Source of the DNA: Deltaproteobacteria bacterium
GTDB lineage: Bacteria > Myxococcota_A > Polyangia > Haliangiales > Haliangiaceae
Assembly: GCA_020630875.1 (NCBI GenBank)
Contig: JAHDIH010000004.1
Location: forward strand, 243,400-307,399
Direction: 5' to 3'
Length of the DNA: 64,000 nucleotides
Each line of letters begins with the position of its first letter. Position 1 is the first letter of the stretch. Positions 1 through 64,000 of the stretch are shown here, one piece after another. The translations under genes were made by a program, and so were the position numbers. Below the pieces are notes generated by a model. That model ran no database searches. It worked only from the letters and a program-made list of their open reading frames with translations, and had not been told where the DNA came from.

Positions 1-96
1 GACGCCGTAAGAAAAAAAATTATCGCCTACAAACAAACACTCTCTTCAAGTGTCCTCAAGAAGTGTCAAGTTCTCGAAACCAAGGGTTGGAAATAG

Positions 97-834
97 ATGC
101 TTCTAAAACTAACCTTTGTATTGATTGTCCTTTCTACGCTCGCATGCAACGACGCTTCCGAGAAAACCGCAACACGGGCAGCTCAGATTGACGAATCTAA
201 GTCTGCCGCACCCAAAGCGGATGAAAAAGAATGGAACCGTCGTCGCGTCAAAGAGTTCACGAATGCCAACAAGACGCAGCTAGGAGTCTTAGCTAAAGAG
301 ATTGGTGTCAAAATCGGTGCCAAAGCGCCAGATGCCACGCTAAAAAACTCAGAGGGACAAACCGTAAGCTTGAGTTCGACATGGAAAGAAGGTTCAGCTC
401 TTGTAGTTTTCTATAGAGGAGGATGGTGTCCTTACTGCAACTCACAAATGCGAGACTTGACCCTCTCCGCTCAGGATTTTGCCGAAAGAGCCATTACGCC
501 TGTGGCAATCAGCGTCGATACAATCGATGAAACTGCCAAAACGGACAGGACGTACAATATTCCTTTTCCTCTTCTCTCAGACCCAGAATTACTAGCTCAT
601 AAAGCTTGGAACGTAACTAACGTCGTCGACGATGCCGGGCATCAGCGCCTCTTGGGATTTGGGATAGACATAGAGAAAGCCTCGGGGCAAAAGCACCGTA
701 CCATTGGCGTTCCATCGATGTTTTTGGTCGACAACCAGGGAATCGTACGGTGGGCTCATGCTGATCCAAAATACAAAATCCGACCGAGAGCCAAAGATGT
801 TCTAGAGGCGATAGACGCCCTGACCAAAAAGTAG
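97..834 (+). CDS. Peroxiredoxin-like (AhpC/TSA) lipoprotein
   Basis: A 245-residue thioredoxin-fold protein of the AhpC/TSA peroxiredoxin-like family, which reduces peroxides through a reactive cysteine. The N-terminus is a lipoprotein signal (hydrophobic stretch ending LSTLAC at about residue 17), so the enzyme should sit on a membrane facing the periplasm. After a charged linker, the fold begins near residue 75; the active-site segment FYRGGWCPYCNSQM near residue 110 carries a CxxC pair. It ends with the GVPSMFLVDNQGIVRW strand typical of thioredoxin folds. The yaaA peroxide-stress gene follows 80 bp downstream on the same strand, so both may serve peroxide defence. The physiological reductant is unknown. 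Confidence 0.85.
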   Translation: MLLKLTFVLIVLSTLACNDASEKTATRAAQIDESKSAAPKADEKEWNRRRVKEFTNANKTQLGVLAKEIGVKIGAKAPDATLKNSEGQTVSLSSTWKEGSALVVFYRGGWCPYCNSQMRDLTLSAQDFAERAITPVAISVDTIDETAKTDRTYNIPFPLLSDPELLAHKAWNVTNVVDDAGHQRLLGFGIDIEKASGQKHRTIGVPSMFLVDNQGIVRWAHADPKYKIRPRAKDVLEAIDALTKK

Positions 835-915
835 ACCTACAAACCCATAGAGTTTTCTTAAGCGTCATTTTCCCTTTCATTTTTGGGGGGACTATTGTCT
901 TGTAGTCTAACCAGA

Positions 916-1710
916 ATGTTACACGTGATTTCGCCATCAAAGACCCTGAATTTCGAAGCCTTGGACTACGGGGAAATAGCCCGCAAGGTAACCAAACCAA
1001 GAAGTCTCGAAGAAAGTAGCGTCTTGATCCAAGACCTAAAAGAACTCTCTTCGATTGAAGTTCAAAAGCTAATGAAGGTTAGTGAAAAAATCGCCAACCT
1101 TAATGTAGAGCGTTACCGCTCATTCGAAACTCCATTTACGCCAGCCAACTCTAAACCCGCAGGTTTCGCTTTCAAAGGCGACGTATATCGTGGTCTAGAC
1201 TTCGAGTCTCTCACCGATGAGCAAGTTCAGTTTGCACAAACCCATCTCAGAGTTTTGTCTGGGCTTTACGGCGTTTTGCGTCCCATGGACCTAATCCAAC
1301 CCTACAGATTGGAGATGGGTACCAAATTTAGGAACGACTTAGGTAAAAATCTCTATGAATTCTGGGGGGAAAAAATCACAAACAAGCTCAACAAAGACTT
1401 AAAAGAGTCAGGCAGCGACTACCTCATCAATCTAGCGTCGCAAGAATATTTTAAGGCGATAAAACGTAACAAGCTCAACAAACCTGTGTTGGACATTCAG
1501 TTCAAGGAACTCAGAGACGACAAATACAAAATCATTGCATTCTCTGCCAAGTACGCCAGAGGACTGATGAGTCGATTCATCATTGAAAATGGGGTAGCCA
1601 ACGAGCAAGCGTTAAAAGATTTCAACGTCGATGGCTACTCATGGAACTCAAAGTTGAGCGGCGAACAAGAGTGGATTTTTACAAGGACTCGCCCCGCAAA
1701 GAAAAACTAA
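916..1710 (+). CDS. yaaA: YaaA family peroxide stress protein
   Basis: A 264-residue YaaA (DUF328) protein. In E. coli this family lowers free iron during hydrogen peroxide stress and binds DNA. The start at 916 gives the family N-terminus MLHVISPSKTLNFE; the frame is open 11 codons further upstream, but that extension has no family match. Family segments visible include SGLYGVLRPMDLIQPYRLEMGTK and VINLASQEYFKA-like text (LINLASQEYF), with a C-terminal SGEQEWIFTR. Length is normal for the family. A weak TAGTCT -10 lies 7 nt before the start, so translation may be leaderless. Confidence 0.9.
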   Translation: MLHVISPSKTLNFEALDYGEIARKVTKPRSLEESSVLIQDLKELSSIEVQKLMKVSEKIANLNVERYRSFETPFTPANSKPAGFAFKGDVYRGLDFESLTDEQVQFAQTHLRVLSGLYGVLRPMDLIQPYRLEMGTKFRNDLGKNLYEFWGEKITNKLNKDLKESGSDYLINLASQEYFKAIKRNKLNKPVLDIQFKELRDDKYKIIAFSAKYARGLMSRFIIENGVANEQALKDFNVDGYSWNSKLSGEQEWIFTRTRPAKKN

Positions 1711-1789
1711 TAATCGTTGGTTTCAGTGCCGAGCATTGTGCTCTTCAAGAGTAATCGTATTGGCTTTTTTATATTTTAGGTGCCTTTAC

Positions 1790-1807
1790 TGAGATCCCGG
1801 GATCTCA
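1790..1807. promoter_or_regulatory. 18-bp perfect palindrome, possible operator
   Basis: TGAGATCCCGGGATCTCA reads the same on both strands. It lies between yaaA and the small gene at 1915 and has no T-run after it, so it is more likely a protein-binding site than a terminator. No function is shown. Confidence 0.35.
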
Positions 1808-1914
1808 AGAAATCCACTTTCTGACATGACGATCCCCCCGCTTTTGCATTGCGGTTGGTTGGTCTGCTCCAGGTCGACTGATAGCGTATTTCGGAAATCT
1901 GAAAAGGTCGAATC

Positions 1915-2079
1915 ATGAAAAACAAAACAACACGCAAACGTACCAAGACATCATCACGCACAACTCGATCGAACGTTACGATCGCTACCATCCTTGAAGC
2001 ATACCAGGCATCGTTCGCCGACGACGAAGAGTACGAAGATCGACACTTCGATGTAGGAAGATTTTTTCAAGCGCAATAA
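1915..2079 (+). CDS. Small basic hypothetical protein (54 aa)
   Basis: An ATG with an AAAAGG ribosome-binding sequence 6-7 nt upstream opens a 54-codon frame. The first 20 residues are Lys/Arg/Thr/Ser rich (MKNKTTRKRTKTSSRTTRSN); then comes a short amphipathic helix and an acidic patch (FADDEEYEDRH), ending GRFFQAQ. The bipartite basic/acidic layout could fit nucleic-acid binding, but no family is recognised. It shares the strand and spacing with the next small gene. It could be a chance frame; the ribosome-binding site is the main support. Confidence 0.45.
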   Translation: MKNKTTRKRTKTSSRTTRSNVTIATILEAYQASFADDEEYEDRHFDVGRFFQAQ

Positions 2080-2156
2080 TAATTCGTACAATTTGCAAAA
2101 TCGCCCAATACGACATGAGCAATGACAACCCCGTTCCATGCTAAGATCTATGTGCA

Positions 2157-2309
2157 ATGTGCCTTATTTGTATAGAGTTTCAAAAGCAAGCCATGACTGT
2201 CCGCGAAGCAAGGCGTGCTTTGGGTGAAATGCGTGAGAAGGTGGGAGAAGCACATACAGAAGAAGTTGAAGAAATGCTACGAGAAGCAGAAGTGACTCAA
2301 GAGCACTAA
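2157..2309 (+). CDS. Small CxxC protein (50 aa)
   Basis: A 50-codon frame starting MCLICIEFQKQAMTVREARR. It has a CxxC at residues 2-5 followed by a highly charged helical body (ALGEMREKVGEAHTEEVEEML). The Cys pair right after the start plus a helical tail resembles small CxxC proteins seen in other deltaproteobacterial-type genomes, but I cannot name a family. An internal ATG at 2193 would remove the Cys pair; the longer frame is preferred for that reason. No clear ribosome-binding site is present. Confidence 0.5.
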   Translation: MCLICIEFQKQAMTVREARRALGEMREKVGEAHTEEVEEMLREAEVTQEH

Positions 2310-2438
2310 AGTCAATGCAGCTCTAGCCCCCCTGCATCGACCCCAATGTATTCTCGTTAGTACATGACGCTTACTCCCAACGTATCGCAACGTGCATTTG
2401 AAAAACTTAGCATCTACTGCACAGCATGAACTTGGGGC

Positions 2439-3410
2439 TTGGCTTCAGTCCGTTTTGCTATAGAGGAAGTGGAATCCACCAACGGACTGATACTCGCACT
2501 GACCGGTATCGGTTTCGCTATCTCTTACCTACTCAGTGCTAGTGGGCTAGTTCGTACAAGCTCACTTCAAAATGTTGCGTTAGCTTGCGTCGCCGCGATG
2601 GCAATCAACGAAGGTCACTTGCTCTCCGAAGCGTTATTCTTTCTTCCGTTACTTCCTAGTGTCGTTGTTTTTCTGGGGGGCCGAAAACAGGGGTACCTTT
2701 CTTTGGTGTCGTCGTTAGCAACAATCCTGCTTCTAGCGGCTACTCAAATCACCGACACGTCTCTATTCCCGATTTTCCATTTAGCATCACTAGTCGGAGC
2801 ACTTGGAATCTCATTTATACTTAGTTCGACTTACGCGACAATGCAATTGGAGCTAGAAAGAATTAGAGAGAGACAATTTACGATGCAGCAAAGTAACCTC
2901 GAAAGAGAAAACTCCCAACTTGAAAATTGGCTTCTCACCGACCCTCTTACAAAAGTAGGAAGCCGCGTTCTTCTGGAGCAAGAGTTGACGAGTCTATGCC
3001 ATTCCCAAAATACGAATTTTGCGCTGCTCTATTTGGAGCTAAATGGTTTCAAAGCGGTCAACGATACCCATGGCCACGAAGCTGGCGATAGAGTATTGGT
3101 GGAAACAGGTAAGGCCATCAGGCGTAAAACAAGAGCGACAGATATCACCGCTCGGCTTGGCGGAGATGAATTCGCAATTATTTTACCTGAGGTATCAGGT
3201 GAGAAAGCACTAGCCAACATCGCTTCCGACATAGCATCTGCAGTAGAACCAACATTTTCCGACAAAGACGACCAAAAGTTACCACTGTCTGCAAGTATCG
3301 GTACCACGCTGTACCAACCTGGGGAGGAGGCAAGAACCGTCTTAGCGAGAGCGGACAAAGCCATGTTCCGGGCTAAAAGGTCCGCAGCAAAAGGCCCAGT
3401 GTTACTTTAA
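2439..3410 (+). CDS. Membrane diguanylate cyclase (GGDEF)
   Basis: A diguanylate cyclase that makes c-di-GMP from two GTP. Residues about 15-130 hold several membrane helices (for example LILALTGIGFAISYLL and SLVSSLATILLLAA), followed by a short coiled coil, then the GGDEF domain from LTDPLTKVGSR near residue 163. The active-site motif GGDEF is intact, and RATD sits five residues upstream, matching the inhibitory I-site RxxD, so product feedback is likely. The track start is TTG; a GTG ten codons downstream (EEVES region) is an alternative. The membrane part is a sensor of unknown input. Confidence 0.88.
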   Translation: MASVRFAIEEVESTNGLILALTGIGFAISYLLSASGLVRTSSLQNVALACVAAMAINEGHLLSEALFFLPLLPSVVVFLGGRKQGYLSLVSSLATILLLAATQITDTSLFPIFHLASLVGALGISFILSSTYATMQLELERIRERQFTMQQSNLERENSQLENWLLTDPLTKVGSRVLLEQELTSLCHSQNTNFALLYLELNGFKAVNDTHGHEAGDRVLVETGKAIRRKTRATDITARLGGDEFAIILPEVSGEKALANIASDIASAVEPTFSDKDDQKLPLSASIGTTLYQPGEEARTVLARADKAMFRAKRSAAKGPVLL

Positions 3411-3477
3411 GTCACTTGGGTTAATTAAGACATTATCGAGAAAGAGTGTTGACCGTTTCTCTTAGCAATCCAGTCAA

Positions 3478-3666
3478 CTAATCTGGTCGCGTTGCTTCTT
3501 CTTCCGCGGCTTCGGCAGCTGCAGCTGCGGCCGCTTCTTCCGCTGCGGCTTCGGCGGCTGCGGCCGCTTTTTTTGCGGCTTTTTCCGCAGCTTTGGCTTC
3601 TCGCTTAGCCTGCTTTTTTTGTTCGCGTTCACGACGTTTGTAATCTTTGCTTGGTGTAACGGACAT
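3478..3666 (-). CDS. Small Lys/Ala-rich helical protein
   Basis: A 62-residue low-complexity protein: a basic first third (KDYKRREREQKKQAKREAK) runs into an alanine-rich helix with Glu, ending EEEATRPD. The ATG has GAGTGAG about 5 nt upstream. The composition resembles histone H1-like or alanine-rich nucleoid-associated tails, but such composition also arises by chance, and the GC-rich alanine tract is unlike its neighbours. Confidence 0.5.
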   Translation of the reverse strand: MSVTPSKDYKRREREQKKQAKREAKAAEKAAKKAAAAAEAAAEEAAAAAAAEAAEEEATRPD

Positions 3667-3849
3667 ATTTTTCTCACTCTAGAATAGGGTTCGTTTTTCG
3701 CTTCTTTCAAAACGACTAACCTTTTCGGAGATACTATCACAAGTTTGCAGAATCTACGCTCGACAATTTCGCTTAGCTAGATATCTATCTACTTTTATTT
3801 GGAAAACTTTCCTATCGGTCACGAAAATTCGATTGGTAGAACGATGAAG

Positions 3850-4368
3850 TCACTTAACCATATTGAGTCCCCAATTTACACGGAACGTCAGCTGTCCCAT
3901 ACCCCGCCACCGATTGAAAGACACATCGTGTTGACTAATGACGCCGACTCCAAACTCTGCAAGGTTGTCTAGAATTGGCCATCGTGCTTCAGCAGAAGCT
4001 CGTGGTCCCCAAGTAAGGTCAGTGCTAAGGAATCCTCCAACGCCAAAGTCGAAACCAAATTGTTCATGCCTGCCCAGCAAATAGCGTCCCTCAGCGAACC
4101 ACTCTGTGGCTCGCTCGCTTTTTACAAAGTTTGTAGCTCCCCCACCTATGGACCAATGTCCATCAAACTCAAAATTAGGTTGCCAGGTCAGAGCCAACTC
4201 TCCTTCAGTGGTAAGCCCCAAATCTGGTACTGCCTCGGTTGCTGCAACAGCGACTAAAATAATAGTGAACAAAGTGGCAATTCCCCGTTCGAATGACGGC
4301 TTTTTCTCTGCGTTCGCCGAAGATGACAGCGTAACGGAGAACACCACAACAAGAATCAAACCTTTCAT
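3850..4368 (-). CDS. Secreted hypothetical protein, probable beta-barrel
   Basis: 172 residues with a clear Sec signal peptide (MKGLILVVVFSVTLSSSANA). The mature part alternates hydrophobic and polar residues with many Gly and aromatic positions (GGATNF, GFDFGVGGFLS, FGVGVISQHDVSF) and ends in a beta strand (LTFRVNWGLNMVK), which suggests a small outer-membrane barrel. No family is recognised. It sits 69 bp downstream of the malic enzyme gene on the same strand. Confidence 0.6.
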   Translation of the reverse strand: MKGLILVVVFSVTLSSSANAEKKPSFERGIATLFTIILVAVAATEAVPDLGLTTEGELALTWQPNFEFDGHWSIGGGATNFVKSERATEWFAEGRYLLGRHEQFGFDFGVGGFLSTDLTWGPRASAEARWPILDNLAEFGVGVISQHDVSFNRWRGMGQLTFRVNWGLNMVK

Positions 4369-4437
4369 TAGTTGAGAGTCGCACTAACGACTTTGACATT
4401 CCAACCTTTGGGGGGCTGTGCCAGATATTGCCAAACG

Positions 4438-6054
4438 CTAATACCTTGGATCGTACATCTTGCCAATAATGTACTCTCTGATGTCGTTCGGTCGGGGCAA
4501 CTTCGCTACGCCTTCAACATAAGCTTGCTCTGCCACTGCGACGGCGATTTCTGCCGAGACTCCTCGAATATCAGTGAGTGCCGGATAGAGAGAGCCTGAA
4601 TCAATTCGCTCTTGAGCAACAAGCGAGGCAAGTGTCCTTGCGGCAGCTAAGAACATCGCTTCGCTAATCCTGGAAGCATGACATGATATAGCCCCCAAAC
4701 CTACCCCCGGAAAAATGTAAGCGTTGTTGCCCTGCCCCGGTACATGCGTTTGGCCATTCATCTCTACAGGCTGAAAGGGGCTGCCACTTGAGAAGATCGC
4801 GCGTCCTCCAGACCAACGATAGGCTTGCTCAGCAGTGCATTCCGCACGCGACGTAGGATTGGAAAGTGCGAATATTGCGGGACGTTGATTTACCTGCGCC
4901 ATCGCTTCAATAACTTCCCTGGTAAAGGTCCCAGGAGAACCAGTGGCGCCGATTAGAACGTTAGGCTTGATCGAATTGATTCCTTCTACCAAAGACATGG
5001 CAGGTAGATCCCTCGCGTATTGCTTGTTATGCTCTCGAAGAACTTCCCGTGACTTGACGACGATACCAGTTCGGTCAGCGAAAGTTATGCGAGATATGGC
5101 TTCGGTGTGAGGTACTCCAGCAGCAACGAGCGCTTCTAAAGTTAGATCGGCAATCCCCGTTGCGGCTGATCCTGCTCCCAAAAACATAACTCGCAAGTCT
5201 TTGAATTGTTCGCCTGTAATCCGTGTAGAAGCGTAGATTCCTGCAAGAGCAACCGCAGCGGTGCCTTGAATATCATCGTTGAAACAAAATACCTTGTCCC
5301 GATACTTACGAAGAAGTTTATACGCATTGGCCGTAAAGAAGTCTTCAAACTGAAGAAGCATATGGGGCCACTTGTCGAATAGTGCTGTGATAAGTTCGTG
5401 AAGAAGTTCGTCGTAAGCTTGTCCCTTAAGACGCGGCATGCGGGTTCCAAGATACAAAGGATCATCGATAAGTTCTTGAGTCTTGGTACCAACGTCTAGC
5501 ATTATTGGCATGCAATGTTCAGGAGCGATGCCAGCGCATGCGGTGTACAAAGCGAGCTTGCCAATAGGAATTCCCATACCGTTCGAGCCCAGATCTCCAA
5601 GTCCCAAGATTCGTTCGCCATCGGTGAGTACCGCCACCTTTACTTTCTCCTCGGGCCAGTTGTCGAGCATTTGACGAATTTGTCCCTTGTCGGCAGACGA
5701 GACGTAGAAGCCGCGCGGACGTCTAAAAATATGAGCGAACTCTTTGCAAGCTTGTCCGACCGTCGGCGTGTAAACGATTGGCATCAGCTCCTCAATATTA
5801 TCGATAAGGGTTCGATAAAACAGCCTTTCGTTTCGATCCTGCAAAACCCGCAACGAAATGTACTTCTCAATGTCGAAACCCTTACGACGAAGACCTAAGA
5901 GAACGCGGTCGACCTGCTCCTCCATGCTACTGACGCCAGCCGGCAGCAATCCACGGAGCCCCAAGTCATCACGCTCTTGCAAAGTAAATGCTGTTGACTT
6001 GTTGGTGGCTGTACGAAGCAGCAGCTCTACGCCTTGTGGGGGTTGGTCGTCCAT
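4438..6054 (-). CDS. maeA: NAD-dependent malic enzyme
   Basis: A 538-residue malic enzyme that converts malate to pyruvate and CO2 with NAD(P) reduction. The N-terminal domain has the signature MPIVYTPTVGQACKEF and the RGFYVS segment. The metal and substrate region reads FEDFFTANAYKLLRKYRDKVFCFNDDIQGT, with the acidic metal ligands ED and DD. The nucleotide-binding domain contains FLGAGSAATGIADL, and ALSNPTSRAECTAEQAY and FPGVGLGAI are conserved C-terminal blocks. The length matches the long NAD-type (SfcA/ME2) enzymes. It is likely monocistronic. Confidence 0.95.
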   Translation of the reverse strand: MDDQPPQGVELLLRTATNKSTAFTLQERDDLGLRGLLPAGVSSMEEQVDRVLLGLRRKGFDIEKYISLRVLQDRNERLFYRTLIDNIEELMPIVYTPTVGQACKEFAHIFRRPRGFYVSSADKGQIRQMLDNWPEEKVKVAVLTDGERILGLGDLGSNGMGIPIGKLALYTACAGIAPEHCMPIMLDVGTKTQELIDDPLYLGTRMPRLKGQAYDELLHELITALFDKWPHMLLQFEDFFTANAYKLLRKYRDKVFCFNDDIQGTAAVALAGIYASTRITGEQFKDLRVMFLGAGSAATGIADLTLEALVAAGVPHTEAISRITFADRTGIVVKSREVLREHNKQYARDLPAMSLVEGINSIKPNVLIGATGSPGTFTREVIEAMAQVNQRPAIFALSNPTSRAECTAEQAYRWSGGRAIFSSGSPFQPVEMNGQTHVPGQGNNAYIFPGVGLGAISCHASRISEAMFLAAARTLASLVAQERIDSGSLYPALTDIRGVSAEIAVAVAEQAYVEGVAKLPRPNDIREYIIGKMYDPRY

Positions 6055-6137
6055 AGATCATGAGTGTACCCTCTTTATGTAGCTCAAGGGTGATGACGTC
6101 AACGATTTCACAGGATGGTCAACTTCAATTGCCGTAT

Positions 6138-6806
6138 CTAGTTCTTAAGCATCGTTCGTATGGACTCTTCTATTTGTCCGCCACAATAAAGACGGCCCCA
6201 CATCTCTTGTTGAGAACCGACTAGTTTCCTGATCCCTGGATTGAGTCCCACTTGATCGCAACGGTTTAGTACAACGGGAGCATGCTTCCTAACAATTGGT
6301 TGCATCCCTGGAAGACACCTTTCAATTGTTGCCCAAAGGGCATGGTGAACTACGTCGACTGCACTTAGAACAGCGTTTTGGTCCAGCGAATGTTCGAAAA
6401 CGGAAAGCCACATTGGCAGTCGTTCCGAATAGAAACGATCCCAAGAGTTTTTATCCCACATTTGTGAACCGTTAGATCGTGTGATTTCACTAAGGACATC
6501 GATAGCATCTCCAATCGCTTTTCCTAACCGTGCCCGCGCATGTGGCGAAGCTTCAATCAACTCCAAAACTTCAGCGACATAAACTACGATTGCTGTTGCT
6601 TGCGATAAACCTATATTCTCTTTGTGATCGAGCAATATCGGAGGCCCGACGAATGGCACCGGTTTCTCTAACATTGGAAGCGTCTTGATTCTCTCGATTT
6701 CCCCAAAACCAGAGATGTCATTAAAGGGCACCTCAGCGTAGGCAAAGAGTTCCCTTACGAAATTTCCCCTAAATGGTAACGGCCAGTAATAGAATGAAAA
6801 TCTCAC
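6138..6806 (-). CDS. Glutathione S-transferase family protein
   Basis: About 222 residues with a GST thioredoxin-like half followed by an all-helical half. The start is placed at GTG 6806, giving MRFSFYYWPLPFRGNFVRELF, the usual strand-helix opening; a TTG 18 bp upstream adds MLLWFA. The substrate-proximal segment PVPFVGPPILLD and the helix SQATAIVVYVAEVLEL correspond to the cis-Pro loop and the start of the C-terminal domain. The substrate is unknown. It ends 84 bp upstream of maeA on the same strand. Confidence 0.8.
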   Translation of the reverse strand: MRFSFYYWPLPFRGNFVRELFAYAEVPFNDISGFGEIERIKTLPMLEKPVPFVGPPILLDHKENIGLSQATAIVVYVAEVLELIEASPHARARLGKAIGDAIDVLSEITRSNGSQMWDKNSWDRFYSERLPMWLSVFEHSLDQNAVLSAVDVVHHALWATIERCLPGMQPIVRKHAPVVLNRCDQVGLNPGIRKLVGSQQEMWGRLYCGGQIEESIRTMLKN

Positions 6807-6958
6807 AGCGAACCATAGTAGCAATTCGAAACGACGCCAACTTCTTCCCTCCCATAAAAATCATTAGTTTCAGTTACTTAAAAGGAAACCTGATGGAGTT
6901 ACAGTTACTACAGTAAGATACTAGTAGTGTTCTTGCTCACAACAGCGTGCAATGAACT

Positions 6959-7621
6959 ATGTTCAAAAATGCTGCCAGTCTTGTAGTCATCCTTAGTCTA
7001 TCCGCATGTGCCACCGAAGAAGAAGGTGAGTTGGTAGCACCCCCAGAAGGAGCCCAACCCTTGGCGGTTCAGACAGTAGATGCTGTGAGCCCATCACGCG
7101 CTGTAGTTACGTTTAGCGGCGAAGACCTAATCGATACTTCTCTGGAAGCTGAGTGGTTCTACGTAAATCAAGGGACTAACGGCTCAGGTTGGGGATGCGG
7201 ACGTTGGCATGGTGGTGATTCTATTGCCGTGGAAGGACTGCAACCAGAAACCGAATATACTATTTCCATCCACTATGTGAACGGCGAGATTTCTCAAGGC
7301 GTAACAATTACCACCCCAGCCCTTGGCGAAGACGAAGAAGCACCAATAGTAGAATCAACTCGAATCGGATCATTTACTTCCGTGCCCAACGTAGCTTTTG
7401 TAACTGCCAGCGATGCCAGCGGCGTCTCTACCGTAGACTTCTTAGTTGACGATGTGTTGGTAGATACTTACGAGGTTCACAAATTCATCCGCCAACAAGA
7501 TGCAGAGGCGGGTGGACGTTATCACGGAGAACTTCCAGATGACTTAAGCGAGACTGCGGTTGTAACAGCGGTTCTAACTGACTTGCTTGGTAACAAAACT
7601 ACCGTACAAATTACCAAGTAA
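6959..7621 (+). CDS. Hypothetical lipoprotein with Ig/FN3-like strands
   Basis: 220 residues with a lipobox LSLSAC at about residue 17. The mature protein has two beta-sandwich-like segments: one around residues 40-115 (VDAVSPSRAVVTFSGEDL to TPALGEDEEAP) and a second beginning STRIGSFTSVPNVAFVTASDASGVSTVDFLVDDV, which is typical of bacterial Ig-like domains describing a change along an axis. No enzymatic motif is present. A strong terminator follows 22 bp downstream. Confidence 0.65.
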   Translation: MFKNAASLVVILSLSACATEEEGELVAPPEGAQPLAVQTVDAVSPSRAVVTFSGEDLIDTSLEAEWFYVNQGTNGSGWGCGRWHGGDSIAVEGLQPETEYTISIHYVNGEISQGVTITTPALGEDEEAPIVESTRIGSFTSVPNVAFVTASDASGVSTVDFLVDDVLVDTYEVHKFIRQQDAEAGGRYHGELPDDLSETAVVTAVLTDLLGNKTTVQITK

Positions 7622-7642
7622 TTCCGTACGCGAAATGCTTTT

Positions 7643-7676
7643 AAGGAGGTCTGAGTAATCAGTCCTCCTTTTTTGT
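7643..7676 (+). terminator. Rho-independent terminator after the lipoprotein gene
   Basis: AAGGAGG pairs with CCTCCTT around an inner CTGA/TCAG stem, followed by a run of six T. Confidence 0.85.
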
Positions 7677-7691
7677 CAAAACATAGTATCC

Positions 7692-8309
7692 TTACGAGAG
7701 GACATTCCTAAAAGTCAGATTTATTCTCGGATTTGTCGTCTTTGTTTCTTTGGGGATAGAGTGTTTCCATTGCAACTGCAGATCTCCGCTCATTACCAAC
7801 AGACTCCCGTGCTCAAGGCTCGTCCTGTAAGTGTCATACTGTTTGTGCTTCAGCCAAAACCTTCGCTCACCGCCGAGGGAGACAGAAAATATCGTGGCCT
7901 CGACTCCTAGTTCAGGCTCATTGTCACTGTGCCATCCCATGGAGTCGGCGCCATCGCGATACAAATTTGCTAACACGGAATTGACAGGAATACTAAACTC
8001 TTCTTGTAGTCGATGTCGCAATTGAGACAATTCTTTAGTCCAGTTCATAGGTGTGTTGGTTCGTCCCGAGTACTTATAATTAGCGCCGGGATCCCCCACC
8101 CAACAACAGAGACGTGGTTCCAAAACTTCTTTGCCGAACATGCGAATGGTTCTTTGCTTCCAAGGAAGCGTATCAAGAAATGTTTCAAACAATTCGCGTG
8201 CTTCTTGCTCAGGCAACCAATCACTGAAATACCTGAGCTTACCAACCAGTTCGCTAGGCATGGGGCAAAGCTCAGTCAACTTGTTGCCATCCAGGAAGCC
8301 AATGCGCAC
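7692..8309 (-). CDS. alkB: AlkB-type 2OG-Fe(II) dioxygenase
   Basis: A 205-residue AlkB-like demethylase that removes alkyl lesions from DNA or RNA by oxidation using Fe(II) and 2-oxoglutarate. Iron ligands appear as HSD (in MGWHSDNEPEL) and the later H in WKHSIPKE; the 2-oxoglutarate Arg pair is in PRINLTFR. The track start is GTG at 8309; TTG 8279 or ATG 8261 (MPSELVGKLRYF) is equally possible, since the upstream gene ends at 8272. It is the last gene of a seven-gene minus-strand operon with photolyase-related proteins, which supports a role in DNA repair. Confidence 0.9.
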   Translation of the reverse strand: MRIGFLDGNKLTELCPMPSELVGKLRYFSDWLPEQEARELFETFLDTLPWKQRTIRMFGKEVLEPRLCCWVGDPGANYKYSGRTNTPMNWTKELSQLRHRLQEEFSIPVNSVLANLYRDGADSMGWHSDNEPELGVEATIFSVSLGGERRFWLKHKQYDTYRTSLEHGSLLVMSGDLQLQWKHSIPKETKTTNPRINLTFRNVLS

Positions 8310-8469
8310 TTTGCCGTAGCCAGTCTTTCGTTACCCCACGAACCACCTGACTTACCACGCACTTCAACACCACCTTGTCATTACGAATGGACACTATTTC
8401 GAAATGCCTATCGCCAGGGGCGTTAGCGGTCCATTTTCCTCCCACGCGTATTGGTAGTTTGCTACTCAA
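8272..8469 (-). CDS. TIGR02450 family Trp-rich small protein
   Basis: A 65-residue protein with the family pattern KWTA...P..HFE.V...VVL...V near its start and W(L)PGW near its end. The family is small, of unknown function, and often sits beside photolyase or DUF2256 genes. The TTG start overlaps the TGA stop of the photolyase-like gene (TTGA), indicating translational coupling. Confidence 0.75.
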   Translation of the reverse strand: MSSKLPIRVGGKWTANAPGDRHFEIVSIRNDKVVLKCVVSQVVRGVTKDWLRQSAHWLPGWQQVD

Positions 8470-9698
8470 CTTTCATCTTCCAACTTTGCGAGTATCTGCG
8501 GTATCTTTTTCTTCAAGGAAAAATAGCCTCTTGTGGCATGAGGCCAAACCAAAGAGTCGTAATTTCTTTGCACCTCGTGAAGGACAATACCAGCATTCTG
8601 GAGACTCTTTTTTGCGAGCGATAATTGGTCGGCCGTAGGACCAACGTTTGCATAGGAAATACAAACTGTCTTGACCCCACAGCTCTTAGCAGCATTAACG
8701 ATATCTTCAGCGAAACTATCTGAGTCAATTACTTCTTTGGTTGTAACTCCAGCTCGATGCAGCGAGTCGCTTATCGCTTCAGCTGCAAAATCAAGCACTG
8801 CGTTTGCAACTTTGAGAGGAGAACGCTTACGGGTGGACAAAAGTCCGACCACGTTCACTGGCTTATACCTTAGAGAATCGTAGACGCAACTATCGTCTTC
8901 TGTCACGACCAGAAGAAAGTCGTCTTTAGGTTGCGCGCGAACCATTCGAGGAGGAATACGATGATGTTCTTCTTTCTCTTCTAGCGCTACAACGTTCGAA
9001 GTAAGTTTCCCTTTGGGGTTGAAGCGTCCGTTGGTATATTTGGCAATATTCGATGCCCGCGCTTCGTAACACTTGCCCTTAGTGTGCAGCCCCGCCACCC
9101 AGCGCCAACTCAACGTATTGGAAGCGGGATCGCCATCGATTAGATACCTCAAAAAAAAGTCGGCGCCCAACGACCAAGGAAGTCGTAAGGTAAAAATCCA
9201 GATCGAAGCGAACCACATCCGAGCGTGATTGTGGAGGTAGCCGGTGGTTCGCAACTCCTCCACCCAAAAATCAAAGCAATCAATCCCAGTAAGTCCTCTG
9301 GTGGCAGCGTGATAGTCACTGTTTAATTGCGCATTCGAATGGATGCATTGCTGTTGAACTGCAAGCTCTTGTTGATACTTGCTCCATAAGGAAGGATAGT
9401 GTTCCAGGTACCCTTTGAAATAACCTCGCCAAAAGACTTCTTGAATATATTTTTCCGCGCTTTCCGCTGATTGCTCTTTCAAGACTCTTGAAATGACCTC
9501 TTGCTCTGTCACAAGACGATGCCTCAGCCAAGGCGACAACCGAGACACGTTGTGGGAACGTTTTTGGCCACTGTCGTAGTTACGATTTGTCGAGTAATTA
9601 TCGCCCGACCAAGGTGCAAACTCATCCAGTCGCTTCAGTCCAGCCTCTCGTGTTGCCACAAACTCTGTAGACGAATCTGATTGAGTCACCTCACTCAC
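8466..9698 (-). CDS. Cryptochrome/photolyase-like FAD protein, FAD domain first
   Basis: About 410 residues. Residues 1-240 match the FAD-binding half of photolyases and cryptochromes: SRLSPWLRHRLVTEQEV, VFWRGYFKGYL, TGIDCFDFW, TGYLHNHARMWFAS and YLIDGDPASNTLSWRWVAG. Residues after about 270 look like an alpha/beta domain (FLLVVTEDDSCVYDSLRY, VKTVCISYANVGPTADQL), which in ordinary photolyases precedes the FAD domain. The GTG start at 9698 overlaps the TGA of the DUF2256 gene and has AAGGGA 6 nt upstream; the track opens at a TTG ten codons earlier. The likely role is light-dependent repair or light sensing. Confidence 0.85.
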   Translation of the reverse strand: MSEVTQSDSSTEFVATREAGLKRLDEFAPWSGDNYSTNRNYDSGQKRSHNVSRLSPWLRHRLVTEQEVISRVLKEQSAESAEKYIQEVFWRGYFKGYLEHYPSLWSKYQQELAVQQQCIHSNAQLNSDYHAATRGLTGIDCFDFWVEELRTTGYLHNHARMWFASIWIFTLRLPWSLGADFFLRYLIDGDPASNTLSWRWVAGLHTKGKCYEARASNIAKYTNGRFNPKGKLTSNVVALEEKEEHHRIPPRMVRAQPKDDFLLVVTEDDSCVYDSLRYKPVNVVGLLSTRKRSPLKVANAVLDFAAEAISDSLHRAGVTTKEVIDSDSFAEDIVNAAKSCGVKTVCISYANVGPTADQLSLAKKSLQNAGIVLHEVQRNYDSLVWPHATRGYFSLKKKIPQILAKLEDES

Positions 9699-9835
9699 CC
9701 ACGGTCCCTTCGACAGCGGGCGGAACAATAGCGTACGTCATTCCAAACGTCCTTCCACTTTCTTCGCCATGAAAACGATAATCCACAGCGAACGCATATT
9801 TTGGTTGGCAAGTCGGACTTTTTTCGATGCTTCAT
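9695..9835 (-). CDS. DUF2256 zinc-ribbon protein
   Basis: A 46-residue protein: MKHRKKSDLPTKICVRCGLS, then a Trp-rich middle and YCSARCRR near the end. Two CxxC-type pairs (CVRC and CSARC) should bind one zinc. The start at 9835 gives the exact family N-terminus; an upstream ATG at 9886 would add 17 unrelated residues. DUF2256 genes are commonly found next to photolyase-like FAD proteins, as here. Function unknown. Confidence 0.88.
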   Translation of the reverse strand: MKHRKKSDLPTKICVRCGLSFSWRRKWKDVWNDVRYCSARCRRDRG

Positions 9836-9845
9836 GACGAATAAA

Positions 9846-10463
9846 TTATAGAGGCACCAGCCCAAAAACGCTCGCACTCCAAACAAAGTGCGTAATCGTT
9901 GGATACACCAACGACGACGAAAAAAGACGCATTGTTGTAAGTAGCAGGCCTAGTCCGAAGGCTGCAGCAACAAGAATGGGGATCCCTGCGATTATCTGAG
10001 GAATGCAATAGAGCAATGTGCAACTGAAAACTAATTTTACACCAGAAAGCTTTTTCTCGAGTAATCCAAATGCCACGCCACGCCACACAATCTCTTCAGC
10101 CAGAACTACGAAAGCGGTGATTCCTATCACCACGGCGAGAGGGGGCATGGGCTCAATCACCTGGTATAGCAATGTTACTTTGTCAGCAAGAATAGGAAAC
10201 CACTGGGTTGCTACGAAATAAACACCGTGAGTTGCAGCAACCAATGCGACACCAAAAGCCGCTGCCGCCAGCAAAGGCATCAGGCGCCACGACAAAGTGT
10301 TTCTTAGTAGCGGCTTCCCAAGTATCACGAGTATCAGGATTCCAAATAGCGCAACGGCGAAATTGGTGTACCAAGCAGAGACCGTGTCGCGGAAGAACAT
10401 GGCGGCGCCAAAGAGTACGGTGATTGCTGCCACGCAGCTCCAAAGCTTGTTATCCGTATTCAT
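9846..10463 (-). CDS. CPBP family intramembrane metalloprotease
   Basis: A 205-residue membrane protein with about seven helices. The CPBP (CAAX protease, Abi) signature is present: EEIVWRG (EExxxR) near residue 125 and a C-terminal H in ITHFVWSASVF; a further catalytic motif maps to the PQIIAGIPI region. Members cleave prenylated proteins, mature bacteriocins, or act as C-terminal sorting proteases (myxosortases). The ATG overlaps the upstream stop by 4 bp (ATGA). Its operon partners are repair genes, so the substrate cannot be deduced, but the window also encodes two proteins with Cys-containing C-terminal sorting signals. Confidence 0.82.
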   Translation of the reverse strand: MNTDNKLWSCVAAITVLFGAAMFFRDTVSAWYTNFAVALFGILILVILGKPLLRNTLSWRLMPLLAAAAFGVALVAATHGVYFVATQWFPILADKVTLLYQVIEPMPPLAVVIGITAFVVLAEEIVWRGVAFGLLEKKLSGVKLVFSCTLLYCIPQIIAGIPILVAAAFGLGLLLTTMRLFSSSLVYPTITHFVWSASVFGLVPL

Positions 10464-11425
10464 CCTCGTCCTTTATGATCGAGGCCTATCACTTTCGCAC
10501 GAGTTTCAGCACTAGGCGCTAAAAGGTTTCCTGGCGCGGCTTCGTCTGCCAGTGCAAGTTCCGTCGCATCGACAATCGATACAGGCGTTTCTCCAGACAA
10601 TTGCCAAATTATTTGGCCCGTAGGATCTAGATCGTAACGCACTCCTTCCACAAGCTCTTGGGCCAGTTTCAGATCCACTCTTGTCACAGCCGCAATCCAG
10701 TAGCTCGATAATCGGGGTGTCAAAACGGGAACGTTGATCATCATGCGTTTGTGTCCCAATACGGAAGCGGTTCGATTCAGTAGGTCTTTGTGGCTAATTC
10801 TTTCGGGACCAGGCACCTCTAATATTTTTGAACCTTGATGCTTGAAAGTAAGTGAAAAAAGTAGACTTCGTAAGACATCATCAACTCCAACAGGATGAGA
10901 CGAATTTCTAAGCCATCGAGGCAAGAGCATTGCCGGCAAACGCTGCGCAAGGTCTTTAACCATCGTAAACGAAGCGCTCCCGGCACCGATAATCATCGCC
11001 GCTCTAAGCTCAATAGTAGAAACAGAACCACCTCGAAGGATCTCTCCGGTCTTCATTCGACTCTTGAGATGATCCGAGATTTTTCCTTGAGCTGGAGTTA
11101 CACCACCGAGATAAACAATTCGTTTGACACCGGCATTTTCAGCTGCCAGTAAAAAGTTCTTTGCGCCTTCAGCCTCTTGCTTTGCGTAGTCTCCTCCGTC
11201 GCTCATCGAGTGGACTAGGTAGAATGCTGCTTCGCATTCTTGAAGTGCGTTGGCTAACGTATTTTCTTGATTGATATCAAGCTTGACCCAACTTCTCTTT
11301 GGATATTGGTGTCTCGCCCGCAAAGGATTTCTCGTTCCACAAATCACCTCATGACCTGCGGCAACTAGAGCAGGATAAAGATGTGAACCGATAAATCCCG
11401 TAGCGCCTGTCAGTAACACTTTCAA
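10460..11425 (-). CDS. Atypical SDR / NAD(P)H-binding protein
   Basis: 321 residues with the nucleotide-binding start MKVLLTGATGFIGSHLYPAL (GxxGxxG). It lacks the usual YxxxK of classical SDRs; the middle reads VKRIVYLGGVTPAQGKISDHLKSRMKTGEIL, as in YbjT/NmrA-type atypical SDRs. The C-terminal third is a short SRPBCC-associated region seen in related fusion proteins. It overlaps the SRPBCC gene upstream and the CPBP gene downstream by 4 bp each. The substrate is unknown. Confidence 0.85.
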   Translation of the reverse strand: MKVLLTGATGFIGSHLYPALVAAGHEVICGTRNPLRARHQYPKRSWVKLDINQENTLANALQECEAAFYLVHSMSDGGDYAKQEAEGAKNFLLAAENAGVKRIVYLGGVTPAQGKISDHLKSRMKTGEILRGGSVSTIELRAAMIIGAGSASFTMVKDLAQRLPAMLLPRWLRNSSHPVGVDDVLRSLLFSLTFKHQGSKILEVPGPERISHKDLLNRTASVLGHKRMMINVPVLTPRLSSYWIAAVTRVDLKLAQELVEGVRYDLDPTGQIIWQLSGETPVSIVDATELALADEAAPGNLLAPSAETRAKVIGLDHKGRG

Positions 11426-11943
11426 TTGCCATCTCCTTTTTGTACCGTTTCCTCGATATAGTTCCGTAGTCTATCGATGGCACGAGGTACGAGCCATCGA
11501 CTACCAATTCGTTGCGCGACCATCGGAATCTTGGTCTTAAGTTCCATGACGACATGATAGTTGGCGACCGTATACTCATTGGCAGAAGGATGAGGGGCGA
11601 AGGTTACCAGTCCTGCGTTGTCTAGAAAGACTCCGTCTACGTAAGTCCACTCGACCTTGTAGACTCCGTTTTGATTCGTATGCGAAATTTTATTCGTCCA
11701 CTGAAGTTTGCCTACTGGGAAAGGAAGTTTCATATCAAACGCAACCACCATCGGCGACTCATGCGAGACTACGGTAGCAGACCGTAGGCCAGGAATCCAA
11801 ATTGGCATGGATTGGTAGTCGCGAAAAATTGCTGCGACGGCGCTGGGCTGGCCCTTAATGTTCGATTTTATTTCGATAGAGTGTCGCCGAGCACCTTTGG
11901 TAGTCTTTTCCACGATACGTGTATCGTCTTCAAGTTCGCTCAC
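11422..11943 (-). CDS. SRPBCC (START-like) ligand-binding protein
   Basis: A 173-residue protein with the helix-grip layout of the polyketide cyclase/START superfamily: an early beta strand (HSIEIKSNIKGQPSAVAAIFRDYQSMPIWIPGL), a central strand-rich section (WTNKISHTNQNGVYKVEWTYVDG), and a long C-terminal helix (RAIDRLRNYIEETVQKG). It starts at GTG 11943 and is the first gene of the seven-gene operon. Such proteins bind hydrophobic ligands; the ligand is unknown here. Confidence 0.75.
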   Translation of the reverse strand: MSELEDDTRIVEKTTKGARRHSIEIKSNIKGQPSAVAAIFRDYQSMPIWIPGLRSATVVSHESPMVVAFDMKLPFPVGKLQWTNKISHTNQNGVYKVEWTYVDGVFLDNAGLVTFAPHPSANEYTVANYHVVMELKTKIPMVAQRIGSRWLVPRAIDRLRNYIEETVQKGDGN

Positions 11944-12084
11944 TCACCTGGCGTAACACGAATTTGTCGAGCACCGTCAAAAACATTGCATTCTTTAACG
12001 GTGCAAAGTGTCGCAGTTTGTCGTTAGTAGTCAGCATTTACTTTCAAGGGTTGTTCTTTCACTGCACGACCGGTACACCATGCT

Positions 12085-13407
12085 ATGGACAAACAGCAAA
12101 TAGTAGAAGACTGCAAAAAACATACGTTCTATTCATGGTCTGTCCAAGGAAAAGTCGATCCTCTTGCGGTGGCAAGCAGCGAAGGAATCTATATGACCAC
12201 GCCTAACGGCCGTAAAATCATCGACTTCAACAGCCAATTGATGAGCGTTAACGTTGGGCACGGTCACCCTAAAGTTTTGAATGCAATGAAAGCGCAAATT
12301 GATAAGCTTTGTTATGTTCATCCAGGAACCGCGACACAAATAAGAGCGGAAGTAGGAAAGCTCTTAGCGCAAATCTGTCCAGGAGACCTTAACACGTTCT
12401 TTTTTACTCTGGGTGGCGCAGAATCGAACGAAAACGCTATCAAGCTTGCGCGCCTATTTACAGGACGAAAGAAAATTCTCGCACGGCATCGAAGTTATCA
12501 CGGTGCGACTCACGCTTGCATGGCCCTTTCTGGCGATCCAAGGAGATGGGCCAACGAGCCGGCTCTACCCGGTGTAGTGCACGTGATGCACCCCACTCCT
12601 TACAAATTTTCCTTTGGAAATTCTGCGGCTGAAATTAACGACAACTACTTTACATACTTGGAAGAGATCATTCAAAGTGAAGGAAAAGAGAACATCGCCG
12701 CGATGTTTATAGAGGCAGTGACAGGAACCAATGGCATCGTCGCGCCACCTGAGGGGCATCTCAAAAAGTTAAAGGCATTGCTCGATCATCACGGCATCCT
12801 ACTAATTTGCGATGAAGTCATGGCGGGATTTGGCCGCACGGGCAAAATGTTTTCGTTTATGCATGGAGATATCGTCCCCGACATAGTTTGCATGGCGAAA
12901 GGACTGACTAGCTCCTACGCTCCACTTGGCGCAGTGGGAATGAGCGACAGAATCGCGAAACACTTTGAAAACAATATGTTCTGGGGAGGACTTACTTATA
13001 GCGCCCACTGCCTGGGACTCTCTGCAGCAAAGGCAGTCATAGAAGTGCTACTGGAAGAGAAATTAGTCGAACGCGCCGCTGAGATGCAGCCAATAATGCG
13101 CAAGCACTTGTCAGAGCTTAAGCAGAAGTATCCTTGCGTAAAAACGTTTCGGAACATTGGACTGTTTAGCATGGTAGATTTACAAACCTCCCGCAACGGC
13201 ACGGATATAGCCGGCTACAACGAAAACAGTCCGATCATGGCTGAGTTAAAAAAGTATTGGGAAGACAACGGTCTCTTTACATTTACAAAGTGGGGTAGTT
13301 TTATGTGCAACCCTCCCCTATGCATCACAGAGGAACAACTTGCGGACAGTTTCAAGATAATAGGACAAGGACTAAATGATGTAATCATGCCCCACTTCTC
13401 CGACTGA
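12085..13407 (+). CDS. Class III aminotransferase (PLP)
   Basis: 440 residues of the class III pyridoxal-phosphate aminotransferase family. Visible blocks: NVGHGHPKVLNAMKAQ, TLGGAESNENAIKLAR, RSYHGATHACMALSGDPRRW, ICDEVMAGFGRTGKMF and MAKGLTSSYAPLGAVG, whose Lys is the PLP-binding residue. The closest textbook group is the omega-amino acid or taurine-pyruvate type, but the substrate cannot be assigned. A possible -35 TTGTTC and -10 TACACC with a 17-bp spacer lie so close to the ATG that the mRNA may be leaderless. It is divergent from the repair operon. Confidence 0.88.
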   Translation: MDKQQIVEDCKKHTFYSWSVQGKVDPLAVASSEGIYMTTPNGRKIIDFNSQLMSVNVGHGHPKVLNAMKAQIDKLCYVHPGTATQIRAEVGKLLAQICPGDLNTFFFTLGGAESNENAIKLARLFTGRKKILARHRSYHGATHACMALSGDPRRWANEPALPGVVHVMHPTPYKFSFGNSAAEINDNYFTYLEEIIQSEGKENIAAMFIEAVTGTNGIVAPPEGHLKKLKALLDHHGILLICDEVMAGFGRTGKMFSFMHGDIVPDIVCMAKGLTSSYAPLGAVGMSDRIAKHFENNMFWGGLTYSAHCLGLSAAKAVIEVLLEEKLVERAAEMQPIMRKHLSELKQKYPCVKTFRNIGLFSMVDLQTSRNGTDIAGYNENSPIMAELKKYWEDNGLFTFTKWGSFMCNPPLCITEEQLADSFKIIGQGLNDVIMPHFSD

Positions 13408-13502
13408 AGAGCTACTCAAAGGTATGATAATGTCAGGAAGCGCATTGAGAAGCCCTCCGATTTCCAAAGAGTTGACCCAATACTTGCGCTATACTTAAGG
13501 AG

Positions 13503-14942
13503 TTGTCCCAGCGCGAAAACAAAAAGGCCCCCAAAGTCACTGGTCGGTCGTCCACAAAAACAGGAAGCTACGACTTCCCGAAGAGTATGAGTGCAACGCA
13601 CTCGTTCGATGACAACGGTGACTTTTTCTTGTCATTTGGCGATCAAGTTGTCGTTATCAGTAAAACGATGTCTTTAGGAACCCCGGTAATTGTGTCGATC
13701 ACCTCATCAGACGGAAGACGGGTTCGAATCAAAGCATTCGTAGGCCAGGAGTTTACGTACCGCGGCAAGCCAGGACACTTCACCCTGAGGTCCGAAGTAG
13801 GCGGTGCCTACATAGAAGTGAACAAGCAGGTCGTCGCTGCCAAAGAAGAACACGCCCCCCCCCAGCAGCAAAACGAATTTTTGTTAACGAGCCCTAGTGA
13901 CACCATGGGAAATATTGAAGGTGTTCGTCAGGCGCAAATGTTTCGAGAAATGTCACTGGAAGACATTCTAGCGACGAAGCAACCTGAACCAAGTGACTTG
14001 GAGATCTTCGCTGAAAGTATCATTCAAAGAATCTCTCAACAACCGCAACCTCATAAGGACACATGGGCGTGTTGGCTTGCCAATCAGTTGATCGACTTCA
14101 CACCGATTATCGGCGACGCGGTCGGAATAATTGAAGCACTAGATGGATTAAAACAAGCAATCGCAGTGGGAGACCCTGTGGTTATAGCTATCGCATGCGT
14201 GGGAATATTGCTTGCCCTGATCGCAATAATTCCCGGTGCGGGCGATGCCGCTGTAAAAACAGCAAAGAAAATCATCAACTGGTTTATTGATAAGATCGCC
14301 AAAAAGGTTGGCAGACAAATTGGCAAAGTAATAAGGATAACGGGTCGTACACCAGCCGCTCGAGCACAATCGTTGCGACGGCAACTCGGTTACGACAACA
14401 ACGCCAATGGACTTGCAGGTGATGCTGCTCGTGGAGGGGCAAAAGACTTTTTAGAAAAGCAGCTAGCTAAACTTAAGGCCGAGATATTTTCAGGTGAAGG
14501 ACTTGCACCATTTCAAAAAGAGCTCGCAGAGAAAGCGAAAGAACTAAACGTTAAATTTGAAGTGGGAAACAGTAGTGTCGCGGTACCCGACAAAAATGTA
14601 ATCGCGGTGGATGGCTCCCTACTCAAAGATGGTTACAACTGGAAAGAAGCTAGAAGACAGGCACTCCATGAACTATCTCACGTTGTCTACCACAAAAAGT
14701 ATCAAGACTCTGAAAACATCATGGATATATTCCTGATGGAACTCGACGCTAATCTCTGGGATGGAAAAAGTCTTACAGGTGCTATTCATCATGTTACACG
14801 GCATTACGGAGTTCCTAGTCAAATGCTTAATCCCGACCGTTTGATTGATCCCTCACACATCGAACGAGTGCTTAAAGAGTACGTTCAGGGAAACTACCGC
14901 AACGACTTCATCCAACTCGCCAAAAATGTAAGCCGTTGGTAG
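13503..14942 (+). CDS. HExxH metallopeptidase with pre-toxin-like region
   Basis: 479 residues. Part 1 (about 30-125) is a beta-rich domain, not recognised. Part 2 (about 180-275) reads LIDFTPIIGDAVGIIEALDG, a hydrophobic ACVGILLALIAIIPGAGDA and a Lys-rich amphipathic helix, resembling the pre-toxin TG region of polymorphic toxins. Part 3 has HELSH at about 391-395, a zinc-peptidase HExxH motif, with a downstream Glu (FLMELDANLW) as possible third ligand. No signal peptide. The first frame codon is TTG with AAGGAG directly adjacent; ATG 13587 is an alternative. No immunity gene is obvious: the next gene is on the other strand and encodes a four-helix membrane protein. Confidence 0.6.
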   Translation: MSQRENKKAPKVTGRSSTKTGSYDFPKSMSATHSFDDNGDFFLSFGDQVVVISKTMSLGTPVIVSITSSDGRRVRIKAFVGQEFTYRGKPGHFTLRSEVGGAYIEVNKQVVAAKEEHAPPQQQNEFLLTSPSDTMGNIEGVRQAQMFREMSLEDILATKQPEPSDLEIFAESIIQRISQQPQPHKDTWACWLANQLIDFTPIIGDAVGIIEALDGLKQAIAVGDPVVIAIACVGILLALIAIIPGAGDAAVKTAKKIINWFIDKIAKKVGRQIGKVIRITGRTPAARAQSLRRQLGYDNNANGLAGDAARGGAKDFLEKQLAKLKAEIFSGEGLAPFQKELAEKAKELNVKFEVGNSSVAVPDKNVIAVDGSLLKDGYNWKEARRQALHELSHVVYHKKYQDSENIMDIFLMELDANLWDGKSLTGAIHHVTRHYGVPSQMLNPDRLIDPSHIERVLKEYVQGNYRNDFIQLAKNVSRW

Positions 14943-14972
14943 CCGTTATTCGCAGGAGAAAAGTAGCCTACA

Positions 14973-15014
14973 GCCAAGTTATTGTAGCTCTTCATCTGTT
15001 TGCACTTGGCTTTT
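14973..15014 (+). terminator. Possible terminator, long loop
   Basis: GCCAAGT pairs with ACTTGGC across a 24-nt loop and is followed by TTTT. The loop length makes this weak. Confidence 0.3.
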
Positions 15015-15068
15015 GCATGCCCTGGCTGTAAGTACGAATAAGTTGGTAAACTAAGCTAAAGAAAATGA

Positions 15069-15455
15069 TTAAGTTCTAGCTACCTTTAACTCCACTTTTG
15101 CGATTCCACCAATCACCAAAATCTCGAGGACAAAGTAGAGCCACCCCAGTCCCGTCAGTTGCTCGCGATGATTGACGAGCATTCCGGCAGACACCACACA
15201 ATACATGAAATTGGCGTAGGCTATTCCTGTCAAACACTGTCTCCATCTCGAACGAAAAAGGAAGTAGCTAAAAAGATCGTACGCTACGAACAAACATGGA
15301 AACAGCGCCATGAAATACAATACTCGAACAGGCATTCCTAACTCACTTTGAAACCTTGGAAGAACAAAGACAAGCAGACAAAAAGTCAGAATTGCGCCGG
15401 CACAATCAAGTAACAAAATTTTCGACAGACGTGTACTCTCAGCCACTTCATTCAC
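15069..15455 (-). CDS. Four-helix membrane protein, hypothetical
   Basis: 128 residues with four predicted membrane helices: ILLLDCAGAILTFCLLVFVL, a second around VLYFMALFPCLFVAYDLFSYF, a third around GIAYANFMYCVVSAGML, and a fourth around LGWLYFVLEILVIGGIAKVEL. This layout matches a group of uncharacterised proteins common in Bacteroidota-type genomes, as far as I recall. Divergent from phrB-like gene 86 bp away; the two could share a control region. Confidence 0.6.
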   Translation of the reverse strand: MNEVAESTRLSKILLLDCAGAILTFCLLVFVLPRFQSELGMPVRVLYFMALFPCLFVAYDLFSYFLFRSRWRQCLTGIAYANFMYCVVSAGMLVNHREQLTGLGWLYFVLEILVIGGIAKVELKVART

Positions 15456-15541
15456 TCTAGAAGTGGAGATTGAGAATGTAAAGCTGCAATCATTCTCCGT
15501 GACAACTTACCGCACGCGCCATTTTTAGGTAAGTTGCTTCT

Positions 15542-17092
15542 ATGTCAACGTTGCACTTTGTCGGTCCATGGGACCTCAATCGGCGTATCGGAGTAATACC
15601 TGACGATCCCAATGCGGGACCGATTCTATTTGTGGAATCTCGAGAAAAGTCTAAAGCACTTCCGTTTCACAAACAAAAGTTGCTACTTGTGCTCTCTGCA
15701 ATGCACCACTTTGCGCAAGAACTTCGCGACGAAGGGTACACGGTCCTGATTGAAAACGCACCGACCTACTTGGAAGGCATCAAACGTTCCATGGAAAACA
15801 TGAAGTGTGAGAAATGCGTACTAATTGAACCAAGAGAGTGGAGTATCTGGCGTAAGTTTGATCAAGCCGCTAAAGGCGAATTACGTGGAAAGCTAAAGCT
15901 ACTTCCGGACGGAGGTTTAGAATCCGGAAACTTTTTGATTTCGAGAGAAGAAGCAGCGGAGTGGTTTAAAGGTCGTAGTTCTTTTCGATTGCACCACTTC
16001 TACCAACAAATGCGTAAGTCAACCGGGTATCTCATGCAAGATGGAAAACCTTTGGGAGGAAAGTGGAGCTACGACAGCGACAACAGAAAACACGCAAAGG
16101 GAATCACCCCACCGGATGTACCAGCTCCCCCTCTGACAAACATAACAAAAGAGCAAAAGAGTCGTATTAGTAGCTGGGATGGCTACTTTGGTACTTTAGA
16201 GCACTTCAGATGGCCAGTTACCAGGCAACAAGCTTTGTCAGAGTTAGAAAGTTTCATCGAAAGTCGCGCGCAGTCGTTCGGTCCGTATCAGGATGCAATG
16301 CTCAAAGAACATCACTTCATGTGGCACACGTTGGTCTCTTCCTCTCTCAACTTGGGTCTTTTGCACCCGCGAGAAGTTTGCGACAGAATTATTTCTGCAT
16401 TTGAACAAGACCTAATGACTCTAGAATCAGCAGAAGGTCTTATCCGACAAGTCATCGGGTGGCGAGAGTTTGTCCGCGCCGTTTACTGGCATCGCATGCC
16501 AAGCCTGCGAACTGCAAATCACTTAGGCGCCACGGTTTCGCTTCCTGATTTCTATTGGGACTCGCGGAAAACCGACATGATGTGTTTAAAACAAAGTGTT
16601 TCTAACGTAGAGACGAACGGATACGCACATCATATTCAAAGACTTATGGTACTTGGAAACTATGCAATGCTTTGTGGAATTAACCCACAAGAAGTTTCAC
16701 ACTGGTTTTGGGCTGCATTTGTAGATGCCTTTGAGTGGGTGGAGCTACCCAACGTAGCGTCCATGGCGTTATTCTCGGATACTACCTTTGCCACCAAACC
16801 TTATGCCGCTTCTGGGAACTATATAAACAAAATGAGTGACTACTGTAAATCTTGCATTTTCAATGTGAAAAAGAGAGTAGGAAGTGATGCATGTCCCTTC
16901 AACTATCTCTATTGGAACTTTTTGCAAACCCACCGTAACAAGTTCGAAACTCATCCTAGGATGGCCCGAAACTACAATACCTGGGACAAAAAGTCAGACG
17001 ATGAAAAATTGGAAATCGTAAAGTTAGCAACAAAACATATCGAGAGTATCGTTTCGGAGTCTAGCTGGTCCTTTGATATCGATGCAGGATAA
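15542..17092 (+). CDS. phrB: FeS-type cryptochrome/(6-4) photolyase
   Basis: 516 residues of the FeS-BCP class (PhrB, CryB), which repair (6-4) photoproducts using light, FAD and a [4Fe-4S] cluster. The N-terminal half is the DUF523-like Rossmann domain (FVGPWDLNRRIG, VLIEPREWSIW, HFYQQMRK). The FAD domain holds AEGLIRQVIGWREFVRAVYWHRMPSLR, MVLGNYAMLCGINPQEVSHWFW and YAASGNYINKMSDYC. Four Cys at about 378, 435, 438 and 450 (CxxC then DACPFNYLYW) fit the cluster ligands. This is the second photolyase-family gene within 8 kb, of a different class from the one at 8466. Confidence 0.93.
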   Translation: MSTLHFVGPWDLNRRIGVIPDDPNAGPILFVESREKSKALPFHKQKLLLVLSAMHHFAQELRDEGYTVLIENAPTYLEGIKRSMENMKCEKCVLIEPREWSIWRKFDQAAKGELRGKLKLLPDGGLESGNFLISREEAAEWFKGRSSFRLHHFYQQMRKSTGYLMQDGKPLGGKWSYDSDNRKHAKGITPPDVPAPPLTNITKEQKSRISSWDGYFGTLEHFRWPVTRQQALSELESFIESRAQSFGPYQDAMLKEHHFMWHTLVSSSLNLGLLHPREVCDRIISAFEQDLMTLESAEGLIRQVIGWREFVRAVYWHRMPSLRTANHLGATVSLPDFYWDSRKTDMMCLKQSVSNVETNGYAHHIQRLMVLGNYAMLCGINPQEVSHWFWAAFVDAFEWVELPNVASMALFSDTTFATKPYAASGNYINKMSDYCKSCIFNVKKRVGSDACPFNYLYWNFLQTHRNKFETHPRMARNYNTWDKKSDDEKLEIVKLATKHIESIVSESSWSFDIDAG

Positions 17093-17433
17093 TAGTTATT
17101 AACTCACCGTAGTTCAGCAGACTACTGTCTGTGCCTCTTCAGCTAACGTGCTGACAAGTAGAAGTGCAGCAATAGCTACTTTAAATCGAAAGTAGGCATC
17201 CCCTATTGGATTGCTAGTGCGAATGCCAAAGAAATACCAGAGCAACGTGCCTGCTAACTCAACTAGCAGTCTGTTGGAGGTTACGAAAGCAAATCTGCAG
17301 CGGGACGCAAAGTACGATCGTAGATTTTCAAGTAAAACTTCCCGCACAACTGCTACTCGCACACACTCTCTCCAATTTACGACAATGACCTTGGAGCTAT
17401 CTTTCCTACATCAAACTTCACTAGGCTAACTTC
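17093..17433. other. Intergenic region, 341 bp, no convincing gene
   Basis: An 82-codon minus-strand frame at 17114-17362 is hydrophobic and has no family match. The only notable content is one copy of the 51-bp repeat at 17166-17216. Confidence 0.5.
17166..17216. repeat. 51-bp dispersed repeat, copy 1
   Basis: Matches 22997-23047 at roughly nine of ten positions. Read on the minus strand both encode a similar peptide, here NPIGDAYFRFKVAIAA. The inner inverted repeat seen in copy 2 is damaged here. Confidence 0.7.
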
Positions 17434-17447
17434 ATGAGGTTTAGAAA

Positions 17448-18713
17448 TTGGATGGTCTTTGGTTCCTTAGCTTGCTTAGTTGGTGCTGTGGAGGAAATAA
17501 CAATGGAATGAATGATAGTGACGGGGGCACACCTGATGCAAACATCAAGGACGAGACTACGGCTAAAGTAATCAATGGAGACGGTGAGCCTGTAGCAAGT
17601 GTTTCTGTTTCATTCTACTGCGGATCAGACACCGAGTCACTCGGAGGTATTACTGACTCGGACGGCGAACTTAAGATTGACACTGAAGAAAAAGAATGTG
17701 ACGTGACGTTTAATACTAACCAAGGTGCCAACGCAATCACATTCATGGGCATAGGCCCTGGGGATACTGTGGTATGGAACAACGCAGAAACGGATGAATC
17801 ATCAGTAGGAACAATCGAAGTGACACTTCCTGCGCAGGACCCCAATGAAGAATGGACGAAAGTGATTGCTTGCGGTGTAGAGTATGAGCCTGTGAACTCT
17901 ACCATTCCGGTGGATGTCGTTAAGGGGTGCATTAAAGATGGTAAAGTTGGATTGCTTTTTACTGCTTTTGACGGTGACGACAAGCCAATGTCTTACTCAT
18001 TTCTAGAAACCGATGCGCCGACAAGTGGCGGAACAGTTACTGCGACGTTCCCCGCGGCGGCAGCCCCCGCCGCAGCTGGCGACTTTGGAATTACCGGTGC
18101 CACTTCTTTTCCTAGTTTGGTGGTTGCTCAAGCAATGGTCACCGTGAACGACTATGACTTTCGTCTTGTTGAGTTTGAGCCGACTCCCGTGTCGAATGGA
18201 GCCGCTAGTTTTTCCGTCATACCACCCAGTGGCAGCACACCATCAGCCGTATTCGGAGCCTTTGATGCGAATACCACAAAAGCTGTGGGACGAAAGTCTC
18301 CCCCCTCAACCGTATCGGTTACCGACCTACCACAAGAAATTGACATGCTCGCGGGCCCAAATTTCTTGGAAATCGCAGGAAATAGTGGAGCTACCGGGGG
18401 AATCGTGAAAATCGAATGGATGGCTCCCGACAACGGAGGCAACACGCTCGTTGAGTATGGTTGGACCATCGTGTTTAAAGGCTCTGGAAACGTTACATGG
18501 CCAAAAAGAGATGAAATTGGGCCGGCAGCACCATTCCCTCATCCGACAGATTATTCAGCTGACTACGACCTTTCTACTTTCAACTACTCTTCAGGGGATT
18601 ATAGAGAGCTTGTCAGAGACTTCGCCCAAGGAGAGTTTTTAAAAGGACTGACCGCAGCGACCGCTACAGTGGATTTCTCTAGGGTCGAATACAATCCATC
18701 AGCGCTACAATAG
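17448..18713 (+). CDS. Lipoprotein, frameshifted in its signal peptide
   Basis: 421 residues in this frame, but the true signal peptide lies in another frame. ATG 17434 reads MRFRNWMVFGSLACLVGA and then runs out of frame. The long frame reads CGGNNNG from codon 14 onward, so a one-base insertion near 17487 would join them as LVGA-CGG, a proper lipobox. As it stands, only a weak TTG start is available. The body has a carboxypeptidase-regulatory-like segment (VINGDGEPVASVSVSFYCGSD) at residues 40-75, then an unrecognised beta-rich part. No enzymatic motif. Confidence 0.6.
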   Translation: MDGLWFLSLLSWCCGGNNNGMNDSDGGTPDANIKDETTAKVINGDGEPVASVSVSFYCGSDTESLGGITDSDGELKIDTEEKECDVTFNTNQGANAITFMGIGPGDTVVWNNAETDESSVGTIEVTLPAQDPNEEWTKVIACGVEYEPVNSTIPVDVVKGCIKDGKVGLLFTAFDGDDKPMSYSFLETDAPTSGGTVTATFPAAAAPAAAGDFGITGATSFPSLVVAQAMVTVNDYDFRLVEFEPTPVSNGAASFSVIPPSGSTPSAVFGAFDANTTKAVGRKSPPSTVSVTDLPQEIDMLAGPNFLEIAGNSGATGGIVKIEWMAPDNGGNTLVEYGWTIVFKGSGNVTWPKRDEIGPAAPFPHPTDYSADYDLSTFNYSSGDYRELVRDFAQGEFLKGLTAATATVDFSRVEYNPSALQ

Positions 18714-18820
18714 AAAGTCACACACAGTGATGTCAAAGTGAGAGATTCTCCTACAAAAGCAACGTAAAAAATCAATGCGTCTCACCGAATTTTTTACTCG
18801 TGCAATGTTACGATACTTTG

Positions 18821-21800
18821 GTGAGCCGTTTTCTAATTGTATCATTACTCGTTTGCTTTGGCTGTACGGAGTCAATAAGTCTAAACCCGGGGTCGACGAA
18901 GCTTACTTCTGCAGCAACGGGAATCGCATACGATTGCACAACAGATCAATCGGAAATTCCAATCCCAGAATGCGAAGCCCTTGTTGCACTATACGACTCT
19001 ACCGCTGGAGACACGTGGTCTGACAATACGGGATGGGGGAGCGCGACGCCAAGCAGCTGGGTCGGCGTAACCGTCTCCGGCGGGCAAGTAACCAGGGTCA
19101 TTCTTACTACCAAAAATCTTACGGGAACCATTCCCGCAAGCTTGGCAAACCTCTCAGCGCTTACTCATCTGCAACTTGCTAACAACAATCTTACAGGAAC
19201 CATTCCCACCGATCTTGGGACGTTACCAAACCTGAGATTCTTGTACCTTGACCGCAACGAGTTGACCGGAAGCGTCCCAGTAGAGCTAGCCAACCTTCTC
19301 ACTCTAGAGCGTCTCTATCTCTATAACAACAACCTAACGGGAACCATCGCCCCGCAGTTAGGTAGTATGCCAGCAATCCGCTATTTCAGATTAGATGGCA
19401 ATGAATTGACCGGGAATATACCTCCCGAAGTTGCAAACCTTCCGCTAGCCACTCATGTCTACCTTCAGAACAACAACTTGACAGGAACCATCCCAACTGA
19501 GCTAGGTAACCTCGCATCAGTAACTCATCTGTACCTTCACGGAAACGAACTTTCTGGAGACATTCCTGTAGAGCTAACCAGTATTGCTACTTTGAGAGTT
19601 CTCTACTTGTACAACAACGGTCTCTCCGGCACGGTTCCTACCGGATTTGGTACCGCACCAGCACTAACCCATCTTTACCTCTATAACAACGATCTGACTG
19701 GAAATATCCCAAATGACCTGGGTACTTCTACCAGTCTTCGTTTTCTCAGACTAGACAACAATCAGCTGAGTGGGATGATTCCTGCAAGCCTTGGAAGCTC
19801 TACAAGCCTTGAATACCTATACCTTCCCGGCAATGAATTGACAGGAGAGATTCCGCCCGAGCTAGGTAACATTGCGACGCTCACTCGGCTTTACCTTAAC
19901 TCAAATCAGCTTTCCGGTGAGATTCCCCCGGAGCTGGGAAACCTAACTTCTCTTCAATACCTTTACCTGTATACCAACGAACTCACGGGAGAAATTCCTC
20001 AGGAGCTCAGCGGACTCACCTCAATTCTTCACCTACGGCTTTACAACAATCAATTGACAGGGACGATCCCCGCAGGTTTGGCCACTCTTGCGACCCTCCG
20101 TACATTATACCTCTACAACAATCAGCTAACGGGAACGATTCCTACCGGTTTCGAAAACTTGGCCGACTTAACCCATCTTTATTTGTACAACAACGATCTC
20201 TCTGGATCTATCCCTACCGGTTTCGGAAGTTCGACATCCCTCACCCATCTCTATCTTCACAACAATCAACTGACTGGCTCGATCCCCGTAGACTTAGGTA
20301 GCTCGGTAACCCTGCAAATTTTGAGACTCGACAACAATCAACTGACAGGAGCAATACCTCCCGAACTAGGAAATGCCGCAGCTTTGCGTCAACTGTACGC
20401 TCCAGGCAATCAGTTAACCGGAACGATTCCGGCGGAAATAGGTAACATTGGTACTCTTACCCATCTCATATTAAATCATAATCAACTAACGCTACCACTT
20501 CCCGTCGAGCTCGCAACTATGACGGCGCTTACTCACTTGTATTTAAACAATAATGCATTGGGTGGTACGATTCCTAGCTTCTTAGGAACGAGCCAAACCA
20601 TCAGAGTTTTGTATTTGCAAGAATGTGGTTTCACAGGTGTCATTCCTCCCGAACTAGCAGATATTCCAACGCTAGAAAACTTAAACTTATCTGACAACGA
20701 CTTGTCTGGTTCCATTCCTGTCGAATTCGGAGATTCAACTTCGCTTATCACCCTTTCTCTAGTTGATAATCAACTGACTGGTTCCATTCCACCAGAATTG
20801 GGAAATGCCACGATGCTCGCTACGCTCAACTTGGGTGCCAATCAATTGACCGGTTCCATTCCTGTTGAGATCGCTCAGCTTCCCGCTTTACGCTTGTTTT
20901 ATATCTACGATAATCGAATTTCTGGCTCGCTTCCGGTTGAGTTCGGTAGTTCAACGACATTGTCTGTGCTGCTGGCGCACAATAACGATTTGTCAGGTTC
21001 CATCCCCCCAGAATGGGGACAAATCGCAACACTTACGAATCTCACTATTTACGGTAATCGACTCAACGGTGCGCTACCAGCGGAGCTTGGAAGCTTGACG
21101 ACTCTCACTACTTTGGACTTACGACAGAATGAATTTTCAGGGACAATACCAGTAGAGCTAGGCCAGCTGACAGCACTAACAACGTTACGAATCGACCAAA
21201 ACCAACTAACTGGATCTATTCCTGTTGAACTAGGTAACTTGGCAAGTATTGTTGAGCTCTCCCTTTCCAACAATCAACTCAACGGAGACATTCCGGTGGA
21301 ACTGACCACGCTCCAAACGCTGCAATTCCTCCATCTAGAGAACAATGAGTTAACCGGAACCGTGCCTTCCTCTTTCGGGAGCACTCCACTGCTGCAGCGT
21401 CTGTACCTCTACAACAATCAACTAACGGGAGATATTCCCCCATCGCTACTCAACAGCGCGACATTACTTCACCTTCTTCTAGACAACAATCAATTGAGTG
21501 GTGCGGTGAGTGCAATTACTGCCCCGCTACTGCATCTCACGCTACGAAACAATAATTGCATAAGTTCAAGTATCGATCTTAGTGGCTACGACGAGGGTTG
21601 GGAAAATGGTTGCGACGACCTTGATGAAGATGGCGTTCTCGATGCTTTCGACAACTGTCCGATGCTAGCCAACAGTGCGCAGTCTGACACCGATGGTAAT
21701 GGAACTGGAGACGTCTGCGAGCCTTCTAATAACAAGTCCGACAAAATGTTTGGTGAGCTTAGGCAGACCGATTGGAGTGCTGGAGCTACTGTCGATTATT

Positions 21801-22876
21801 CGACTTCTGCTACAACCGAGACAGGTTTCTCCCGAATAGAAGGGCACTTTCAAAATGCAGGTACTTCGCTGCGAAGCACTCAGCTAATGCTGTCGTACTC
21901 CGGGGACTTGTTTGAAATATCGCCGGTGAGAGACGCAAAGTCTGCGACCGTTTACTACGACAACCGTACGGCGAGTGGTTTTCCGGCCTATCCTACCCCT
22001 GCAAGTCACAGTTTTCTACAATGGTTCTATCGTGACACCACCACAGGCCAACTTTCTTGGATGCGCGTGCATCATGGAGACTTGATCCCTGGAGCCAGCG
22101 GAATCTATACGTCGCACTCTATCCACGGACAACAAGCGCCCGATTTAGAAATTTCCGACGACTATCACGAACTTACGAATCAATCTTTCAATATCTATTA
22201 CTCCTTAAACGCGGACGGAGGCTCCCTGGCCGTTCCTTCTGAGTTTTGGGCAACAGGTTCGATTGACTCCGCGGATCCAGAAATTGAAGCAGCGAGTATC
22301 TACACCGACGACTTAGGGAGTAAGGTAGACTTACCTTACGACTTAGGACCAGTGGCCTACAAAATTACGAGCCGTCTGCACAGTCAATTAACATCGTCGG
22401 TCTTCAACACGGGAGATTTCAGAACGTGGAATACGGTTGAACTCGACACGACGGCATCTCCGGATTCGGAAATCGTGGTATACGTACGGACTGGCATCAC
22501 ACTAACGTCCCTGTCAGCTGCAAGTTGGCAAGGGCCCTTCAGAAATGGCGATTCTTTGAAAGGTGTAAATGCGGGTAAGTTCATTCAGTATCAACTTAAA
22601 GCACAACTTTCCGATCCTGAGACTGCCGGAGCGGTAGAGCCTTTTGCAGAAGTAAGCGAAGTCGCAATTGCATTTGGAGAAACTGTAGAATGTGAAGACA
22701 GCAATAATAACGGCGTATGCGACTTCGAAGAAAACGATGGTAACGGCGGCGGCGGAGAGAACAACTATGGCGTTGCAGGTGGAGGATGCGGTACAACTGC
22801 TACTCTCTGGCCTCCTCTCACGTTCTTGGCGATGGTGATTATTTTTCGTCGCAAAAGATACGATCACGCGAGCTGA
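18821..22876 (+). CDS. Plant-type LRR surface lipoprotein with C-terminal sorting tail
   Basis: About 1351 residues. The GTG start gives MSRFLIVSLLVCFGCTES, a lipobox. An LRR cap (ALYDSTAGDTWSDNTGWG) is followed by roughly 34 repeats of 24 residues with the plant-specific pattern LxxLYLxNNxLTGxIPxxLGxL, up to about residue 920. A type 3 thrombospondin calcium repeat follows (DLDEDGVLDAFDNCPMLANS), then an unrecognised beta-rich domain, and a tail GGENNYGVAGGGCGTT - hydrophobic helix - RRKR. Such tails are C-terminal sorting signals. Likely a cell-surface adhesin. A GTG 21 bp upstream is the track start and adds seven residues before the signal peptide. Confidence 0.88.
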   Translation: MSRFLIVSLLVCFGCTESISLNPGSTKLTSAATGIAYDCTTDQSEIPIPECEALVALYDSTAGDTWSDNTGWGSATPSSWVGVTVSGGQVTRVILTTKNLTGTIPASLANLSALTHLQLANNNLTGTIPTDLGTLPNLRFLYLDRNELTGSVPVELANLLTLERLYLYNNNLTGTIAPQLGSMPAIRYFRLDGNELTGNIPPEVANLPLATHVYLQNNNLTGTIPTELGNLASVTHLYLHGNELSGDIPVELTSIATLRVLYLYNNGLSGTVPTGFGTAPALTHLYLYNNDLTGNIPNDLGTSTSLRFLRLDNNQLSGMIPASLGSSTSLEYLYLPGNELTGEIPPELGNIATLTRLYLNSNQLSGEIPPELGNLTSLQYLYLYTNELTGEIPQELSGLTSILHLRLYNNQLTGTIPAGLATLATLRTLYLYNNQLTGTIPTGFENLADLTHLYLYNNDLSGSIPTGFGSSTSLTHLYLHNNQLTGSIPVDLGSSVTLQILRLDNNQLTGAIPPELGNAAALRQLYAPGNQLTGTIPAEIGNIGTLTHLILNHNQLTLPLPVELATMTALTHLYLNNNALGGTIPSFLGTSQTIRVLYLQECGFTGVIPPELADIPTLENLNLSDNDLSGSIPVEFGDSTSLITLSLVDNQLTGSIPPELGNATMLATLNLGANQLTGSIPVEIAQLPALRLFYIYDNRISGSLPVEFGSSTTLSVLLAHNNDLSGSIPPEWGQIATLTNLTIYGNRLNGALPAELGSLTTLTTLDLRQNEFSGTIPVELGQLTALTTLRIDQNQLTGSIPVELGNLASIVELSLSNNQLNGDIPVELTTLQTLQFLHLENNELTGTVPSSFGSTPLLQRLYLYNNQLTGDIPPSLLNSATLLHLLLDNNQLSGAVSAITAPLLHLTLRNNNCISSSIDLSGYDEGWENGCDDLDEDGVLDAFDNCPMLANSAQSDTDGNGTGDVCEPSNNKSDKMFGELRQTDWSAGATVDYSTSATTETGFSRIEGHFQNAGTSLRSTQLMLSYSGDLFEISPVRDAKSATVYYDNRTASGFPAYPTPASHSFLQWFYRDTTTGQLSWMRVHHGDLIPGASGIYTSHSIHGQQAPDLEISDDYHELTNQSFNIYYSLNADGGSLAVPSEFWATGSIDSADPEIEAASIYTDDLGSKVDLPYDLGPVAYKITSRLHSQLTSSVFNTGDFRTWNTVELDTTASPDSEIVVYVRTGITLTSLSAASWQGPFRNGDSLKGVNAGKFIQYQLKAQLSDPETAGAVEPFAEVSEVAIAFGETVECEDSNNNGVCDFEENDGNGGGGENNYGVAGGGCGTTATLWPPLTFLAMVIIFRRKRYDHAS

Positions 22877-22996
22877 TGCTAAATCAAAATTCCTGAGCAC
22901 TAGCTTTCTAAGTTCGCCCCTAGTCGGAAAAACTAGCATTCTAACTGCCCCGCAACGGTACGAGGCTCACTTTCTACCTGAATCTAGGTTGAGACA

Positions 22997-23047
22997 GCAG
23001 CAATAGCTACTTTCAATCGCCAATAGGCATGCCCTATTGGATTTCTA
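22997..23047. repeat. 51-bp dispersed repeat, copy 2
   Basis: Contains CCAATAGG and CCTATTGG as a perfect 8-bp inverted repeat with a 5-nt loop. Lies 44 bp upstream of katG. On the minus strand the open frame reads RNPIGHAYWRLKVAIAAVST. Confidence 0.7.
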
Positions 23048-23090
23048 AGTCTGATGTCTCTAACGTCAGTACAAATAAAGAGGAGTTTTT

Positions 23091-25334
23091 ATGAGACGTA
23101 TCGTAATCACAGCGGTTTGCGGAGCACTATTCGCAAGCTGTTCATCAGACAATAACAAGTTAGCGGCGCCAACTGCTCCGGCTAAAGCGCATCAAAATCA
23201 CGCGGGGAAGTATCACGGTCACAATACCAATAGCGATTGGTGGCCAAATCGACTGGACTTGAGAGTACTTCGTGCCAATTCATTGAAGGGAGATCCGAGC
23301 GACGCTTCATTTGACTACGCGGAAGCCTTTTCAAAGCTCGACTTAAAAGCTGTCAAAAAGGATATTGAGAAAACTCTAACCACATCGCAAGAGTGGTGGC
23401 CCGCAGACTACGGCCATTACGGCGGATTGATGATCCGACTTGCGTGGCACAGTGCCGGTACCTATCGCGCGATCGACGGTCGCGGTGGCGCAGCTTCAGG
23501 GACGATTCGTTTTGCTCCGCTCAACAGCTGGCCAGACAATGCCAACCTAGACAAGGCAAGAAGACTTCTGTGGCCTATCAAGAAGAAGTATGGGCAATCA
23601 CTTTCCTGGGCCGACCTAATGATTCTCACCGGCAATGTCGCTCTCGAATCGATGGGATTCAAAACTTATGGCTTTGGTGGCGGAAGAGAAGACGTCTACG
23701 AGCCTACAGATATTAATTGGGGTCCAGAAACGACATGGCTTGCGGATGAACGATTCTCCAAAGATGGAAAATTGAAAAAGCCTCTTGCCGCCAGCCAAAT
23801 GGGACTAATCTACGTCAACCCGGAAGGCCCAGGAGGTAATCCCGATCCACTAGAAGCAGCTAAACGTATTCGCATCACTTTTGCGAGAATGGGTATGAAT
23901 GACGAAGAAACCATCGCATTGATTGCCGGCGGACATACTTTGGGTAAAGCGCATGGCGCTGCCAAACCAGGAAAACACGTAGGCCCAGAGCCCGAAAAAG
24001 CACCGCTAGAATCGCAAGGCTTAGGATGGAAGAACTCTCATAAATCGGGAAAAGGTGCCGACACGATTACCAGCGGACTTGAAGGTGCATGGACCAACAC
24101 GCCAGTAAAGTGGGGGCATGGGTTCTTCAAAAATCTCTATCGGTTTGATTGGGAACTTACAGAAAGCCCCGGTGGAGCCAAACAGTGGACCCCTAAAGAC
24201 TCACCTGCAAGCGTTCCAGACGCCCATGATCCGAACAAGCGCCACAAACCAATGATGCTCACTACAGATCTAGCGCTGCGTATGGATCCCGCTTATGGAA
24301 AAATATCCAAAAAATTTCACGACAACCCTGCGTTATTCGAAATGGCTTTTGCCAAAGCTTGGTTTAAACTGACCCATAGGGACATGGGGTCAAGAGAACG
24401 ATTGCTTGGTCCCGAAGTACCTGAAGCGCTCTTGTGGCAAGATCCGGTGCCTAAGTCCAGCCATGGGCCAGTTACTGACGGCGACATCGCGTCACTAAAG
24501 AAGCAGATCCTTGCTGTGGGGCTGACTAACGCAGAGCTTGTTCGAACCGCTTGGGCCTCAGCGTCGACCTATCGGGACACTGATAAACGTGGAGGAGCCA
24601 ACGGTGCTCGCATTCGTCTCGCTCCCATGAAAGATTGGGATGTAAATCGCCCGGCAGAACTATCCAAAGTCATAGGAAAGCTAACAGAAGTTCAAACGCA
24701 GTTTAACAGCCGAAAAGGGAAACACGTCTCTCTGGCTGATCTAATCGTACTTGGAGGAAATGCAGCGGTAGAAGAAGCGGCCAAAAAAGCAGGGCACTCG
24801 GTCTCGATAAAATTCACACAGGGGCGAACAGATGCTTCGCAAGCACAAACCGACGTGACTTCTTTCAATCATCTCAAGCCCACTGCAGATGGATTCCGCA
24901 ACTACGCAGGTAATCTTGACGGCCAAAACGCCGCCAAAAAGCTAGTCGAAAAGGCAGACTTATTGACCCTGACAGCAGCTGAAATGACCGTACTGGTAGG
25001 AGGCTTGCGAGTTCTTGGCGCGAACTATGACGGATCTTCTTTGGGAGTTTTCACATCGCGCCCCGGTTTGCTCACCAACGACTACTTTACTAATTTACTC
25101 GACATGAATATTACTTGGAAAAAGTCTGACAAGGACAACCGCTACGTCGCTACAAGTACCAAAGACGAAAGTCAAAAATGGACCGGAACAGCTATAGATC
25201 TGGTCTTTGGTTCCAACTCCCAATTGCGAGCGCTGTCCGAAGTCTATGCCTCAGACGACGCTGAAAAGCGTTTTGTAACAGACTTTGCCTCGGTATGGGC
25301 AAAAGTCATGGAACTAGACCTAATCAAACGTTAA
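23091..25334 (+). CDS. katG: Catalase-peroxidase with lipoprotein signal
   Basis: 747-residue KatG, a heme enzyme that removes hydrogen peroxide by catalase and peroxidase reactions. Distal site [11 protein letters not shown] at about 116-126, Met-Tyr-Trp adduct region [17 protein letters not shown], and proximal His in [10 protein letters not shown]. The second, inactive half (from LLWQDPVP) is present and full length. Unusually, the protein starts [19 protein letters not shown], a lipobox, so it should be exported and membrane-anchored rather than cytoplasmic, as for the periplasmic KatP type. AGAGGAG lies 6 nt before the ATG and fixes the start. Confidence 0.95.
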
Positions 25335-25345
25335 ACTATCGAGTG

Positions 25346-25373
25346 AAGAGAGGTCCACAGAGGCCTCTCTTTT
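25346..25373 (+). terminator. Terminator after katG
   Basis: AAGAGAGG pairs with CCTCTCTT around a 10-nt loop, followed by T residues. It also overlaps the end of the convergent gene. Confidence 0.75.
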
Positions 25374-26354
25374 ACTCTGGTTGGTAACAGCGAATGCGGT
25401 CCCACGTTTTAGCGCTGCATTTGTCTTCTGCATTTTCAATTTGCTTTAGATTGTGAAGCGTTGCGGTGGCACCAGTTTTGGTATGGGTAGAAAAAACCGT
25501 ATGTCCTGTAACATTCGCCATACGCTGGGCGTAGGAAAGTCGAGTGTCCTTGGTCCCATCTGAATTTTTGGTTACCTGATCCAGGCCTGAACGGCAGTTG
25601 CCTTCATAGATCCAGGCGTCAGTAGCAAGCAGTCCTTTTATTCCATTTAGAAACTTCGCGTTGTCAGGTTGAAAACGATTGTTCTTCTCCCATTTGCTTT
25701 GTCTGTGAACGGACTCAACATCTACAACTTCTCCAAGCGATGAACTGCAAATCAATTCTTCGAAAACCTCTCCGGTAAGTTTCGTTTTCTTTCCACTTGC
25801 ATCTCTCTTGCTTCGAATGGAACCATAATTGAATCCTTCAAGCTCAGGAAATCCTGCCTCTTGCAGTCCCAACATAAGCGCCTCCATCGCGGTTCCTTCA
25901 AAACACTCATCAGCTGACAGCGCAAAACGATAACTGTACGGTGAGTTTGGCTGACGTCGGCTATTGTAAAACGATACTTCAAGTCCATCGCCGCCTTCTT
26001 CAATGACGAACAGGGATTCGGCTTCTTCTTCACGATGATCGGACCGTCAAGCGCGCCATGACCGACTAATATTACCCTGTCGTAGTTGCCTCCGGCTCGA
26101 GATTCTAGGCCAGCGATCGCTGACTCTACATTGGCGGGAGTAAACCAATCGATATTCTCATAACCAACTTTTCGAGTAAGACTGGAAGGAGTCATTCCTG
26201 GTTCATCAGCACACAACATCAATACTTTTAAATCCGTAATCCCGCTTGTGTCCTGCATATTTTGCACCGAAGAAAGGTCCGGCATCGACTGGGTTGTTTT
26301 TGCAGCGGATATCGTGGACTCAAAGTCTTGGCTAGCGGAAGCTCTGGCTCTCAT
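25372..26354 (-). pseudogene. Caspase-like (GHG / NCRSG) protein, frameshifted
   Basis: Two overlapping frames make one protein. The first half (25752-26354) runs to VILVGHGALDGPIIV; the second (25372-25887) continues if one G is restored at about 26031, giving IIV-EEEAESLFVIEEGGDG. The restored product is about 327 residues. GHG and NCRSG, followed by a YAQRMANVTGHTVF segment, resemble the His-Cys dyad layout of caspase-like or DUF4347 domains, so a cysteine peptidase fold is possible. No signal peptide is seen. The gene may be inactive, or the missing base may be a sequence error. Confidence 0.6.
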
Positions 26355-26475
26355 CGCTGCACTTTAGTGAAACCTACATGCAGTCACGAACTTTATTCAC
26401 CACCAAGCTCCTAAGATTATTATGTTAACAAGTTACTACTTGTGCTCTAACCAGAAGTTGCTTATTTAACGCGAC

Positions 26476-27009
26476 ATGTTAGGTGCACTCGTCATTCTTA
26501 CGCTTTTATCTTGTAGTTCCGTAGAGCCAAATGACGCGCCAACGTGCTTTGACGGAATTCAAAATGGCGACGAGTCAGCAATAGACTGCGGCGGTTCAGT
26601 TTGCGGTGTCTGTAAAGTCGAAGCGACCTGCAGTGACGGAGTATTGAACGGAAACGAATCTGGAATTGATTGCGGCGGTCCTGACTGCGAGCTTTGCGCT
26701 CCGACTTGCACCGATGGGCTCCTTAACGGCGATGAAACTGATATTGATTGCGGAGGTCCCGATTGCGACGTATGCCAATGCGAAAATGGCGTGCTAGACG
26801 GAGACGAGGAAGAAGCCGATTGTGGTGGTAGCTGCCCAGAAAAGTGTCCTACCTGTGACGATGGAATCCAAAACGGCGATGAAAGTAGAATTGACTGTGG
26901 TGACGTTTCGATCTGCGGACGATGTTCGGGTTCAATCTGTAATACCGACATGGATTGCGCTACACGCTGTCCATTTATTCCAAGCAGCCGCACTGGCAGA
27001 TGCGAATAA
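26476..27009 (+). CDS. Cys-rich repeat lipoprotein
   Basis: 177 residues with lipobox LLSC at about 13. The body is five repeats of about 24 residues with the pattern C.DGIQNGDESxxDCGGxxCxxC, then a short C-terminal Cys-rich end. This repeat is common in surface proteins of myxobacteria and relatives and is probably disulfide-stabilised. A likely promoter (TTGTGC - 17 bp - TATTTA) ends 7 nt before the ATG, suggesting a leaderless mRNA. Confidence 0.75.
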   Translation: MLGALVILTLLSCSSVEPNDAPTCFDGIQNGDESAIDCGGSVCGVCKVEATCSDGVLNGNESGIDCGGPDCELCAPTCTDGLLNGDETDIDCGGPDCDVCQCENGVLDGDEEEADCGGSCPEKCPTCDDGIQNGDESRIDCGDVSICGRCSGSICNTDMDCATRCPFIPSSRTGRCE

Positions 27010-27022
27010 TTTTAAAAGCTCA

Positions 27023-30000
27023 TTAGCTCGGCCACTCCTCGGCTTCCGATTCAGCGTCCCCGACTGCAACTCCTTCGCTCATGATTGAGCGAACCCATAC
27101 AAAATGCTTCGATTGCGCATCCCAATCTGTGAGCAATTGCTTGGCGCGCTTGCTGCCGGTTTCTTTTACAAAGTCTGTGACTACCTTAAACAAATCATCG
27201 CTTCTAGAAGCTGGAACGTCTTTCCACACTACTGCATCTTTATTTAGCTTTTCTTTGAGTTGATTGTTTGGGTCAAAAACCGCCAACTCTCCGCCAGTAA
27301 GTCCTGAACCGAATGCATGACCTACCGAACCAAGGACAACCCCTATTCCTCCCGTCATGTACTCGAAAGCGTACTTACCAACGCCTTCGGCCACAAGTAG
27401 CGCGCCTGAGTTTCTAACGCCAAATCTCTGCCCTGCACGACCGGCAACGTATAGCTTTCCTCCCGTTGCACCGTAGGCGGCCGCGTTTCCGATCAGATGA
27501 GGGACATCTTCATCGTGCCGACCTTTTGGTTGCGTAATTACAATTTGCGCGCCCTCACTCATCACTTCTCCGACGACATCATTAGCGTAACCTTCTAACC
27601 TTAGTGACATACCAGCTCGTGCGGCAAATCCAAAACCTTGTCCCGCCATGCCTTTGGCGCTGATTCGAATGGGGCTGTCGGCCGGACGGGTAACCGTTCC
27701 TTTTGAGAGCTGCCCTGCCAACGTCGCTCCCACCGCGTGATTGGAGTGTCCAAGCTCACCAAGATCAATGTCAATGTCGGACTCGGAAAGAGTTTTAGCA
27801 GCCTTTACAATCTTTTCATTCGTAGGAGAGGTAGAACGTTGCGCAAACCTTTCGGGTCCATGGGCCGGTCGAGTTGCATCGCTGCGTGGGTCCAGCAATA
27901 TTTCTGAAAGGTCAATACTGTCCCAGCGGGGATTTCCCGTGGTTATTTGTTTTACCAAGTCCACGCGACCAACAAGCTGCCTCGGGTGGGTAAGCCCTGT
28001 ATCGGCGAGTATCCGGCGAGTGTGTTCCGCAACACTTAGCAAGTACCGTCGAACGCCTTCCCTCGCTTCCATGTAGCGTTGATCGATCGCGGTTTTCTTT
28101 AATTCATCATTGTGACGTGTCATAAAGCGCTGAAACACTTTGCTTTGATCATGAGTGGTCAATCCCACAGGACAGTTTCCGGCATTGCACCCACGGCAAA
28201 ACACACAGTTTTCTGCCACCAGTAGCGCCGTTCCAAAGCCAACCATGTCGGCACCAAGTGCCAAGATCAGTGCAACGTCTACTCCATATTTGACGCCTCC
28301 GTCCGCTACAATTTTTATGCGTTCCCTGATCCCATTGATCACAAGTGCTTGATGCGCTTCTGACAGTCCTCGCTCAAGTGGTAGTCCCGCATGGAAAATG
28401 GATCCCGATGCCGCTGCTCCCGTCCCGCCGGTACTTCCACTAATTGTAATAGTATCCGCCCCTGCTTTAGCGACGCCGACAACTATGGTTCCGAGGTCGG
28501 TGACGGCCGGAACTTTGACGCCGATACTTGCGTCAGGATTTACTTCACGTAAGTGTCGAATCAACTGGGCAAGGTCTTCTATAGAGTAAATGTCGTGGTG
28601 AGGCGGTGGTGAGATCAGATCGATTCCCGTTCTCGTTTTGCGAATCGCGGCAATTTCTGCGGTGACTTTATGCCCAGGCAAGTGCCCGCCTTCTCCAGGT
28701 TTGGCGCCCTGACCTATTTTTATCTGCAGCTCATCAGCTCCGACCAGATACGTAGCATCAACCCCAAAGCGACCGCTGGCGACTTGCCTCACGCGATTTC
28801 GATCTTCTTCCCACTCGCCACCAGGATTGCGTCGCTCATCCTCGCCACCTTCGCCTGAGTTAGACATAGCTCCAAAGGAATTGAATGCGGATGCGATAGC
28901 TCGATGAGCAGTTGCCTGCATGGCACCATGGCTCATGGCTGCGCCGCGAAAACAGCTGCGGATGACATCCTGCGATGCCACAACTCTATCTAGCGGTAGT
29001 GGTTTTTCGGCGGGGGTCAATCGCAGCAGGTCACGAAGGTAAACAGGTGGAGTCTCATCCAAAAGTTTTACCATTTTTGCATAGTCCCCTTTGTCATCCG
29101 CATTCCTTGCCACCATTTGCAACGCATTGGTGACTTCTTTGCGATAGACCGATACGTTTTTGTTCTTTGCTAACTTCTCATCGTCTTTGCCCCTCGCAAG
29201 AACGTCTGCATAGATATCGTTCATGGTAATTCCACCAACGAGCGCCGTAGTTCCGGGGAGGTAGTAATCTACTACTTGAGGGGATATCCCTACTGCTTCA
29301 AAGAGAGAAGAACCTCTGTAGCCGAAGATGGAAGGAATTCCCATCTTTGACATGATCCGCCGCAAAGATCCCACAAGCGCCTTTAGAAGGTTTTCACGTG
29401 CCACTTCCGGCGCCAGCTTCGGTGTGCTTTGCGCAAGTTCGAACATGGCATAGGGATTTACTGCAGTCGCTCCGTAAGCAATTAGAACCGCTAAATCATG
29501 TCCTTCATGAACCTCTGCTGTTTCAATTACCAAACTGCAACTACGTCGCAAGGAATTTTGTGTGCCTGATAGATGTCGATGGATCGCACTTGCGGCAAGT
29601 AAAATTGGTAGAGGGTAACGCCCCTCTCCTTCTCCTGCTGCCGCGCGATCGGAGAGAATAAGTATTGTTGCCACGCCGCTTGCAACGACTTCTTCTGATT
29701 CGACAATAAGTTCTTGGATTCTATCGCTGATTACTTCCGGATCTCCGTTGTCCGTAAAAGTGGCATCAAGCACGTAGCTTTTTAACTCAGCGTTTCGTTC
29801 CGACTTAATCGCCGTAACATCTTCATTGGAAAGAATGGGATGGGGTAGTTTGTATTGCCTGCTTACCCTATATGTTCCGTCTGCGTGGAGCCGAGGTGAG
29901 CTACCAATAAATACCGTAAGGTCCATCGCCTCTCCCTCTCGAAGGGGATCAATAGCTGGGTTCGTTACCACTGCAACGATCTGACTCAAAAAACTATAGA

Positions 30001-31480
30001 GGCGAGAATTGTTTTCGCTAAAAATGGCAAGAGGTCGGTCGTTCCCCATTGAGTGAACCGGCTCCTTTCCGTTCTTACACATCTTTCGTAGCGTCTGAAC
30101 TTTCTCTCGAGTCCAGCCAAATCGGTTCTGCGCCCTAACGGACAACTCGTCACTTTCCTTGGCCGCTTGGCTGGCCAGAAGCTCCGTCGTGGAAAGGTCG
30201 CCAAAGCGTAACTCTTGATTCGCTCTACTAAAGATCCAATCTGTAGAATCTTCAGGAAGTACAAGTTCTCCACTAGCTAGGTCTGCAATCAGCATCGCAC
30301 CAGGTTCCAATTGCCCGTCGCGTTCAATCTCTTCCGGCAAGCAAGGTACAGCGCCAATTTCGCTTGAAATTACTATTCGTCCGCTTTTTTGCTTTATCCA
30401 ACGCAAAGGTCGCAGTCCCATTCGATCAAGCATGCCTACCAGCTGCTTTCCATCGGTAGCAATCAGTGCTGCCGGACCTTCCCAAGCGCCAAGGGTTTCC
30501 ATCACTCGCTGACTCGCTTCATAAAATCGCATCTTGCGCGGATCACTTTCTTCTTCGCGCCAAGAGGGAGGAAGCATCCGTCTCATCGCTTCCGCAAGGC
30601 CATTGGCTTGCGACGATGCGATTAACTCAACCGTGCGATCTAGCTGCGCGGAATCGCTTCCTCGTGGTGCGAGCACCTTTTGCGCCCCAAGAGATGACTG
30701 GACATCCCGAACGGCACGAGTGTTCGCGCGAATCGTGTTAATTTCTCCATTATGTGCGAGAAGTCGGAAAGGTTGAGCCAAGTGCCAATTAGAAAAAGTG
30801 TTGGTAGAAAATCGCCGATGGCCAAGAACAACACGTGTTTTTAACTCGCCGGTTGAAAAATCCTCGTAAAATTTCGCCAGTTGGTCGCCAGTCGCTAACG
30901 CTTTATAGACGGTGGTATGCGCTGCGAGTGAAGGTAAACGAACTTCCGGCATAGTGTCTTCCACATGACGTCTTACGAATGCCAAAATCTCTGGTAGTTG
31001 AGATTCTAATCGGTGGCCTCTACCGATCAATATCTGATAAATCTGCGGCAAGTCTTCCCGTGCTTTTGTGCCAAGCACTTGTGGATTCACTGCGACCTTT
31101 CGCCACCCAAGAGGTTTTAGACCTTGCCGACGGAGCACCAGATCCACTTCTCGCTGCAATTGCTTGACGTTTCGCTCGCCCCTTAGAAGGTACGCACAAC
31201 CGACAATAAGGAGTTCTCCTTCTTCAAGACGCATGCCGCTGGTAATGAAGCGATCAAAGAAGCTTCGTTCAGGACGCAAAAGAATCCCGGCACCGTCTCC
31301 CGTTTCCTCGATACAGCCACCGCGGTGCTCCATACAAGCGATCGCAGAAAGAGCTAAATCAACGAGTTCGCTGCTTGCGGAGTTGTTAAGTTCTGCAATA
31401 GCCACGATACCGCAAGCGTCCTTACCAGGTTGCTTTAGTCTCTCGAGACCACTTGTTACTTCAGGAAGTTCGACAGACAT
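27023..31480 (-). CDS. gltB: Glutamate synthase large subunit
   Basis: 1485 residues. The large subunit of glutamate synthase makes glutamate from glutamine and 2-oxoglutarate. A short N-terminal propeptide precedes the catalytic Cys in GKDACGIVAIAEL (residue about 23). The glutaminase domain, the central domain, the FMN domain (GSTGGTGAAASGSIFHAGLPLE) and the [3Fe-4S] motif CVFCRGCNAGNC (about 1095-1106) are all present, as is the C-terminal GXG domain (GGKLYVAGRAGQRFGVRNSGALLVAEG). The small subunit gltD is not adjacent, so either it is encoded elsewhere or a ferredoxin donor is used. Confidence 0.96.
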   Translation of the reverse strand: MSVELPEVTSGLERLKQPGKDACGIVAIAELNNSASSELVDLALSAIACMEHRGGCIEETGDGAGILLRPERSFFDRFITSGMRLEEGELLIVGCAYLLRGERNVKQLQREVDLVLRRQGLKPLGWRKVAVNPQVLGTKAREDLPQIYQILIGRGHRLESQLPEILAFVRRHVEDTMPEVRLPSLAAHTTVYKALATGDQLAKFYEDFSTGELKTRVVLGHRRFSTNTFSNWHLAQPFRLLAHNGEINTIRANTRAVRDVQSSLGAQKVLAPRGSDSAQLDRTVELIASSQANGLAEAMRRMLPPSWREEESDPRKMRFYEASQRVMETLGAWEGPAALIATDGKQLVGMLDRMGLRPLRWIKQKSGRIVISSEIGAVPCLPEEIERDGQLEPGAMLIADLASGELVLPEDSTDWIFSRANQELRFGDLSTTELLASQAAKESDELSVRAQNRFGWTREKVQTLRKMCKNGKEPVHSMGNDRPLAIFSENNSRLYSFLSQIVAVVTNPAIDPLREGEAMDLTVFIGSSPRLHADGTYRVSRQYKLPHPILSNEDVTAIKSERNAELKSYVLDATFTDNGDPEVISDRIQELIVESEEVVASGVATILILSDRAAAGEGEGRYPLPILLAASAIHRHLSGTQNSLRRSCSLVIETAEVHEGHDLAVLIAYGATAVNPYAMFELAQSTPKLAPEVARENLLKALVGSLRRIMSKMGIPSIFGYRGSSLFEAVGISPQVVDYYLPGTTALVGGITMNDIYADVLARGKDDEKLAKNKNVSVYRKEVTNALQMVARNADDKGDYAKMVKLLDETPPVYLRDLLRLTPAEKPLPLDRVVASQDVIRSCFRGAAMSHGAMQATAHRAIASAFNSFGAMSNSGEGGEDERRNPGGEWEEDRNRVRQVASGRFGVDATYLVGADELQIKIGQGAKPGEGGHLPGHKVTAEIAAIRKTRTGIDLISPPPHHDIYSIEDLAQLIRHLREVNPDASIGVKVPAVTDLGTIVVGVAKAGADTITISGSTGGTGAAASGSIFHAGLPLERGLSEAHQALVINGIRERIKIVADGGVKYGVDVALILALGADMVGFGTALLVAENCVFCRGCNAGNCPVGLTTHDQSKVFQRFMTRHNDELKKTAIDQRYMEAREGVRRYLLSVAEHTRRILADTGLTHPRQLVGRVDLVKQITTGNPRWDSIDLSEILLDPRSDATRPAHGPERFAQRSTSPTNEKIVKAAKTLSESDIDIDLGELGHSNHAVGATLAGQLSKGTVTRPADSPIRISAKGMAGQGFGFAARAGMSLRLEGYANDVVGEVMSEGAQIVITQPKGRHDEDVPHLIGNAAAYGATGGKLYVAGRAGQRFGVRNSGALLVAEGVGKYAFEYMTGGIGVVLGSVGHAFGSGLTGGELAVFDPNNQLKEKLNKDAVVWKDVPASRSDDLFKVVTDFVKETGSKRAKQLLTDWDAQSKHFVWVRSIMSEGVAVGDAESEAEEWPS

Positions 31481-31526
31481 AGCCCCACTCTAACGCATAA
31501 AACGCGCCGCGTCATTTGTCTCGGTA

Positions 31527-31928
31527 TTACAATGCTTCCATCAGTTGCGCTAACGACCGCAATGGTTTGTTACTAAGTACATCGGCAATTGTATCTTCAA
31601 TCACACTACGCCCGTCTTTCACTAAAATCTTGCCTTGTCTTGTTAATACCGCGTGAGCTTGCCGCGCATCGCGCTGCCCCTTCACAGTTTTAACGTATCC
31701 TAGTTTCTCCAGTGGTTTCAATGCGCGCGTTACTCCGGAGGGAGTGAGACCCACCAAAGATGCCAAGTCCACTCGAGTGAGCGAGCCGGAGTTACTTTCT
31801 TGGATGGTGGCAAGCAGCCTAAACTCACTAAAACTTACGCCCTTTACATTAGAAAGAGCACCATCAAGCCGTTGCTCAAGCCGTTTGGCTCCATAGAGAA
31901 AATCGAATGCAATTGAATGACTTGACAT
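31527..31928 (-). CDS. MarR family transcriptional regulator
   Basis: 133 residues with the MarR winged helix: SLTRVDLASLVGLTPSGVTRALKPLEKLGYV followed by the wing KGQRDARQAHAVLT. Flanking helices form the dimer. It sits 46 bp downstream of gltB on the same strand order, but has its own promoter with an inverted repeat in the spacer, so it is probably autoregulated. The ligand is unknown. Confidence 0.9.
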   Translation of the reverse strand: MSSHSIAFDFLYGAKRLEQRLDGALSNVKGVSFSEFRLLATIQESNSGSLTRVDLASLVGLTPSGVTRALKPLEKLGYVKTVKGQRDARQAHAVLTRQGKILVKDGRSVIEDTIADVLSNKPLRSLAQLMEAL

Positions 31929-31964
31929 ACGTGCACTATACGTGACCAGTCACGCACCTGTCAA
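31929..31964 (-). promoter_or_regulatory. MarR promoter with operator in the spacer
   Basis: On the minus strand TTGACA (31964-31959) and TATAGT (31940-31935) are 18 bp apart. CGTGACCAGTCACG (31941-31954) is a perfect 6-2-6 inverted repeat in the spacer. The ATG is 6 nt after the -10, so transcription should begin at the start codon. Confidence 0.75.
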
Positions 31965-31986
31965 GCAATGCTTTTGGATGATTGCA

Positions 31987-32016
31987 AGAAAAAAGCCGTC
32001 TCCTAAGAGACGGCTT
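31987..32016 (-). terminator. Terminator of the giant Cys-repeat gene
   Basis: A perfect 10-bp stem (AAGCCGTCTC / GAGACGGCTT) with a 4-nt loop and a U-run on the minus strand, 22 bp after the stop. Confidence 0.85.
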
Positions 32017-32037
32017 CTAGCTCCATTGTCGGATACG

Positions 32038-35000
32038 CTATGCTACCAACCGATGCCTCCGCCTTCGAGTGGTGAAGGAGAAGAGCATTACGAGTGTAAA
32101 TACGAGCGTTGCTCCCCCGCTTGAACTTCCACAACCACCACCGGCAACTACTAATGTGGTGGTAGAGCCCGCGCCTCCAGTGTCGCAAATGCCATCTTGA
32201 TTGGCGTCCACTGCACAAATAGCTCCCACTTCAAGATTACAGGTTGAATCACAACCATCTCCTGATTGGCTATTGCCGTCATCACAGACCTCGCCCATGT
32301 CAACGTTGCCATCGCCACACGAGCTGCCAAGTATTACACTTCCTGCTCCCCCGGTATCGCAAACTCCATCCATTGGATTCGTATCCACATCGCAAATGTA
32401 ACCGGGCTCTAGAGAACAAGTAGCATCGCAACCATCTCCGTTGGCTGCATTGGCGTCGTCGCAAACCTCAGCTCCTGCAACGATTCCATCACCGCATACC
32501 GGTACCACACTTCCCGGCCCTGCCGTATCGCAAACGCCATCCATTGGATTCGCATCACTTGCGCATGCAAACCCACTTTCCAGACCGCACACGTCATCGC
32601 ACCCATCTCCATTGTTCTGATTTCCATCATCACAAATTTCATTGCCATCAACGACTCCGTTTCCGCATGTTAAGACTACCGAGCCAGCACCTGCGGTATC
32701 GCAAATGCCATCCATCGGGTTCGTATCATCTAAACATCCATAGCCTGGCTCGAGTGCACAGTTTGCCGTGCAACCATCTCCAGAAACAACGTTGGCGTCG
32801 TCGCAGACTTCATTGGCATCAATGATACCATTTCCGCAGGTCATCACTACCGTCCCTGGACCGCCAGTATCGCAGGTACCATCCATTGGATTCGAGTCAT
32901 CTGTGCAAACGTAACCTGGCTCCAGCAGACAGGTTGCATCGCAACCATCGCCTGCAGCCGTATTACCGTCGTCGCAGACTTCAGCGCCGATAACAATGGA
33001 ATCACCACAGACGGTAGCCACGCTACCGGCCCCTGCAGTGTCGCAGATTCCGTCCATTGGGTTGGTGTCGTCAAGGCATCCGTAACCAACTTCCAACCCG
33101 CAGTTCGCATCGCAGCCATCTCCGCCTGTGATGTTTCCGTCGTCGCAAACCTCACTTGCATCAATCATTCCGTTGCCGCACGTCATGGTTACGCTGCCGG
33201 CTCCTGCGGTGTCGCAGATTCCATCCATCGGCGTCGTGTCTTGCGTACATACGTAACCTGGCTCAAGTGCGCAGTTCGCATCGCAGCCGTCTCCGGAAGC
33301 AAGATTACTGTCATCGCAGATTTCGCTTGGGTCAATGACCCCGTTGCCGCACGTCATGGTCACCGTTCCAGCTCCCGCAGTGTCGCAGATTCCATCCGCT
33401 GGAGTCGTATCATCCACGCAGACGTATCCTGGCTCGAGCGCACAGTTCGCATCGCAACCATCACCAGTAGCGGTGTTTCCGTCGTCGCAGATTTCACTTG
33501 GGTCGATAGCACCATTACCACAAGTGTTCGTTACAGTCCCTGGTCCAGCCGTGTCGCAAATTCCATCCGCTGGAGTTGCATCATCCACGCAGACGTAGCC
33601 AGGCTCGAGTGCACAGTTCGCATCGCAACCATCTCCGGAAGCAATGTTGGCGTCGTCGCATACTTCGTTGGCATCAATCGTACCGTTACCACAAGTCATG
33701 ATTACGGTATTCGGACCACCCGTATCGCATATCCCATCTGCAGGGTTTGAGTCGTCTACGCAAACGTATCCAGGCTCAAGCATGCAGCTTACGTCGCAAC
33801 CGTCGCCGGCAGCGGTGTTCGCATCATCACAAACTTCAAGTCCTGCTACGACTCCGTCACCACAAACTGTGATAACGCTGCCGGCGCCTGTCGTATCACA
33901 AATACCATCCATTGCAACGTCAACATCGCAACTGTAACCTGCTTCGATTGCGCAAAGGTCACTGCAACCGTCCCCAGCTGTGGCGTTACCATCGTCGCAG
34001 AACTCTGCTCCCACAATAAGCAAGTCACCACATATTGGATTCACCGTACCTGGTCCCGCCGTATCGCAGACGCCATCCGCAGGAGTCGTATCTAGAACGC
34101 AGGCGAAACCTGTTTCAATCATGCAATTGGCATCACACCCATCGCCTGCGACTATGTTTCCATCGTCGCAGAATTCACTTGCGTCAATGGCGCCGTTTCC
34201 GCAGGTCATTGCTACGCTGCCGGCTCCGCCAGTATCGCAGATGCCATCCGCAGGCGTGGTGTCCTGAGTACATACGTATCCTGGCTCAAGCATACAGTTT
34301 GAATCGCAACCATCTGCGGATGCGGTATTGCCATCATCGCAAACCTCGGTACCGAGAACGATTCCATCACCGCAAACTATAATCACCGAACCAGCACCGC
34401 CAGTATCACAAATTCCATCTGCTGGAGCTATATCTACGTTACATCCGTATCCGGTTTCAAGAGTGCAATTGGCATCACAACCGTCACCAACAGTCAGGTT
34501 GCCATCATCGCAAGCTTCTCCCATATCAACGACACCATCGCCGCAGCTAAATACTACCGACCCTGGGCCAGAAGTATCGCAAACTCCGTCCACTGGCGTT
34601 GTATCTTGAGTACAGATGTATCCTGGCTCTAACTGACAGTTAGGATCGCAACCATCACCAGCGGCGATATTGCCATCGTCGCAGATTTCACCGCTATCAA
34701 CTGTGCTGTTTCCACAGGTCAACTCTACAGTTCCCGGCCCCGCGGTATCGCAGACGCCGTCATTTCCAGCATCAGTTACGCAGCTGTAGCCTGGCTCTAG
34801 CATGCACGACGCATCGCAACCATCACCGGTGGCGAGGTTGCCGTCGTCACAGATCTCTCCAGCATCAATCGCTGCGTTGCTGCAGATTAATTGTACCGTG
34901 CCAGCTCCTCCACTATCGCAAATTCCATCCGCCGGTGTGGTGTCCGTAACGCACTGATAGCCAGTTTCAAGTTGGCAGGTATCGCTGCATCCATCTGCTA

Positions 35001-38000
35001 GTGCCACGTTACCGTCGTCGCACACTTCGGTTCCTACGATTAAGCTGTCGCCACATATCGGAAGTACACTTCCCGCGCCACCTGTGTCGCAAGTTCCGTC
35101 GGCTGCTGTATCTACATCACACCCCCACCCTGCTTCTATGCCGCAAGCTGCATCGCAGCCATCGCCAGCCGCAGTGTTGCCGTCGTCGCAAACTTCCGTC
35201 GCTACCACAACACCATCTCCGCAATCGGGCACCACGCTTCCTGCGCCGGCGGTATCACAAATTCCATCCGCTGGTGTTGTATCAATGTCACAGGTGTATC
35301 CGGCCTCGAGAGCGCAAGCATCGTCGCAACCATCTCCGGCTATTATATTGCCATCGTCACAGACTTCTCCTGCGTCGATAATGCCATTACTGCAAATCAA
35401 TTGTACTGTTCCAGCTCCTCCTGTATCGCAGGTGCCATCCGCTGGAGTCGTATCGGTAACGCATTGATAACCAGTTTCCAATTGGCAGGTGTCGCTGCAA
35501 CCATCTGCTAGTGCCATGTTTCCATCATCGCAAACTTCACTGCCAACAATAAGGCTATCACCACATACTGGGAGTACACTTCCCGCGCCACCCGTGTCGC
35601 AAGTGCCATCGGCTGCAGTATCGACATCACAACCGTATCCGGCCTCGATAGCGCAGGCCGCATCGCAACCGTCGCCAGACGCCGTGTTACCGTCATCGCA
35701 AATCTCCGTAGCCACAACTAGACCGTCTCCGCAATCAGCAATGACACTTCCCGCTCCTGCCGTATCGCAGATTCCGTCTGCTGGCGCACTGTCTGTATCG
35801 CAAACGTATCCTGTCTCTAGCGCGCAACTTGCATCGCAACCATCACCCGCGACAACGTTGGCATCATCGCAGACTTCCCCTGCATCGATTACGCCATTGC
35901 TGCATATTAGTTGAACCGAACCGGCACCGGTAGTATCGCAAATGCCGTCAGCGGGGGCCGAATCCGCCACGCATTGGTAACCTGCTTCGAGCTGGCACGT
36001 CGCACTGCAACCATCGGCGGCCGACGTATTCCCATCATCACAAACCTCTGCAGCCACGATTATGCTGTCGCCGCATACAGGCGTCACACTGCCAGCTCCT
36101 CCCGTGTCGCAAACTGCATCTGCCGGCATGGTGTCGGTAACGCAACCGTATCCTGCTTCGAGCTGACAACTGCTGCTGCAACCATCACCATTCGCGGCGT
36201 TTCCATCATCGCAAACCTCTGTAGCGATAACCAAACCGTCTCCACAAATAGGAACGACACTTCCCGCGCCGGCGGTATCGCAAATGCCATCCGCTGATGC
36301 ATCAATATCGCATCCGTAACCTGCTTCGACACTACAACTTGCATCGCAACCATCGCCGGCGGCTGCGTTTCCATCGTCACAAACTTCGCCCATGTCGAGA
36401 GCTCCGTTCCCGCATTGCAACGAGACCGACCCTGCGCCGGTGGTATCGCAAATACCATCCGCGGGTGCCGTGTCGACCGTGCATTCGTATCCCGCTTCAA
36501 GTTGGCATAGATCGCTGCAACCGTCTCCGGAATTCGCATTGCCATCGTCGCAGACTTCATTACCAACGATGATCGAGTCGCCGCAAAGGGGAACCACACT
36601 ACCGGCTCCACCAGAATCGCACGTGCCATCTGCCGTCGCATCAACGTCGCAAGTGTAACCGGCTTCTAATGCACAAGTGTCGCTACAACCATCACCATTG
36701 GCAGCGTTGCCGTCGTCGCAGATTTCTGCCCCGAATACGATTCCATCGCCGCAAATTGACTTGCTATGAGTCGCTGCAATTGCAGGGCCACAACTCAGCG
36801 GTGCCGCAGGATTCGAACACGCACTCAAAGACGCTTCGTTCAATAGTCCTCCGCTCGTAGGAGCCGTATTAAGCGTGACTGAAAATTCCAAAACGACTGA
36901 ATCGCCGGGTGGCAAGTTCGTAGAGTAAGTTAGCACTCCACCAGAAATAAACGTGTCCGGAGCGACGAGACCATCGATAGTCAAAGTCCCAGCGTCAAAA
37001 CTCACATCACTTGGTAGTTGGTCAACAACCGTAACCTGCTCAGGCCCCGGTTCGTTGTTCTCTACTTCGATCATGTATGTATAGGAGTCGCCAACTACCA
37101 ACGATGTCGGCTCAGGATTCATAGCTTTGGTTCCCGCTATGTCTTTGACCTTAAAAGAAGCAGATGCAATCCCGAGAGAGTCTGCGCCCGCTGCGGTCGT
37201 TTCGGCTGAGTTATCAATTACCGTTCCCGCGGCCAGTCCAGCTGTGGCTACCGTCCAGTAGCTTATTTCACCTTGGTCAGCGCCTCCGTTGGGATTGCCA
37301 TCGAATGCAGCAATTGTTGCGATCGTTGCTCCAAAGGTTCCACCGGTACCGTCAGCATTTTGTCCCGAAGGCGTGCAGCCAGCGCTCGCGCAAGTTTGAC
37401 CTGCAAGGAGAGCTCCGTCTAACGAGTCGAACGTAACTTCCGCGGGGAGCACATCTGCAATATCCGCGTTGTTGACCACGGTTCCTGAGCGATTAAAGTA
37501 TTGAATCGTCCACTTAACATAACCAGGACGAGCCGGATCAATTTCACCGGTCTTCTTGGTTTCTAGTACGGGGGTGGCACTGACTAGTGTCTCCACCACG
37601 TTGGTAGCCACGGGTGGAATCAAAGGACCTGTTCCACTACCTAAAGAGGGATGTGCTCCACCGTAACTTTTGTTCGCTACCATTTCGCCGTTCGGCACAA
37701 GGGCGTCAATGATAACTTTCAACCCAAAGTTTTCCACTTGTCCACTGGTCCATGGTGAACCAACTCCGGGACGCATTCTAATGCAGTTGGACGCGGCGGC
37801 GACATCTTGCCCCGACATGTGAGTATATCCGGTTTCGTCTGAAGCGATGAGTCCACCAGGAATTGGTACCCAACTAGCCCCGACTGGGTCAGCCGCACAG
37901 TTTGCGGTGACAGACTCTTCTAAAATCGCATTGGGATCGTTGGTGTAGACTTTACCGTAGGTTGGCTGGATGGTGCCACCGTTGAGTCCTGCCTTTGGCA

Positions 38001-40446
38001 GTTCATCGACGACGTAGATTTCCTGCACTGGTGCATTGGTTAAATTGGTGACCATTGTGTCGTAGAGGTAGCTACTACCAGCGGACCATGAGCTTGGCCC
38101 TGACTTTTCCACAGCCAAAGCTGGCAGAGGTATGGCGGTTACAGTGTCGCTTCGATTGCACTGCGTGGTAACGGCCCAACTAGCCGCTTCGTTGTCCGCC
38201 CCTAGCGAAAGAGCGTCGGTCTTCCGGCATTGCCCGTGTAAGTCAAACGATGTTCCACCAACAGTCGAAGTCAGGATAGGAATCGAAAACTCAATTTCAA
38301 GATAGTCTTCATAGACAGAACTCGCCCCCCAACCACGCGGCGGCTGGCATGCATCAGGCAGTTTCACTGAAGCGAAACAATCGGGGTCCACGTTAGCCGC
38401 GGTGCAGTTCGCTAGATCAGGAGGAGTATAAACTGCTTGGGTTAAGTCGCATTGCTGACCGAGAATGTTCTCATCGACTCCCGGTATATCCGTGGCGAAT
38501 ATTATACTGTAGAGTATGGCGTTTCCGTCCACGTAGTCTTTTGCTTCGAAAAGATCCACTCCCCAAAGAGTCTCTGGAAATATGGAGGCCCTTGCGTGAT
38601 TTTGTGGTCGGACGCGGAACCTAATGTTTTGACCACTGGGAACCGCATCGTCTATTAAATTCACTAATGCTTGCGGGGTAGATCTTGTTCCAAATTCTAC
38701 GAGGTGACTGACTGAGGCGGAAACGTTTCCACAATCGTGTTCGTTGCCGTTCTCGTAGGTGTAGGTTTGAACTCTTGTTCCGTCAGGATCACTCGATAGG
38801 ATACGAGTGCCAGGCGCCTGAACCGTGCAATGGCCAGCGGCTTCAAAGCCTGCGTCACAAGCTCTAAATACTGCGCGGTTGATCCATTGGTCTGGAGGAG
38901 TTGAGGCCGGTCTAACAAACAAGACGGTGCATTGGTCGCCGACAATAGCGTTTGGATCTGCATTGCTTGGTGGGTTCGCAAATGGGTGCGTTGCCCCAGT
39001 GGTCCATGTTGCATCTACCGGAAACCAACCGCTAGCCGTAGGGTCTGCGTGATTAAAACCATTGCCTTCTGCCGGTATTATTGCAGTACCACTGCAGTCT
39101 TTGAAAATACTACCTGGGTTGGTACTCAGTGAAACTCCGTGGAAGGTTGTTCCATCAGGTACAGGATAAACCAAGTAGCCAGCATCAATAGTAACGTTGT
39201 AGCCAGATGAGGCCGTTCTCGGCAATTGCATTCCAAAATATTGCCCGTCGCCAACATGGCCAACGCTGCCCGTAAAGTTGTAGGACGTAACGTTACTAGG
39301 AAACGGAAATCCCACAAAGTCGTTGGGGGTAGTCGTTCCTGATTGAATGCCGTAAGGATAGTTAATTGTTGTAGCGGGGCACGGATCTACCACGAAGTTA
39401 ATAATCGTGACTGTATGTTCTTCCAAGGTCGTAATTGCGCCCCCATTCAGCGAGTACTCTGTTTCGTACGTGATCGTATCTCCAGGACTGCATGCAGCAG
39501 GGACGTCGAACAAAATTTGGTAGTTAGCGGTTGTTGCGGGCAATCGATCTAATTCAATGTCCCATACCGAACCGGGGCCAAACGCCGAGCCAACTGCCGG
39601 CTCAGAGACAAACCTTCTGACATTCGTATACGGTGTGCCTCCAGTCGTCGCTCTCGTATACGTGTTGACTGTGGGAATGCAGCCTCCTGTATGAGACTTG
39701 TAGCGGATTGTCAGTCGAGAATCCTCATAGTCAGCGGAGTTGGTGACGGCATTAGAGTTAGTTCGGGTTCGGATGTAGAACGAACTTCCTGGATTTCGAT
39801 TTATCGCATCGGCATATCCTGTGGACATACCAGCTTGAGTCGTCCCCACTACCACTGTTTCTACGGGTTCGATGGTCGAAGTCGTTTCGAGCGGTGCCGC
39901 TAAGCCATCATAGTTGAGCGATGCTCGTAGCCCCAGCGTTTTACCGTTTGCTGTGAAACGTGGAATGCTTACGGTATACGTCACAGAACCGGCGAATCCT
40001 GGAGGAAGGGTTCCGAGATTCCATGTCGTCACGCGAGTGTTTGTTGCACCGGTATTACTCGGAACAATAACTCCTCCTGGCGTATTCATGTTGGAAGAGT
40101 TATCGTAGGTCACCGGCTTGTAGGTATTGAGCCCGCCACCGTTTCCATAGTCTTCCTCTGCATCTTGCCAAAGACCGGTGTCGTCAGCATCTCCCAAGTC
40201 GTTAACGTCGTTGAGGTCCACCACGAGCATGGCATTGTCGACGCTGCCGCCCGTCACCGTGACGCCGATAGCATAAGTTACGAAGTCATTTCCCAGGATA
40301 GGATTTGCAGGACCAGGAACGGTTCGTTCAACCGTCAGACTTCCCACTCCCATGTTCTGCGAAAGAGTTTGAGTTTGCTCTTTTTCGGTCGAGCAAGCCG
40401 ACGCTACCAATGCGACAGCACCAATTAATACGATGTTCTTTGTCAT
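32038..40446 (-). CDS. Giant Cys-repeat (EVCDDGN) surface lipoprotein
   Basis: About 2802 residues. The ATG at 40446 has GGGGGGA 4 nt upstream; the frame is open six codons further. The N-terminus MTKNIVLIGAVALVASACS is a lipobox. Residues to about 1225 are DUF11-like beta domains (VKWTIQYFNRSGTVVNNADI, YTYMIEVENNEPGPEQVTVVDQLP). From 1229 to 2760 there are 27 repeats of 56-57 residues with CGDGxxxxxEVCDDGNxxxGDGC and ICDTxGAGSV, the myxococcal disulfide repeat type. The tail is VVAGGGCGSSSGG, a membrane helix, and RRRRHR, a sorting signal. Likely a very long rigid surface fibre. Confidence 0.9.
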   Translation of the reverse strand: MTKNIVLIGAVALVASACSTEKEQTQTLSQNMGVGSLTVERTVPGPANPILGNDFVTYAIGVTVTGGSVDNAMLVVDLNDVNDLGDADDTGLWQDAEEDYGNGGGLNTYKPVTYDNSSNMNTPGGVIVPSNTGATNTRVTTWNLGTLPPGFAGSVTYTVSIPRFTANGKTLGLRASLNYDGLAAPLETTSTIEPVETVVVGTTQAGMSTGYADAINRNPGSSFYIRTRTNSNAVTNSADYEDSRLTIRYKSHTGGCIPTVNTYTRATTGGTPYTNVRRFVSEPAVGSAFGPGSVWDIELDRLPATTANYQILFDVPAACSPGDTITYETEYSLNGGAITTLEEHTVTIINFVVDPCPATTINYPYGIQSGTTTPNDFVGFPFPSNVTSYNFTGSVGHVGDGQYFGMQLPRTASSGYNVTIDAGYLVYPVPDGTTFHGVSLSTNPGSIFKDCSGTAIIPAEGNGFNHADPTASGWFPVDATWTTGATHPFANPPSNADPNAIVGDQCTVLFVRPASTPPDQWINRAVFRACDAGFEAAGHCTVQAPGTRILSSDPDGTRVQTYTYENGNEHDCGNVSASVSHLVEFGTRSTPQALVNLIDDAVPSGQNIRFRVRPQNHARASIFPETLWGVDLFEAKDYVDGNAILYSIIFATDIPGVDENILGQQCDLTQAVYTPPDLANCTAANVDPDCFASVKLPDACQPPRGWGASSVYEDYLEIEFSIPILTSTVGGTSFDLHGQCRKTDALSLGADNEAASWAVTTQCNRSDTVTAIPLPALAVEKSGPSSWSAGSSYLYDTMVTNLTNAPVQEIYVVDELPKAGLNGGTIQPTYGKVYTNDPNAILEESVTANCAADPVGASWVPIPGGLIASDETGYTHMSGQDVAAASNCIRMRPGVGSPWTSGQVENFGLKVIIDALVPNGEMVANKSYGGAHPSLGSGTGPLIPPVATNVVETLVSATPVLETKKTGEIDPARPGYVKWTIQYFNRSGTVVNNADIADVLPAEVTFDSLDGALLAGQTCASAGCTPSGQNADGTGGTFGATIATIAAFDGNPNGGADQGEISYWTVATAGLAAGTVIDNSAETTAAGADSLGIASASFKVKDIAGTKAMNPEPTSLVVGDSYTYMIEVENNEPGPEQVTVVDQLPSDVSFDAGTLTIDGLVAPDTFISGGVLTYSTNLPPGDSVVLEFSVTLNTAPTSGGLLNEASLSACSNPAAPLSCGPAIAATHSKSICGDGIVFGAEICDDGNAANGDGCSDTCALEAGYTCDVDATADGTCDSGGAGSVVPLCGDSIIVGNEVCDDGNANSGDGCSDLCQLEAGYECTVDTAPADGICDTTGAGSVSLQCGNGALDMGEVCDDGNAAAGDGCDASCSVEAGYGCDIDASADGICDTAGAGSVVPICGDGLVIATEVCDDGNAANGDGCSSSCQLEAGYGCVTDTMPADAVCDTGGAGSVTPVCGDSIIVAAEVCDDGNTSAADGCSATCQLEAGYQCVADSAPADGICDTTGAGSVQLICSNGVIDAGEVCDDANVVAGDGCDASCALETGYVCDTDSAPADGICDTAGAGSVIADCGDGLVVATEICDDGNTASGDGCDAACAIEAGYGCDVDTAADGTCDTGGAGSVLPVCGDSLIVGSEVCDDGNMALADGCSDTCQLETGYQCVTDTTPADGTCDTGGAGTVQLICSNGIIDAGEVCDDGNIIAGDGCDDACALEAGYTCDIDTTPADGICDTAGAGSVVPDCGDGVVVATEVCDDGNTAAGDGCDAACGIEAGWGCDVDTAADGTCDTGGAGSVLPICGDSLIVGTEVCDDGNVALADGCSDTCQLETGYQCVTDTTPADGICDSGGAGTVQLICSNAAIDAGEICDDGNLATGDGCDASCMLEPGYSCVTDAGNDGVCDTAGPGTVELTCGNSTVDSGEICDDGNIAAGDGCDPNCQLEPGYICTQDTTPVDGVCDTSGPGSVVFSCGDGVVDMGEACDDGNLTVGDGCDANCTLETGYGCNVDIAPADGICDTGGAGSVIIVCGDGIVLGTEVCDDGNTASADGCDSNCMLEPGYVCTQDTTPADGICDTGGAGSVAMTCGNGAIDASEFCDDGNIVAGDGCDANCMIETGFACVLDTTPADGVCDTAGPGTVNPICGDLLIVGAEFCDDGNATAGDGCSDLCAIEAGYSCDVDVAMDGICDTTGAGSVITVCGDGVVAGLEVCDDANTAAGDGCDVSCMLEPGYVCVDDSNPADGICDTGGPNTVIMTCGNGTIDANEVCDDANIASGDGCDANCALEPGYVCVDDATPADGICDTAGPGTVTNTCGNGAIDPSEICDDGNTATGDGCDANCALEPGYVCVDDTTPADGICDTAGAGTVTMTCGNGVIDPSEICDDSNLASGDGCDANCALEPGYVCTQDTTPMDGICDTAGAGSVTMTCGNGMIDASEVCDDGNITGGDGCDANCGLEVGYGCLDDTNPMDGICDTAGAGSVATVCGDSIVIGAEVCDDGNTAAGDGCDATCLLEPGYVCTDDSNPMDGTCDTGGPGTVVMTCGNGIIDANEVCDDANVVSGDGCTANCALEPGYGCLDDTNPMDGICDTAGAGSVVLTCGNGVVDGNEICDDGNQNNGDGCDDVCGLESGFACASDANPMDGVCDTAGPGSVVPVCGDGIVAGAEVCDDANAANGDGCDATCSLEPGYICDVDTNPMDGVCDTGGAGSVILGSSCGDGNVDMGEVCDDGNSQSGDGCDSTCNLEVGAICAVDANQDGICDTGGAGSTTTLVVAGGGCGSSSGGATLVFTLVMLFSFTTRRRRHRLVA

Positions 40447-40638
40447 ATTTCCCCCCGGTGACACAGCTGTAGCAACAGCACCCCCATGCCCCTACTATGA
40501 AACTTAGTCGTCTGTGTCCCTTTAGTAAAGGTCTCCGTCTATCTCTTTTTCTCCGTACTTAAAAAATTAAGTTAAATCAGATGGTTGAGTTTAAAAATTC
40601 GAGCTTGCACCAGCCATATCGTAGTGATACCTACATGT

Positions 40639-42270
40639 ATGCTGAGGATACTTCTAGGTTCACTAATTTTCGCCTCCTGCGCCGCAGATGATGGGATCGA
40701 TACTAGCAACGTGGAAGCATCGAGCGCCGAAGTTTCGGCAATGCTTGGGCTTCTTAATGATCCCGCAACGACCTTTGAGGTACTAGACGAACAAGTCAAA
40801 CTTAACGCGCGAGCGGCAAAAAATCTTATTGATCATCGTGACGGAACCGACGGTATCTACGAGTCAGCAGACGACAATTCTTTCGATACGTTGGAAGAAG
40901 TAGACGATGTAAAATACGTTGGCGCTAAAGCCATCTCGCTGCTGATCGAATACGCGGTAGCGAACGGCTATCTGGTTTCTAATTCTTGTCTGCCAGATCT
41001 CGACGGCGGCACCTACGACGGCGTTGACTTTGACTCGGAGCTTGCACGCCAAACGTTGGTACTTGCCAACAACGCCACAGAAGCGCAGCTAAGAGACTAT
41101 GGCCTTTCTTCCCGCGCCACGGACGGCGTCCTTGACGACCGACCTTTCACCACTGTGGAAGCCCTATCTGAAGTGCCCTACTTGGGAAAATCCACCATGG
41201 AGAAATTTGCGAAAGTCGCCTCTACTCTGCCAAAACATCCCCGAATCATTTCTGATATCGACAGCACGTTGATTCCCAGTTACCCGCTGTTTGGAGAAGA
41301 CATCCTGGAGCAACCCTCCGTGGTAGGAATGAAACGTCTTTACGACGACCTAATGCCTGTCTCTGGAATGATCGACTACGTCACCGCCAGAACCCCTCCT
41401 CTTGCACTTGAAGCCAAACAATGGCTTGCACAAAACGAGTTTCCAGCTGGAAAAGTAGAAGGAGGACGCACGGTTTATAGTAGCTCAAAGTCCAAAGACG
41501 AAAAAATTGCAGACATGACCAAGATTTTTGCAATTGGCCCTTTTGATCAGTTCATCCTCTTCGGTGACTCGCGCTCCATTGATGCTGACGTTTGCCAAGA
41601 GATGATGGCAAAGTACCCAGCGCGAGTTCGAGGTTGTTTCATCCGCAACGTTCGTAACATCTCAGATGCAAGAGTTGCCGGACTTGTCCTTCATGACACC
41701 ACGACCGAACTTGCGGCGAGTCTCTACGGTGCCAATCTAATCGAAGAGTCTACCGTGACCGCAATTGCATCTGCAGAGGGCCTAAGTGCTACCGACCTTC
41801 TCTCAGAAGCTCGAAATTGTCAGGCTACGCCAGCCAACTACGCTTGCGAAGATGCCGCAGAAGCGTTCCTTGATTGCCAAGATGACGGCTCCCTTTCGCA
41901 CCACTGTTTTTCCGAAGAAGGAATCAACCTTGGCTTCGCGAAGCAGTGTTGCGATAACAACTCAACGCTGGCGTTCTGTGGAACGCTCGTGGGCTGTCCG
42001 GTTCTCGACAGCTGGGACCTTTGCCTAGCTTCTACTTACGACTTTGCAGACAATGACGACTTCGCCAAGTCAACCGGAGACGACGATGGTCAATCATACT
42101 GCTTTCACGAAGAGATTTGGCATGGACTAGATGACTGCCTCGGTTGTTTCGTAGACTGCGATGAATCACCAAGCTTGTGTGATGAATATGGAGATGTACG
42201 CTACGACGATGGCGTGTACGAGTTCATATTTGACAACTGCGCAGCTGAGCTGATGCACTGGCGTTACTAA
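40639..42270 (+). CDS. App1-like HAD phosphatase with HhH motifs, lipoprotein
   Basis: About 543 residues from ATG 40639 (MLRILLGSLIFASCAADDG, a lipobox). Two ComEA-like helix-hairpin-helix segments follow (LEEVDDVKYVGAKAISLLI and VEALSEVPYLGKSTMEKFA), then a domain like yeast App1 phosphatidate phosphatase (DUF2183): ISDIDSTLIPSYP with the DxDxT motif, YVTARTPPLALEAKQWLAQN, and FILFGDSRSIDADV. The C-terminal 150 residues are Cys-rich and not recognised. The combination of HhH and phosphatase on an exported lipoprotein is unusual. The track start is a TTG 54 bp upstream. Confidence 0.75.
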   Translation: MLRILLGSLIFASCAADDGIDTSNVEASSAEVSAMLGLLNDPATTFEVLDEQVKLNARAAKNLIDHRDGTDGIYESADDNSFDTLEEVDDVKYVGAKAISLLIEYAVANGYLVSNSCLPDLDGGTYDGVDFDSELARQTLVLANNATEAQLRDYGLSSRATDGVLDDRPFTTVEALSEVPYLGKSTMEKFAKVASTLPKHPRIISDIDSTLIPSYPLFGEDILEQPSVVGMKRLYDDLMPVSGMIDYVTARTPPLALEAKQWLAQNEFPAGKVEGGRTVYSSSKSKDEKIADMTKIFAIGPFDQFILFGDSRSIDADVCQEMMAKYPARVRGCFIRNVRNISDARVAGLVLHDTTTELAASLYGANLIEESTVTAIASAEGLSATDLLSEARNCQATPANYACEDAAEAFLDCQDDGSLSHHCFSEEGINLGFAKQCCDNNSTLAFCGTLVGCPVLDSWDLCLASTYDFADNDDFAKSTGDDDGQSYCFHEEIWHGLDDCLGCFVDCDESPSLCDEYGDVRYDDGVYEFIFDNCAAELMHWRY

Positions 42271-42309
42271 ATAACAGTTCTCACAATAAAATAAGTACGG
42301 TAACTTTTG

Positions 42310-42915
42310 CTAATCGACCACACACTGGCCTACCGGACCTGCCATATAGCAAGTGTAGCCCGACGGGCACCCCGTGGGGAAATGGGCGTTCTTCGTACCG
42401 CAAGTTCGCCCAAACACTCCGTCGTTTTCTCCGGTGAACGACTTGCCATTGATGGTAATGGTCATCTTTGATGACGACTTCGTTTCACTAGAGGAGTAGG
42501 AGTTGGTCGGGCTTTCATAGGAATTCCCTGAGCTTGCGTTGTTACGCTGTTTCATTTCTTGCAGTCTTTGAAACGACTCTGCCCGATCGCGAGCTCGAGA
42601 ATTACGTCGCTGCCGTGCGCGGTCCCATGCTTCCGGAGGAGCATTTCTTTTATACCGCCTGCACTTCGAACCTGCCTTCCAACCAAAGACACCAGTAACC
42701 GCCAAAACTCCGGGAACGGCAAGAGCCGCAGGGGCATCTGCCGCACCACCTTCACTGATTAATCCGTACGCGATGACGCCTGCCAACGCCAAATCAACAA
42801 TGGGATACATGCGTGAGTCCACACAATCGACACCTCTATTGTTTTTGTTGCGAAATATGTTGTTAAGACCGCAGCTTGAGGTCAACAAAAGACAAACTAC
42901 TAAAATCCCCCGCAT
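42310..42915 (-). CDS. Hypothetical lipoprotein with C-terminal Cys cluster
   Basis: 201 residues from ATG 42915 (MRGILVVCLLLTSSCGLNN, a lipobox). A short hydrophobic segment (LALAGVIAYGLI and AVPGVLAVTGVFGW) follows, then an Arg-rich coil (AWDRARQRRNSRARDRAESF), a Ser/Thr/Asn linker, and a small Cys-rich end (GRTCGTKNAHFPTGCPSGYTCYMAG). The frame is open upstream to 43083 but that overlaps the divergent gene. Unknown function. Confidence 0.6.
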   Translation of the reverse strand: MRGILVVCLLLTSSCGLNNIFRNKNNRGVDCVDSRMYPIVDLALAGVIAYGLISEGGAADAPAALAVPGVLAVTGVFGWKAGSKCRRYKRNAPPEAWDRARQRRNSRARDRAESFQRLQEMKQRNNASSGNSYESPTNSYSSSETKSSSKMTITINGKSFTGENDGVFGRTCGTKNAHFPTGCPSGYTCYMAGPVGQCVVD

Positions 42916-43021
42916 GCACTCATGGTAAATCAATCGACAGTCGAATTCACAAAACAGTGCCCTTAAATAGGCCACTTTCATAAATTCTCTCCACCGACGG
43001 ATTGTATGCAATAATGCTACA

Positions 43022-43366
43022 ATGAGTTCGGCAAAGTCATTTATGCTAATTATCGCTATCGCTGTTTTATGCTTTCCTGCCATGCAGTCTCATGCAGAGA
43101 AAGCGAAGGGGCATTACTCTCATACGAACTCGAAGGGAAAAACGTATTACCTCTTCGCAAAAGACATTAAGCTCAAGAACTCTGACAAAGTTCGGCGCAT
43201 TTACTTTTTTGCCAAAGATCCGAACAACAAAAAAGGGATTCCTTTGGCAGAGGTACCAGCCGATCGCGTCGTTTCAGAAACGAAGACTGGTATGTTGGTC
43301 TTGAAGAAGAAAAGAAAACGAAAAAGCAGTTCGAAAAATTATTCTATGACTGTAAGAATTCCCTGA
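43022..43366 (+). CDS. Small secreted basic protein
   Basis: 114 residues with a Sec signal (SFMLIIAIAVLCFPAMQSHA). The mature part reads GKTYYLFAKDIKLKNSDKVRRIYFFAKDPNNKKG, then AEVPADRVVSETKTGMLVLKKKRKRKSS, which resembles a group of small proteins in other bacteria whose name I cannot give. Its last 23 bp overlap the end of the convergent esterase gene. Confidence 0.6.
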   Translation: MSSAKSFMLIIAIAVLCFPAMQSHAEKAKGHYSHTNSKGKTYYLFAKDIKLKNSDKVRRIYFFAKDPNNKKGIPLAEVPADRVVSETKTGMLVLKKKRKRKSSSKNYSMTVRIP

Positions 43367-44027
43367 GTTCGTCCAGCACGTTGCGAGGGATTTCATGTCC
43401 GCCAGCAAACGGTACCCACGTAACTTCTTTGCCAGAGAGGTTAAGACAATCCTTGAGCATCTCAGCGAACTTAAACCCCAGGATCATGTCACTTCTGCCG
43501 TGACTTTGAAATATCGGTATAGATTCTAGGGCGGCAGCTTGTTGGGTCCACCGCGCGGTTGCCAGCATGGTCCCGGAAAGAATCACCAACTTATCGATTC
43601 TCAAATCTGACTCTAGCGTTAACTCAGTAGAAAGCATCGCACCTTGCGAGAAACCTCCAAGGACAAAGCTCTCCACTCCTAGCTGCAAACATAACGATTG
43701 TAGCGATAGCGTCATGGTTTCTCTGACCGACGCCATCCCCGCGGGTTCTTCTTGAGACATGTCACGGAATGAGCCGCTGGCCATGGCCGCTTCCACTTTC
43801 GCCATATCGATCATCCACCAAGCGCGACCATTTCCCATTCGGGGGCCAAGCGAAAGTGGCGCACAAGGAAACGCAAAACGATATTTGGGAAGATTTAGGT
43901 AAGGAGCTAACCCCACAAGATCCTCGCCGGGGGCACCAAAGCCATGAAGCAGTACTACCAGAGGACCACTGCTCTTGAGGTCACCAGTTACGATGTAGTC
44001 AATCCCATTGCAAGCTATCCGTTTCAT
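43344..44027 (-). CDS. Carboxylesterase/phospholipase family hydrolase
   Basis: 227 residues of the alpha/beta hydrolase fold. The oxyanion region LVVLLHGFGAPGEDLVGLAPYL is followed by the nucleophile motif GGFSQGAML near residue 130, an Asp in SHGRSDMILGF and a C-terminal His in FAGGHEIPR. This matches the short carboxylesterase (YpfH/Est-type) family that cleaves small esters. The start ATG is preceded by no obvious Shine-Dalgarno. Confidence 0.85.
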   Translation of the reverse strand: MKRIACNGIDYIVTGDLKSSGPLVVLLHGFGAPGEDLVGLAPYLNLPKYRFAFPCAPLSLGPRMGNGRAWWMIDMAKVEAAMASGSFRDMSQEEPAGMASVRETMTLSLQSLCLQLGVESFVLGGFSQGAMLSTELTLESDLRIDKLVILSGTMLATARWTQQAAALESIPIFQSHGRSDMILGFKFAEMLKDCLNLSGKEVTWVPFAGGHEIPRNVLDELREFLQS

Positions 44028-44084
44028 TCCTATGAAGTCTCAATTTGTGCCCCGAAAGTCAAAGTGAATGTGTTAGAGACAGGA

Positions 44085-44297
44085 ATGTCAGTCCCTGCAA
44101 GATCTCAAATACGGCCAGGCATTCGGGTATCTATCGTGCTCAAAGAGCACCAACGTTCAGGAACTCTCACTGAAGGCGTGGTCAAGGATATTTTGACGAA
44201 GTCTTCGACCCACCCTCATGGCATCAAGGTCAGACTACAGTCAGGTTTGGTTGGAAGGGTGAAAGTCATATTGGAAGAGATTTCCCACAACGGATAG
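44085..44297 (+). CDS. ywbE: YwbE family protein (DUF2196)
   Basis: 70 residues from ATG 44085. The core RPGIRVSIVLKEHQRSGTLTEGVVKDILTKSSTHPHGIKVRLQSGLVGRVK is a clear match to YwbE. The frame is open for 47 codons upstream, but that part overlaps the esterase gene on the other strand and has no family match. The function of the family is unknown. Confidence 0.85.
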   Translation: MSVPARSQIRPGIRVSIVLKEHQRSGTLTEGVVKDILTKSSTHPHGIKVRLQSGLVGRVKVILEEISHNG

Positions 44298-44315
44298 ACC
44301 ATTCGTATTACAAAT

Positions 44316-45236
44316 ATGAAACTCAGTAGCAAAATAAAGTCCGCGTTCTTGTTGCCCCAAGTCGGCTTTAGGTTTCCAAAGCACTCAGAGCTTCCCTCGG
44401 CCCCAGGAAAAAATATTATTGTTACTGGTGCCAACAGTGGGGTGGGACTTGCGTTAGCCAAGATTCTCACTCAAAAGCAGACCAATGTAACGATGATATG
44501 TCGCAACCAAGAAAGAGGTGTGACTGCACAGAAGATCGTCGAGGACGTTTCCGGCAACAAAGTAGAGCTGTTAGTCGGCGACATGTCTTCAATGAAATCT
44601 GTAAGGTCCTTGGCTCGTTCTGTCGGCAACCGAAAAATCGATGCCATCATTCATAATGCTGGCGCTTTGCTGCATCGTAGAGAAACTACTGCAGAAAGTC
44701 TCGAGATAACCGTCGCTTGTCATGTTGCCGGACCGTATTTACTCAATCATCTGTTGGCCGAGAATCTCTCTTTGAGTGAAACGCCAAGGGTGATTTATAT
44801 GTCTTCCGGAGGCATGTACTCTCGCAAGCTAAACGTTGATGAGCTATTCGAAAATACTGGGGAAACATTTGACGGCGTAGACAGGTACGCCCATGCCAAA
44901 AGAGCTCAAGTAGAATTAGTAGAGACCTTGCGAAAGTCGTGTCCTCAGGTCAGTTGGTATGCGACCCATCCAGGTTGGGTGGACACTCCGGGAGTTGCCA
45001 AGTCACTACCGCAATTCTACCGCATTACCAAGCGCTTCTTAAGAACCCCCACACAGGGGGCAGATTCAGCGGCATGGCTAGCGCTCACAGAATCTCCTCC
45101 CAAAAGCGGCAGCTTCGTTTTTGATCGCAGGGTTGTCCCAACCAATATTCTTCCTGATACTTTGTGTACTGATAAAGAGCGGAAAAAACTTCTGTCTCGT
45201 CTCAACTCTTTTAGTGATGGAGCAGCTACACCTTGA
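44316..45236 (+). CDS. Short-chain dehydrogenase (DHRS12-like)
   Basis: 306 residues. The cofactor loop is VTGANSGVGLALAKIL (TGxxxGxG), with the NAG motif IIHNAGAL and the active-site segment YAHAKRAQVELV (YxxxK). Ser in YMSSGGMYS completes the triad. The pattern is like DHRS12 and WW-domain oxidoreductase-type SDRs. The substrate is unknown. Its last 11 bp overlap the end of the convergent DUF1853 gene. Confidence 0.85.
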   Translation: MKLSSKIKSAFLLPQVGFRFPKHSELPSAPGKNIIVTGANSGVGLALAKILTQKQTNVTMICRNQERGVTAQKIVEDVSGNKVELLVGDMSSMKSVRSLARSVGNRKIDAIIHNAGALLHRRETTAESLEITVACHVAGPYLLNHLLAENLSLSETPRVIYMSSGGMYSRKLNVDELFENTGETFDGVDRYAHAKRAQVELVETLRKSCPQVSWYATHPGWVDTPGVAKSLPQFYRITKRFLRTPTQGADSAAWLALTESPPKSGSFVFDRRVVPTNILPDTLCTDKERKKLLSRLNSFSDGAATP

Positions 45237-45981
45237 CCACAAAAATGCGACTGCCATCTGGCCGTTGACACATTTTGTAGCCTCGTCGTGCATATTCTGC
45301 ATGGTCGTCATTTGTAACAAGGGGTTCTAAATGATTAGGAGGAATAATCCATTCGCTTTTATGAAGGTCGCGACGCTCTTCCCTCGGGTCATTTTCTTCA
45401 GCGTACCAACGTCCCTTAAACGAAGACTCACAGAGAGGCGAAGAGATCACGGAACTATCGGCTCCTTCCGGTACAAAGAGCTCACCGCAGAATGCGAGCC
45501 CGGACTTGATACTGGCAGCGGTTAGACCTAGCTCTTTAAGGCGCGCGACCGTCTGTGAAAGATTCAACAAGGGAAACTGCTGCCTCTGCATCTTTTGTAA
45601 CTTTAGTGAAAGTCGATCTTTTCCCCCTGGACCAACCCAATCACCAAAGGCTTCTTGTTTGTTGTCTCTTAGAAGGTAAAACTTATAAGCAAACTCAACA
45701 TGCCAAACTACTTTGGTCAATGAGTCCCTCACGAGGAAGTCCATTTCACCTAACGTTTGACGATTGGCATCTGCTATTTGCAATCCTTGAAAGAGAACCT
45801 CGTAGCGCTTTGATTGTGCTAAGGCTCTTCCAAACCGGCGTTCCATAATTTTTCCAATAGGCTTATTTCTAATTTCGCCGGGGTCATAGTCGTAGTTTAT
45901 GGAAGGTTGGAATAGTTCGACGCCGTCCAATGGTGATGAAACAAAAAGGTATGGCCAATTAGACAAAGAGAACTCCCTCAA
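45226..45981 (-). CDS. DUF1853 family protein
   Basis: 251 residues with the family blocks KPIGKIMERRFGRAL, TLGEMDFLVRDSLTKVVWHVEFAYKFYLL and WVGPGGKDRLSLKLQKM. The E-D-x-HxE-x-K pattern resembles a PD-(D/E)xK nuclease core, but no activity is established for the family. It ends against the SDR gene. Confidence 0.85.
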   Translation of the reverse strand: MREFSLSNWPYLFVSSPLDGVELFQPSINYDYDPGEIRNKPIGKIMERRFGRALAQSKRYEVLFQGLQIADANRQTLGEMDFLVRDSLTKVVWHVEFAYKFYLLRDNKQEAFGDWVGPGGKDRLSLKLQKMQRQQFPLLNLSQTVARLKELGLTAASIKSGLAFCGELFVPEGADSSVISSPLCESSFKGRWYAEENDPREERRDLHKSEWIIPPNHLEPLVTNDDHAEYARRGYKMCQRPDGSRIFVVKV

Positions 45982-46062
45982 CGATTCTATCAGTAAATGG
46001 TATGCAAAAGCTCCCTCTTCTAGTTTTTATCCTCAGTTGAATCAAGATAGAATCTTCACGAT

Positions 46063-47067
46063 ATGAAAGCCATTGGTTACAACAGTTCTCTACCAATCGA
46101 CGATCCAAATTCGCTTATCGACTTCACGACGACCGACCCCAAACCCGAAGGTCGAGACATTCTAGTGGCGGTGCAAGCCATCTCGGTGAACCCTGTCGAC
46201 TACAAAATTCGGGCGAACATGCAACCCCCAGGTGAAGACTACAAGATACTTGGTTGGGATGCTTCTGGCACCGTCAAAGCGATAGGTAGCGAGGTCAGTA
46301 ACTTTAAGGTTGGTGACAAGGTTTGGTACGCAGGTGACCTTACCCGGCCTGGATGCAATGCTCAGTTCCAACTGGTAGACGAACGTATCGTTGGCCGAAT
46401 GCCGCAAAGCCTTTCTTTCGCAGAAGCAGCCGCACTTCCATTAACCACTATTACCGCCTGGGAAATGCTTTTCGACAGACTTGACGTTCCGATGCGGGAA
46501 AAAAAGAGTGTGTTGGTAATCGGGGCCGCTGGCGGGGTTGGTTCCATAATGGTTCAGCTTCTTGCCAACCTCACCAAACTTCAGATCATAGGAACGGCTT
46601 CTCGGCCGAAGAGTATCGCTTGGCTCAAAGAACTTGGAGTCGATCATATCATTGACCACCACCTACCCTTATCCGAAGAGCTTTCGCGGATAGGTCTAAA
46701 TTCGGTAGAATACGTGATCAGTCTCAACAATACGGAAGATCACTACGACGAGATTGTGAAGTGTTTGGCTCCGCAGGGGAAATTCGGTCTGATAGATGAC
46801 CCAGCACTGCTTGACGTGATGCCTCTGAAGTTAAAATCGATTTCTTTGCACTGGGAACTAATGTTCACCAGGTCCATGTTTCAAACCAAAGATATGAGCG
46901 AGCAACATCGACTGTTAAACGAAGTGAGTAGACTTATCGATATAGGGAAGATCAGGACCACACTTACCCATCATCTCGGAACTATCAACGCTGCAAACTT
47001 ACGAGCGGCTCACAAAATGCTCGAACAGCGAGAAGCTCACGGTAAAGTGGTCCTTGAAGGGTTCTAA
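46063..47067 (+). CDS. Zinc-type alcohol dehydrogenase-like (quinone oxidoreductase) protein
   Basis: 334 residues of the medium-chain dehydrogenase family. GroES-like half: ISVNPVDYKIRANMQPP and ILGWDASGTVKAIGSEVSNFKVGDKVW. Cofactor half: VLVIGAAGGVGSIMVQLLANL. The Cys and His zinc ligands of true alcohol dehydrogenases are absent, as in quinone oxidoreductases. The closest subgroup is the adh_fam_1 type (TIGR02817). Likely an NADPH-dependent reductase of unknown substrate. Confidence 0.87.
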   Translation: MKAIGYNSSLPIDDPNSLIDFTTTDPKPEGRDILVAVQAISVNPVDYKIRANMQPPGEDYKILGWDASGTVKAIGSEVSNFKVGDKVWYAGDLTRPGCNAQFQLVDERIVGRMPQSLSFAEAAALPLTTITAWEMLFDRLDVPMREKKSVLVIGAAGGVGSIMVQLLANLTKLQIIGTASRPKSIAWLKELGVDHIIDHHLPLSEELSRIGLNSVEYVISLNNTEDHYDEIVKCLAPQGKFGLIDDPALLDVMPLKLKSISLHWELMFTRSMFQTKDMSEQHRLLNEVSRLIDIGKIRTTLTHHLGTINAANLRAAHKMLEQREAHGKVVLEGF

Positions 47068-47068
47068 C

Positions 47069-47791
47069 TCAACGCCCCGATCGGCGCGCAATCTCCCGAT
47101 CTCTTAACTGCTCGTAAGTCAGCAGTTTCTTCTTCACCCATTTCCATCTGTATGGCTTTCCCATTAGCTGTACTTTGTTTGACTTTCTCCAACTTTTTGG
47201 CTGTGGAACCGAAATAGGTATCCACGTCTTTCCCCGGTCCGTAGTTGTGCGCATCAGATAACTGTGTACCGTCATTCCTGGGGCGGTATACTCATGAAGC
47301 CCATCTTTGACAAAGCAACCACGTTTTCGTCTGCAGTAGGTTTCTCGATAGCTATCGAACCCTCCTGTCCATTTGTACCCTGCCCTCGTAAGCTCAAAGA
47401 TGCGATTGCTCTTTCTGCTTGCTTGAAGGTAAAAAGTTGAGTCATCCGGAAAAAGAACCTTCCATCCGACTACCCCGCGAGATCGAAAGGTTTGGTACAA
47501 GAGCATTGTGCGAGTTGGCTTTATTTTTTGGTTACTGACGTATGGTTTGGTCGCCTGAGCTTTGTGATCAAAAGAGACGGGCAGACTCTGCACCATTCGA
47601 TTGACGTTAACGACTTCAAGAATAAGTGTTCGGCATGTCAGCAGCTCGTTAAATCTTGCGTCGCTAATCTTGGACACCCCGTTTTTTGACGACCTGACCT
47701 CGCACGGAGATTGTTTGGTGCCAGAATCGCCTTGTGCCTGGGCGGTGAATGCAACGAGTAACAACAGGCAACAATAGCGGTGAACTCCCAT
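47069..47791 (-). CDS. Secreted hypothetical protein
   Basis: 240 residues from ATG 47791, with a signal MGVHRYCCLLLLVAFTAQAQG. The mature part is basic, with four Cys (PCEVRSS, LLTCRTLI, ETYCRRKRGCF) and several aromatic residues; no family is recognised. The frame is open 23 codons further upstream. The C-terminus is very basic (KKKLLTYEQLRDREIARRSGR). Confidence 0.55.
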   Translation of the reverse strand: MGVHRYCCLLLLVAFTAQAQGDSGTKQSPCEVRSSKNGVSKISDARFNELLTCRTLILEVVNVNRMVQSLPVSFDHKAQATKPYVSNQKIKPTRTMLLYQTFRSRGVVGWKVLFPDDSTFYLQASRKSNRIFELTRAGYKWTGGFDSYRETYCRRKRGCFVKDGLHEYTAPGMTVHSYLMRTTTDRGKTWIPISVPQPKSWRKSNKVQLMGKPYRWKWVKKKLLTYEQLRDREIARRSGR

Positions 47792-47931
47792 ACGCAAGAA
47801 TATAGTCAGTCTCGTCTTAAAACAGAAAGCGTAATGGAATAATAGAGAGCAAGAATGCAAATGCTCGCACTCACTGTGAAAAACATCACAGTACCAGGCG
47901 CGACTCCATTCCTCAGTGTATAAGCAGTGGC

Positions 47932-48807
47932 ATGGAAAAGCATGTTGGAGTCGTAGGAACGGGTTTCATGGGGTGTGGTATCGCGCTAGCGTGTGCCGCA
48001 GCCAATACTAGAGTGCGCCTGATAAAGGCCACTCCCGGCACGGTGGACCATGCAAAGGCCAACATTCAAAAAGCTTACGACCGCCGAATCGCCAAAGGGA
48101 AAATCTCAAGTGCCGAGGCTAAAGCAATCCTTGACCGAATTCAGGTCTCCTCAGATTTATCGGACCTCAAAGATTGTTCAATCGTCATCGAGTCCATTAT
48201 AGAAAACGCAGACGCCAAAAGGGCACTGTTCCACAAGCTTGCCGGAATTCTTGAACCTGACGCGCTGATCGCAACCAACACTTCAACCCTGAAGCTGCAA
48301 GATATTTGCCCGAAAGAACTCGCCGAGCGTTTTGTGGGACTCCATTTCTTTTCTCCAGCTCAAAAGATGACTTTGGTAGAAGTCGCCTCTACGCTTCACA
48401 CGTCGCAAGCGAATAAAGAACGTGCTGAATCCTTCGTTTCGTCCATCAATAAAACGCCGATTCCAGTCGATGACAGTACCGGCTTCATCGTCAATCGTTT
48501 GCTGGTGCCGTTTTTGACTCACGCTATCAGCGCTTACGAGAAAGGGCTTGGTACGGTGGAACATATTGACCAAGCGATGAAACTTGGATGCGGCCATCCC
48601 GTCGGTCCTTTGGCTCTTTGCGACCTTGTGGGATTAGACATTGTACTTTCTATGGCAAAACTTTTGCACGCTGACTTTAAGGACTCTTGCTATGCGCCAC
48701 CGCAACTTCTAAAAAAGATGGTTGTGGAGGGACGGCTAGGAAAAAAGTCGGGATTGGGCTTCTACGATTACTCATCAAAGCCTGCCACGCCAACGAGTTT
48801 AAGCTAA
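47932..48807 (+). CDS. 3-hydroxyacyl-CoA dehydrogenase (3-hydroxybutyryl-CoA type)
   Basis: 291 residues. The NAD-binding start VGVVGTGFMGCGIALACA, the catalytic block ATNTSTLKLQDICP and the signature FVGLHFFSPAQKMTLVEV are present, then DDSTGFIVNRLLVPFLTHAI and the C-terminal LKKMVVEGRLGKKSGLGFYDY. The size fits the short, single-domain 3-hydroxybutyryl-CoA dehydrogenases of fatty acid oxidation or butyrate metabolism. TATAAG lies 7 nt before the ATG. Confidence 0.92.
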   Translation: MEKHVGVVGTGFMGCGIALACAAANTRVRLIKATPGTVDHAKANIQKAYDRRIAKGKISSAEAKAILDRIQVSSDLSDLKDCSIVIESIIENADAKRALFHKLAGILEPDALIATNTSTLKLQDICPKELAERFVGLHFFSPAQKMTLVEVASTLHTSQANKERAESFVSSINKTPIPVDDSTGFIVNRLLVPFLTHAISAYEKGLGTVEHIDQAMKLGCGHPVGPLALCDLVGLDIVLSMAKLLHADFKDSCYAPPQLLKKMVVEGRLGKKSGLGFYDYSSKPATPTSLS

Positions 48808-49793
48808 GACCAACTTAGTTCAAAATTCATAGAGTGACCAATGACTTCTGAGAAGCGCCTAACGGACTTTGCAGCCAGTTTTTCGCTAAGGCGACTTGGA
48901 ATTCGCGAAATAAGAAAGTCGGCCCAGTCGTGAGACTCACCGGTTACTTTTCGTGGTCCACTACTTGGCTCGTAGTTAACTTGCGCCTGCATTTTTCCAC
49001 ACTCGGTTAATAGGCTGTACAGATCTCTAAACAGTACAAATGACGTGTCACTTTGGTGCGTCTCCCAGTTGGCAACGGGCAGAAAGTCAAGCAAGTGTAC
49101 GAGTTGATAATTGAGAGCGAGCCAAAATTCTTCGCCACTTAACTCTATTGTTTCGTTGTCTATCACACGGTGAAAACGAATGCCTATCAGATCATTGGCT
49201 CGGTGTGCATTCTCCCTTAGCGTCTGTCGCAGTGGGAAGTCGTACAACAGTCTGAGAATTGACGGAAATGCTGATACCTGCGTCCATTCTTCTGGCTTCA
49301 TCAGCTTTTGCAACTGAGGTATCTTGTCTGCGGTCATGGCAAAAGTGTTCGTGCCGGTGCCAAGTACAGAGTGCAGAAGCATTACTAGCGGTGAACTCTT
49401 GGGAAAATGCTGTACGCAATACTCGAACCCAAAATAGAGGTGGTCGAGGAACGATCCGTCAGCGTGTTCGACATCAAAGTCGCATTCACTCACAAGGAAG
49501 TCTAAAAGGTCTTGCCGTATCGGAGGAAGCGTTTCTTTGGCGCTAACTTCATTATATTTTTGCTCGATTGCTTCTGCAATCTTGGAATCCCACCTCACGC
49601 TCTTGCCAATGCGACGGGTGATCAAAAAGCGCGGGAGCTTGCCTTCAAGCGTATTAAAAATCGTTCGGTCCAAGTCAAAATTTTCGATGGGACGGATGGC
49701 AACGCGCCCAGAGTGGTCTGTCGCTCCACCATTGGCAATCATTGCCTTTCTGAAAACACTGGGGATGGGACGACTATCTGCTTTTTGTATCAT
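48804..49793 (-). CDS. Hypothetical protein, possible partner of the TetR gene
   Basis: 329 residues from ATG 49793. No family is recognised. It is soluble, with alpha-helical stretches such as EFWLALNYQLVHLLDFLPVANWE and PLVMLLHSVLGTGTNTFAM. It starts 40 bp from the divergent TetR gene, and a 23-bp palindrome lies between, so it is probably the TetR target. The frame upstream to 49910 would overlap the TetR gene. Confidence 0.6.
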   Translation of the reverse strand: MIQKADSRPIPSVFRKAMIANGGATDHSGRVAIRPIENFDLDRTIFNTLEGKLPRFLITRRIGKSVRWDSKIAEAIEQKYNEVSAKETLPPIRQDLLDFLVSECDFDVEHADGSFLDHLYFGFEYCVQHFPKSSPLVMLLHSVLGTGTNTFAMTADKIPQLQKLMKPEEWTQVSAFPSILRLLYDFPLRQTLRENAHRANDLIGIRFHRVIDNETIELSGEEFWLALNYQLVHLLDFLPVANWETHQSDTSFVLFRDLYSLLTECGKMQAQVNYEPSSGPRKVTGESHDWADFLISRIPSRLSEKLAAKSVRRFSEVIGHSMNFELSWS

Positions 49794-49814
49794 TGCGTTA
49801 GACCTCTTATACGT

Positions 49815-49837
49815 CCATGTGTACACTGTACACATGG
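49815..49837. promoter_or_regulatory. 23-bp palindromic TetR operator candidate
   Basis: CCATGTGTACA and TGTACACATGG form a perfect 11-1-11 inverted repeat that covers the TetR start codon and lies between the two divergent genes. A minus-strand TATAAG is 12 nt before the divergent ATG. Confidence 0.75.
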
Positions 49838-50412
49838 CTGATGTCAAGAACCGTGTACTCAGCGCGGCGACCTCCTTGTATCTGGAGGAAGGACTCACAG
49901 GGCTTTCCATGCGAAAAGTCGCGAAACTGGCTGGTGTGTCAACAATGGCTAGCTATCGCCACTTTGAAACCAAAGACCATTTACTTCATGCCCTTCAGGT
50001 TCACGCGGTAAAGCGCTACAGAGATGAGTATTTGATGCCTACTTCTCGGATCGAAAAATCATGGGACGCAATGAGCAACGCAATGCGGGCTTATGCACAG
50101 TTTGCGACTAAAGAAACCAATCTCTTCAAAATTGGTTTTCTATCCACCGAATCAGTCGCTGGTATTCGCAACTTGACCCTTGAGGGCCAACAGACCTTTG
50201 ACGACACCTTTGCAATATCTCGTGCAATTACCGTGCGAATCGTTGGAGAGAAGAACGCGACCCAAGAAACGCTTCGTGCTTGGTCCATGACCCATGGTCT
50301 AGTAGCGCTTCATTTGGCCGGCCGTCTCGCTTTTCTGGAGGTAGACTTTATGAAGTTCTACTGTGAAGAAGTTGCCAATTACCTAAAACTTCTAAAATCC
50401 CGTACCAGCTAA
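49834..50412 (+). CDS. TetR family transcriptional regulator
   Basis: 192 residues. The helix-turn-helix is LYLEEGLTGLSMRKVAKLAGVSTMASYRHFETKDHLLHAL, with the TetR pattern. The C-terminal ligand domain is divergent. ATG 49834 is chosen because the frame further upstream runs through the divergent gene; the start codon lies inside a 23-bp palindrome, which suggests autoregulation. Its 3' end overlaps the next convergent gene by 4 bp. Confidence 0.9.
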   Translation: MADVKNRVLSAATSLYLEEGLTGLSMRKVAKLAGVSTMASYRHFETKDHLLHALQVHAVKRYRDEYLMPTSRIEKSWDAMSNAMRAYAQFATKETNLFKIGFLSTESVAGIRNLTLEGQQTFDDTFAISRAITVRIVGEKNATQETLRAWSMTHGLVALHLAGRLAFLEVDFMKFYCEEVANYLKLLKSRTS

Positions 50413-51239
50413 GAGCATCCGACACTTAATAAATGCTGGTAAGAGCTTCTATCTTCGTATTTCTCTGCAATCGTCATCTGATTCATCGCAAGCTGCTGTT
50501 CGAGTAGCTGGTACAACCAAGAGTTGGGATCTTCGTGCATCATATCATCCAACAGATCGATTCGTTGCTGATTAAGACTATTGATACTTTGTTCTGTGGC
50601 CGCTAGACTTCCTGCGACATCATCCGGACAAGGCATCGCCAAAGTAACAGCAAGTTTATTGGAAGGATTTAAAGAGACGTCATAAGGAGCCTTCCCTCCG
50701 CTTCCATGAGGCATGAAGACGCCACTGTAGTTCGCTTCTACGTAGATATCGAAGTCGTTTTCTTCTAAGTCCAACCACAACCAATCTGCATCTCCTGTCT
50801 GCCCGTCCACTAATAGTTCTCGTGGGTAGTCGGGTTCTTCAAAGGTATTGGAGGGGTCGGCAACGTTGGCAAAGCCATGATGAAAATTAGCTGTTTGGTT
50901 TGTAGAATGTGAATTACTGAGTCGAAACATCTTCGTTGCTAAGCTCGTCGTTCCGAACAGATGATAGCCGCCAGCGACAGGCGTAAGCCACTTGGTCGGC
51001 ATGTCGATAGGGTAAATCGTCTCAGTAGAATCAATACAACCGACTCTCACCCAACCATCAGGAGCTGCAAAGTCGTTGCACGTCACACTCTCAAGTTCCT
51101 CTACGGATGGCTTCTCCGGGACTGGGTCCGCAGCATCGTCAGTGCCGGAACCATCACTTACCGTGGAGTCTACGTCGTTACTATCGTCAACCGCGGCACA
51201 ACCTGATGAGATAAGAACAAAAGCTAATAGAATCTTCAT
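50409..51239 (-). CDS. Hypothetical lipoprotein
   Basis: 276 residues from ATG 51239 (MKILLAFVLISSGCAAVDD, a lipobox), then an Asp/Ser-rich linker. The mature part has an unrecognised beta-rich section (GWVRVGCIDSTETIYPIDMP, LFGTTSLATKMFRLSNSHS) and a C-terminal helix-rich coil (LAATEQSINSLNQQRIDLLDDMM). No enzymatic motif. The track start adds nine residues. Confidence 0.6.
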   Translation of the reverse strand: MKILLAFVLISSGCAAVDDSNDVDSTVSDGSGTDDAADPVPEKPSVEELESVTCNDFAAPDGWVRVGCIDSTETIYPIDMPTKWLTPVAGGYHLFGTTSLATKMFRLSNSHSTNQTANFHHGFANVADPSNTFEEPDYPRELLVDGQTGDADWLWLDLEENDFDIYVEANYSGVFMPHGSGGKAPYDVSLNPSNKLAVTLAMPCPDDVAGSLAATEQSINSLNQQRIDLLDDMMHEDPNSWLYQLLEQQLAMNQMTIAEKYEDRSSYQHLLSVGCS

Positions 51240-51346
51240 GAGAATGTTACGGTGACGAGACGCCAATCTTCCCTACAAGGTCCGACATCATTGGACAGAC
51301 CAGCGTGAACGCCCCTAGACCCTCCGCAAAGTGCTCTACTGGTTTT

Positions 51347-51901
51347 ATGGCATCTTCAAGTGTTCTCTATCGATTCCAAGTCGAGTTATCGGATATCGAC
51401 AACGGTCGGTACAACACCTTAGAATTTCGAACGGCCTGCCATCCGTCTGAAGATCTTGAGCGACTTGTGGTGAGAGTGCTAGCCCGCACCATCGCAGACC
51501 GCGAAAATTTGGAGTTCGGTAAAGGCCTCGACGAACCTTCAGATCCCGCGCTTTTGGTTCAGTCTATGGCCGGTAGGATCGATACATGGATTGATGTGGG
51601 AATGCCTTCGGCAGAGAGACTCCATCGAGCGAGTAAAGCATGCGGTAACGTCATCGTATTTACCGACAAAAATGCAAGTGCGACAAAAAAGGAGTGGAGC
51701 AGTCGAAAAATTCACAGAAACGAATCTATTCAACTCTATGTACTTCCTCACGAGTTGGTCGCCAGCTTAGCCTCTGAAGTCGACCGAGCAACCCAGTTGT
51801 TTGTATCAATTATGGAAGGAACGCTATCTGTATCAGTAAATGACGAGTCTTTCACTGGCGAGATAAAAGTGATGACGCTCTCTGACTACCTAAAAGACTA
51901 G
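51347..51901 (+). CDS. yaeQ: YaeQ family protein
   Basis: About 184 residues from ATG 51347. Family blocks: LYRFQVELSDIDNGRYNTLEFRTACHPSEDLERLVVRVLA, FGKGLDEPSDPALL and TWIDVGMPSAERLHRASKA. YaeQ proteins have a PD-(D/E)xK-like fold with no confirmed nuclease activity. The stop codon abuts the convergent radical SAM gene. Confidence 0.88.
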   Translation: MASSSVLYRFQVELSDIDNGRYNTLEFRTACHPSEDLERLVVRVLARTIADRENLEFGKGLDEPSDPALLVQSMAGRIDTWIDVGMPSAERLHRASKACGNVIVFTDKNASATKKEWSSRKIHRNESIQLYVLPHELVASLASEVDRATQLFVSIMEGTLSVSVNDESFTGEIKVMTLSDYLKD

Positions 51902-53796
51902 GTCAATATCGAACGAATGTAGTGTGGAGAAACTATCGTAGGCGAGAGACTATTGTCATCAAACCAACTTCGGACGTCGAGGTCCAATCCCACGCCATGC
52001 ATGAAGTTGTAAAGCGCCTTTTTCAAGCCATCTCCCAAACTATCGTGATCGGTACCAGTAGGATCATAAAATGCTAAATCGTTCTTAGCAAAACGCACCT
52101 CGGGCCCCTTGCCAATTTGGATTCCGTAATCTTGCGGTGCGATACCAATCGGGCTGTGAACCGTAGCAGCAAAACGATGCCAGAATGCGGAATGGATGCA
52201 TTCATTCTCAAACAACTGACGAACCCACTCTAGCGAGTCCACAGTCTCTTGAGTCGTTTGCGTTGGAAATCCGTACATCAAATACGCGTGCACCATGACT
52301 CCCGCGTTTGCAAATCCCCGCGTGACCTTGGCCACTTGCTCAATCGAAACCCCCTTTTTCATAAGCTTAAGCAGTCTTTCAGAAGCCACCTCTAGTCCAC
52401 CACTAATAGCCACACATCCAGAATCTGCAAGAAGCTGTGCTAATTCGGGAGTAAATGCTTTTTCAAAACGAACGTTTCCCCACCATGAAATGGGGACTTT
52501 TCTTTCAATCAGCCTCTCCGCCATCGCGCGAAGTTTACTCGGAGGCGCCGCTTCATCGACAAAGTGAAACCCAGTTTGTCCGGTCTCGTCAATCATACGC
52601 TCAATTCTATCTACTAGAGCTATGGTGTCGGTCGGGTCGTATCGTTTGATGTAATCTAATGAGACGTCGCAAAATGTGCACTTTTTCCAGTAACAACCAT
52701 GAGCAATAGTAAGTTTGTTCCAGCGACCATCAGACCAAAGGCGATGCATGGGGTTTAACATCTCAAAGAGAGAAACGTAATTGTCTAGCTGCAATCCATC
52801 GTAGGTAGGAATCCCAGTTTTATTCGCCGGGATGTCATTTACGTTCGGATTGTCTTCGTAAACCACTACTCCATTTTTCAAGCGAAAGGTCCGCTTCAAC
52901 TGCCCATCACCACGCTCTAGGTGTTTCAACAGGGTAAGAAATGGCAGTTCACCGTCGTCCAAAGTGATGTAGTCCACGTACTCAAAAACTCTGGGGTCAG
53001 AAATTTCCCGCAATTCGGTATTCACAAAACCACCGCCCATGACGACCTTGACATCGCGAGTGCGCTCTCTCGCTTTCTTGGCAATACGAAACGCGCCATA
53101 AACGTTACCAGGGAAAGGAACTGACAAGCCTATGACATCAGGGCAATGCAACGTTAGTAACTCTTCTGCAATTTCATCGAGCAATTCATCAACCAAAGAT
53201 GGCGCTTCTGCTAAAGCTTCTTGCAAGGGATCAAAGCTTGGTGAGCTGGCCGCGAGACTTTCAGCATAGCGGGAAAGTTGAAATCTCTCGTCAATACCTT
53301 CTTTAATTACGTCGGATAAGTCATCGATGTACAAACTAGCTAAGTACTTTGCCATATCCGTGGTTCCAAGCTCACCAAAAGCCCACCCTAGTGGATTTTC
53401 CTCACTATAAGTCGATACAAACCTTGGTCCTTCAGGAAGAAAGTTTCTTGAGATGATCCGATTTGCGAGCGTCGGATTCTTTCCTTGCAGAAAGTCAATG
53501 ACAGGCTCTACAGTCCCTAGGTAAGCATCTTTATTTTGGAGAAAATTCGCCACACTCTCTGGCATCTGGTCTGTACCAAAATCTACAGCCAAACTTTCCA
53601 ACTCGAAAGCAATGCGCGCTAAGCCTTGTCTTGAGAACAATCGCAGAAAAAGAGATAATGCGGGGTCCGCTTGCGTAACGTCGAGTCCACTATCAAATGA
53701 CGACTCGTGCTCCTTCAAAAACCCCATCAAATACGCCGTGGCTGGATACGGAGTATTTAGCTGCGTCATTGGCGGGGTAAGAAGCAATACTCGCAC
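51898..53796 (-). CDS. B12-binding domain radical SAM protein
   Basis: About 632 residues from GTG 53796 (MRVLLLTPPMTQLNTPYPATAYL). The N-terminal part contains a B12-binding-type Rossmann region (PDVIGLSVPFPGNVYGAFRIAKKA, KVVMGGGFVNTELRE) and the radical SAM core holds CYWKKCTFCDVSLDY (CxxxCxxC). The N-terminal opening with the QLNTPYPATAYL segment is a conserved orphan group. The substrate is unknown. The upstream extension to 53895 is an alternative start. Confidence 0.85.
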   Translation of the reverse strand: MRVLLLTPPMTQLNTPYPATAYLMGFLKEHESSFDSGLDVTQADPALSLFLRLFSRQGLARIAFELESLAVDFGTDQMPESVANFLQNKDAYLGTVEPVIDFLQGKNPTLANRIISRNFLPEGPRFVSTYSEENPLGWAFGELGTTDMAKYLASLYIDDLSDVIKEGIDERFQLSRYAESLAASSPSFDPLQEALAEAPSLVDELLDEIAEELLTLHCPDVIGLSVPFPGNVYGAFRIAKKARERTRDVKVVMGGGFVNTELREISDPRVFEYVDYITLDDGELPFLTLLKHLERGDGQLKRTFRLKNGVVVYEDNPNVNDIPANKTGIPTYDGLQLDNYVSLFEMLNPMHRLWSDGRWNKLTIAHGCYWKKCTFCDVSLDYIKRYDPTDTIALVDRIERMIDETGQTGFHFVDEAAPPSKLRAMAERLIERKVPISWWGNVRFEKAFTPELAQLLADSGCVAISGGLEVASERLLKLMKKGVSIEQVAKVTRGFANAGVMVHAYLMYGFPTQTTQETVDSLEWVRQLFENECIHSAFWHRFAATVHSPIGIAPQDYGIQIGKGPEVRFAKNDLAFYDPTGTDHDSLGDGLKKALYNFMHGVGLDLDVRSWFDDNSLSPTIVSPHYIRSILT

Positions 53797-53927
53797 GTCG
53801 CTACTGTACTCTGCTTTTAGAAGATATGCGAAGAAATATCCAATTGGTGGCACTGACGAGTGGTGACTAAGCCTTCCGGCGATGACTTGCACCAACAGAA
53901 CGAATCTCTACCTTAGAAGATCCAAAC

Positions 53928-54962
53928 TCACTCCATCTCAATATGGCACTGGGCAAACTCTTTGAGGTACTGTTTTCCTAATCCGACGGCATCAGTAAAC
54001 GCGCTACCTATTTCTCCGTTAACAAAGAATTTAGAAAGCTTAGGGACTAAAATTCCCGCCAGAGCATCTATTTTATAGTCAGATTTATCCACCACAAACC
54101 GACGCTCCAATCCAGTCCTCTTGAAAGAAAGTTCCTTGAGCTTGATGCCCCGGCGTTTGCCAGCGGCTTCGTAAATAGAGATAGGCTTAGATGTGGAAAA
54201 CCAGAATTTCGTGATTCTCGTTTGATCAATAATTTGGCTAGGACTGTCCGAACTCGAAGAATATGGCCATCCTTCGATTCCTGCGTTTATGACGGTCCCC
54301 GCAGGTATCGTGACTCGCATACCATCTAGGACTTCCACTATTTCTTCATCTACCTGGTAGGTTCCCCCTGCCGCGGCTTGAAAGACTTCATTGAGATCGA
54401 ATCCAGCTTGAGACGGCTCGCCGCTGGTGCTCTCCATTACATTGTCTTTTATCTTGGATACCGTTTTTTCTACATCGTCGGCGAAAGGGTTATATCCCGA
54501 CTCGAGAACGTCAGTGCCAGAAAATATAGTAGCCGCATAGGAATTAAACTCAGTGTTAACTGTATCTGCGAAAGACCAGCCATACCCCTCACTCATGTGA
54601 ATGTACGGCTTACCAGTAGCAAACTTGACCCCTACTTCTTTTAAATAAATGTTCGCACCAGGAAACGTAACGTCAACTTCCAAAGGCCTGGAGAATTTCA
54701 CGCGGACGCCGTCTTGATCTAGTTCGACTCTAAGCATTGTCCCATGCTTTGGCGTGTATGCAGCAAATTGCCAATCCGCATGCGCAAGTTTAACGTCTCC
54801 CTTAATCTGCGCTTCAATCCAAGCTAACAACGGGCCGCCGCTATTAGCGGCATCGCTGCAATTACTATACTTTGAGATGGCTGACTCACTTCCAGCTGAC
54901 AAATGGTCCTCTGAACGCTCAGCGGTTCGTTGAGAAGTCTTAGATTGCGCAACATCTCGCAT
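53928..54962 (-). CDS. Hypothetical protein
   Basis: 344 residues without a signal peptide. The N-terminal 35 residues are polar and Ser-rich, then a mixed alpha/beta body with no family match. Segments such as VKLAHADWQFAAYTPKHG and VTFPGANIYLKEVGVKFA look like beta-sandwich strands. The gene is the same strand as the radical SAM gene but 132 bp upstream of it, so they may form a unit. Function unknown. Confidence 0.5.
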   Translation of the reverse strand: MRDVAQSKTSQRTAERSEDHLSAGSESAISKYSNCSDAANSGGPLLAWIEAQIKGDVKLAHADWQFAAYTPKHGTMLRVELDQDGVRVKFSRPLEVDVTFPGANIYLKEVGVKFATGKPYIHMSEGYGWSFADTVNTEFNSYAATIFSGTDVLESGYNPFADDVEKTVSKIKDNVMESTSGEPSQAGFDLNEVFQAAAGGTYQVDEEIVEVLDGMRVTIPAGTVINAGIEGWPYSSSSDSPSQIIDQTRITKFWFSTSKPISIYEAAGKRRGIKLKELSFKRTGLERRFVVDKSDYKIDALAGILVPKLSKFFVNGEIGSAFTDAVGLGKQYLKEFAQCHIEME

Positions 54963-55051
54963 TAAATGACATTATCACAAATAAGAATCTGTTCTATCTA
55001 AAATCTTCCAGGCCATGAGCTCTTCACAGAACCAAACATCAATGCTCTTTC

Positions 55052-55240
55052 CTAATAATGAGGCGGCGGCTCATCTGCTTTGCCTACGGGCATCACGCCT
55101 GAAGATTCTTTGAGTTGCATGAGTTCACGTTCCAACACATCGATCTTTGCTTGCAGCGTAATCACAACTTGATTGAGATCCGACAACAGCTTGTCTTGAT
55201 AGGCACACCGCTCTTCTAGGTTTTGCAATCGCTCACTCAT
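55052..55240 (-). CDS. slyX: SlyX-like coiled-coil protein
   Basis: 62 residues: LQNLEERCAYQDKLLSDLNQVVITLQAKIDVLERELMQLKES, a coiled coil that matches SlyX, with the usual C-terminal P-rich tail (DEPPPHY). Function unknown in all species. Confidence 0.85.
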   Translation of the reverse strand: MSERLQNLEERCAYQDKLLSDLNQVVITLQAKIDVLERELMQLKESSGVMPVGKADEPPPHY

Positions 55241-55352
55241 GGGCTGACAATACGACTAAGATTCACTTAACGCTAGAATTATCCGGTTCCTCATCAGGAT
55301 AGTTACGAATAAATCCACCACCATCCATCAGGAGTTTGCTAAAAGTGTTCCA

Positions 55353-56264
55353 ATGAATTCTGGCAGAGGCGACTCCAACATTAATGTGGTGGACTTTGAG
55401 AACAGTCAAAAACCAGGAGCAACATTTGATCTTGTAGATCTCAAGGACCTTCGAAAACTTAACCTGGAAATATCTCCTTTCAACAAACACCGCATTGCGT
55501 TCTACGTCATCATCTATGCGACTCGTGGCCGAGGCATCCACACCATAGACTTCACGGACTATGAGGTCGCAGCAGGGACGGTACTAACCGTAGGTAAAGG
55601 GCAAGTTCATTCTTTTGACGCCCAAAGTAACATCTCAGGAAAAATGCTTCTTTTTACCGACGCCTTTCTACTTAGTTACTTAACTGAAACAGAAATATTC
55701 AAGTGCCGACAACTATTCAATCCCATCATTGATAAACCTTCGACATCTTTAAACGCGCAGCAAAGCAAGGTAATTGCTTCAACGATTAGAGACATCCAAC
55801 AAGAGTACGAAAGCAAAGCAGATGACCTATCTCCTGGAATCATTCGTTGTCACTTACAAATCCTAGTCAGCAAGTTGTTCAGATACAAAAGTGCAAACAA
55901 ACCTACGACCTTCAACAAAAAGAACTTGAGAGAGTTTTGGGAGTTTCAAAACCTGCTAGAGTCGTCGGTCTTCCAAAACCGACAGGTGTCTCACTACGCA
56001 AAGCTACTAGGCGTTTCAAGCAAAACTCTCACAAAGAATTGCAAAAGTGTAGTGGAGCGTACGCCCAAGCAGATCATTGATGAAGTATGCATTCAGAAGA
56101 TTAAAAGACTTCTTATCAACACAGAAAAGACCGTAGACTCCATTGCACTCGATGCAGGTTTTAAAGAAACCAGCAATTTTTTTAAGTACTTCAAGCGGCA
56201 AACAACAATGACCCCTCTGCAGTTCAGAGAGCACCATTCCGTTTTCTACAGTATTAAATCCTAA
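55353..56264 (+). CDS. AraC family transcriptional regulator
   Basis: 303 residues. An N-terminal cupin-like sensor domain (ISPFNKHRIAFYVIIYATRGRG, HTIDFTDYEVAAGTVLTVGKGQVHSF) is followed by a C-terminal AraC helix-turn-helix pair (VSHYAKLLGVSSKTLTKNCK and VDSIALDAGFKETSNFFKYFKRQTTMTPLQFR). The next gene, a SnoaL-like lipoprotein 42 bp downstream on the same strand, is the likely target. The inducer is unknown. Confidence 0.88.
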   Translation: MNSGRGDSNINVVDFENSQKPGATFDLVDLKDLRKLNLEISPFNKHRIAFYVIIYATRGRGIHTIDFTDYEVAAGTVLTVGKGQVHSFDAQSNISGKMLLFTDAFLLSYLTETEIFKCRQLFNPIIDKPSTSLNAQQSKVIASTIRDIQQEYESKADDLSPGIIRCHLQILVSKLFRYKSANKPTTFNKKNLREFWEFQNLLESSVFQNRQVSHYAKLLGVSSKTLTKNCKSVVERTPKQIIDEVCIQKIKRLLINTEKTVDSIALDAGFKETSNFFKYFKRQTTMTPLQFREHHSVFYSIKS

Positions 56265-56306
56265 AGTTACATTACGATTGGCCAGGGCCTGCTCTACCGT
56301 CGCGTC

Positions 56307-57161
56307 ATGAAAATTCACCCACTATCACTATGTCTAATCGCTGCTTGCAGCTCATCTGACACCCCCCAAATAGAAAAGGTAAAAAACATGACGCCCACGA
56401 TAAGCAACAAGGAAAAGGCCGTAGCCCTACTTCATAGTCTCGAAACTGGAGACAAAACCCCAGCTTCCTACATCAACCCCAATAAATACATTCAGCACAA
56501 CCTTGCCGTTGCAGATGGCATAGAGGGATTTGGTGCAGTTCTAGCCCACGCTCCGGAAGGAGGATTTAAAGCAAAGGTTATTCGTGCGTTCGAAGACGGC
56601 GACTTTGTGGTCACTCATACGGAGTACGACTTCTTTGGTCCTAAAGTGGGATTCGACATTTTCCGTTTCGAAAATGGAAAGATTGTAGAACATTGGGACA
56701 ACTTGGCAGAAGTCACACCACCTAATCCTAGCGGAAGAACTCAGCTCGACGGTGAAACAAACATTTCTGACTTAGACAAAACCAAAGCCAACAAAGCTCT
56801 AGTCAAAGGGTTCGTAGAAGATGTTCTGCTCAACGAAAAAGGAGAAAAGTTGCTCGATTATGTAAGTGCAGACAGCTACCTTCAGCACAACTCCAATGTT
56901 GCCGATGGACTAGACGGGTTAGGAGCGGCACTCAAATACTTCGCCGACAACGGCCTCGTAATGAAATACGACAACCTTCATATGGTTCTTGGCCAAGGTA
57001 ATTTAGTACTCACCGTTAGTGAAGGAAAGTTCGGCAAAGGAGACCATGTGGCTTACTATGACTTATTCCGTGTTCAAGATGGTAAGATCGTCGAACACTG
57101 GGATGTGATCCAAAGTATTCCACCGAAGGAAGAATGGAAAAACCAAAACGGTAAGTTCTAA
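56307..57161 (+). CDS. Lipoprotein with tandem SnoaL-like domains
   Basis: 284 residues with lipobox LIAACSS. The mature part contains two SnoaL-like (nuclear transport factor 2) repeats: YIQHNLAVADGIEGFGAVL to FDIFRFENGKIVEHWDNLAE, then a near copy YLQHNSNVADGLDGLGAAL to YDLFRVQDGKIVEHWDVIQS. The two repeats point to a gene duplication. SnoaL folds bind small ligands or catalyse ring closure. It follows the AraC gene and is followed by a strong terminator. Confidence 0.8.
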   Translation: MKIHPLSLCLIAACSSSDTPQIEKVKNMTPTISNKEKAVALLHSLETGDKTPASYINPNKYIQHNLAVADGIEGFGAVLAHAPEGGFKAKVIRAFEDGDFVVTHTEYDFFGPKVGFDIFRFENGKIVEHWDNLAEVTPPNPSGRTQLDGETNISDLDKTKANKALVKGFVEDVLLNEKGEKLLDYVSADSYLQHNSNVADGLDGLGAALKYFADNGLVMKYDNLHMVLGQGNLVLTVSEGKFGKGDHVAYYDLFRVQDGKIVEHWDVIQSIPPKEEWKNQNGKF

Positions 57162-57170
57162 ACGAATAAT

Positions 57171-57200
57171 ACTAAAGCCCGCTTCTCTGCGGGCTTTAGT
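57171..57200 (+). terminator. Terminator between convergent genes
   Basis: CTAAAGCCCGC pairs with GCGGGCTTTAG around a 6-nt loop (11 bp stem). It lies between the SnoaL-like gene and the DUF2237 gene and may serve both. Confidence 0.85.
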
Positions 57201-57252
57201 TCTTAGAATTAAAGTAACAAACGTAACATCAGAAACAATTCGGAATTGCCAA

Positions 57253-57630
57253 CTAGTCTTTTACAGAGTGTTCCACTAGTTGCGCAAGAGTCACCATTTG
57301 CAACGCTCTTTCATGGGTACTTTCCAAACGGACTGCCGGAGCGCAACCAGCTTTCATCGCATCAGCCCAACGAGATGCACAAAGGCACCATGCGTCCCCC
57401 GGTTTCAGGCCTACAAAGTTGTATTCTGGCCGCGGCGTAGAAAGATCATTACCTTCTGCTTTGGAGTATTCCAAAAAGGCTTCTGTCACTACTGCGCAAA
57501 TGGTATGAGAACCGCGGTCTCGCGGGCCTGTCTTGCAACAGCCGTCTCTAAAAAATCCAGTAAGAGGATCCATGCTGCAAGGATGCAACGTTGTTCCCAA
57601 TACACTCTTGGCTTCAACTGAGTCGCTCAC
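57253..57630 (-). CDS. DUF2237 family protein
   Basis: 125 residues with the family blocks VLGTTLHPCSMDPLTGFFRDGCC, TICAVVTEAFLEYSKAEGNDLSTPRPEYNFVGLKPGDAWCLCASRWADAM and LESTHERALQ. Several conserved Cys (RDGCCKTG, WCLC) may bind metal. No function is assigned to this widespread family. Confidence 0.92.
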   Translation of the reverse strand: MSDSVEAKSVLGTTLHPCSMDPLTGFFRDGCCKTGPRDRGSHTICAVVTEAFLEYSKAEGNDLSTPRPEYNFVGLKPGDAWCLCASRWADAMKAGCAPAVRLESTHERALQMVTLAQLVEHSVKD

Positions 57631-57767
57631 TTTCGCTTATTACCATTTCTTCATTACAATTTGTGACATCCTGCCCCTGGATGTTTCTAACCATGTCGTC
57701 TCTAGGACAAAATGCCCATTAGTCTCTTTTATGGTGACCAAGCGGCAGCAAGCTGGTAGAAGCCAGT

Positions 57768-59144
57768 GTGAGCGCTACATTCCAATCATTAAGGATTGCC
57801 CAGCCACTGCAATCTGTTATTTCGGAAATTGGTTTTGAGTCGCCTACAGCAGTTCAGACGCAAGCCATTCCAGTAATGCTCAAAGGACGAGACATCATCG
57901 TACAGTCCCAAACTGGTAGCGGCAAAACCCTTGCTTTTGCGGTTCCAATCCTACAAAAACTTAAACTTACCAAATCCTCTCCTCAAGCCTTGGTGATTTG
58001 TCCGACGCGTGAGCTTTGCACTCAAGTAGCCAAAGAAATCAGAACACTGGGACGACAACTTCACGGTCTCGTAGTAACCGAAATATGTGGAGGACAACCA
58101 ATCAGGCAACAACTCGAAACGCTCCGCCGCGGCGTTCACATTATTGTGGCGACCCCAGGACGACTTCTAGATCACCTATCTCGCGATTCTTTCGATCGCC
58201 ATGGCATCAACGTTGTTGTTTTAGATGAAGCGGACCGCATGCTTGATATGGGATTCGGCGGCGACGTCGCTGAGATTCTTCAGGCCACTCCGGCCTCCCG
58301 GCAAACGGCGCTATTTTCCGCGACGTTTCCACACGGCATAAAGGAAATTTCGAAGCAACACCAGTCTGCCCCCCTGCGGATTACAATTGAAGACAAACTT
58401 CAAAACACGTTGAGGCACCAAGTCACCTTTTGTCCCGCCGAGGAAAAAAGCGACGTACTACTATTATTACTTCAGCAATACAACGTAGACCGCACCCTTG
58501 TATTTTGTAACTTTAAGAAGAGTGTCAACGGCGTGGTGCAGTCCCTGCGGAGACTTGGATGTTCGGTAGACCGACTGGATGGCGACTTGCAGCAGTACCA
58601 AAGAGATCAAGTACTCGCCAAGTTCAAAAACAAGAGTACCAGAGTCTTGGTGGCAACTGATGTCGCGGGTCGAGGAATTGACGTCGACGATATCGACCTA
58701 GTAATTAACTATGAACTTCCCGATAAGCTCCATGCCTACCAGCACAGAGTAGGCAGATCGGCACGCGCCGGAAAGGACGGACTCGCAATTTCCATCGCGC
58801 TGCCCAAACAGCAAAAGAAAGTAAGAGCTATCTCGGAAGCACTCGACGCTCAAATTGAACAAGTAACGCCCCCGCCATCTCTCCACTTGGACATCGTATC
58901 GCAGGATGCCAAGATGCGTACGATACAAATATCCTGTGGAAGAAAAGACAAAATTAGACCAGGGGACATTCTCGGAGCGCTCACGGGAGATGCTGGAGGA
59001 CTAAAAGGATCCGACATTGGAAAGATCGACGTCCGTGACAAAATAACTTACGTAGCAGTAGAAAACGCATCAGCAACTTCCGCTGCAAAAGCCATCAACC
59101 ACGGTAGAATTAAGAAAAAGAAATTTCGCGCTACAATTGTGTAA
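57768..59144 (+). CDS. dbpA: ATP-dependent RNA helicase DbpA
   Basis: 458 residues. DEAD-box helicase motifs: Q motif around FESPTAVQTQAIPV, AQTGSGKT-like SQTGSGKT, PTRELC, VVLDEADRMLDMGFG, SATFP, TDVAGRGIDVDDIDLVINYELP and HRVGRSARAG. The C-terminal 75 residues (RTIQISCGRKDKIRPGDILGALTGDAG) match the DbpA RNA-binding domain, which targets 23S rRNA hairpin 92 during ribosome assembly. The start is GTG at 57768. Confidence 0.93.
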   Translation: MSATFQSLRIAQPLQSVISEIGFESPTAVQTQAIPVMLKGRDIIVQSQTGSGKTLAFAVPILQKLKLTKSSPQALVICPTRELCTQVAKEIRTLGRQLHGLVVTEICGGQPIRQQLETLRRGVHIIVATPGRLLDHLSRDSFDRHGINVVVLDEADRMLDMGFGGDVAEILQATPASRQTALFSATFPHGIKEISKQHQSAPLRITIEDKLQNTLRHQVTFCPAEEKSDVLLLLLQQYNVDRTLVFCNFKKSVNGVVQSLRRLGCSVDRLDGDLQQYQRDQVLAKFKNKSTRVLVATDVAGRGIDVDDIDLVINYELPDKLHAYQHRVGRSARAGKDGLAISIALPKQQKKVRAISEALDAQIEQVTPPPSLHLDIVSQDAKMRTIQISCGRKDKIRPGDILGALTGDAGGLKGSDIGKIDVRDKITYVAVENASATSAAKAINHGRIKKKKFRATIV

Positions 59145-59172
59145 CGCTAAACTATTTTGAAAGGACCAACCA

Positions 59173-60639
59173 ATGACGGTACTATTTAACTTTGAAAATA
59201 CCTATGCGGACTCTCTTGATGGTCTCTACGCAGCTCATACACCTGCTGGATACCCAGCCCCTGATCTTCTGCTATATAATGAACCACTCGCCTCAGAACT
59301 TGGACTAAGCAAAGAGATCGCGCAAATTTCAGGACTGTTCACTGGCAACGTGGTTGACGAGCAATCGAAACCTTTGGCCCAAGCTTATGCCGGTCATCAA
59401 TTTGGCTCGTTCTCAGGTCTGCTCGGTGATGGACGAGCCGTACTGCTTGGAGAAAAGGTAGATGTACAAGGAAAGCGAAAAGATATTCAGCTTAAAGGTT
59501 CGGGACCGACTCCATTTTCCAGACGCGGTGATGGCAAAGCGACACTTGCGTCCGCACTGAGGGAATACTTGATTTCTGAAGCGATGTACCAACTAGGAGT
59601 TCCGACGTCGCGTTCTTTGGCGGTGGCTACCACCGGAGAATCCATGATTCGGCGTAAAGTTCACCCTGGAGCGGTACTGACCCGCGTTGCCTCCAGCCAC
59701 ATTCGTGTTGGTACGTTTGAGCTTTTCGCGGCGACGGAGGAGACCAACAAGCTTAGAATGCTTGCCGACTACACCATAGCTCGCCACTACCGAGAACTCG
59801 CGAATGAAAAAGACAAATACGAACGGTTCCTCTACGCGGTGGGAAAGCGGCAGGGAGAGCTCGTAGCACGGTGGATGCTCGTTGGATTCATTCATGGAGT
59901 AATGAACACCGACAACGTGACTGTTAGCGGTGAAACGCTTGACTATGGTCCCTGTGCTTTTATGAACCACTACGACGAAAATACAGTATTTAGTTCGATT
60001 GATCGTCACGGTCGATACGCATATGGAAATCAGCCCGTGATTGGTCAGTGGAACAACCAACGTCTCGCAATAGCCTTACTTCCGCTCATCGTCCCTGCAG
60101 AGTCAGAAAATCAGGACCTGGCCCAAGATATTGTTCGAGAAGCAGCAGTGGCATTCAAATCTTCGTTTGATGACACGTGGCATACTGGAATGTGCCAAAA
60201 GCTTGGAATAGACGAGCAACATGCAGATAGCGAAGACCTCATAGCATCGTTCCTGCATCTCCTTAAGTCTCAAGAAAAGGACTTTACTCTTTCTTTTCGA
60301 GAGCTGAGCACAGAGCTGCGGGAACCCTATTACGAAAAGAAGAACGTTAGGTATCAATTAGATCTTGAATACGTAAAGTGGGATAAGCGATGGAGAAAGC
60401 TTGTCATGGGGAATCCTATTAGTACCGCTGACGACATGGACAAAATCAATCCTCTCTACATTCCTCGCAACCACAGAGTAGAAGAAGCACTCGAAGCGGC
60501 GGAAGAAGGTGACCTGACATTGTTCACTACATTATATAACGCGGTCACCAACCCATATTTAGAAAATGAAACCTATGCCCATCTCAGCACCCCAGCTGAA
60601 AAAAGAGATCCAAACTACAGAACCTTCTGCGGCACTTGA
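59173..60639 (+). CDS. selO: SelO/YdiU protein adenylyltransferase
   Basis: 488 residues. Pseudokinase that AMPylates proteins, related to redox response. Family motifs: AQAYAGHQFGSFSGLLGDGRAVLLGE, LKGSGPTPFSRRGDGKATLASALREYLISEAMYQLGVPTSRSLA, and GFIHGVMNTDNVTVSGETLDYGPCAFM, which holds the active-site NTDN and DYG residues. AAAGGA lies 7 nt before the ATG. It ends in FCGT, where eukaryotic homologues carry a C-terminal selenocysteine. Two terminator-like hairpins follow. Confidence 0.93.
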   Translation: MTVLFNFENTYADSLDGLYAAHTPAGYPAPDLLLYNEPLASELGLSKEIAQISGLFTGNVVDEQSKPLAQAYAGHQFGSFSGLLGDGRAVLLGEKVDVQGKRKDIQLKGSGPTPFSRRGDGKATLASALREYLISEAMYQLGVPTSRSLAVATTGESMIRRKVHPGAVLTRVASSHIRVGTFELFAATEETNKLRMLADYTIARHYRELANEKDKYERFLYAVGKRQGELVARWMLVGFIHGVMNTDNVTVSGETLDYGPCAFMNHYDENTVFSSIDRHGRYAYGNQPVIGQWNNQRLAIALLPLIVPAESENQDLAQDIVREAAVAFKSSFDDTWHTGMCQKLGIDEQHADSEDLIASFLHLLKSQEKDFTLSFRELSTELREPYYEKKNVRYQLDLEYVKWDKRWRKLVMGNPISTADDMDKINPLYIPRNHRVEEALEAAEEGDLTLFTTLYNAVTNPYLENETYAHLSTPAEKRDPNYRTFCGT

Positions 60640-60671
60640 AGAAGCCTTGTTGCCATATTCTTATTTCTAAA

Positions 60672-60704
60672 CTTCTCGTCTTAAAATCGAGGAGTCATTT
60701 TTCA
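60672..60704 (+). terminator. Possible terminator after selO
   Basis: CTTCTCG pairs with CGAGGAG (one G-T) around a 9-nt loop, then a T-rich tail (TCATTTTTC). Confidence 0.55.
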
Positions 60705-60712
60705 AATGTTAC

Positions 60713-60735
60713 CCAATTTAAACGAATTGGTTTTT
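60713..60735 (+). terminator. Second terminator-like hairpin
   Basis: CCAATT pairs with AATTGG with a 6-nt loop, followed directly by five T. Confidence 0.65.
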
Positions 60736-60740
60736 CGTTG

Positions 60741-60768
60741 TTGGTTTTTAGTCTTGTCGTGGTATAAT
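60741..60768 (+). promoter_or_regulatory. Promoter of the tRNA region
   Basis: TTGGTT (-35) and TATAAT (-10, 60763-60768) are 16 bp apart, just upstream of the sORF and the tRNA cluster. Confidence 0.65.
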
Positions 60769-60787
60769 GGGAATCAAGGAACTAACA

Positions 60788-60949
60788 ATGCAACGAACTT
60801 TTCTCATAGCAAGCTCAATGACTCAGCGCGACCATCGCAATGAGATTAGTGGGAATGTTGCGTTTTCACTCAGTTTATCCGCCACAAGCAATGATTGTGC
60901 GAACGGCCCCGAGCTGAGAAAACCGTATACAGGGGCGGCTATGTTGTAG
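60788..60949 (+). CDS. Small ORF in the tRNA-array leader (53 aa)
   Basis: ATG with AAGGA 8 nt upstream, 53 codons (MQRTFLIASSMTQRD... PYTGAAML), no family match. It lies between the promoter and a strong terminator, so it forms an independent small transcript. The same transcript could be a regulatory RNA with the frame being incidental; a GCCCC/GGGGC pair folds near its 3' end. Confidence 0.4.
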   Translation: MQRTFLIASSMTQRDHRNEISGNVAFSLSLSATSNDCANGPELRKPYTGAAML

Positions 60950-60971
60950 ATTAGATCCAATATCTATCTTT

Positions 60972-61005
60972 AGCCGTCCAAGGATTACCTCGGACGGCTT
61001 TTTTC
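60972..61005 (+). terminator. Strong terminator ahead of the tRNA cluster
   Basis: AGCCGTCC pairs with GGACGGCT around a 12-nt loop, followed by TTTTTT. Confidence 0.85.
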
Positions 61006-61009
61006 GTTT

Positions 61010-61080
61010 GGGGGCACTCCACGGGTTGGTTGCCGCCGCTGTAAACGGCTTGCACGAGAGTTCGAGTCTTTCTGCCCCCA
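61010..61080 (+). tRNA. tRNA-Tyr(GTA), short variable arm
   Basis: Acceptor GGGGGCA/TGCCCCC, anticodon loop CTGTAAA, T-arm GAGAG-TTCGAGT-CTTTC, discriminator A. The variable loop has 5 nt, although bacterial tRNA-Tyr normally has a long variable arm, and the D-arm does not fold canonically. CCA not encoded. Confidence 0.65.
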
Positions 61081-61159
61081 CTACATCGAGCAAAAAAAAA
61101 TACGCGAGTGATCGCGAATGGGAAAGGTGCGCCCTGAAGACACCAGAAAGGAAATGACA

Positions 61160-61210
61160 ATGGAAAATACAAAGAAGAACACAGAGCCCGACAAGAGTTT
61201 GCCTCTGTGA
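61160..61210 (+). CDS. Possible 16-codon ORF before tRNA-Lys
   Basis: ATG with AAAGGA 8 nt upstream encodes MENTKKNTEPDKSLPL and stops inside the first 10 nt of tRNA-Lys. May be a leader peptide or chance. Confidence 0.25.
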   Translation: MENTKKNTEPDKSLPL

Positions 61211-61273
61211 CGCAACTGGTAGCGTACCCGACTTTTAATCGGATAGTTGGGGGTTCGAATCCCTCCAGAGGCA
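61201..61273 (+). tRNA. tRNA-Lys(TTT)
   Basis: Full cloverleaf: acceptor GCCTCTG/CAGAGGC, D-stem ACGC/GCGT, anticodon loop CTTTTAA, T-loop TTCGAAT, discriminator A. 73 nt. CCA not encoded. Confidence 0.9.
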
Positions 61274-61290
61274 CCCAGCCTAAGAAATAT

Positions 61291-61361
61291 TGAGAGGTCG
61301 CCTGGTGGCAGTACAGCTGTCTTTGAAGCAGAAAATGAAGGTTCGATCCCTTCTCTCTCAA
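61291..61361 (+). tRNA. tRNA-Gln(TTG)
   Basis: Acceptor TGAGAGG/TCTCTCA, anticodon loop CTTTGAA, T-arm GAAGG-TTCGATC-CCTTC. The D-arm is short (GCC-TGGT-GGC). CCA follows the discriminator A. Confidence 0.8.
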
Positions 61362-61371
61362 CCACGAAAAA

Positions 61372-61445
61372 GCACTGCAACGTTTGTAATGCAAGTAAGA
61401 CCAGAGGTCGCTCCCTGACGGGACAGCCATACGGCCGCGCGGTGC
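61372..61445 (+). other. tRNA-length cloverleaf-like sequence, no canonical loops
   Basis: GCACTGC and GCGGTGC form a 7-bp stem exactly 74 nt apart end to end; four small hairpins (TTG/CAA, GACC/GGTC, TCCC/GGGA, GCC/GGC) lie inside. No T-loop or anticodon loop is recognisable. Possibly a decayed tRNA. Confidence 0.3.
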
Positions 61446-61583
61446 TCACTAGCTCATTGATAATTGAATAGTAATAAGAAAAATGTGAGTCGAAGCCAAA
61501 ACGACTCACAATATTTCCAACCATGCATAGGCGTCGCCAAAGCGATTGATTTCGAAGCGCGACGCTCGCCAAAGTTGGACAAT

Positions 61584-61655
61584 GCCCTTGTAAGCATCTG
61601 GTGAAGCTAGCCGATTGTCTATCGGTCGAGGTCGGTTCGATTCCGTCCAGGGGCG
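61584..61655 (+). tRNA. tRNA-Asp(GTC)
   Basis: Acceptor GCCCTTG/CAGGGGC, anticodon stem-loop GCCGA-TTGTCTA-TCGGT, T-loop TTCGATT, discriminator G as expected for Asp. 72 nt. Confidence 0.88.
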
Positions 61656-61668
61656 CCTTAGAGTGGTG

Positions 61669-61733
61669 GTCTAAAGTAGTAAAGACGGCCTTGGCAATCG
61701 CGTACCTCAATCGCGTCACTCGCTAGCGTTTCT
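61669..61733 (+). repeat. Spacer repeat, copy 1
   Basis: About 65 bp, containing TCGCGTACCTCAATCG; copy 2 is at 61795-61860. A GTTTCTA/TAGAAAC hairpin follows at 61728-61749. No tRNA was recognised here. Confidence 0.55.
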
Positions 61734-61794
61734 AGCAATAGTTAGAAACCGTTGTGGTTGCAACGAGATGCAACTGGGACTTTAAGAAACGCTC

Positions 61795-61860
61795 GTCTAA
61801 TGCAGTAAAGACAGCTTCGGCAAATCGCGTACCTCAATCGTGGCGTTTCCTATCGTTTCT
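61795..61860 (+). repeat. Spacer repeat, copy 2
   Basis: Imperfect direct copy of 61669-61733 sharing GTCTAA, AGTAAAGAC and TCGCGTACCTCAATCG, and ending in GTTTCT. Confidence 0.55.
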
Positions 61861-61870
61861 CTTTATTTAT

Positions 61871-61944
61871 CCGCGTGTAAGTCAGTCTGGTAGACACCAC
61901 CGCTTGGAACGGTGAAGTCGTAGGTTCAAATCCTATCGCGCGGA
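61871..61944 (+). tRNA. tRNA-Pro(TGG), copy 1
   Basis: Acceptor CCGCGTG/CGCGCGG, anticodon arm CACCG-CTTGGAA-CGGTG, T-arm GTAGG-TTCAAAT-CCTAT, A73, then CCA. 74 nt. Confidence 0.88.
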
Positions 61945-61951
61945 CCAATAT

Positions 61952-62025
61952 CTACGTGTAAGTCAGTCTGGTAGACACCACCGCTTGGAACGGTGAAGCC
62001 GCTGGTTCAAATCCAGCCACGTAGA
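61952..62025 (+). tRNA. tRNA-Pro(TGG), copy 2
   Basis: Same D- and anticodon arms as copy 1, but acceptor CTACGTG/CACGTAG and T-stem GCTGG/CCAGC, with paired changes on both sides. A73, CCA encoded. Confidence 0.88.
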
Positions 62026-62030
62026 CCAAC

Positions 62031-62152
62031 GCTCGTCAGAATCGTCGATTGCGGCGTTAGGCGAGGTCTTGTGACCACCAGGTCACGTCGACAACCTTGG
62101 GCTTCACCCAAGCTCGCCTGCCTTGCACTCGAAGAATTCTTACTTCGCTCGC
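62031..62152 (-). repeat. Palindromic element, copy 1 (inverted)
   Basis: About 120 bp; the reverse of copies 2 and 3. Outer stem AGGCGAG/CTCGCCT encloses two hairpins, CTTGGG-tgaa-GCCCAAG-like and GTGACC-tggt-GGTCAC. Confidence 0.75.
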
Positions 62153-62159
62153 GTTGTAC

Positions 62160-62218
62160 ACTGCGGGTTCGTCGCGAAACGCGACAGGATACTGCGGGTT
62201 CGTCGCGAAACGCGACAG
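62160..62218 (+). repeat. 28-bp direct repeat, two copies
   Basis: Exact 28-bp units at 62160-62187 and 62191-62218, each with a GTCGCG/CGCGAC hairpin, 3 bp apart. Confidence 0.85.
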
Positions 62219-62225
62219 AAAATTT

Positions 62226-62292
62226 GGGAGGCGATCTGGGATCGCTTTGGTCTCCAAAGCCGAATAGCAAAGTTCGATTCTTTGGCCTCCTG
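62226..62292 (+). tRNA. tRNA-Trp(CCA), reduced D-arm
   Basis: Acceptor GGGAGGC/GCCTCCT, anticodon loop CTCCAAA, T-arm CAAAG-TTCGATT-CTTTG, discriminator G as expected for Trp. Only 14 nt lie between acceptor and anticodon stems, so the D-arm is abbreviated; total 67 nt. Confidence 0.7.
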
Positions 62293-62297
62293 CAAAG

Positions 62298-62367
62298 CGC
62301 AACGACCAACGGTATGGACCCGCGTTTCATACGCGCGTGGGCCAAGGTTCGATTCCTTGCGTTGCGA
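62298..62367 (+). tRNA. tRNA-Met(CAT)
   Basis: Acceptor CGCAACG/CGTTGCG, anticodon arm CGCGT-TTCATAC-GCGCG, T-arm CAAGG-TTCGATT-CCTTG, A73. D-region is 16 nt, shorter than usual. Initiator, elongator or lysidine-Ile identity cannot be separated. Confidence 0.8.
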
Positions 62368-62379
62368 CAAATACGAAAT

Positions 62380-62450
62380 GGGACGGTAGCTCAATGGGAG
62401 AGCATTCGGTTTGCACCCGAAAGACGAGGGTTCGACTCCCTTCCGCTCCA
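62380..62450 (+). tRNA. tRNA-Ala(TGC)
   Basis: D-stem GCTC/GAGC, anticodon arm TTCGG-TTTGCAC-CCGAA, T-loop TTCGACT, A73, CCA encoded. One A-C mismatch in the acceptor stem. Confidence 0.88.
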
Positions 62451-62455
62451 CCACT

Positions 62456-62526
62456 GCAGAGGTAGTTCAATGGCAGAACAATTGGGTGCCATCCAGGAAA
62501 TGAGAGTTCAAATCTCTTCCTCTGCA
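62456..62526 (+). tRNA. tRNA-Gly(GCC)
   Basis: Acceptor GCAGAGG/CCTCTGC, D-stem GTTC/GAAC, anticodon loop GTGCCAT, T-loop TTCAAAT, A73. CCA not encoded. Confidence 0.87.
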
Positions 62527-62530
62527 CTAT

Positions 62531-62601
62531 GGCCGCTGCGAGCAAGTGCTTGCTCGGGATTGCAATCCCCGATGTGCCGGGAGCGTTACCCGGAGCGGCT
62601 T
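62531..62601 (+). tRNA. tRNA-Cys(GCA)-like, degenerate T-arm
   Basis: Acceptor GGCCGCT/AGCGGCT, D-stem GAGC/GCTC, anticodon loop TTGCAAT and discriminator T (typical of Cys). The T-arm CCGGG-AGCGTTA-CCCGG lacks the TTC loop. Confidence 0.55.
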
Positions 62602-62609
62602 CCATGATT

Positions 62610-62681
62610 GCGTCGGTAGCTCATCGGTAGAGCATCCGCTTGTTAAGCGGGGGTGAGCGGGTTCGATTCCTGCCTGGCGCG
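62610..62681 (+). tRNA. tRNA-Asn(GTT)
   Basis: Acceptor GCGTCGG/CTGGCGC, D-stem GCTC/GAGC, anticodon loop TTGTTAA, T-arm GCGGG-TTCGATT-CCTGC, discriminator G as expected for Asn. Confidence 0.88.
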
Positions 62682-62693
62682 CCCAAACCAACT

Positions 62694-62766
62694 TCGTCGG
62701 TAGCTCAATGGCAGAGCAAATCCTCGAAATGGGGACTAGATCCAGGTTCAACTCCAGGCCGACTTC
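62694..62766 (+). tRNA. tRNA-Phe(GAA)-like, C33
   Basis: D-stem GCTC/GAGC, anticodon loop TCGAAAT with C at position 33, T-loop TTCAACT. The acceptor pairs over only about five bases. Possibly decayed. Confidence 0.45.
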
Positions 62767-62852
62767 CACGAACCAAATGTCGTGGGAACGCGAACCACGA
62801 ACCAAATGTCGCGGGAACGCGAACCACGAACCAAATGTCGCGGGAACGCGAC
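62766..62852 (+). repeat. 29-bp tandem repeat, three units
   Basis: Units start at 62766, 62795 and 62824 and carry CACGAACCAAATGTCG then GGGAACGCG; unit 1 differs by one base. Confidence 0.88.
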
Positions 62853-62863
62853 GAACAAAACAA

Positions 62864-62982
62864 GCGACGATAGAATTCTACGAATGCAAGGCAGGCAAGC
62901 TTGGGTGAAACCCAAGGCAGTCGACGTGACCTGGTGGTCACGAGACCTCGCCTAACGCCGCAGTCGTAAATTCTACCGAGCG
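62864..62982 (+). repeat. Palindromic element, copy 2
   Basis: Ends in near-inverted repeats (TAGAATTCTACGA and TCGTAAATTCTA). Inside are GGC-AGGC / GCCT-aac-GCC and the hairpins CTTGGGT-gaa-ACCCAAG and GTGACC-tggt-GGTCAC. Confidence 0.78.
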
Positions 62983-62989
62983 CCTCCAT

Positions 62990-63061
62990 TCTCTGGTAGC
63001 TCAATGGCAGAGCCCCCGCTTTATAAGCGTGAGATGTCGGGTTCAATTACCACTCGGAGGA
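62990..63061 (+). tRNA. tRNA-Ile(TAT)
   Basis: Acceptor TCTCTGG/TCGGAGG (several G-T), D-stem GCTC/GAGC, anticodon loop TTTATAA, A73, CCA encoded. The T-stem pairs poorly. A TAT anticodon is rare in bacteria. Confidence 0.6.
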
Positions 63062-63071
63062 CCAAGACTAC

Positions 63072-63142
63072 GCCTCGCTCGCCACCTGGCAGGGCCGCTG
63101 TTTTACATGCAGCAAACGGATGTTCGATTCCTTCGCGAGGTA
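63072..63142 (+). tRNA. tRNA-Val(TAC)
   Basis: Acceptor GCCTCGC/GCGAGGT, anticodon arm GCTGT-TTTACAT-GCAGC, T-loop TTCGATT, A73, CCA encoded. Confidence 0.8.
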
Positions 63143-63188
63143 CCAACCGTCGCTGTCGCGTTAACGCGACGCCACTCCAAGAAACGAA

Positions 63189-63310
63189 GCGACGATAGAT
63201 TTTTTCGAATGCAAGGCAGGAGAGGTTGGGTGGAAACCCAAGGCCGTCGACGTGACCTGGTGGTCACGTGACCTCGGCTAACGCCGCAGTCGGAAATTCT
63301 AGCGAGCGAC
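63189..63310 (+). repeat. Palindromic element, copy 3
   Basis: Same layout as copy 2, with ends TAGATTTTTTCGA and TCGGAAATTCTA and hairpin GTTGGGT-ggaa-ACCCAAG. The outer stem is weaker. Confidence 0.75.
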
Positions 63311-63315
63311 TACAT

Positions 63316-63387
63316 TCGTCAGTATTTCAATGGTTAGAATGACCGCCCGATAAGCGGTTGATGGTGGTTCGACTCCACCCTGACGGA
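63316..63387 (+). tRNA. tRNA-Ile(GAT), C33
   Basis: Acceptor TCGTCAG/CTGACGG, anticodon arm ACCGC-CCGATAA-GCGGT, T-arm GGTGG-TTCGACT-CCACC, A73, CCA encoded. Position 33 is C rather than the near-universal T. Confidence 0.8.
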
Positions 63388-63430
63388 CCAAACAAACTCT
63401 TGCTGCAAAAAGTGGACTCGCTCACGGGCA

Positions 63431-63475
63431 ACTGTGGTCACGACACCTCCCTGTGCGGCTTTGTCGGCAAATTAT
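63431..63475 (+). repeat. Remnant of palindromic element, copy 4
   Basis: GTGGTCACGA...ACCTC and TGTCGGCAAATTAT correspond to the right-hand third of copies 2 and 3. Confidence 0.45.
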
Positions 63476-63515
63476 CACACTGATTTTTGTTCCGCCGAAG
63501 CGATACAATAATTGT

Positions 63516-64000
63516 ATGAATACTGGCCCCATAATCAAAAGAACCCTAATTCTATCGTGCGCTCTGGCAATGAGTACCAGTCCTGTGTTTGCTGACCAGG
63601 CAAAGAGTGAAGCTAGAAAAGAAGCAAAAGCAAAGCGACAAGAGGCGCGACTAGACGCGAAACAACAGCGAAAAGAGGTGAAGGCTGCTGCCAGGGTTGA
63701 AAGAAAGATGGCACGTCAGGATGGACGGCAAATGCGAAAAAATGCTCGACAAAATTCTCGAGCGATGAAAAGAGACGCGCGTCAACAAGGACGACAAGCG
63801 CGTCAATCAGCTGCTACACCTGGACAGAAGAGACAAGCCAACAGGCAACAAAGAAAACAAGTACGGCAAGCCAACAAACAGCAAAGAAAACAAGTACGGC
63901 AAGCCAACAGACAGCAAAGAAAACAAGTAAGACAAGCCAACAGGAAGCAGAAAAGACAGCTTGGCAAAGCGAATCGTATGGAGAAGCGAAAAGTGCGCAG
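63516..64000 (+). CDS. Secreted Arg/Gln-rich basic protein (partial)
   Basis: At least 161 codons, open at the window end. A signal peptide (IIKRTLILSCALAMSTSPVFA) precedes a very basic, low-complexity body of Lys/Arg/Gln/Ala with four near-repeats of the type QRKQVRQAN. TACAAT (63504-63509) with TGATTT 17 bp upstream lies 6 nt before the ATG, so the mRNA is probably leaderless. The function is unknown; a coiled-coil or nucleic-acid-binding exported protein is possible. Confidence 0.65.
   Translation, partial: MNTGPIIKRTLILSCALAMSTSPVFADQAKSEARKEAKAKRQEARLDAKQQRKEVKAAARVERKMARQDGRQMRKNARQNSRAMKRDARQQGRQARQSAATPGQKRQANRQQRKQVRQANKQQRKQVRQANRQQRKQVRQANRKQKRQLGKANRMEKRKVR

What the first reader, a model, noticed from the sequence alone, without database searches (positions are those of the whole stretch)
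60741..63390. tRNA array of at least 16 genes on one strand
Sixteen tRNA genes and one tRNA-like relic are packed on the plus strand with promoter and terminators in front. Most anticodons occur once (Tyr, Lys, Gln, Asp, Pro x2, Trp, Met, Ala, Gly, Cys, Asn, Phe-like, Ile x2, Val). CCA is encoded in some and absent in others, which suggests genes of different origin. Discriminators mostly match amino acid identity (G in Trp, Asp and Asn, T in Cys), so many may be functional. Such arrays are known mainly from phages and integrative elements; no integrase is visible here.
Basis: partly seen in the sequence, partly recalled or inferred. Interest (0 to 1): 0.75.

Follow-up and report, generated by a model that had tools for sequence, protein, structure and literature searches.

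The report
Stall-sensing switch for spare tRNA array
This bacterium carries a second, divergent set of about 26 tRNA or tRNA-like genes with a predicted RNA-ligase gene in its middle, and the short leader gene and terminator in front of it would likely switch the set on when translation stalls for lack of charged tRNA; all 13 such leaders compared here contain every amino acid of the tRNAs called behind them, which suggests that such arrays sense the loss of the very tRNAs they supply.

Summary
The tRNA array is real and larger than reported. It runs past the window end to about 26 tRNA or tRNA-like genes over 8 kb (19 by ARAGORN), covering all 20 amino acids if weak ones count. An Rnl2-type RNA ligase gene lies inside it and a Ro60-like gene two genes on. 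Where a housekeeping tRNA for the same amino acid was found, identity is 45-72%; two paralogue pairs keep their stems by compensatory changes. No integrase was seen among the genes scanned.

The main find is upstream of the first tRNA: a TATAAT box, a 53-codon ORF (60788-60949), and an intrinsic terminator ending 5 nt before tRNA-Tyr. The ORF's last codons can pair with the terminator's 5' arm, as in ribosome-mediated attenuators. Two Bacteroidota arrays and one viral contig with a related ligase inside have this layout; three smaller ligase-containing arrays do not. Leaders before smaller viral arrays are rich in the amino acids of the tRNAs behind them. All 13 leaders compared contain every amino acid of the called array tRNAs.

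I propose that stalling switches on a replacement tRNA set plus repair. The switch is predicted, not shown. Four literature searches on leaders or attenuation and tRNA genes listed no such report.

The parts
60763..60768 (+). TATAAT, candidate -10 box of the array promoter
   Evidence: read from the sequence; not listed by the consensus scan
60788..60949 (+). leader ORF, 53 codons, 19 of 20 amino acids (no Trp), preceded by AAGGA; an in-frame ATG at 60767 (60 codons) overlaps the -10 box
   Evidence: translation not shown
60933..60940 (+). predicted antiterminator strand GGGCGGCT inside the last codons of the leader ORF, pairs with 60972-60979
   Evidence: pair probability 0.98-1.0 in the nascent chain; 9/1000 base shuffles and 5/1000 codon shuffles reach it; z -3.2
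60972..61004 (+). intrinsic terminator AGCCGTCC...CGGACGGCT and T-tract; 5 nt before the first tRNA
61010..61081 (+). tRNA-Tyr (GTA), short variable arm
   Evidence: ARAGORN; no Rfam hit; fit
61200..61277 (+). tRNA-Lys (TTT)
   Evidence: 67.5 bits
61291..61361 (+). tRNA-Gln (TTG)
   Evidence: Rfam 36.7 bits
61584..61657 (+). tRNA-Asp (GTC)
61871..61947 (+). tRNA-Pro 1 (TGG)
61952..62028 (+). tRNA-Pro 2 (TGG); differs from Pro 1 mainly by paired changes in acceptor and T stems
62030..62157 (-). structured intergenic repeat (family R1), inverted copy
62226..62292 (+). tRNA-Trp-like (CCA), short D arm
   Evidence: Rfam 25.6 bits, below cut-off; fit
62298..62368 (+). tRNA-Met (CAT), D arm poorly paired
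62380..62453 (+). tRNA-Ala (TGC)
62456..62527 (+). tRNA-Gly (GCC)
62531..62601 (+). tRNA-Cys-like (GCA), T loop AGCGTTA
   Evidence: cloverleaf fit only
62609..62685 (+). tRNA-Asn (GTT)
62694..62766 (+). tRNA-Phe-like (GAA by eye)
   Evidence: Rfam 27.1 bits, below cut-off
62855..62982 (+). structured intergenic repeat (family R1)
62990..63064 (+). tRNA-Ile (TAT)
63072..63145 (+). tRNA-Val (TAC)
63181..63308 (+). structured intergenic repeat (family R1)
63316..63390 (+). tRNA-Ile (GAT), C33 in the anticodon loop

Best explanation
The locus is a spare, divergent tRNA set with a predicted Rnl2-type RNA ligase gene inside it, and it is likely kept off by a terminator and predicted to be switched on by ribosome-mediated attenuation. 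Shown by sequence: TATAAT box, a 53-codon leader ORF using 19 of 20 amino acids, an intrinsic terminator ending 5 nt before the first tRNA, about 26 tRNA or tRNA-like genes over 8 kb, the ligase gene inside and a Ro60-like gene two genes downstream. Predicted by folding: while the ribosome is held back in the leader, its last codons (GGGCGGCT) pair with the 5' arm of the terminator and transcription reads into the array; a ribosome that reaches the stop codon covers that strand and the terminator forms. Inferred: loss of a charged tRNA (cleavage by anticodon nucleases or ribotoxins, starvation, antibiotics) stalls the leader ribosome, so replacement tRNAs and the ligase are made when the normal tRNAs fail. 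Because the array tRNAs are unlike the host's, some may escape the cleavage (untested).
For: (1) Layout: a leader ORF and a terminator lie upstream in all 4 loci seen that have 12 or more ARAGORN tRNAs with the ligase between them (window, L103, L104, viral contig L424), against 4 of 600 random positions, 1 of 21 housekeeping tRNA units and 1 of 64 tRNA units in 7 named phage regions. (2) Switch: pairing of the ORF end with the terminator 5' arm in the nascent chain. (3) Codon match: in all 13 leaders tabulated, every amino acid of the ARAGORN-called array tRNAs is in the leader (window 14/14, L103 12/12, L104 12/12, L424 15/15, L506 6/6, L423 4/4); random protein windows of the same length do so in 235 (L103), 74 (L104), 234 (L424) and 2610 (window) of 20000, joint product over 9 families 3.5e-10. 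Leaders of partial arrays are rich in the array's own amino acids; the true pairing of 5 families is the best of 120. (4) RNA repair: ligase fold nearest T4 Rnl2, Ro60 fold. (5) Selection: compensatory stem changes between Pro 1/2 and Leu-TAG/TAA (alignments, read by eye). (6) Precedent: the Anabaena trn array is silent and induced by translation inhibitors, with rtcB in the same TrcR regulon (PMC10272220, abstract and passages).
Against: No expression data. Three smaller loci with the ligase between tRNAs show no leader: L298 (8 tRNAs), L313 (7) and Proteus phage RP7 (L509, 9), nor does L327 with 18 tRNAs behind the ligase; so 4 of 7 with the ligase inside. The window's own leader is not exceptional for amino-acid diversity alone (2281/20000 windows reach it), and it lacks Trp although a sub-threshold Trp-like gene is in the array. 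The antiterminator is significant by shuffling only in the window; L103, L104 and L424 give 123, 282 and 332 of 1000 base shuffles. The full-length leader folds the terminator, so the switch needs timing. The Leu/Val/Cys leaders could be signal-like peptides and are one homologous family. For the first leader of L496 I counted only the tRNAs up to the next leader; the Phe and Glu tRNAs beyond have no codon in it. Several array tRNAs are weak and may be dead.
Confidence: 0.6

Rival explanations
1. Phage- or element-derived tRNA array kept for codon compensation and expressed constitutively; the terminator belongs to an unrelated small upstream gene or sRNA and the leader ORF is accidental.
For: Phages carry the same ligase family (142 of 50,697 phage records) and tRNA arrays; most ligase-bearing viral loci show no leader, and three with the ligase between tRNAs have none.
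Against: Only 5 nt separate the terminator from tRNA-Tyr and no promoter-like site was listed before 61457; the leader-array amino-acid match across families is not expected.
Confidence: 0.18
2. Decaying relic of an integrated element: many tRNA-like genes are dead and the locus has no present function.
For: Weak or odd tRNAs (Cys-like T loop, Phe-like stems, Trp and Met D arms); the Ro60-like gene was found in none of the 89 other genomes searched.
Against: 22 of 27 best cloverleaf fits have a fully paired acceptor stem (the fit favours pairing) although sequences are far from housekeeping tRNAs; paralogue pairs differ by compensatory changes; open ligase frame with motif residues invariant in 23 aligned sequences.
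Confidence: 0.13
3. The array supplies essential housekeeping tRNAs (Ser, Asp, Gln, Ile) and the leader is a growth-rate or amino-acid attenuator of ordinary kind.
For: Nine array anticodons were not found elsewhere in the draft.
Against: The draft breaks inside tRNA genes (C15 end, C12 start); in two other genomes with such arrays some array anticodons recur outside (4 of L103's and 3 of L104's, among 14 and 19 outside genes read).
Confidence: 0.09

Closest known systems
Anabaena sp. PCC 7120 trn operon (26 tRNA genes, delta megaplasmid)
   Same: silent second tRNA set in a bacterium, induced by translation inhibitors; the RNA ligase gene rtcB is in the same TrcR regulon (PMC10272220, abstract and passages)
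   Different: there a repressor protein (TrcR) and an rtcB gene elsewhere; here a predicted leader-peptide attenuator and an Rnl2-type ligase inside the array
tRNA array units (Tran 2016 as cited by Morgado and Vicente 2018)
   Same: dense tRNA clusters in chromosomes, phages and plasmids
   Different: 19 ARAGORN genes, one short of the 20 in the definition, unless weak genes are counted; the terms leader and promoter do not occur in PMC5966550 (term search)
Leader-peptide attenuators of amino-acid operons (trp, his, ilv, leu; general knowledge)
   Same: promoter, short ORF with regulatory codons, antiterminator overlapping the ORF end, terminator
   Different: the controlled genes are tRNAs, and the codons are those of the encoded tRNAs, up to all 20 amino acids
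Phage T4 Rnl2 and phage RNA repair next to tRNAs; Ro60/Rsr
   Same: ligase and Ro60 folds; a Ro-like protein is annotated inside the tRNA array of Streptomyces phage GiJojo
   Different: here in a bacterial chromosome; no polynucleotide kinase among the Pfam-scanned genes

Membership tests
tRNA array unit | at least 20 tRNA genes at 2 or more per kb (definition read in passages of PMC5966550) | tested here: inconclusive
   19 ARAGORN genes over 8.0 kb, 2.4 per kb; about 26 with weak ones
ribosome-mediated transcription attenuator | intrinsic terminator between promoter and first gene | tested here: met
   60972-61004, first tRNA at 61010; by sequence only
ribosome-mediated transcription attenuator | short leader ORF ending just before the terminator | tested here: met
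   ORF 60788-60949, 22 nt to the terminator; translation not shown
ribosome-mediated transcription attenuator | antiterminator mutually exclusive with the terminator and masked by a ribosome at the stop codon | tested here: met
   folding only; not significant by shuffling in the three other loci
ribosome-mediated transcription attenuator | regulatory codons cognate to the products | tested here: met
   17/18 called anticodons and 14/14 called amino acids in the window, 13 of 13 leaders by amino acid; the sub-threshold Trp gene has no codon
ribosome-mediated transcription attenuator | read-through rises when the leader ribosome stalls | not testable with these tools
   needs a reporter or transcript mapping
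Rnl2 RNA ligase | sequence and fold related to T4 Rnl2, nucleotidyltransferase motifs | tested here: met
   PF09414 9e-12, 2hvq E 6.7e-8, top fold 2hvr; K50, H52, G53, E222, G223, K242, K244 invariant in 23 sequences; motif roles recalled; activity not tested
Ro60/TROVE | TROVE ring plus vWA fold | tested here: met
   PF11443 and PF25043; top 12 PDB hits are Ro60/TROVE at query TM 0.30-0.49, so distant
integrative element | integrase or attachment sites | tested here: inconclusive
   no integrase among 24 ORFs scanned; not every ORF was scanned and attachment sites were not sought

The most novel reading that the evidence does not exclude
A new class of self-referential attenuators: tRNA arrays of bacteria and phages are preceded by leader peptides spelled with the codons of the tRNAs they encode, from a single amino acid up to all 20, so that loss of those charged tRNAs (for example by host anticodon nucleases) itself releases transcription of their replacements and of an RNA-repair ligase. 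The array is a tRNA-damage alarm and its cure in one transcript.
Probability: 0.53. Interest if true: 0.95.

Novelty: new variant of a known kind. Interest (0 to 1): 0.86.

Why it matters
[quoted passage not shown] If arrays are wired to sense the shortage of exactly the tRNAs they carry, the replacement-of-destroyed-tRNA hypothesis becomes directly testable with a reporter, and the leader peptide tells which tRNAs each array guards. It also gives a sequence signature (short ORF, terminator, tRNA) for finding guarded arrays, and a natural sensor of aminoacyl-tRNA status for up to 20 amino acids.

Tried and rejected
Plain relic or plain mobile array: rejected as the main reading for the reasons under rivals. 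CCA mix as a sign of foreign origin: rejected (14 of 29 housekeeping genes). Array as sole source of nine tRNAs: not accepted, because the draft breaks in tRNA genes. YrlA (Y RNA) hits in the array: best 27.1 bits against a cut-off of 69, overlapping tRNAs, not accepted. Ligase as a marker of arrays in general: rejected; of the genomic loci seen only the window, L103 and L104 sit in arrays, none of 9 other same-phylum loci has an ARAGORN tRNA within 1.5 kb, and 57 of 264 viral loci fetched (not deduplicated) have any tRNA. Intergenic repeats as integron attC sites: considered by eye, no fitting box pair (boxes recalled), and the fold is a three-way junction, not one hairpin. Ro60-like gene as a fixed part of the system: not supported; it was not noticed among the ORFs listed for L103, L104 and L424. 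Leader in every phage array: rejected; 1 of 64 units in 7 named phage regions passes and that ORF ends 8 nt before the terminator.

Rows left out of the leader tables: ORFs ending less than 15 nt before the terminator (second ORFs of L423, L472, L506; housekeeping L012; PVP-SE1), L497 (same leader as L493), and five further Leu/Val/Cys-type loci (L472, L409, L444, L457, L483), which are scored. For L496's first leader the array was cut at the second leader. For L104 the first tRNA (Ser-TGA at 2076) was placed by eye; ARAGORN starts at 2171. In one search one leader per family was used (9 of 13); the product assumes independent families, and the protein pools are small (17-186 ORFs).

Odds changed after checking: best reading 0.62 to 0.60, novel case 0.55 to 0.53, rivals 1 and 2 up by 0.01 each, because Proteus phage RP7, L298 and L313 have the ligase between tRNAs and no leader.
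Full report
WHAT IS THERE. Trp and Phe score below the cut-off and Cys rests on a cloverleaf fit. The array continues in L048 (C9:303000-322999; window coordinate = L048 + 59600) with His, Gly-TCC, Leu-GAG, Leu-TAG, Leu-TAA, Ser-TGA and Glu and weak Ser-GCT, Thr-TGT and Arg-ACG. That is 19 ARAGORN genes and about 26 in all over 8 kb, covering all 20 amino acids if the weak ones count. The Leu and Tyr genes have short variable arms, unlike the host's own.

GENES IN AND NEXT TO THE ARRAY. L048:5659-6702, inside the array, is an RNA ligase (PF09414, 9e-12). Its profile hits T4 Rnl2 (2hvq, E 6.7e-8), its model (pLDDT 87) is closest to T4 Rnl2 in the PDB, and residues K50, H52, G53, E222, G223, K242 and K244, which I recall as ligase motif residues, are invariant in 23 aligned sequences. 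L048:10246-11823, two genes beyond the last tRNA, carries DUF2828/DUF7788; its model (pLDDT 81) matches Ro60/TROVE structures in the top 12 PDB hits. It was found in the window's own genome and in none of the 89 other genomes searched; its nearest named proteins are Bacteroidota, 65% identical. Neighbouring genes look chromosomal: SelO, DbpA helicase, VTC, CotH and others by Pfam, two-component genes by eye. No integrase or transposase is among the 24 ORFs scanned in and around the array.

ARE THE tRNAs UNDER SELECTION? For the 19 of 26 array genes with a same-amino-acid tRNA among the 29 housekeeping genes read, the best identity is 45-72%, so they are not recent copies. The paralogues Pro 1/Pro 2 (85%) and Leu-TAG/Leu-TAA (84%) differ mainly by changes that keep acceptor or T stems paired on both sides (alignments, read by eye), which indicates selection for tRNA shape. 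Sixteen of the 25 distinct anticodons recur outside the array. Nine do not, in searches with the Rfam model (150 of 195 candidates scored) and with two T-arm patterns (20 candidate places read, no ARAGORN tRNA). Two contigs break inside tRNA genes (Lys-TTT; Glu-like), so the nine may lie in gaps.

THE LEADER. Upstream of tRNA-Tyr lie TATAAT (60763-60768), AAGGA, an ORF of 53 codons (60788-60949), and a terminator (60972-61004) that ends 5 nt before the tRNA. The ORF uses 19 of 20 amino acids. Its last codons contain GGGCGGCT (60933-60940), the complement, with one G-U pair, of the terminator's 5' arm. In a simulated nascent chain that ends before the 3' arm these pair with probability 0.98-1.0; when the region up to 12 nt past the stop codon is hidden, only the terminator can form. 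Shuffling the ORF bases or codons reaches the observed pairing in 9 and 5 of 1000 trials, and the 70-nt element folds with z = -3.2. When the whole leader is folded at equilibrium the terminator wins, so, as in known attenuators, timing must decide.

THE SAME LAYOUT ELSEWHERE. A scan of genome contigs with the ligase gave 5 relatives. Two of them, L103 (Bacteroidetes MAG CAKZQD010000195.1) and L104 (Flavobacteriales MAG JALEGO010000017.1), have the ligase inside tRNA arrays of 14 and 12 ARAGORN genes. Both have a leader ORF and a terminator upstream (36 and 40 codons; 26 and 30 nt from stop to terminator). L104's 40-residue leader contains all 20 amino acids; 0 of 20000 windows from ORFs of the two contigs do (47 of 20000 against the window genome's ORFs, 36 of 20000 in composition-matched random peptides). 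A 240-kb viral contig (L424) with 21 tRNAs and a related ligase inside has the layout too. The antiterminator is predicted in all four but is significant by shuffling only in the window. Not all ligase-containing arrays have it: L298 (8 tRNAs), L313 (7 tRNAs) and Proteus phage RP7 (L509, 9 tRNAs) have the ligase between tRNAs and no leader by this detector, and L327, with 18 tRNAs just behind the ligase, has none before its first tRNA.

CODON MATCH. A detector for terminator plus short ATG-started ORF was run on 130 distinct tRNA starts in the ligase-bearing loci and found leaders at 17 of them (19 ORFs). Several sit before small arrays and are rich in the amino acids of the tRNAs behind them: L423 (Val, Ala, Asp, Arg) MIFMREDMVFLVDAAVAADSERVRFR; a family of ten (Cys, mostly with Val and Leu) such as L179 MKTSLTNLVLVLCLLVADWVGFAC; L496 second unit (Phe, Glu) MRTLTNIFDFAFFAAEADESFGKSTIVIS; L482 (Gln). 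A 735-kb phage, LR756501 (L506), fetched because its tRNA DNA resembles L179's and not for its leader, has MLFNSNISVKFTPAPAVAFRRGTGTGTGTCVPAGCGFEGMNG (48 nt before its terminator) ahead of Arg, Thr, Val, Ala, Gly and Pro tRNAs; 25 of 41 residues are of these kinds, reached by 0 of 20000 protein windows. In 13 of 13 leaders tabulated, all amino acids of the ARAGORN-called array tRNAs occur, and at the anticodon level L424 has 20/20, L104 12/12, L103 13/14 and the window 17/18. For the first leader of L496 the array was taken up to the second leader; the Phe and Glu tRNAs beyond it have no codon in that leader. The amino acids missing from L424's leader (Glu, Pro) and from L103's (Gly, Val, Trp) are also missing from their called arrays; the window's leader lacks Trp, and its array holds only a sub-threshold Trp-like gene. 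Random protein windows contain all needed amino acids in 0.4% (L104), 1.2% (L103), 1.2% (L424), 13% (window) and 17-72% of cases for five smaller arrays; the product over nine families is 3.5e-10. Among five partial arrays the true leader-array pairing is the best of 120 permutations by codon and by amino acid. For the fraction-of-residues test, 6 of 10 Leu/Val/Cys leaders and L423 are reached by 0 of 20000 windows; L457, L444, L409, L483, L482 and the Phe/Glu leader by 72, 161, 202, 684, 945 and 1162.

CONTROLS. Terminator plus short ORF precedes 4 of 600 random positions, 1 of 21 housekeeping tRNA units of the window's genome and 1 of 64 tRNA units in seven named phage regions; in the last two the ORF ends 5 and 8 nt before the terminator. 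In the first set of viral tRNA units (L424 left out) 8 of 56 have it, seven of them of the Leu/Val/Cys type and one L423. Homologous Leu/Val/Cys leaders are one family, their hydrophobicity could mean a signal-like peptide, and 7 of 10 end in Cys.

HOW IT LIKELY WORKS. Under normal translation the leader ribosome reaches the stop codon, hides the antiterminator strand and the terminator stops transcription. If a charged tRNA is missing, the ribosome stalls in the leader, the antiterminator forms and RNA polymerase reads into the array. The transcript yields replacement tRNAs, unlike the host's and perhaps resistant to the same nuclease, and the ligase, which could reseal cleaved tRNAs. The Ro60-like protein may be a linked quality-control factor, but it was not noticed in the other three arrays. 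Shown: sequence, layout, codon match. Predicted: folds and switch. Inferred: trigger and benefit.

COMPARISON. The closest functional relative is the Anabaena trn operon, silent and induced by translation-targeting antibiotics, whose repressor TrcR also controls rtcB (PMC10272220, abstract and passages). Phage RNA repair with ligases, provisioning of tRNAs and Ro/TROVE is reviewed in PMC7824862 (passages), and evasion of host tRNA nucleases by phage tRNAs is the title claim of PMC10264068 (title and start of abstract in listings; a term search of its main text for promoter, transcription, attenuation and leader found nothing). Term searches for leader found nothing in PMC5966550 and PMC12803027, on tRNA array units. 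Ten literature searches were made. Four combined leader peptide or attenuation with tRNA genes or arrays (96, 105, 129, 130); of the papers they listed (4 of 4, 12 of 322, 12 of 23 and 12 of 77 found) none by title or start of abstract describes leader-peptide control of tRNA arrays. The lists were capped and the library holds open-licence papers only, so this is weak evidence of novelty. Known attenuators (trp, his, ilv, leu) are cited from general knowledge and from the abstract of PMC1183508 in the listing.

Noticed in passing
window 62030-62157 (-), 62855-62982, 63181-63308; L048 and genome-wide: A ~120-bp dispersed element that folds into a long stem with a three-way junction; 22 of 36 predicted pairs show double compensatory changes; 24 matches in the genome (150 of 1293 candidates scored; one pair may be an assembly duplicate), 7 of them in the 8-kb array. 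Array copies often end just before a tRNA. Function unknown.
   Followed up: partly
L104:2500-3450 and 3820-3920: The Flavobacteriales array has its own repeated palindromic segments between tRNAs, unlike those of the window (read by eye).
   Followed up: no
L048:8133-8372: A ~240-nt stretch with acceptor-like ends GCCCCTG/CAGGGGC, a T arm and CCA; Rfam gives only a weak tmRNA match (19.6 bits against 47). Could be a tRNA-tipped RNA, perhaps a Ro60 partner.
   Followed up: partly
L048:4401-4500: A run of 100 N just past the window end, flanked by the same sequence on both sides, in a repetitive Arg/Gln/Lys-rich ORF that starts in the window at 63453: a scaffold gap.
   Followed up: no
G000 contigs C6 and C9: Pattern hits at a constant offset of 156 bases suggest that C6 (222 kb) repeats the start of C9, probably an assembly duplication.
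   Followed up: no
L012 (C11:426891-429962): The housekeeping tRNA-Glu(TTC) is preceded by a Glu-rich 53-codon ORF ending 5 nt before a terminator: possibly the same principle at a single normal tRNA gene.
   Followed up: no
L505:10028-11614 (Streptomyces phage GiJojo): A Ro-like RNA-binding protein is annotated inside a phage tRNA array.
   Followed up: no
L512 (phage DSS3_MAL1): A tRNA array with an annotated peptidyl-tRNA hydrolase in it and a putative nucleotidyltransferase in front.
   Followed up: no
L103:9323-9784: A PF04308 RNase H-like protein lies inside the Bacteroidetes array beside the ligase.
   Followed up: no
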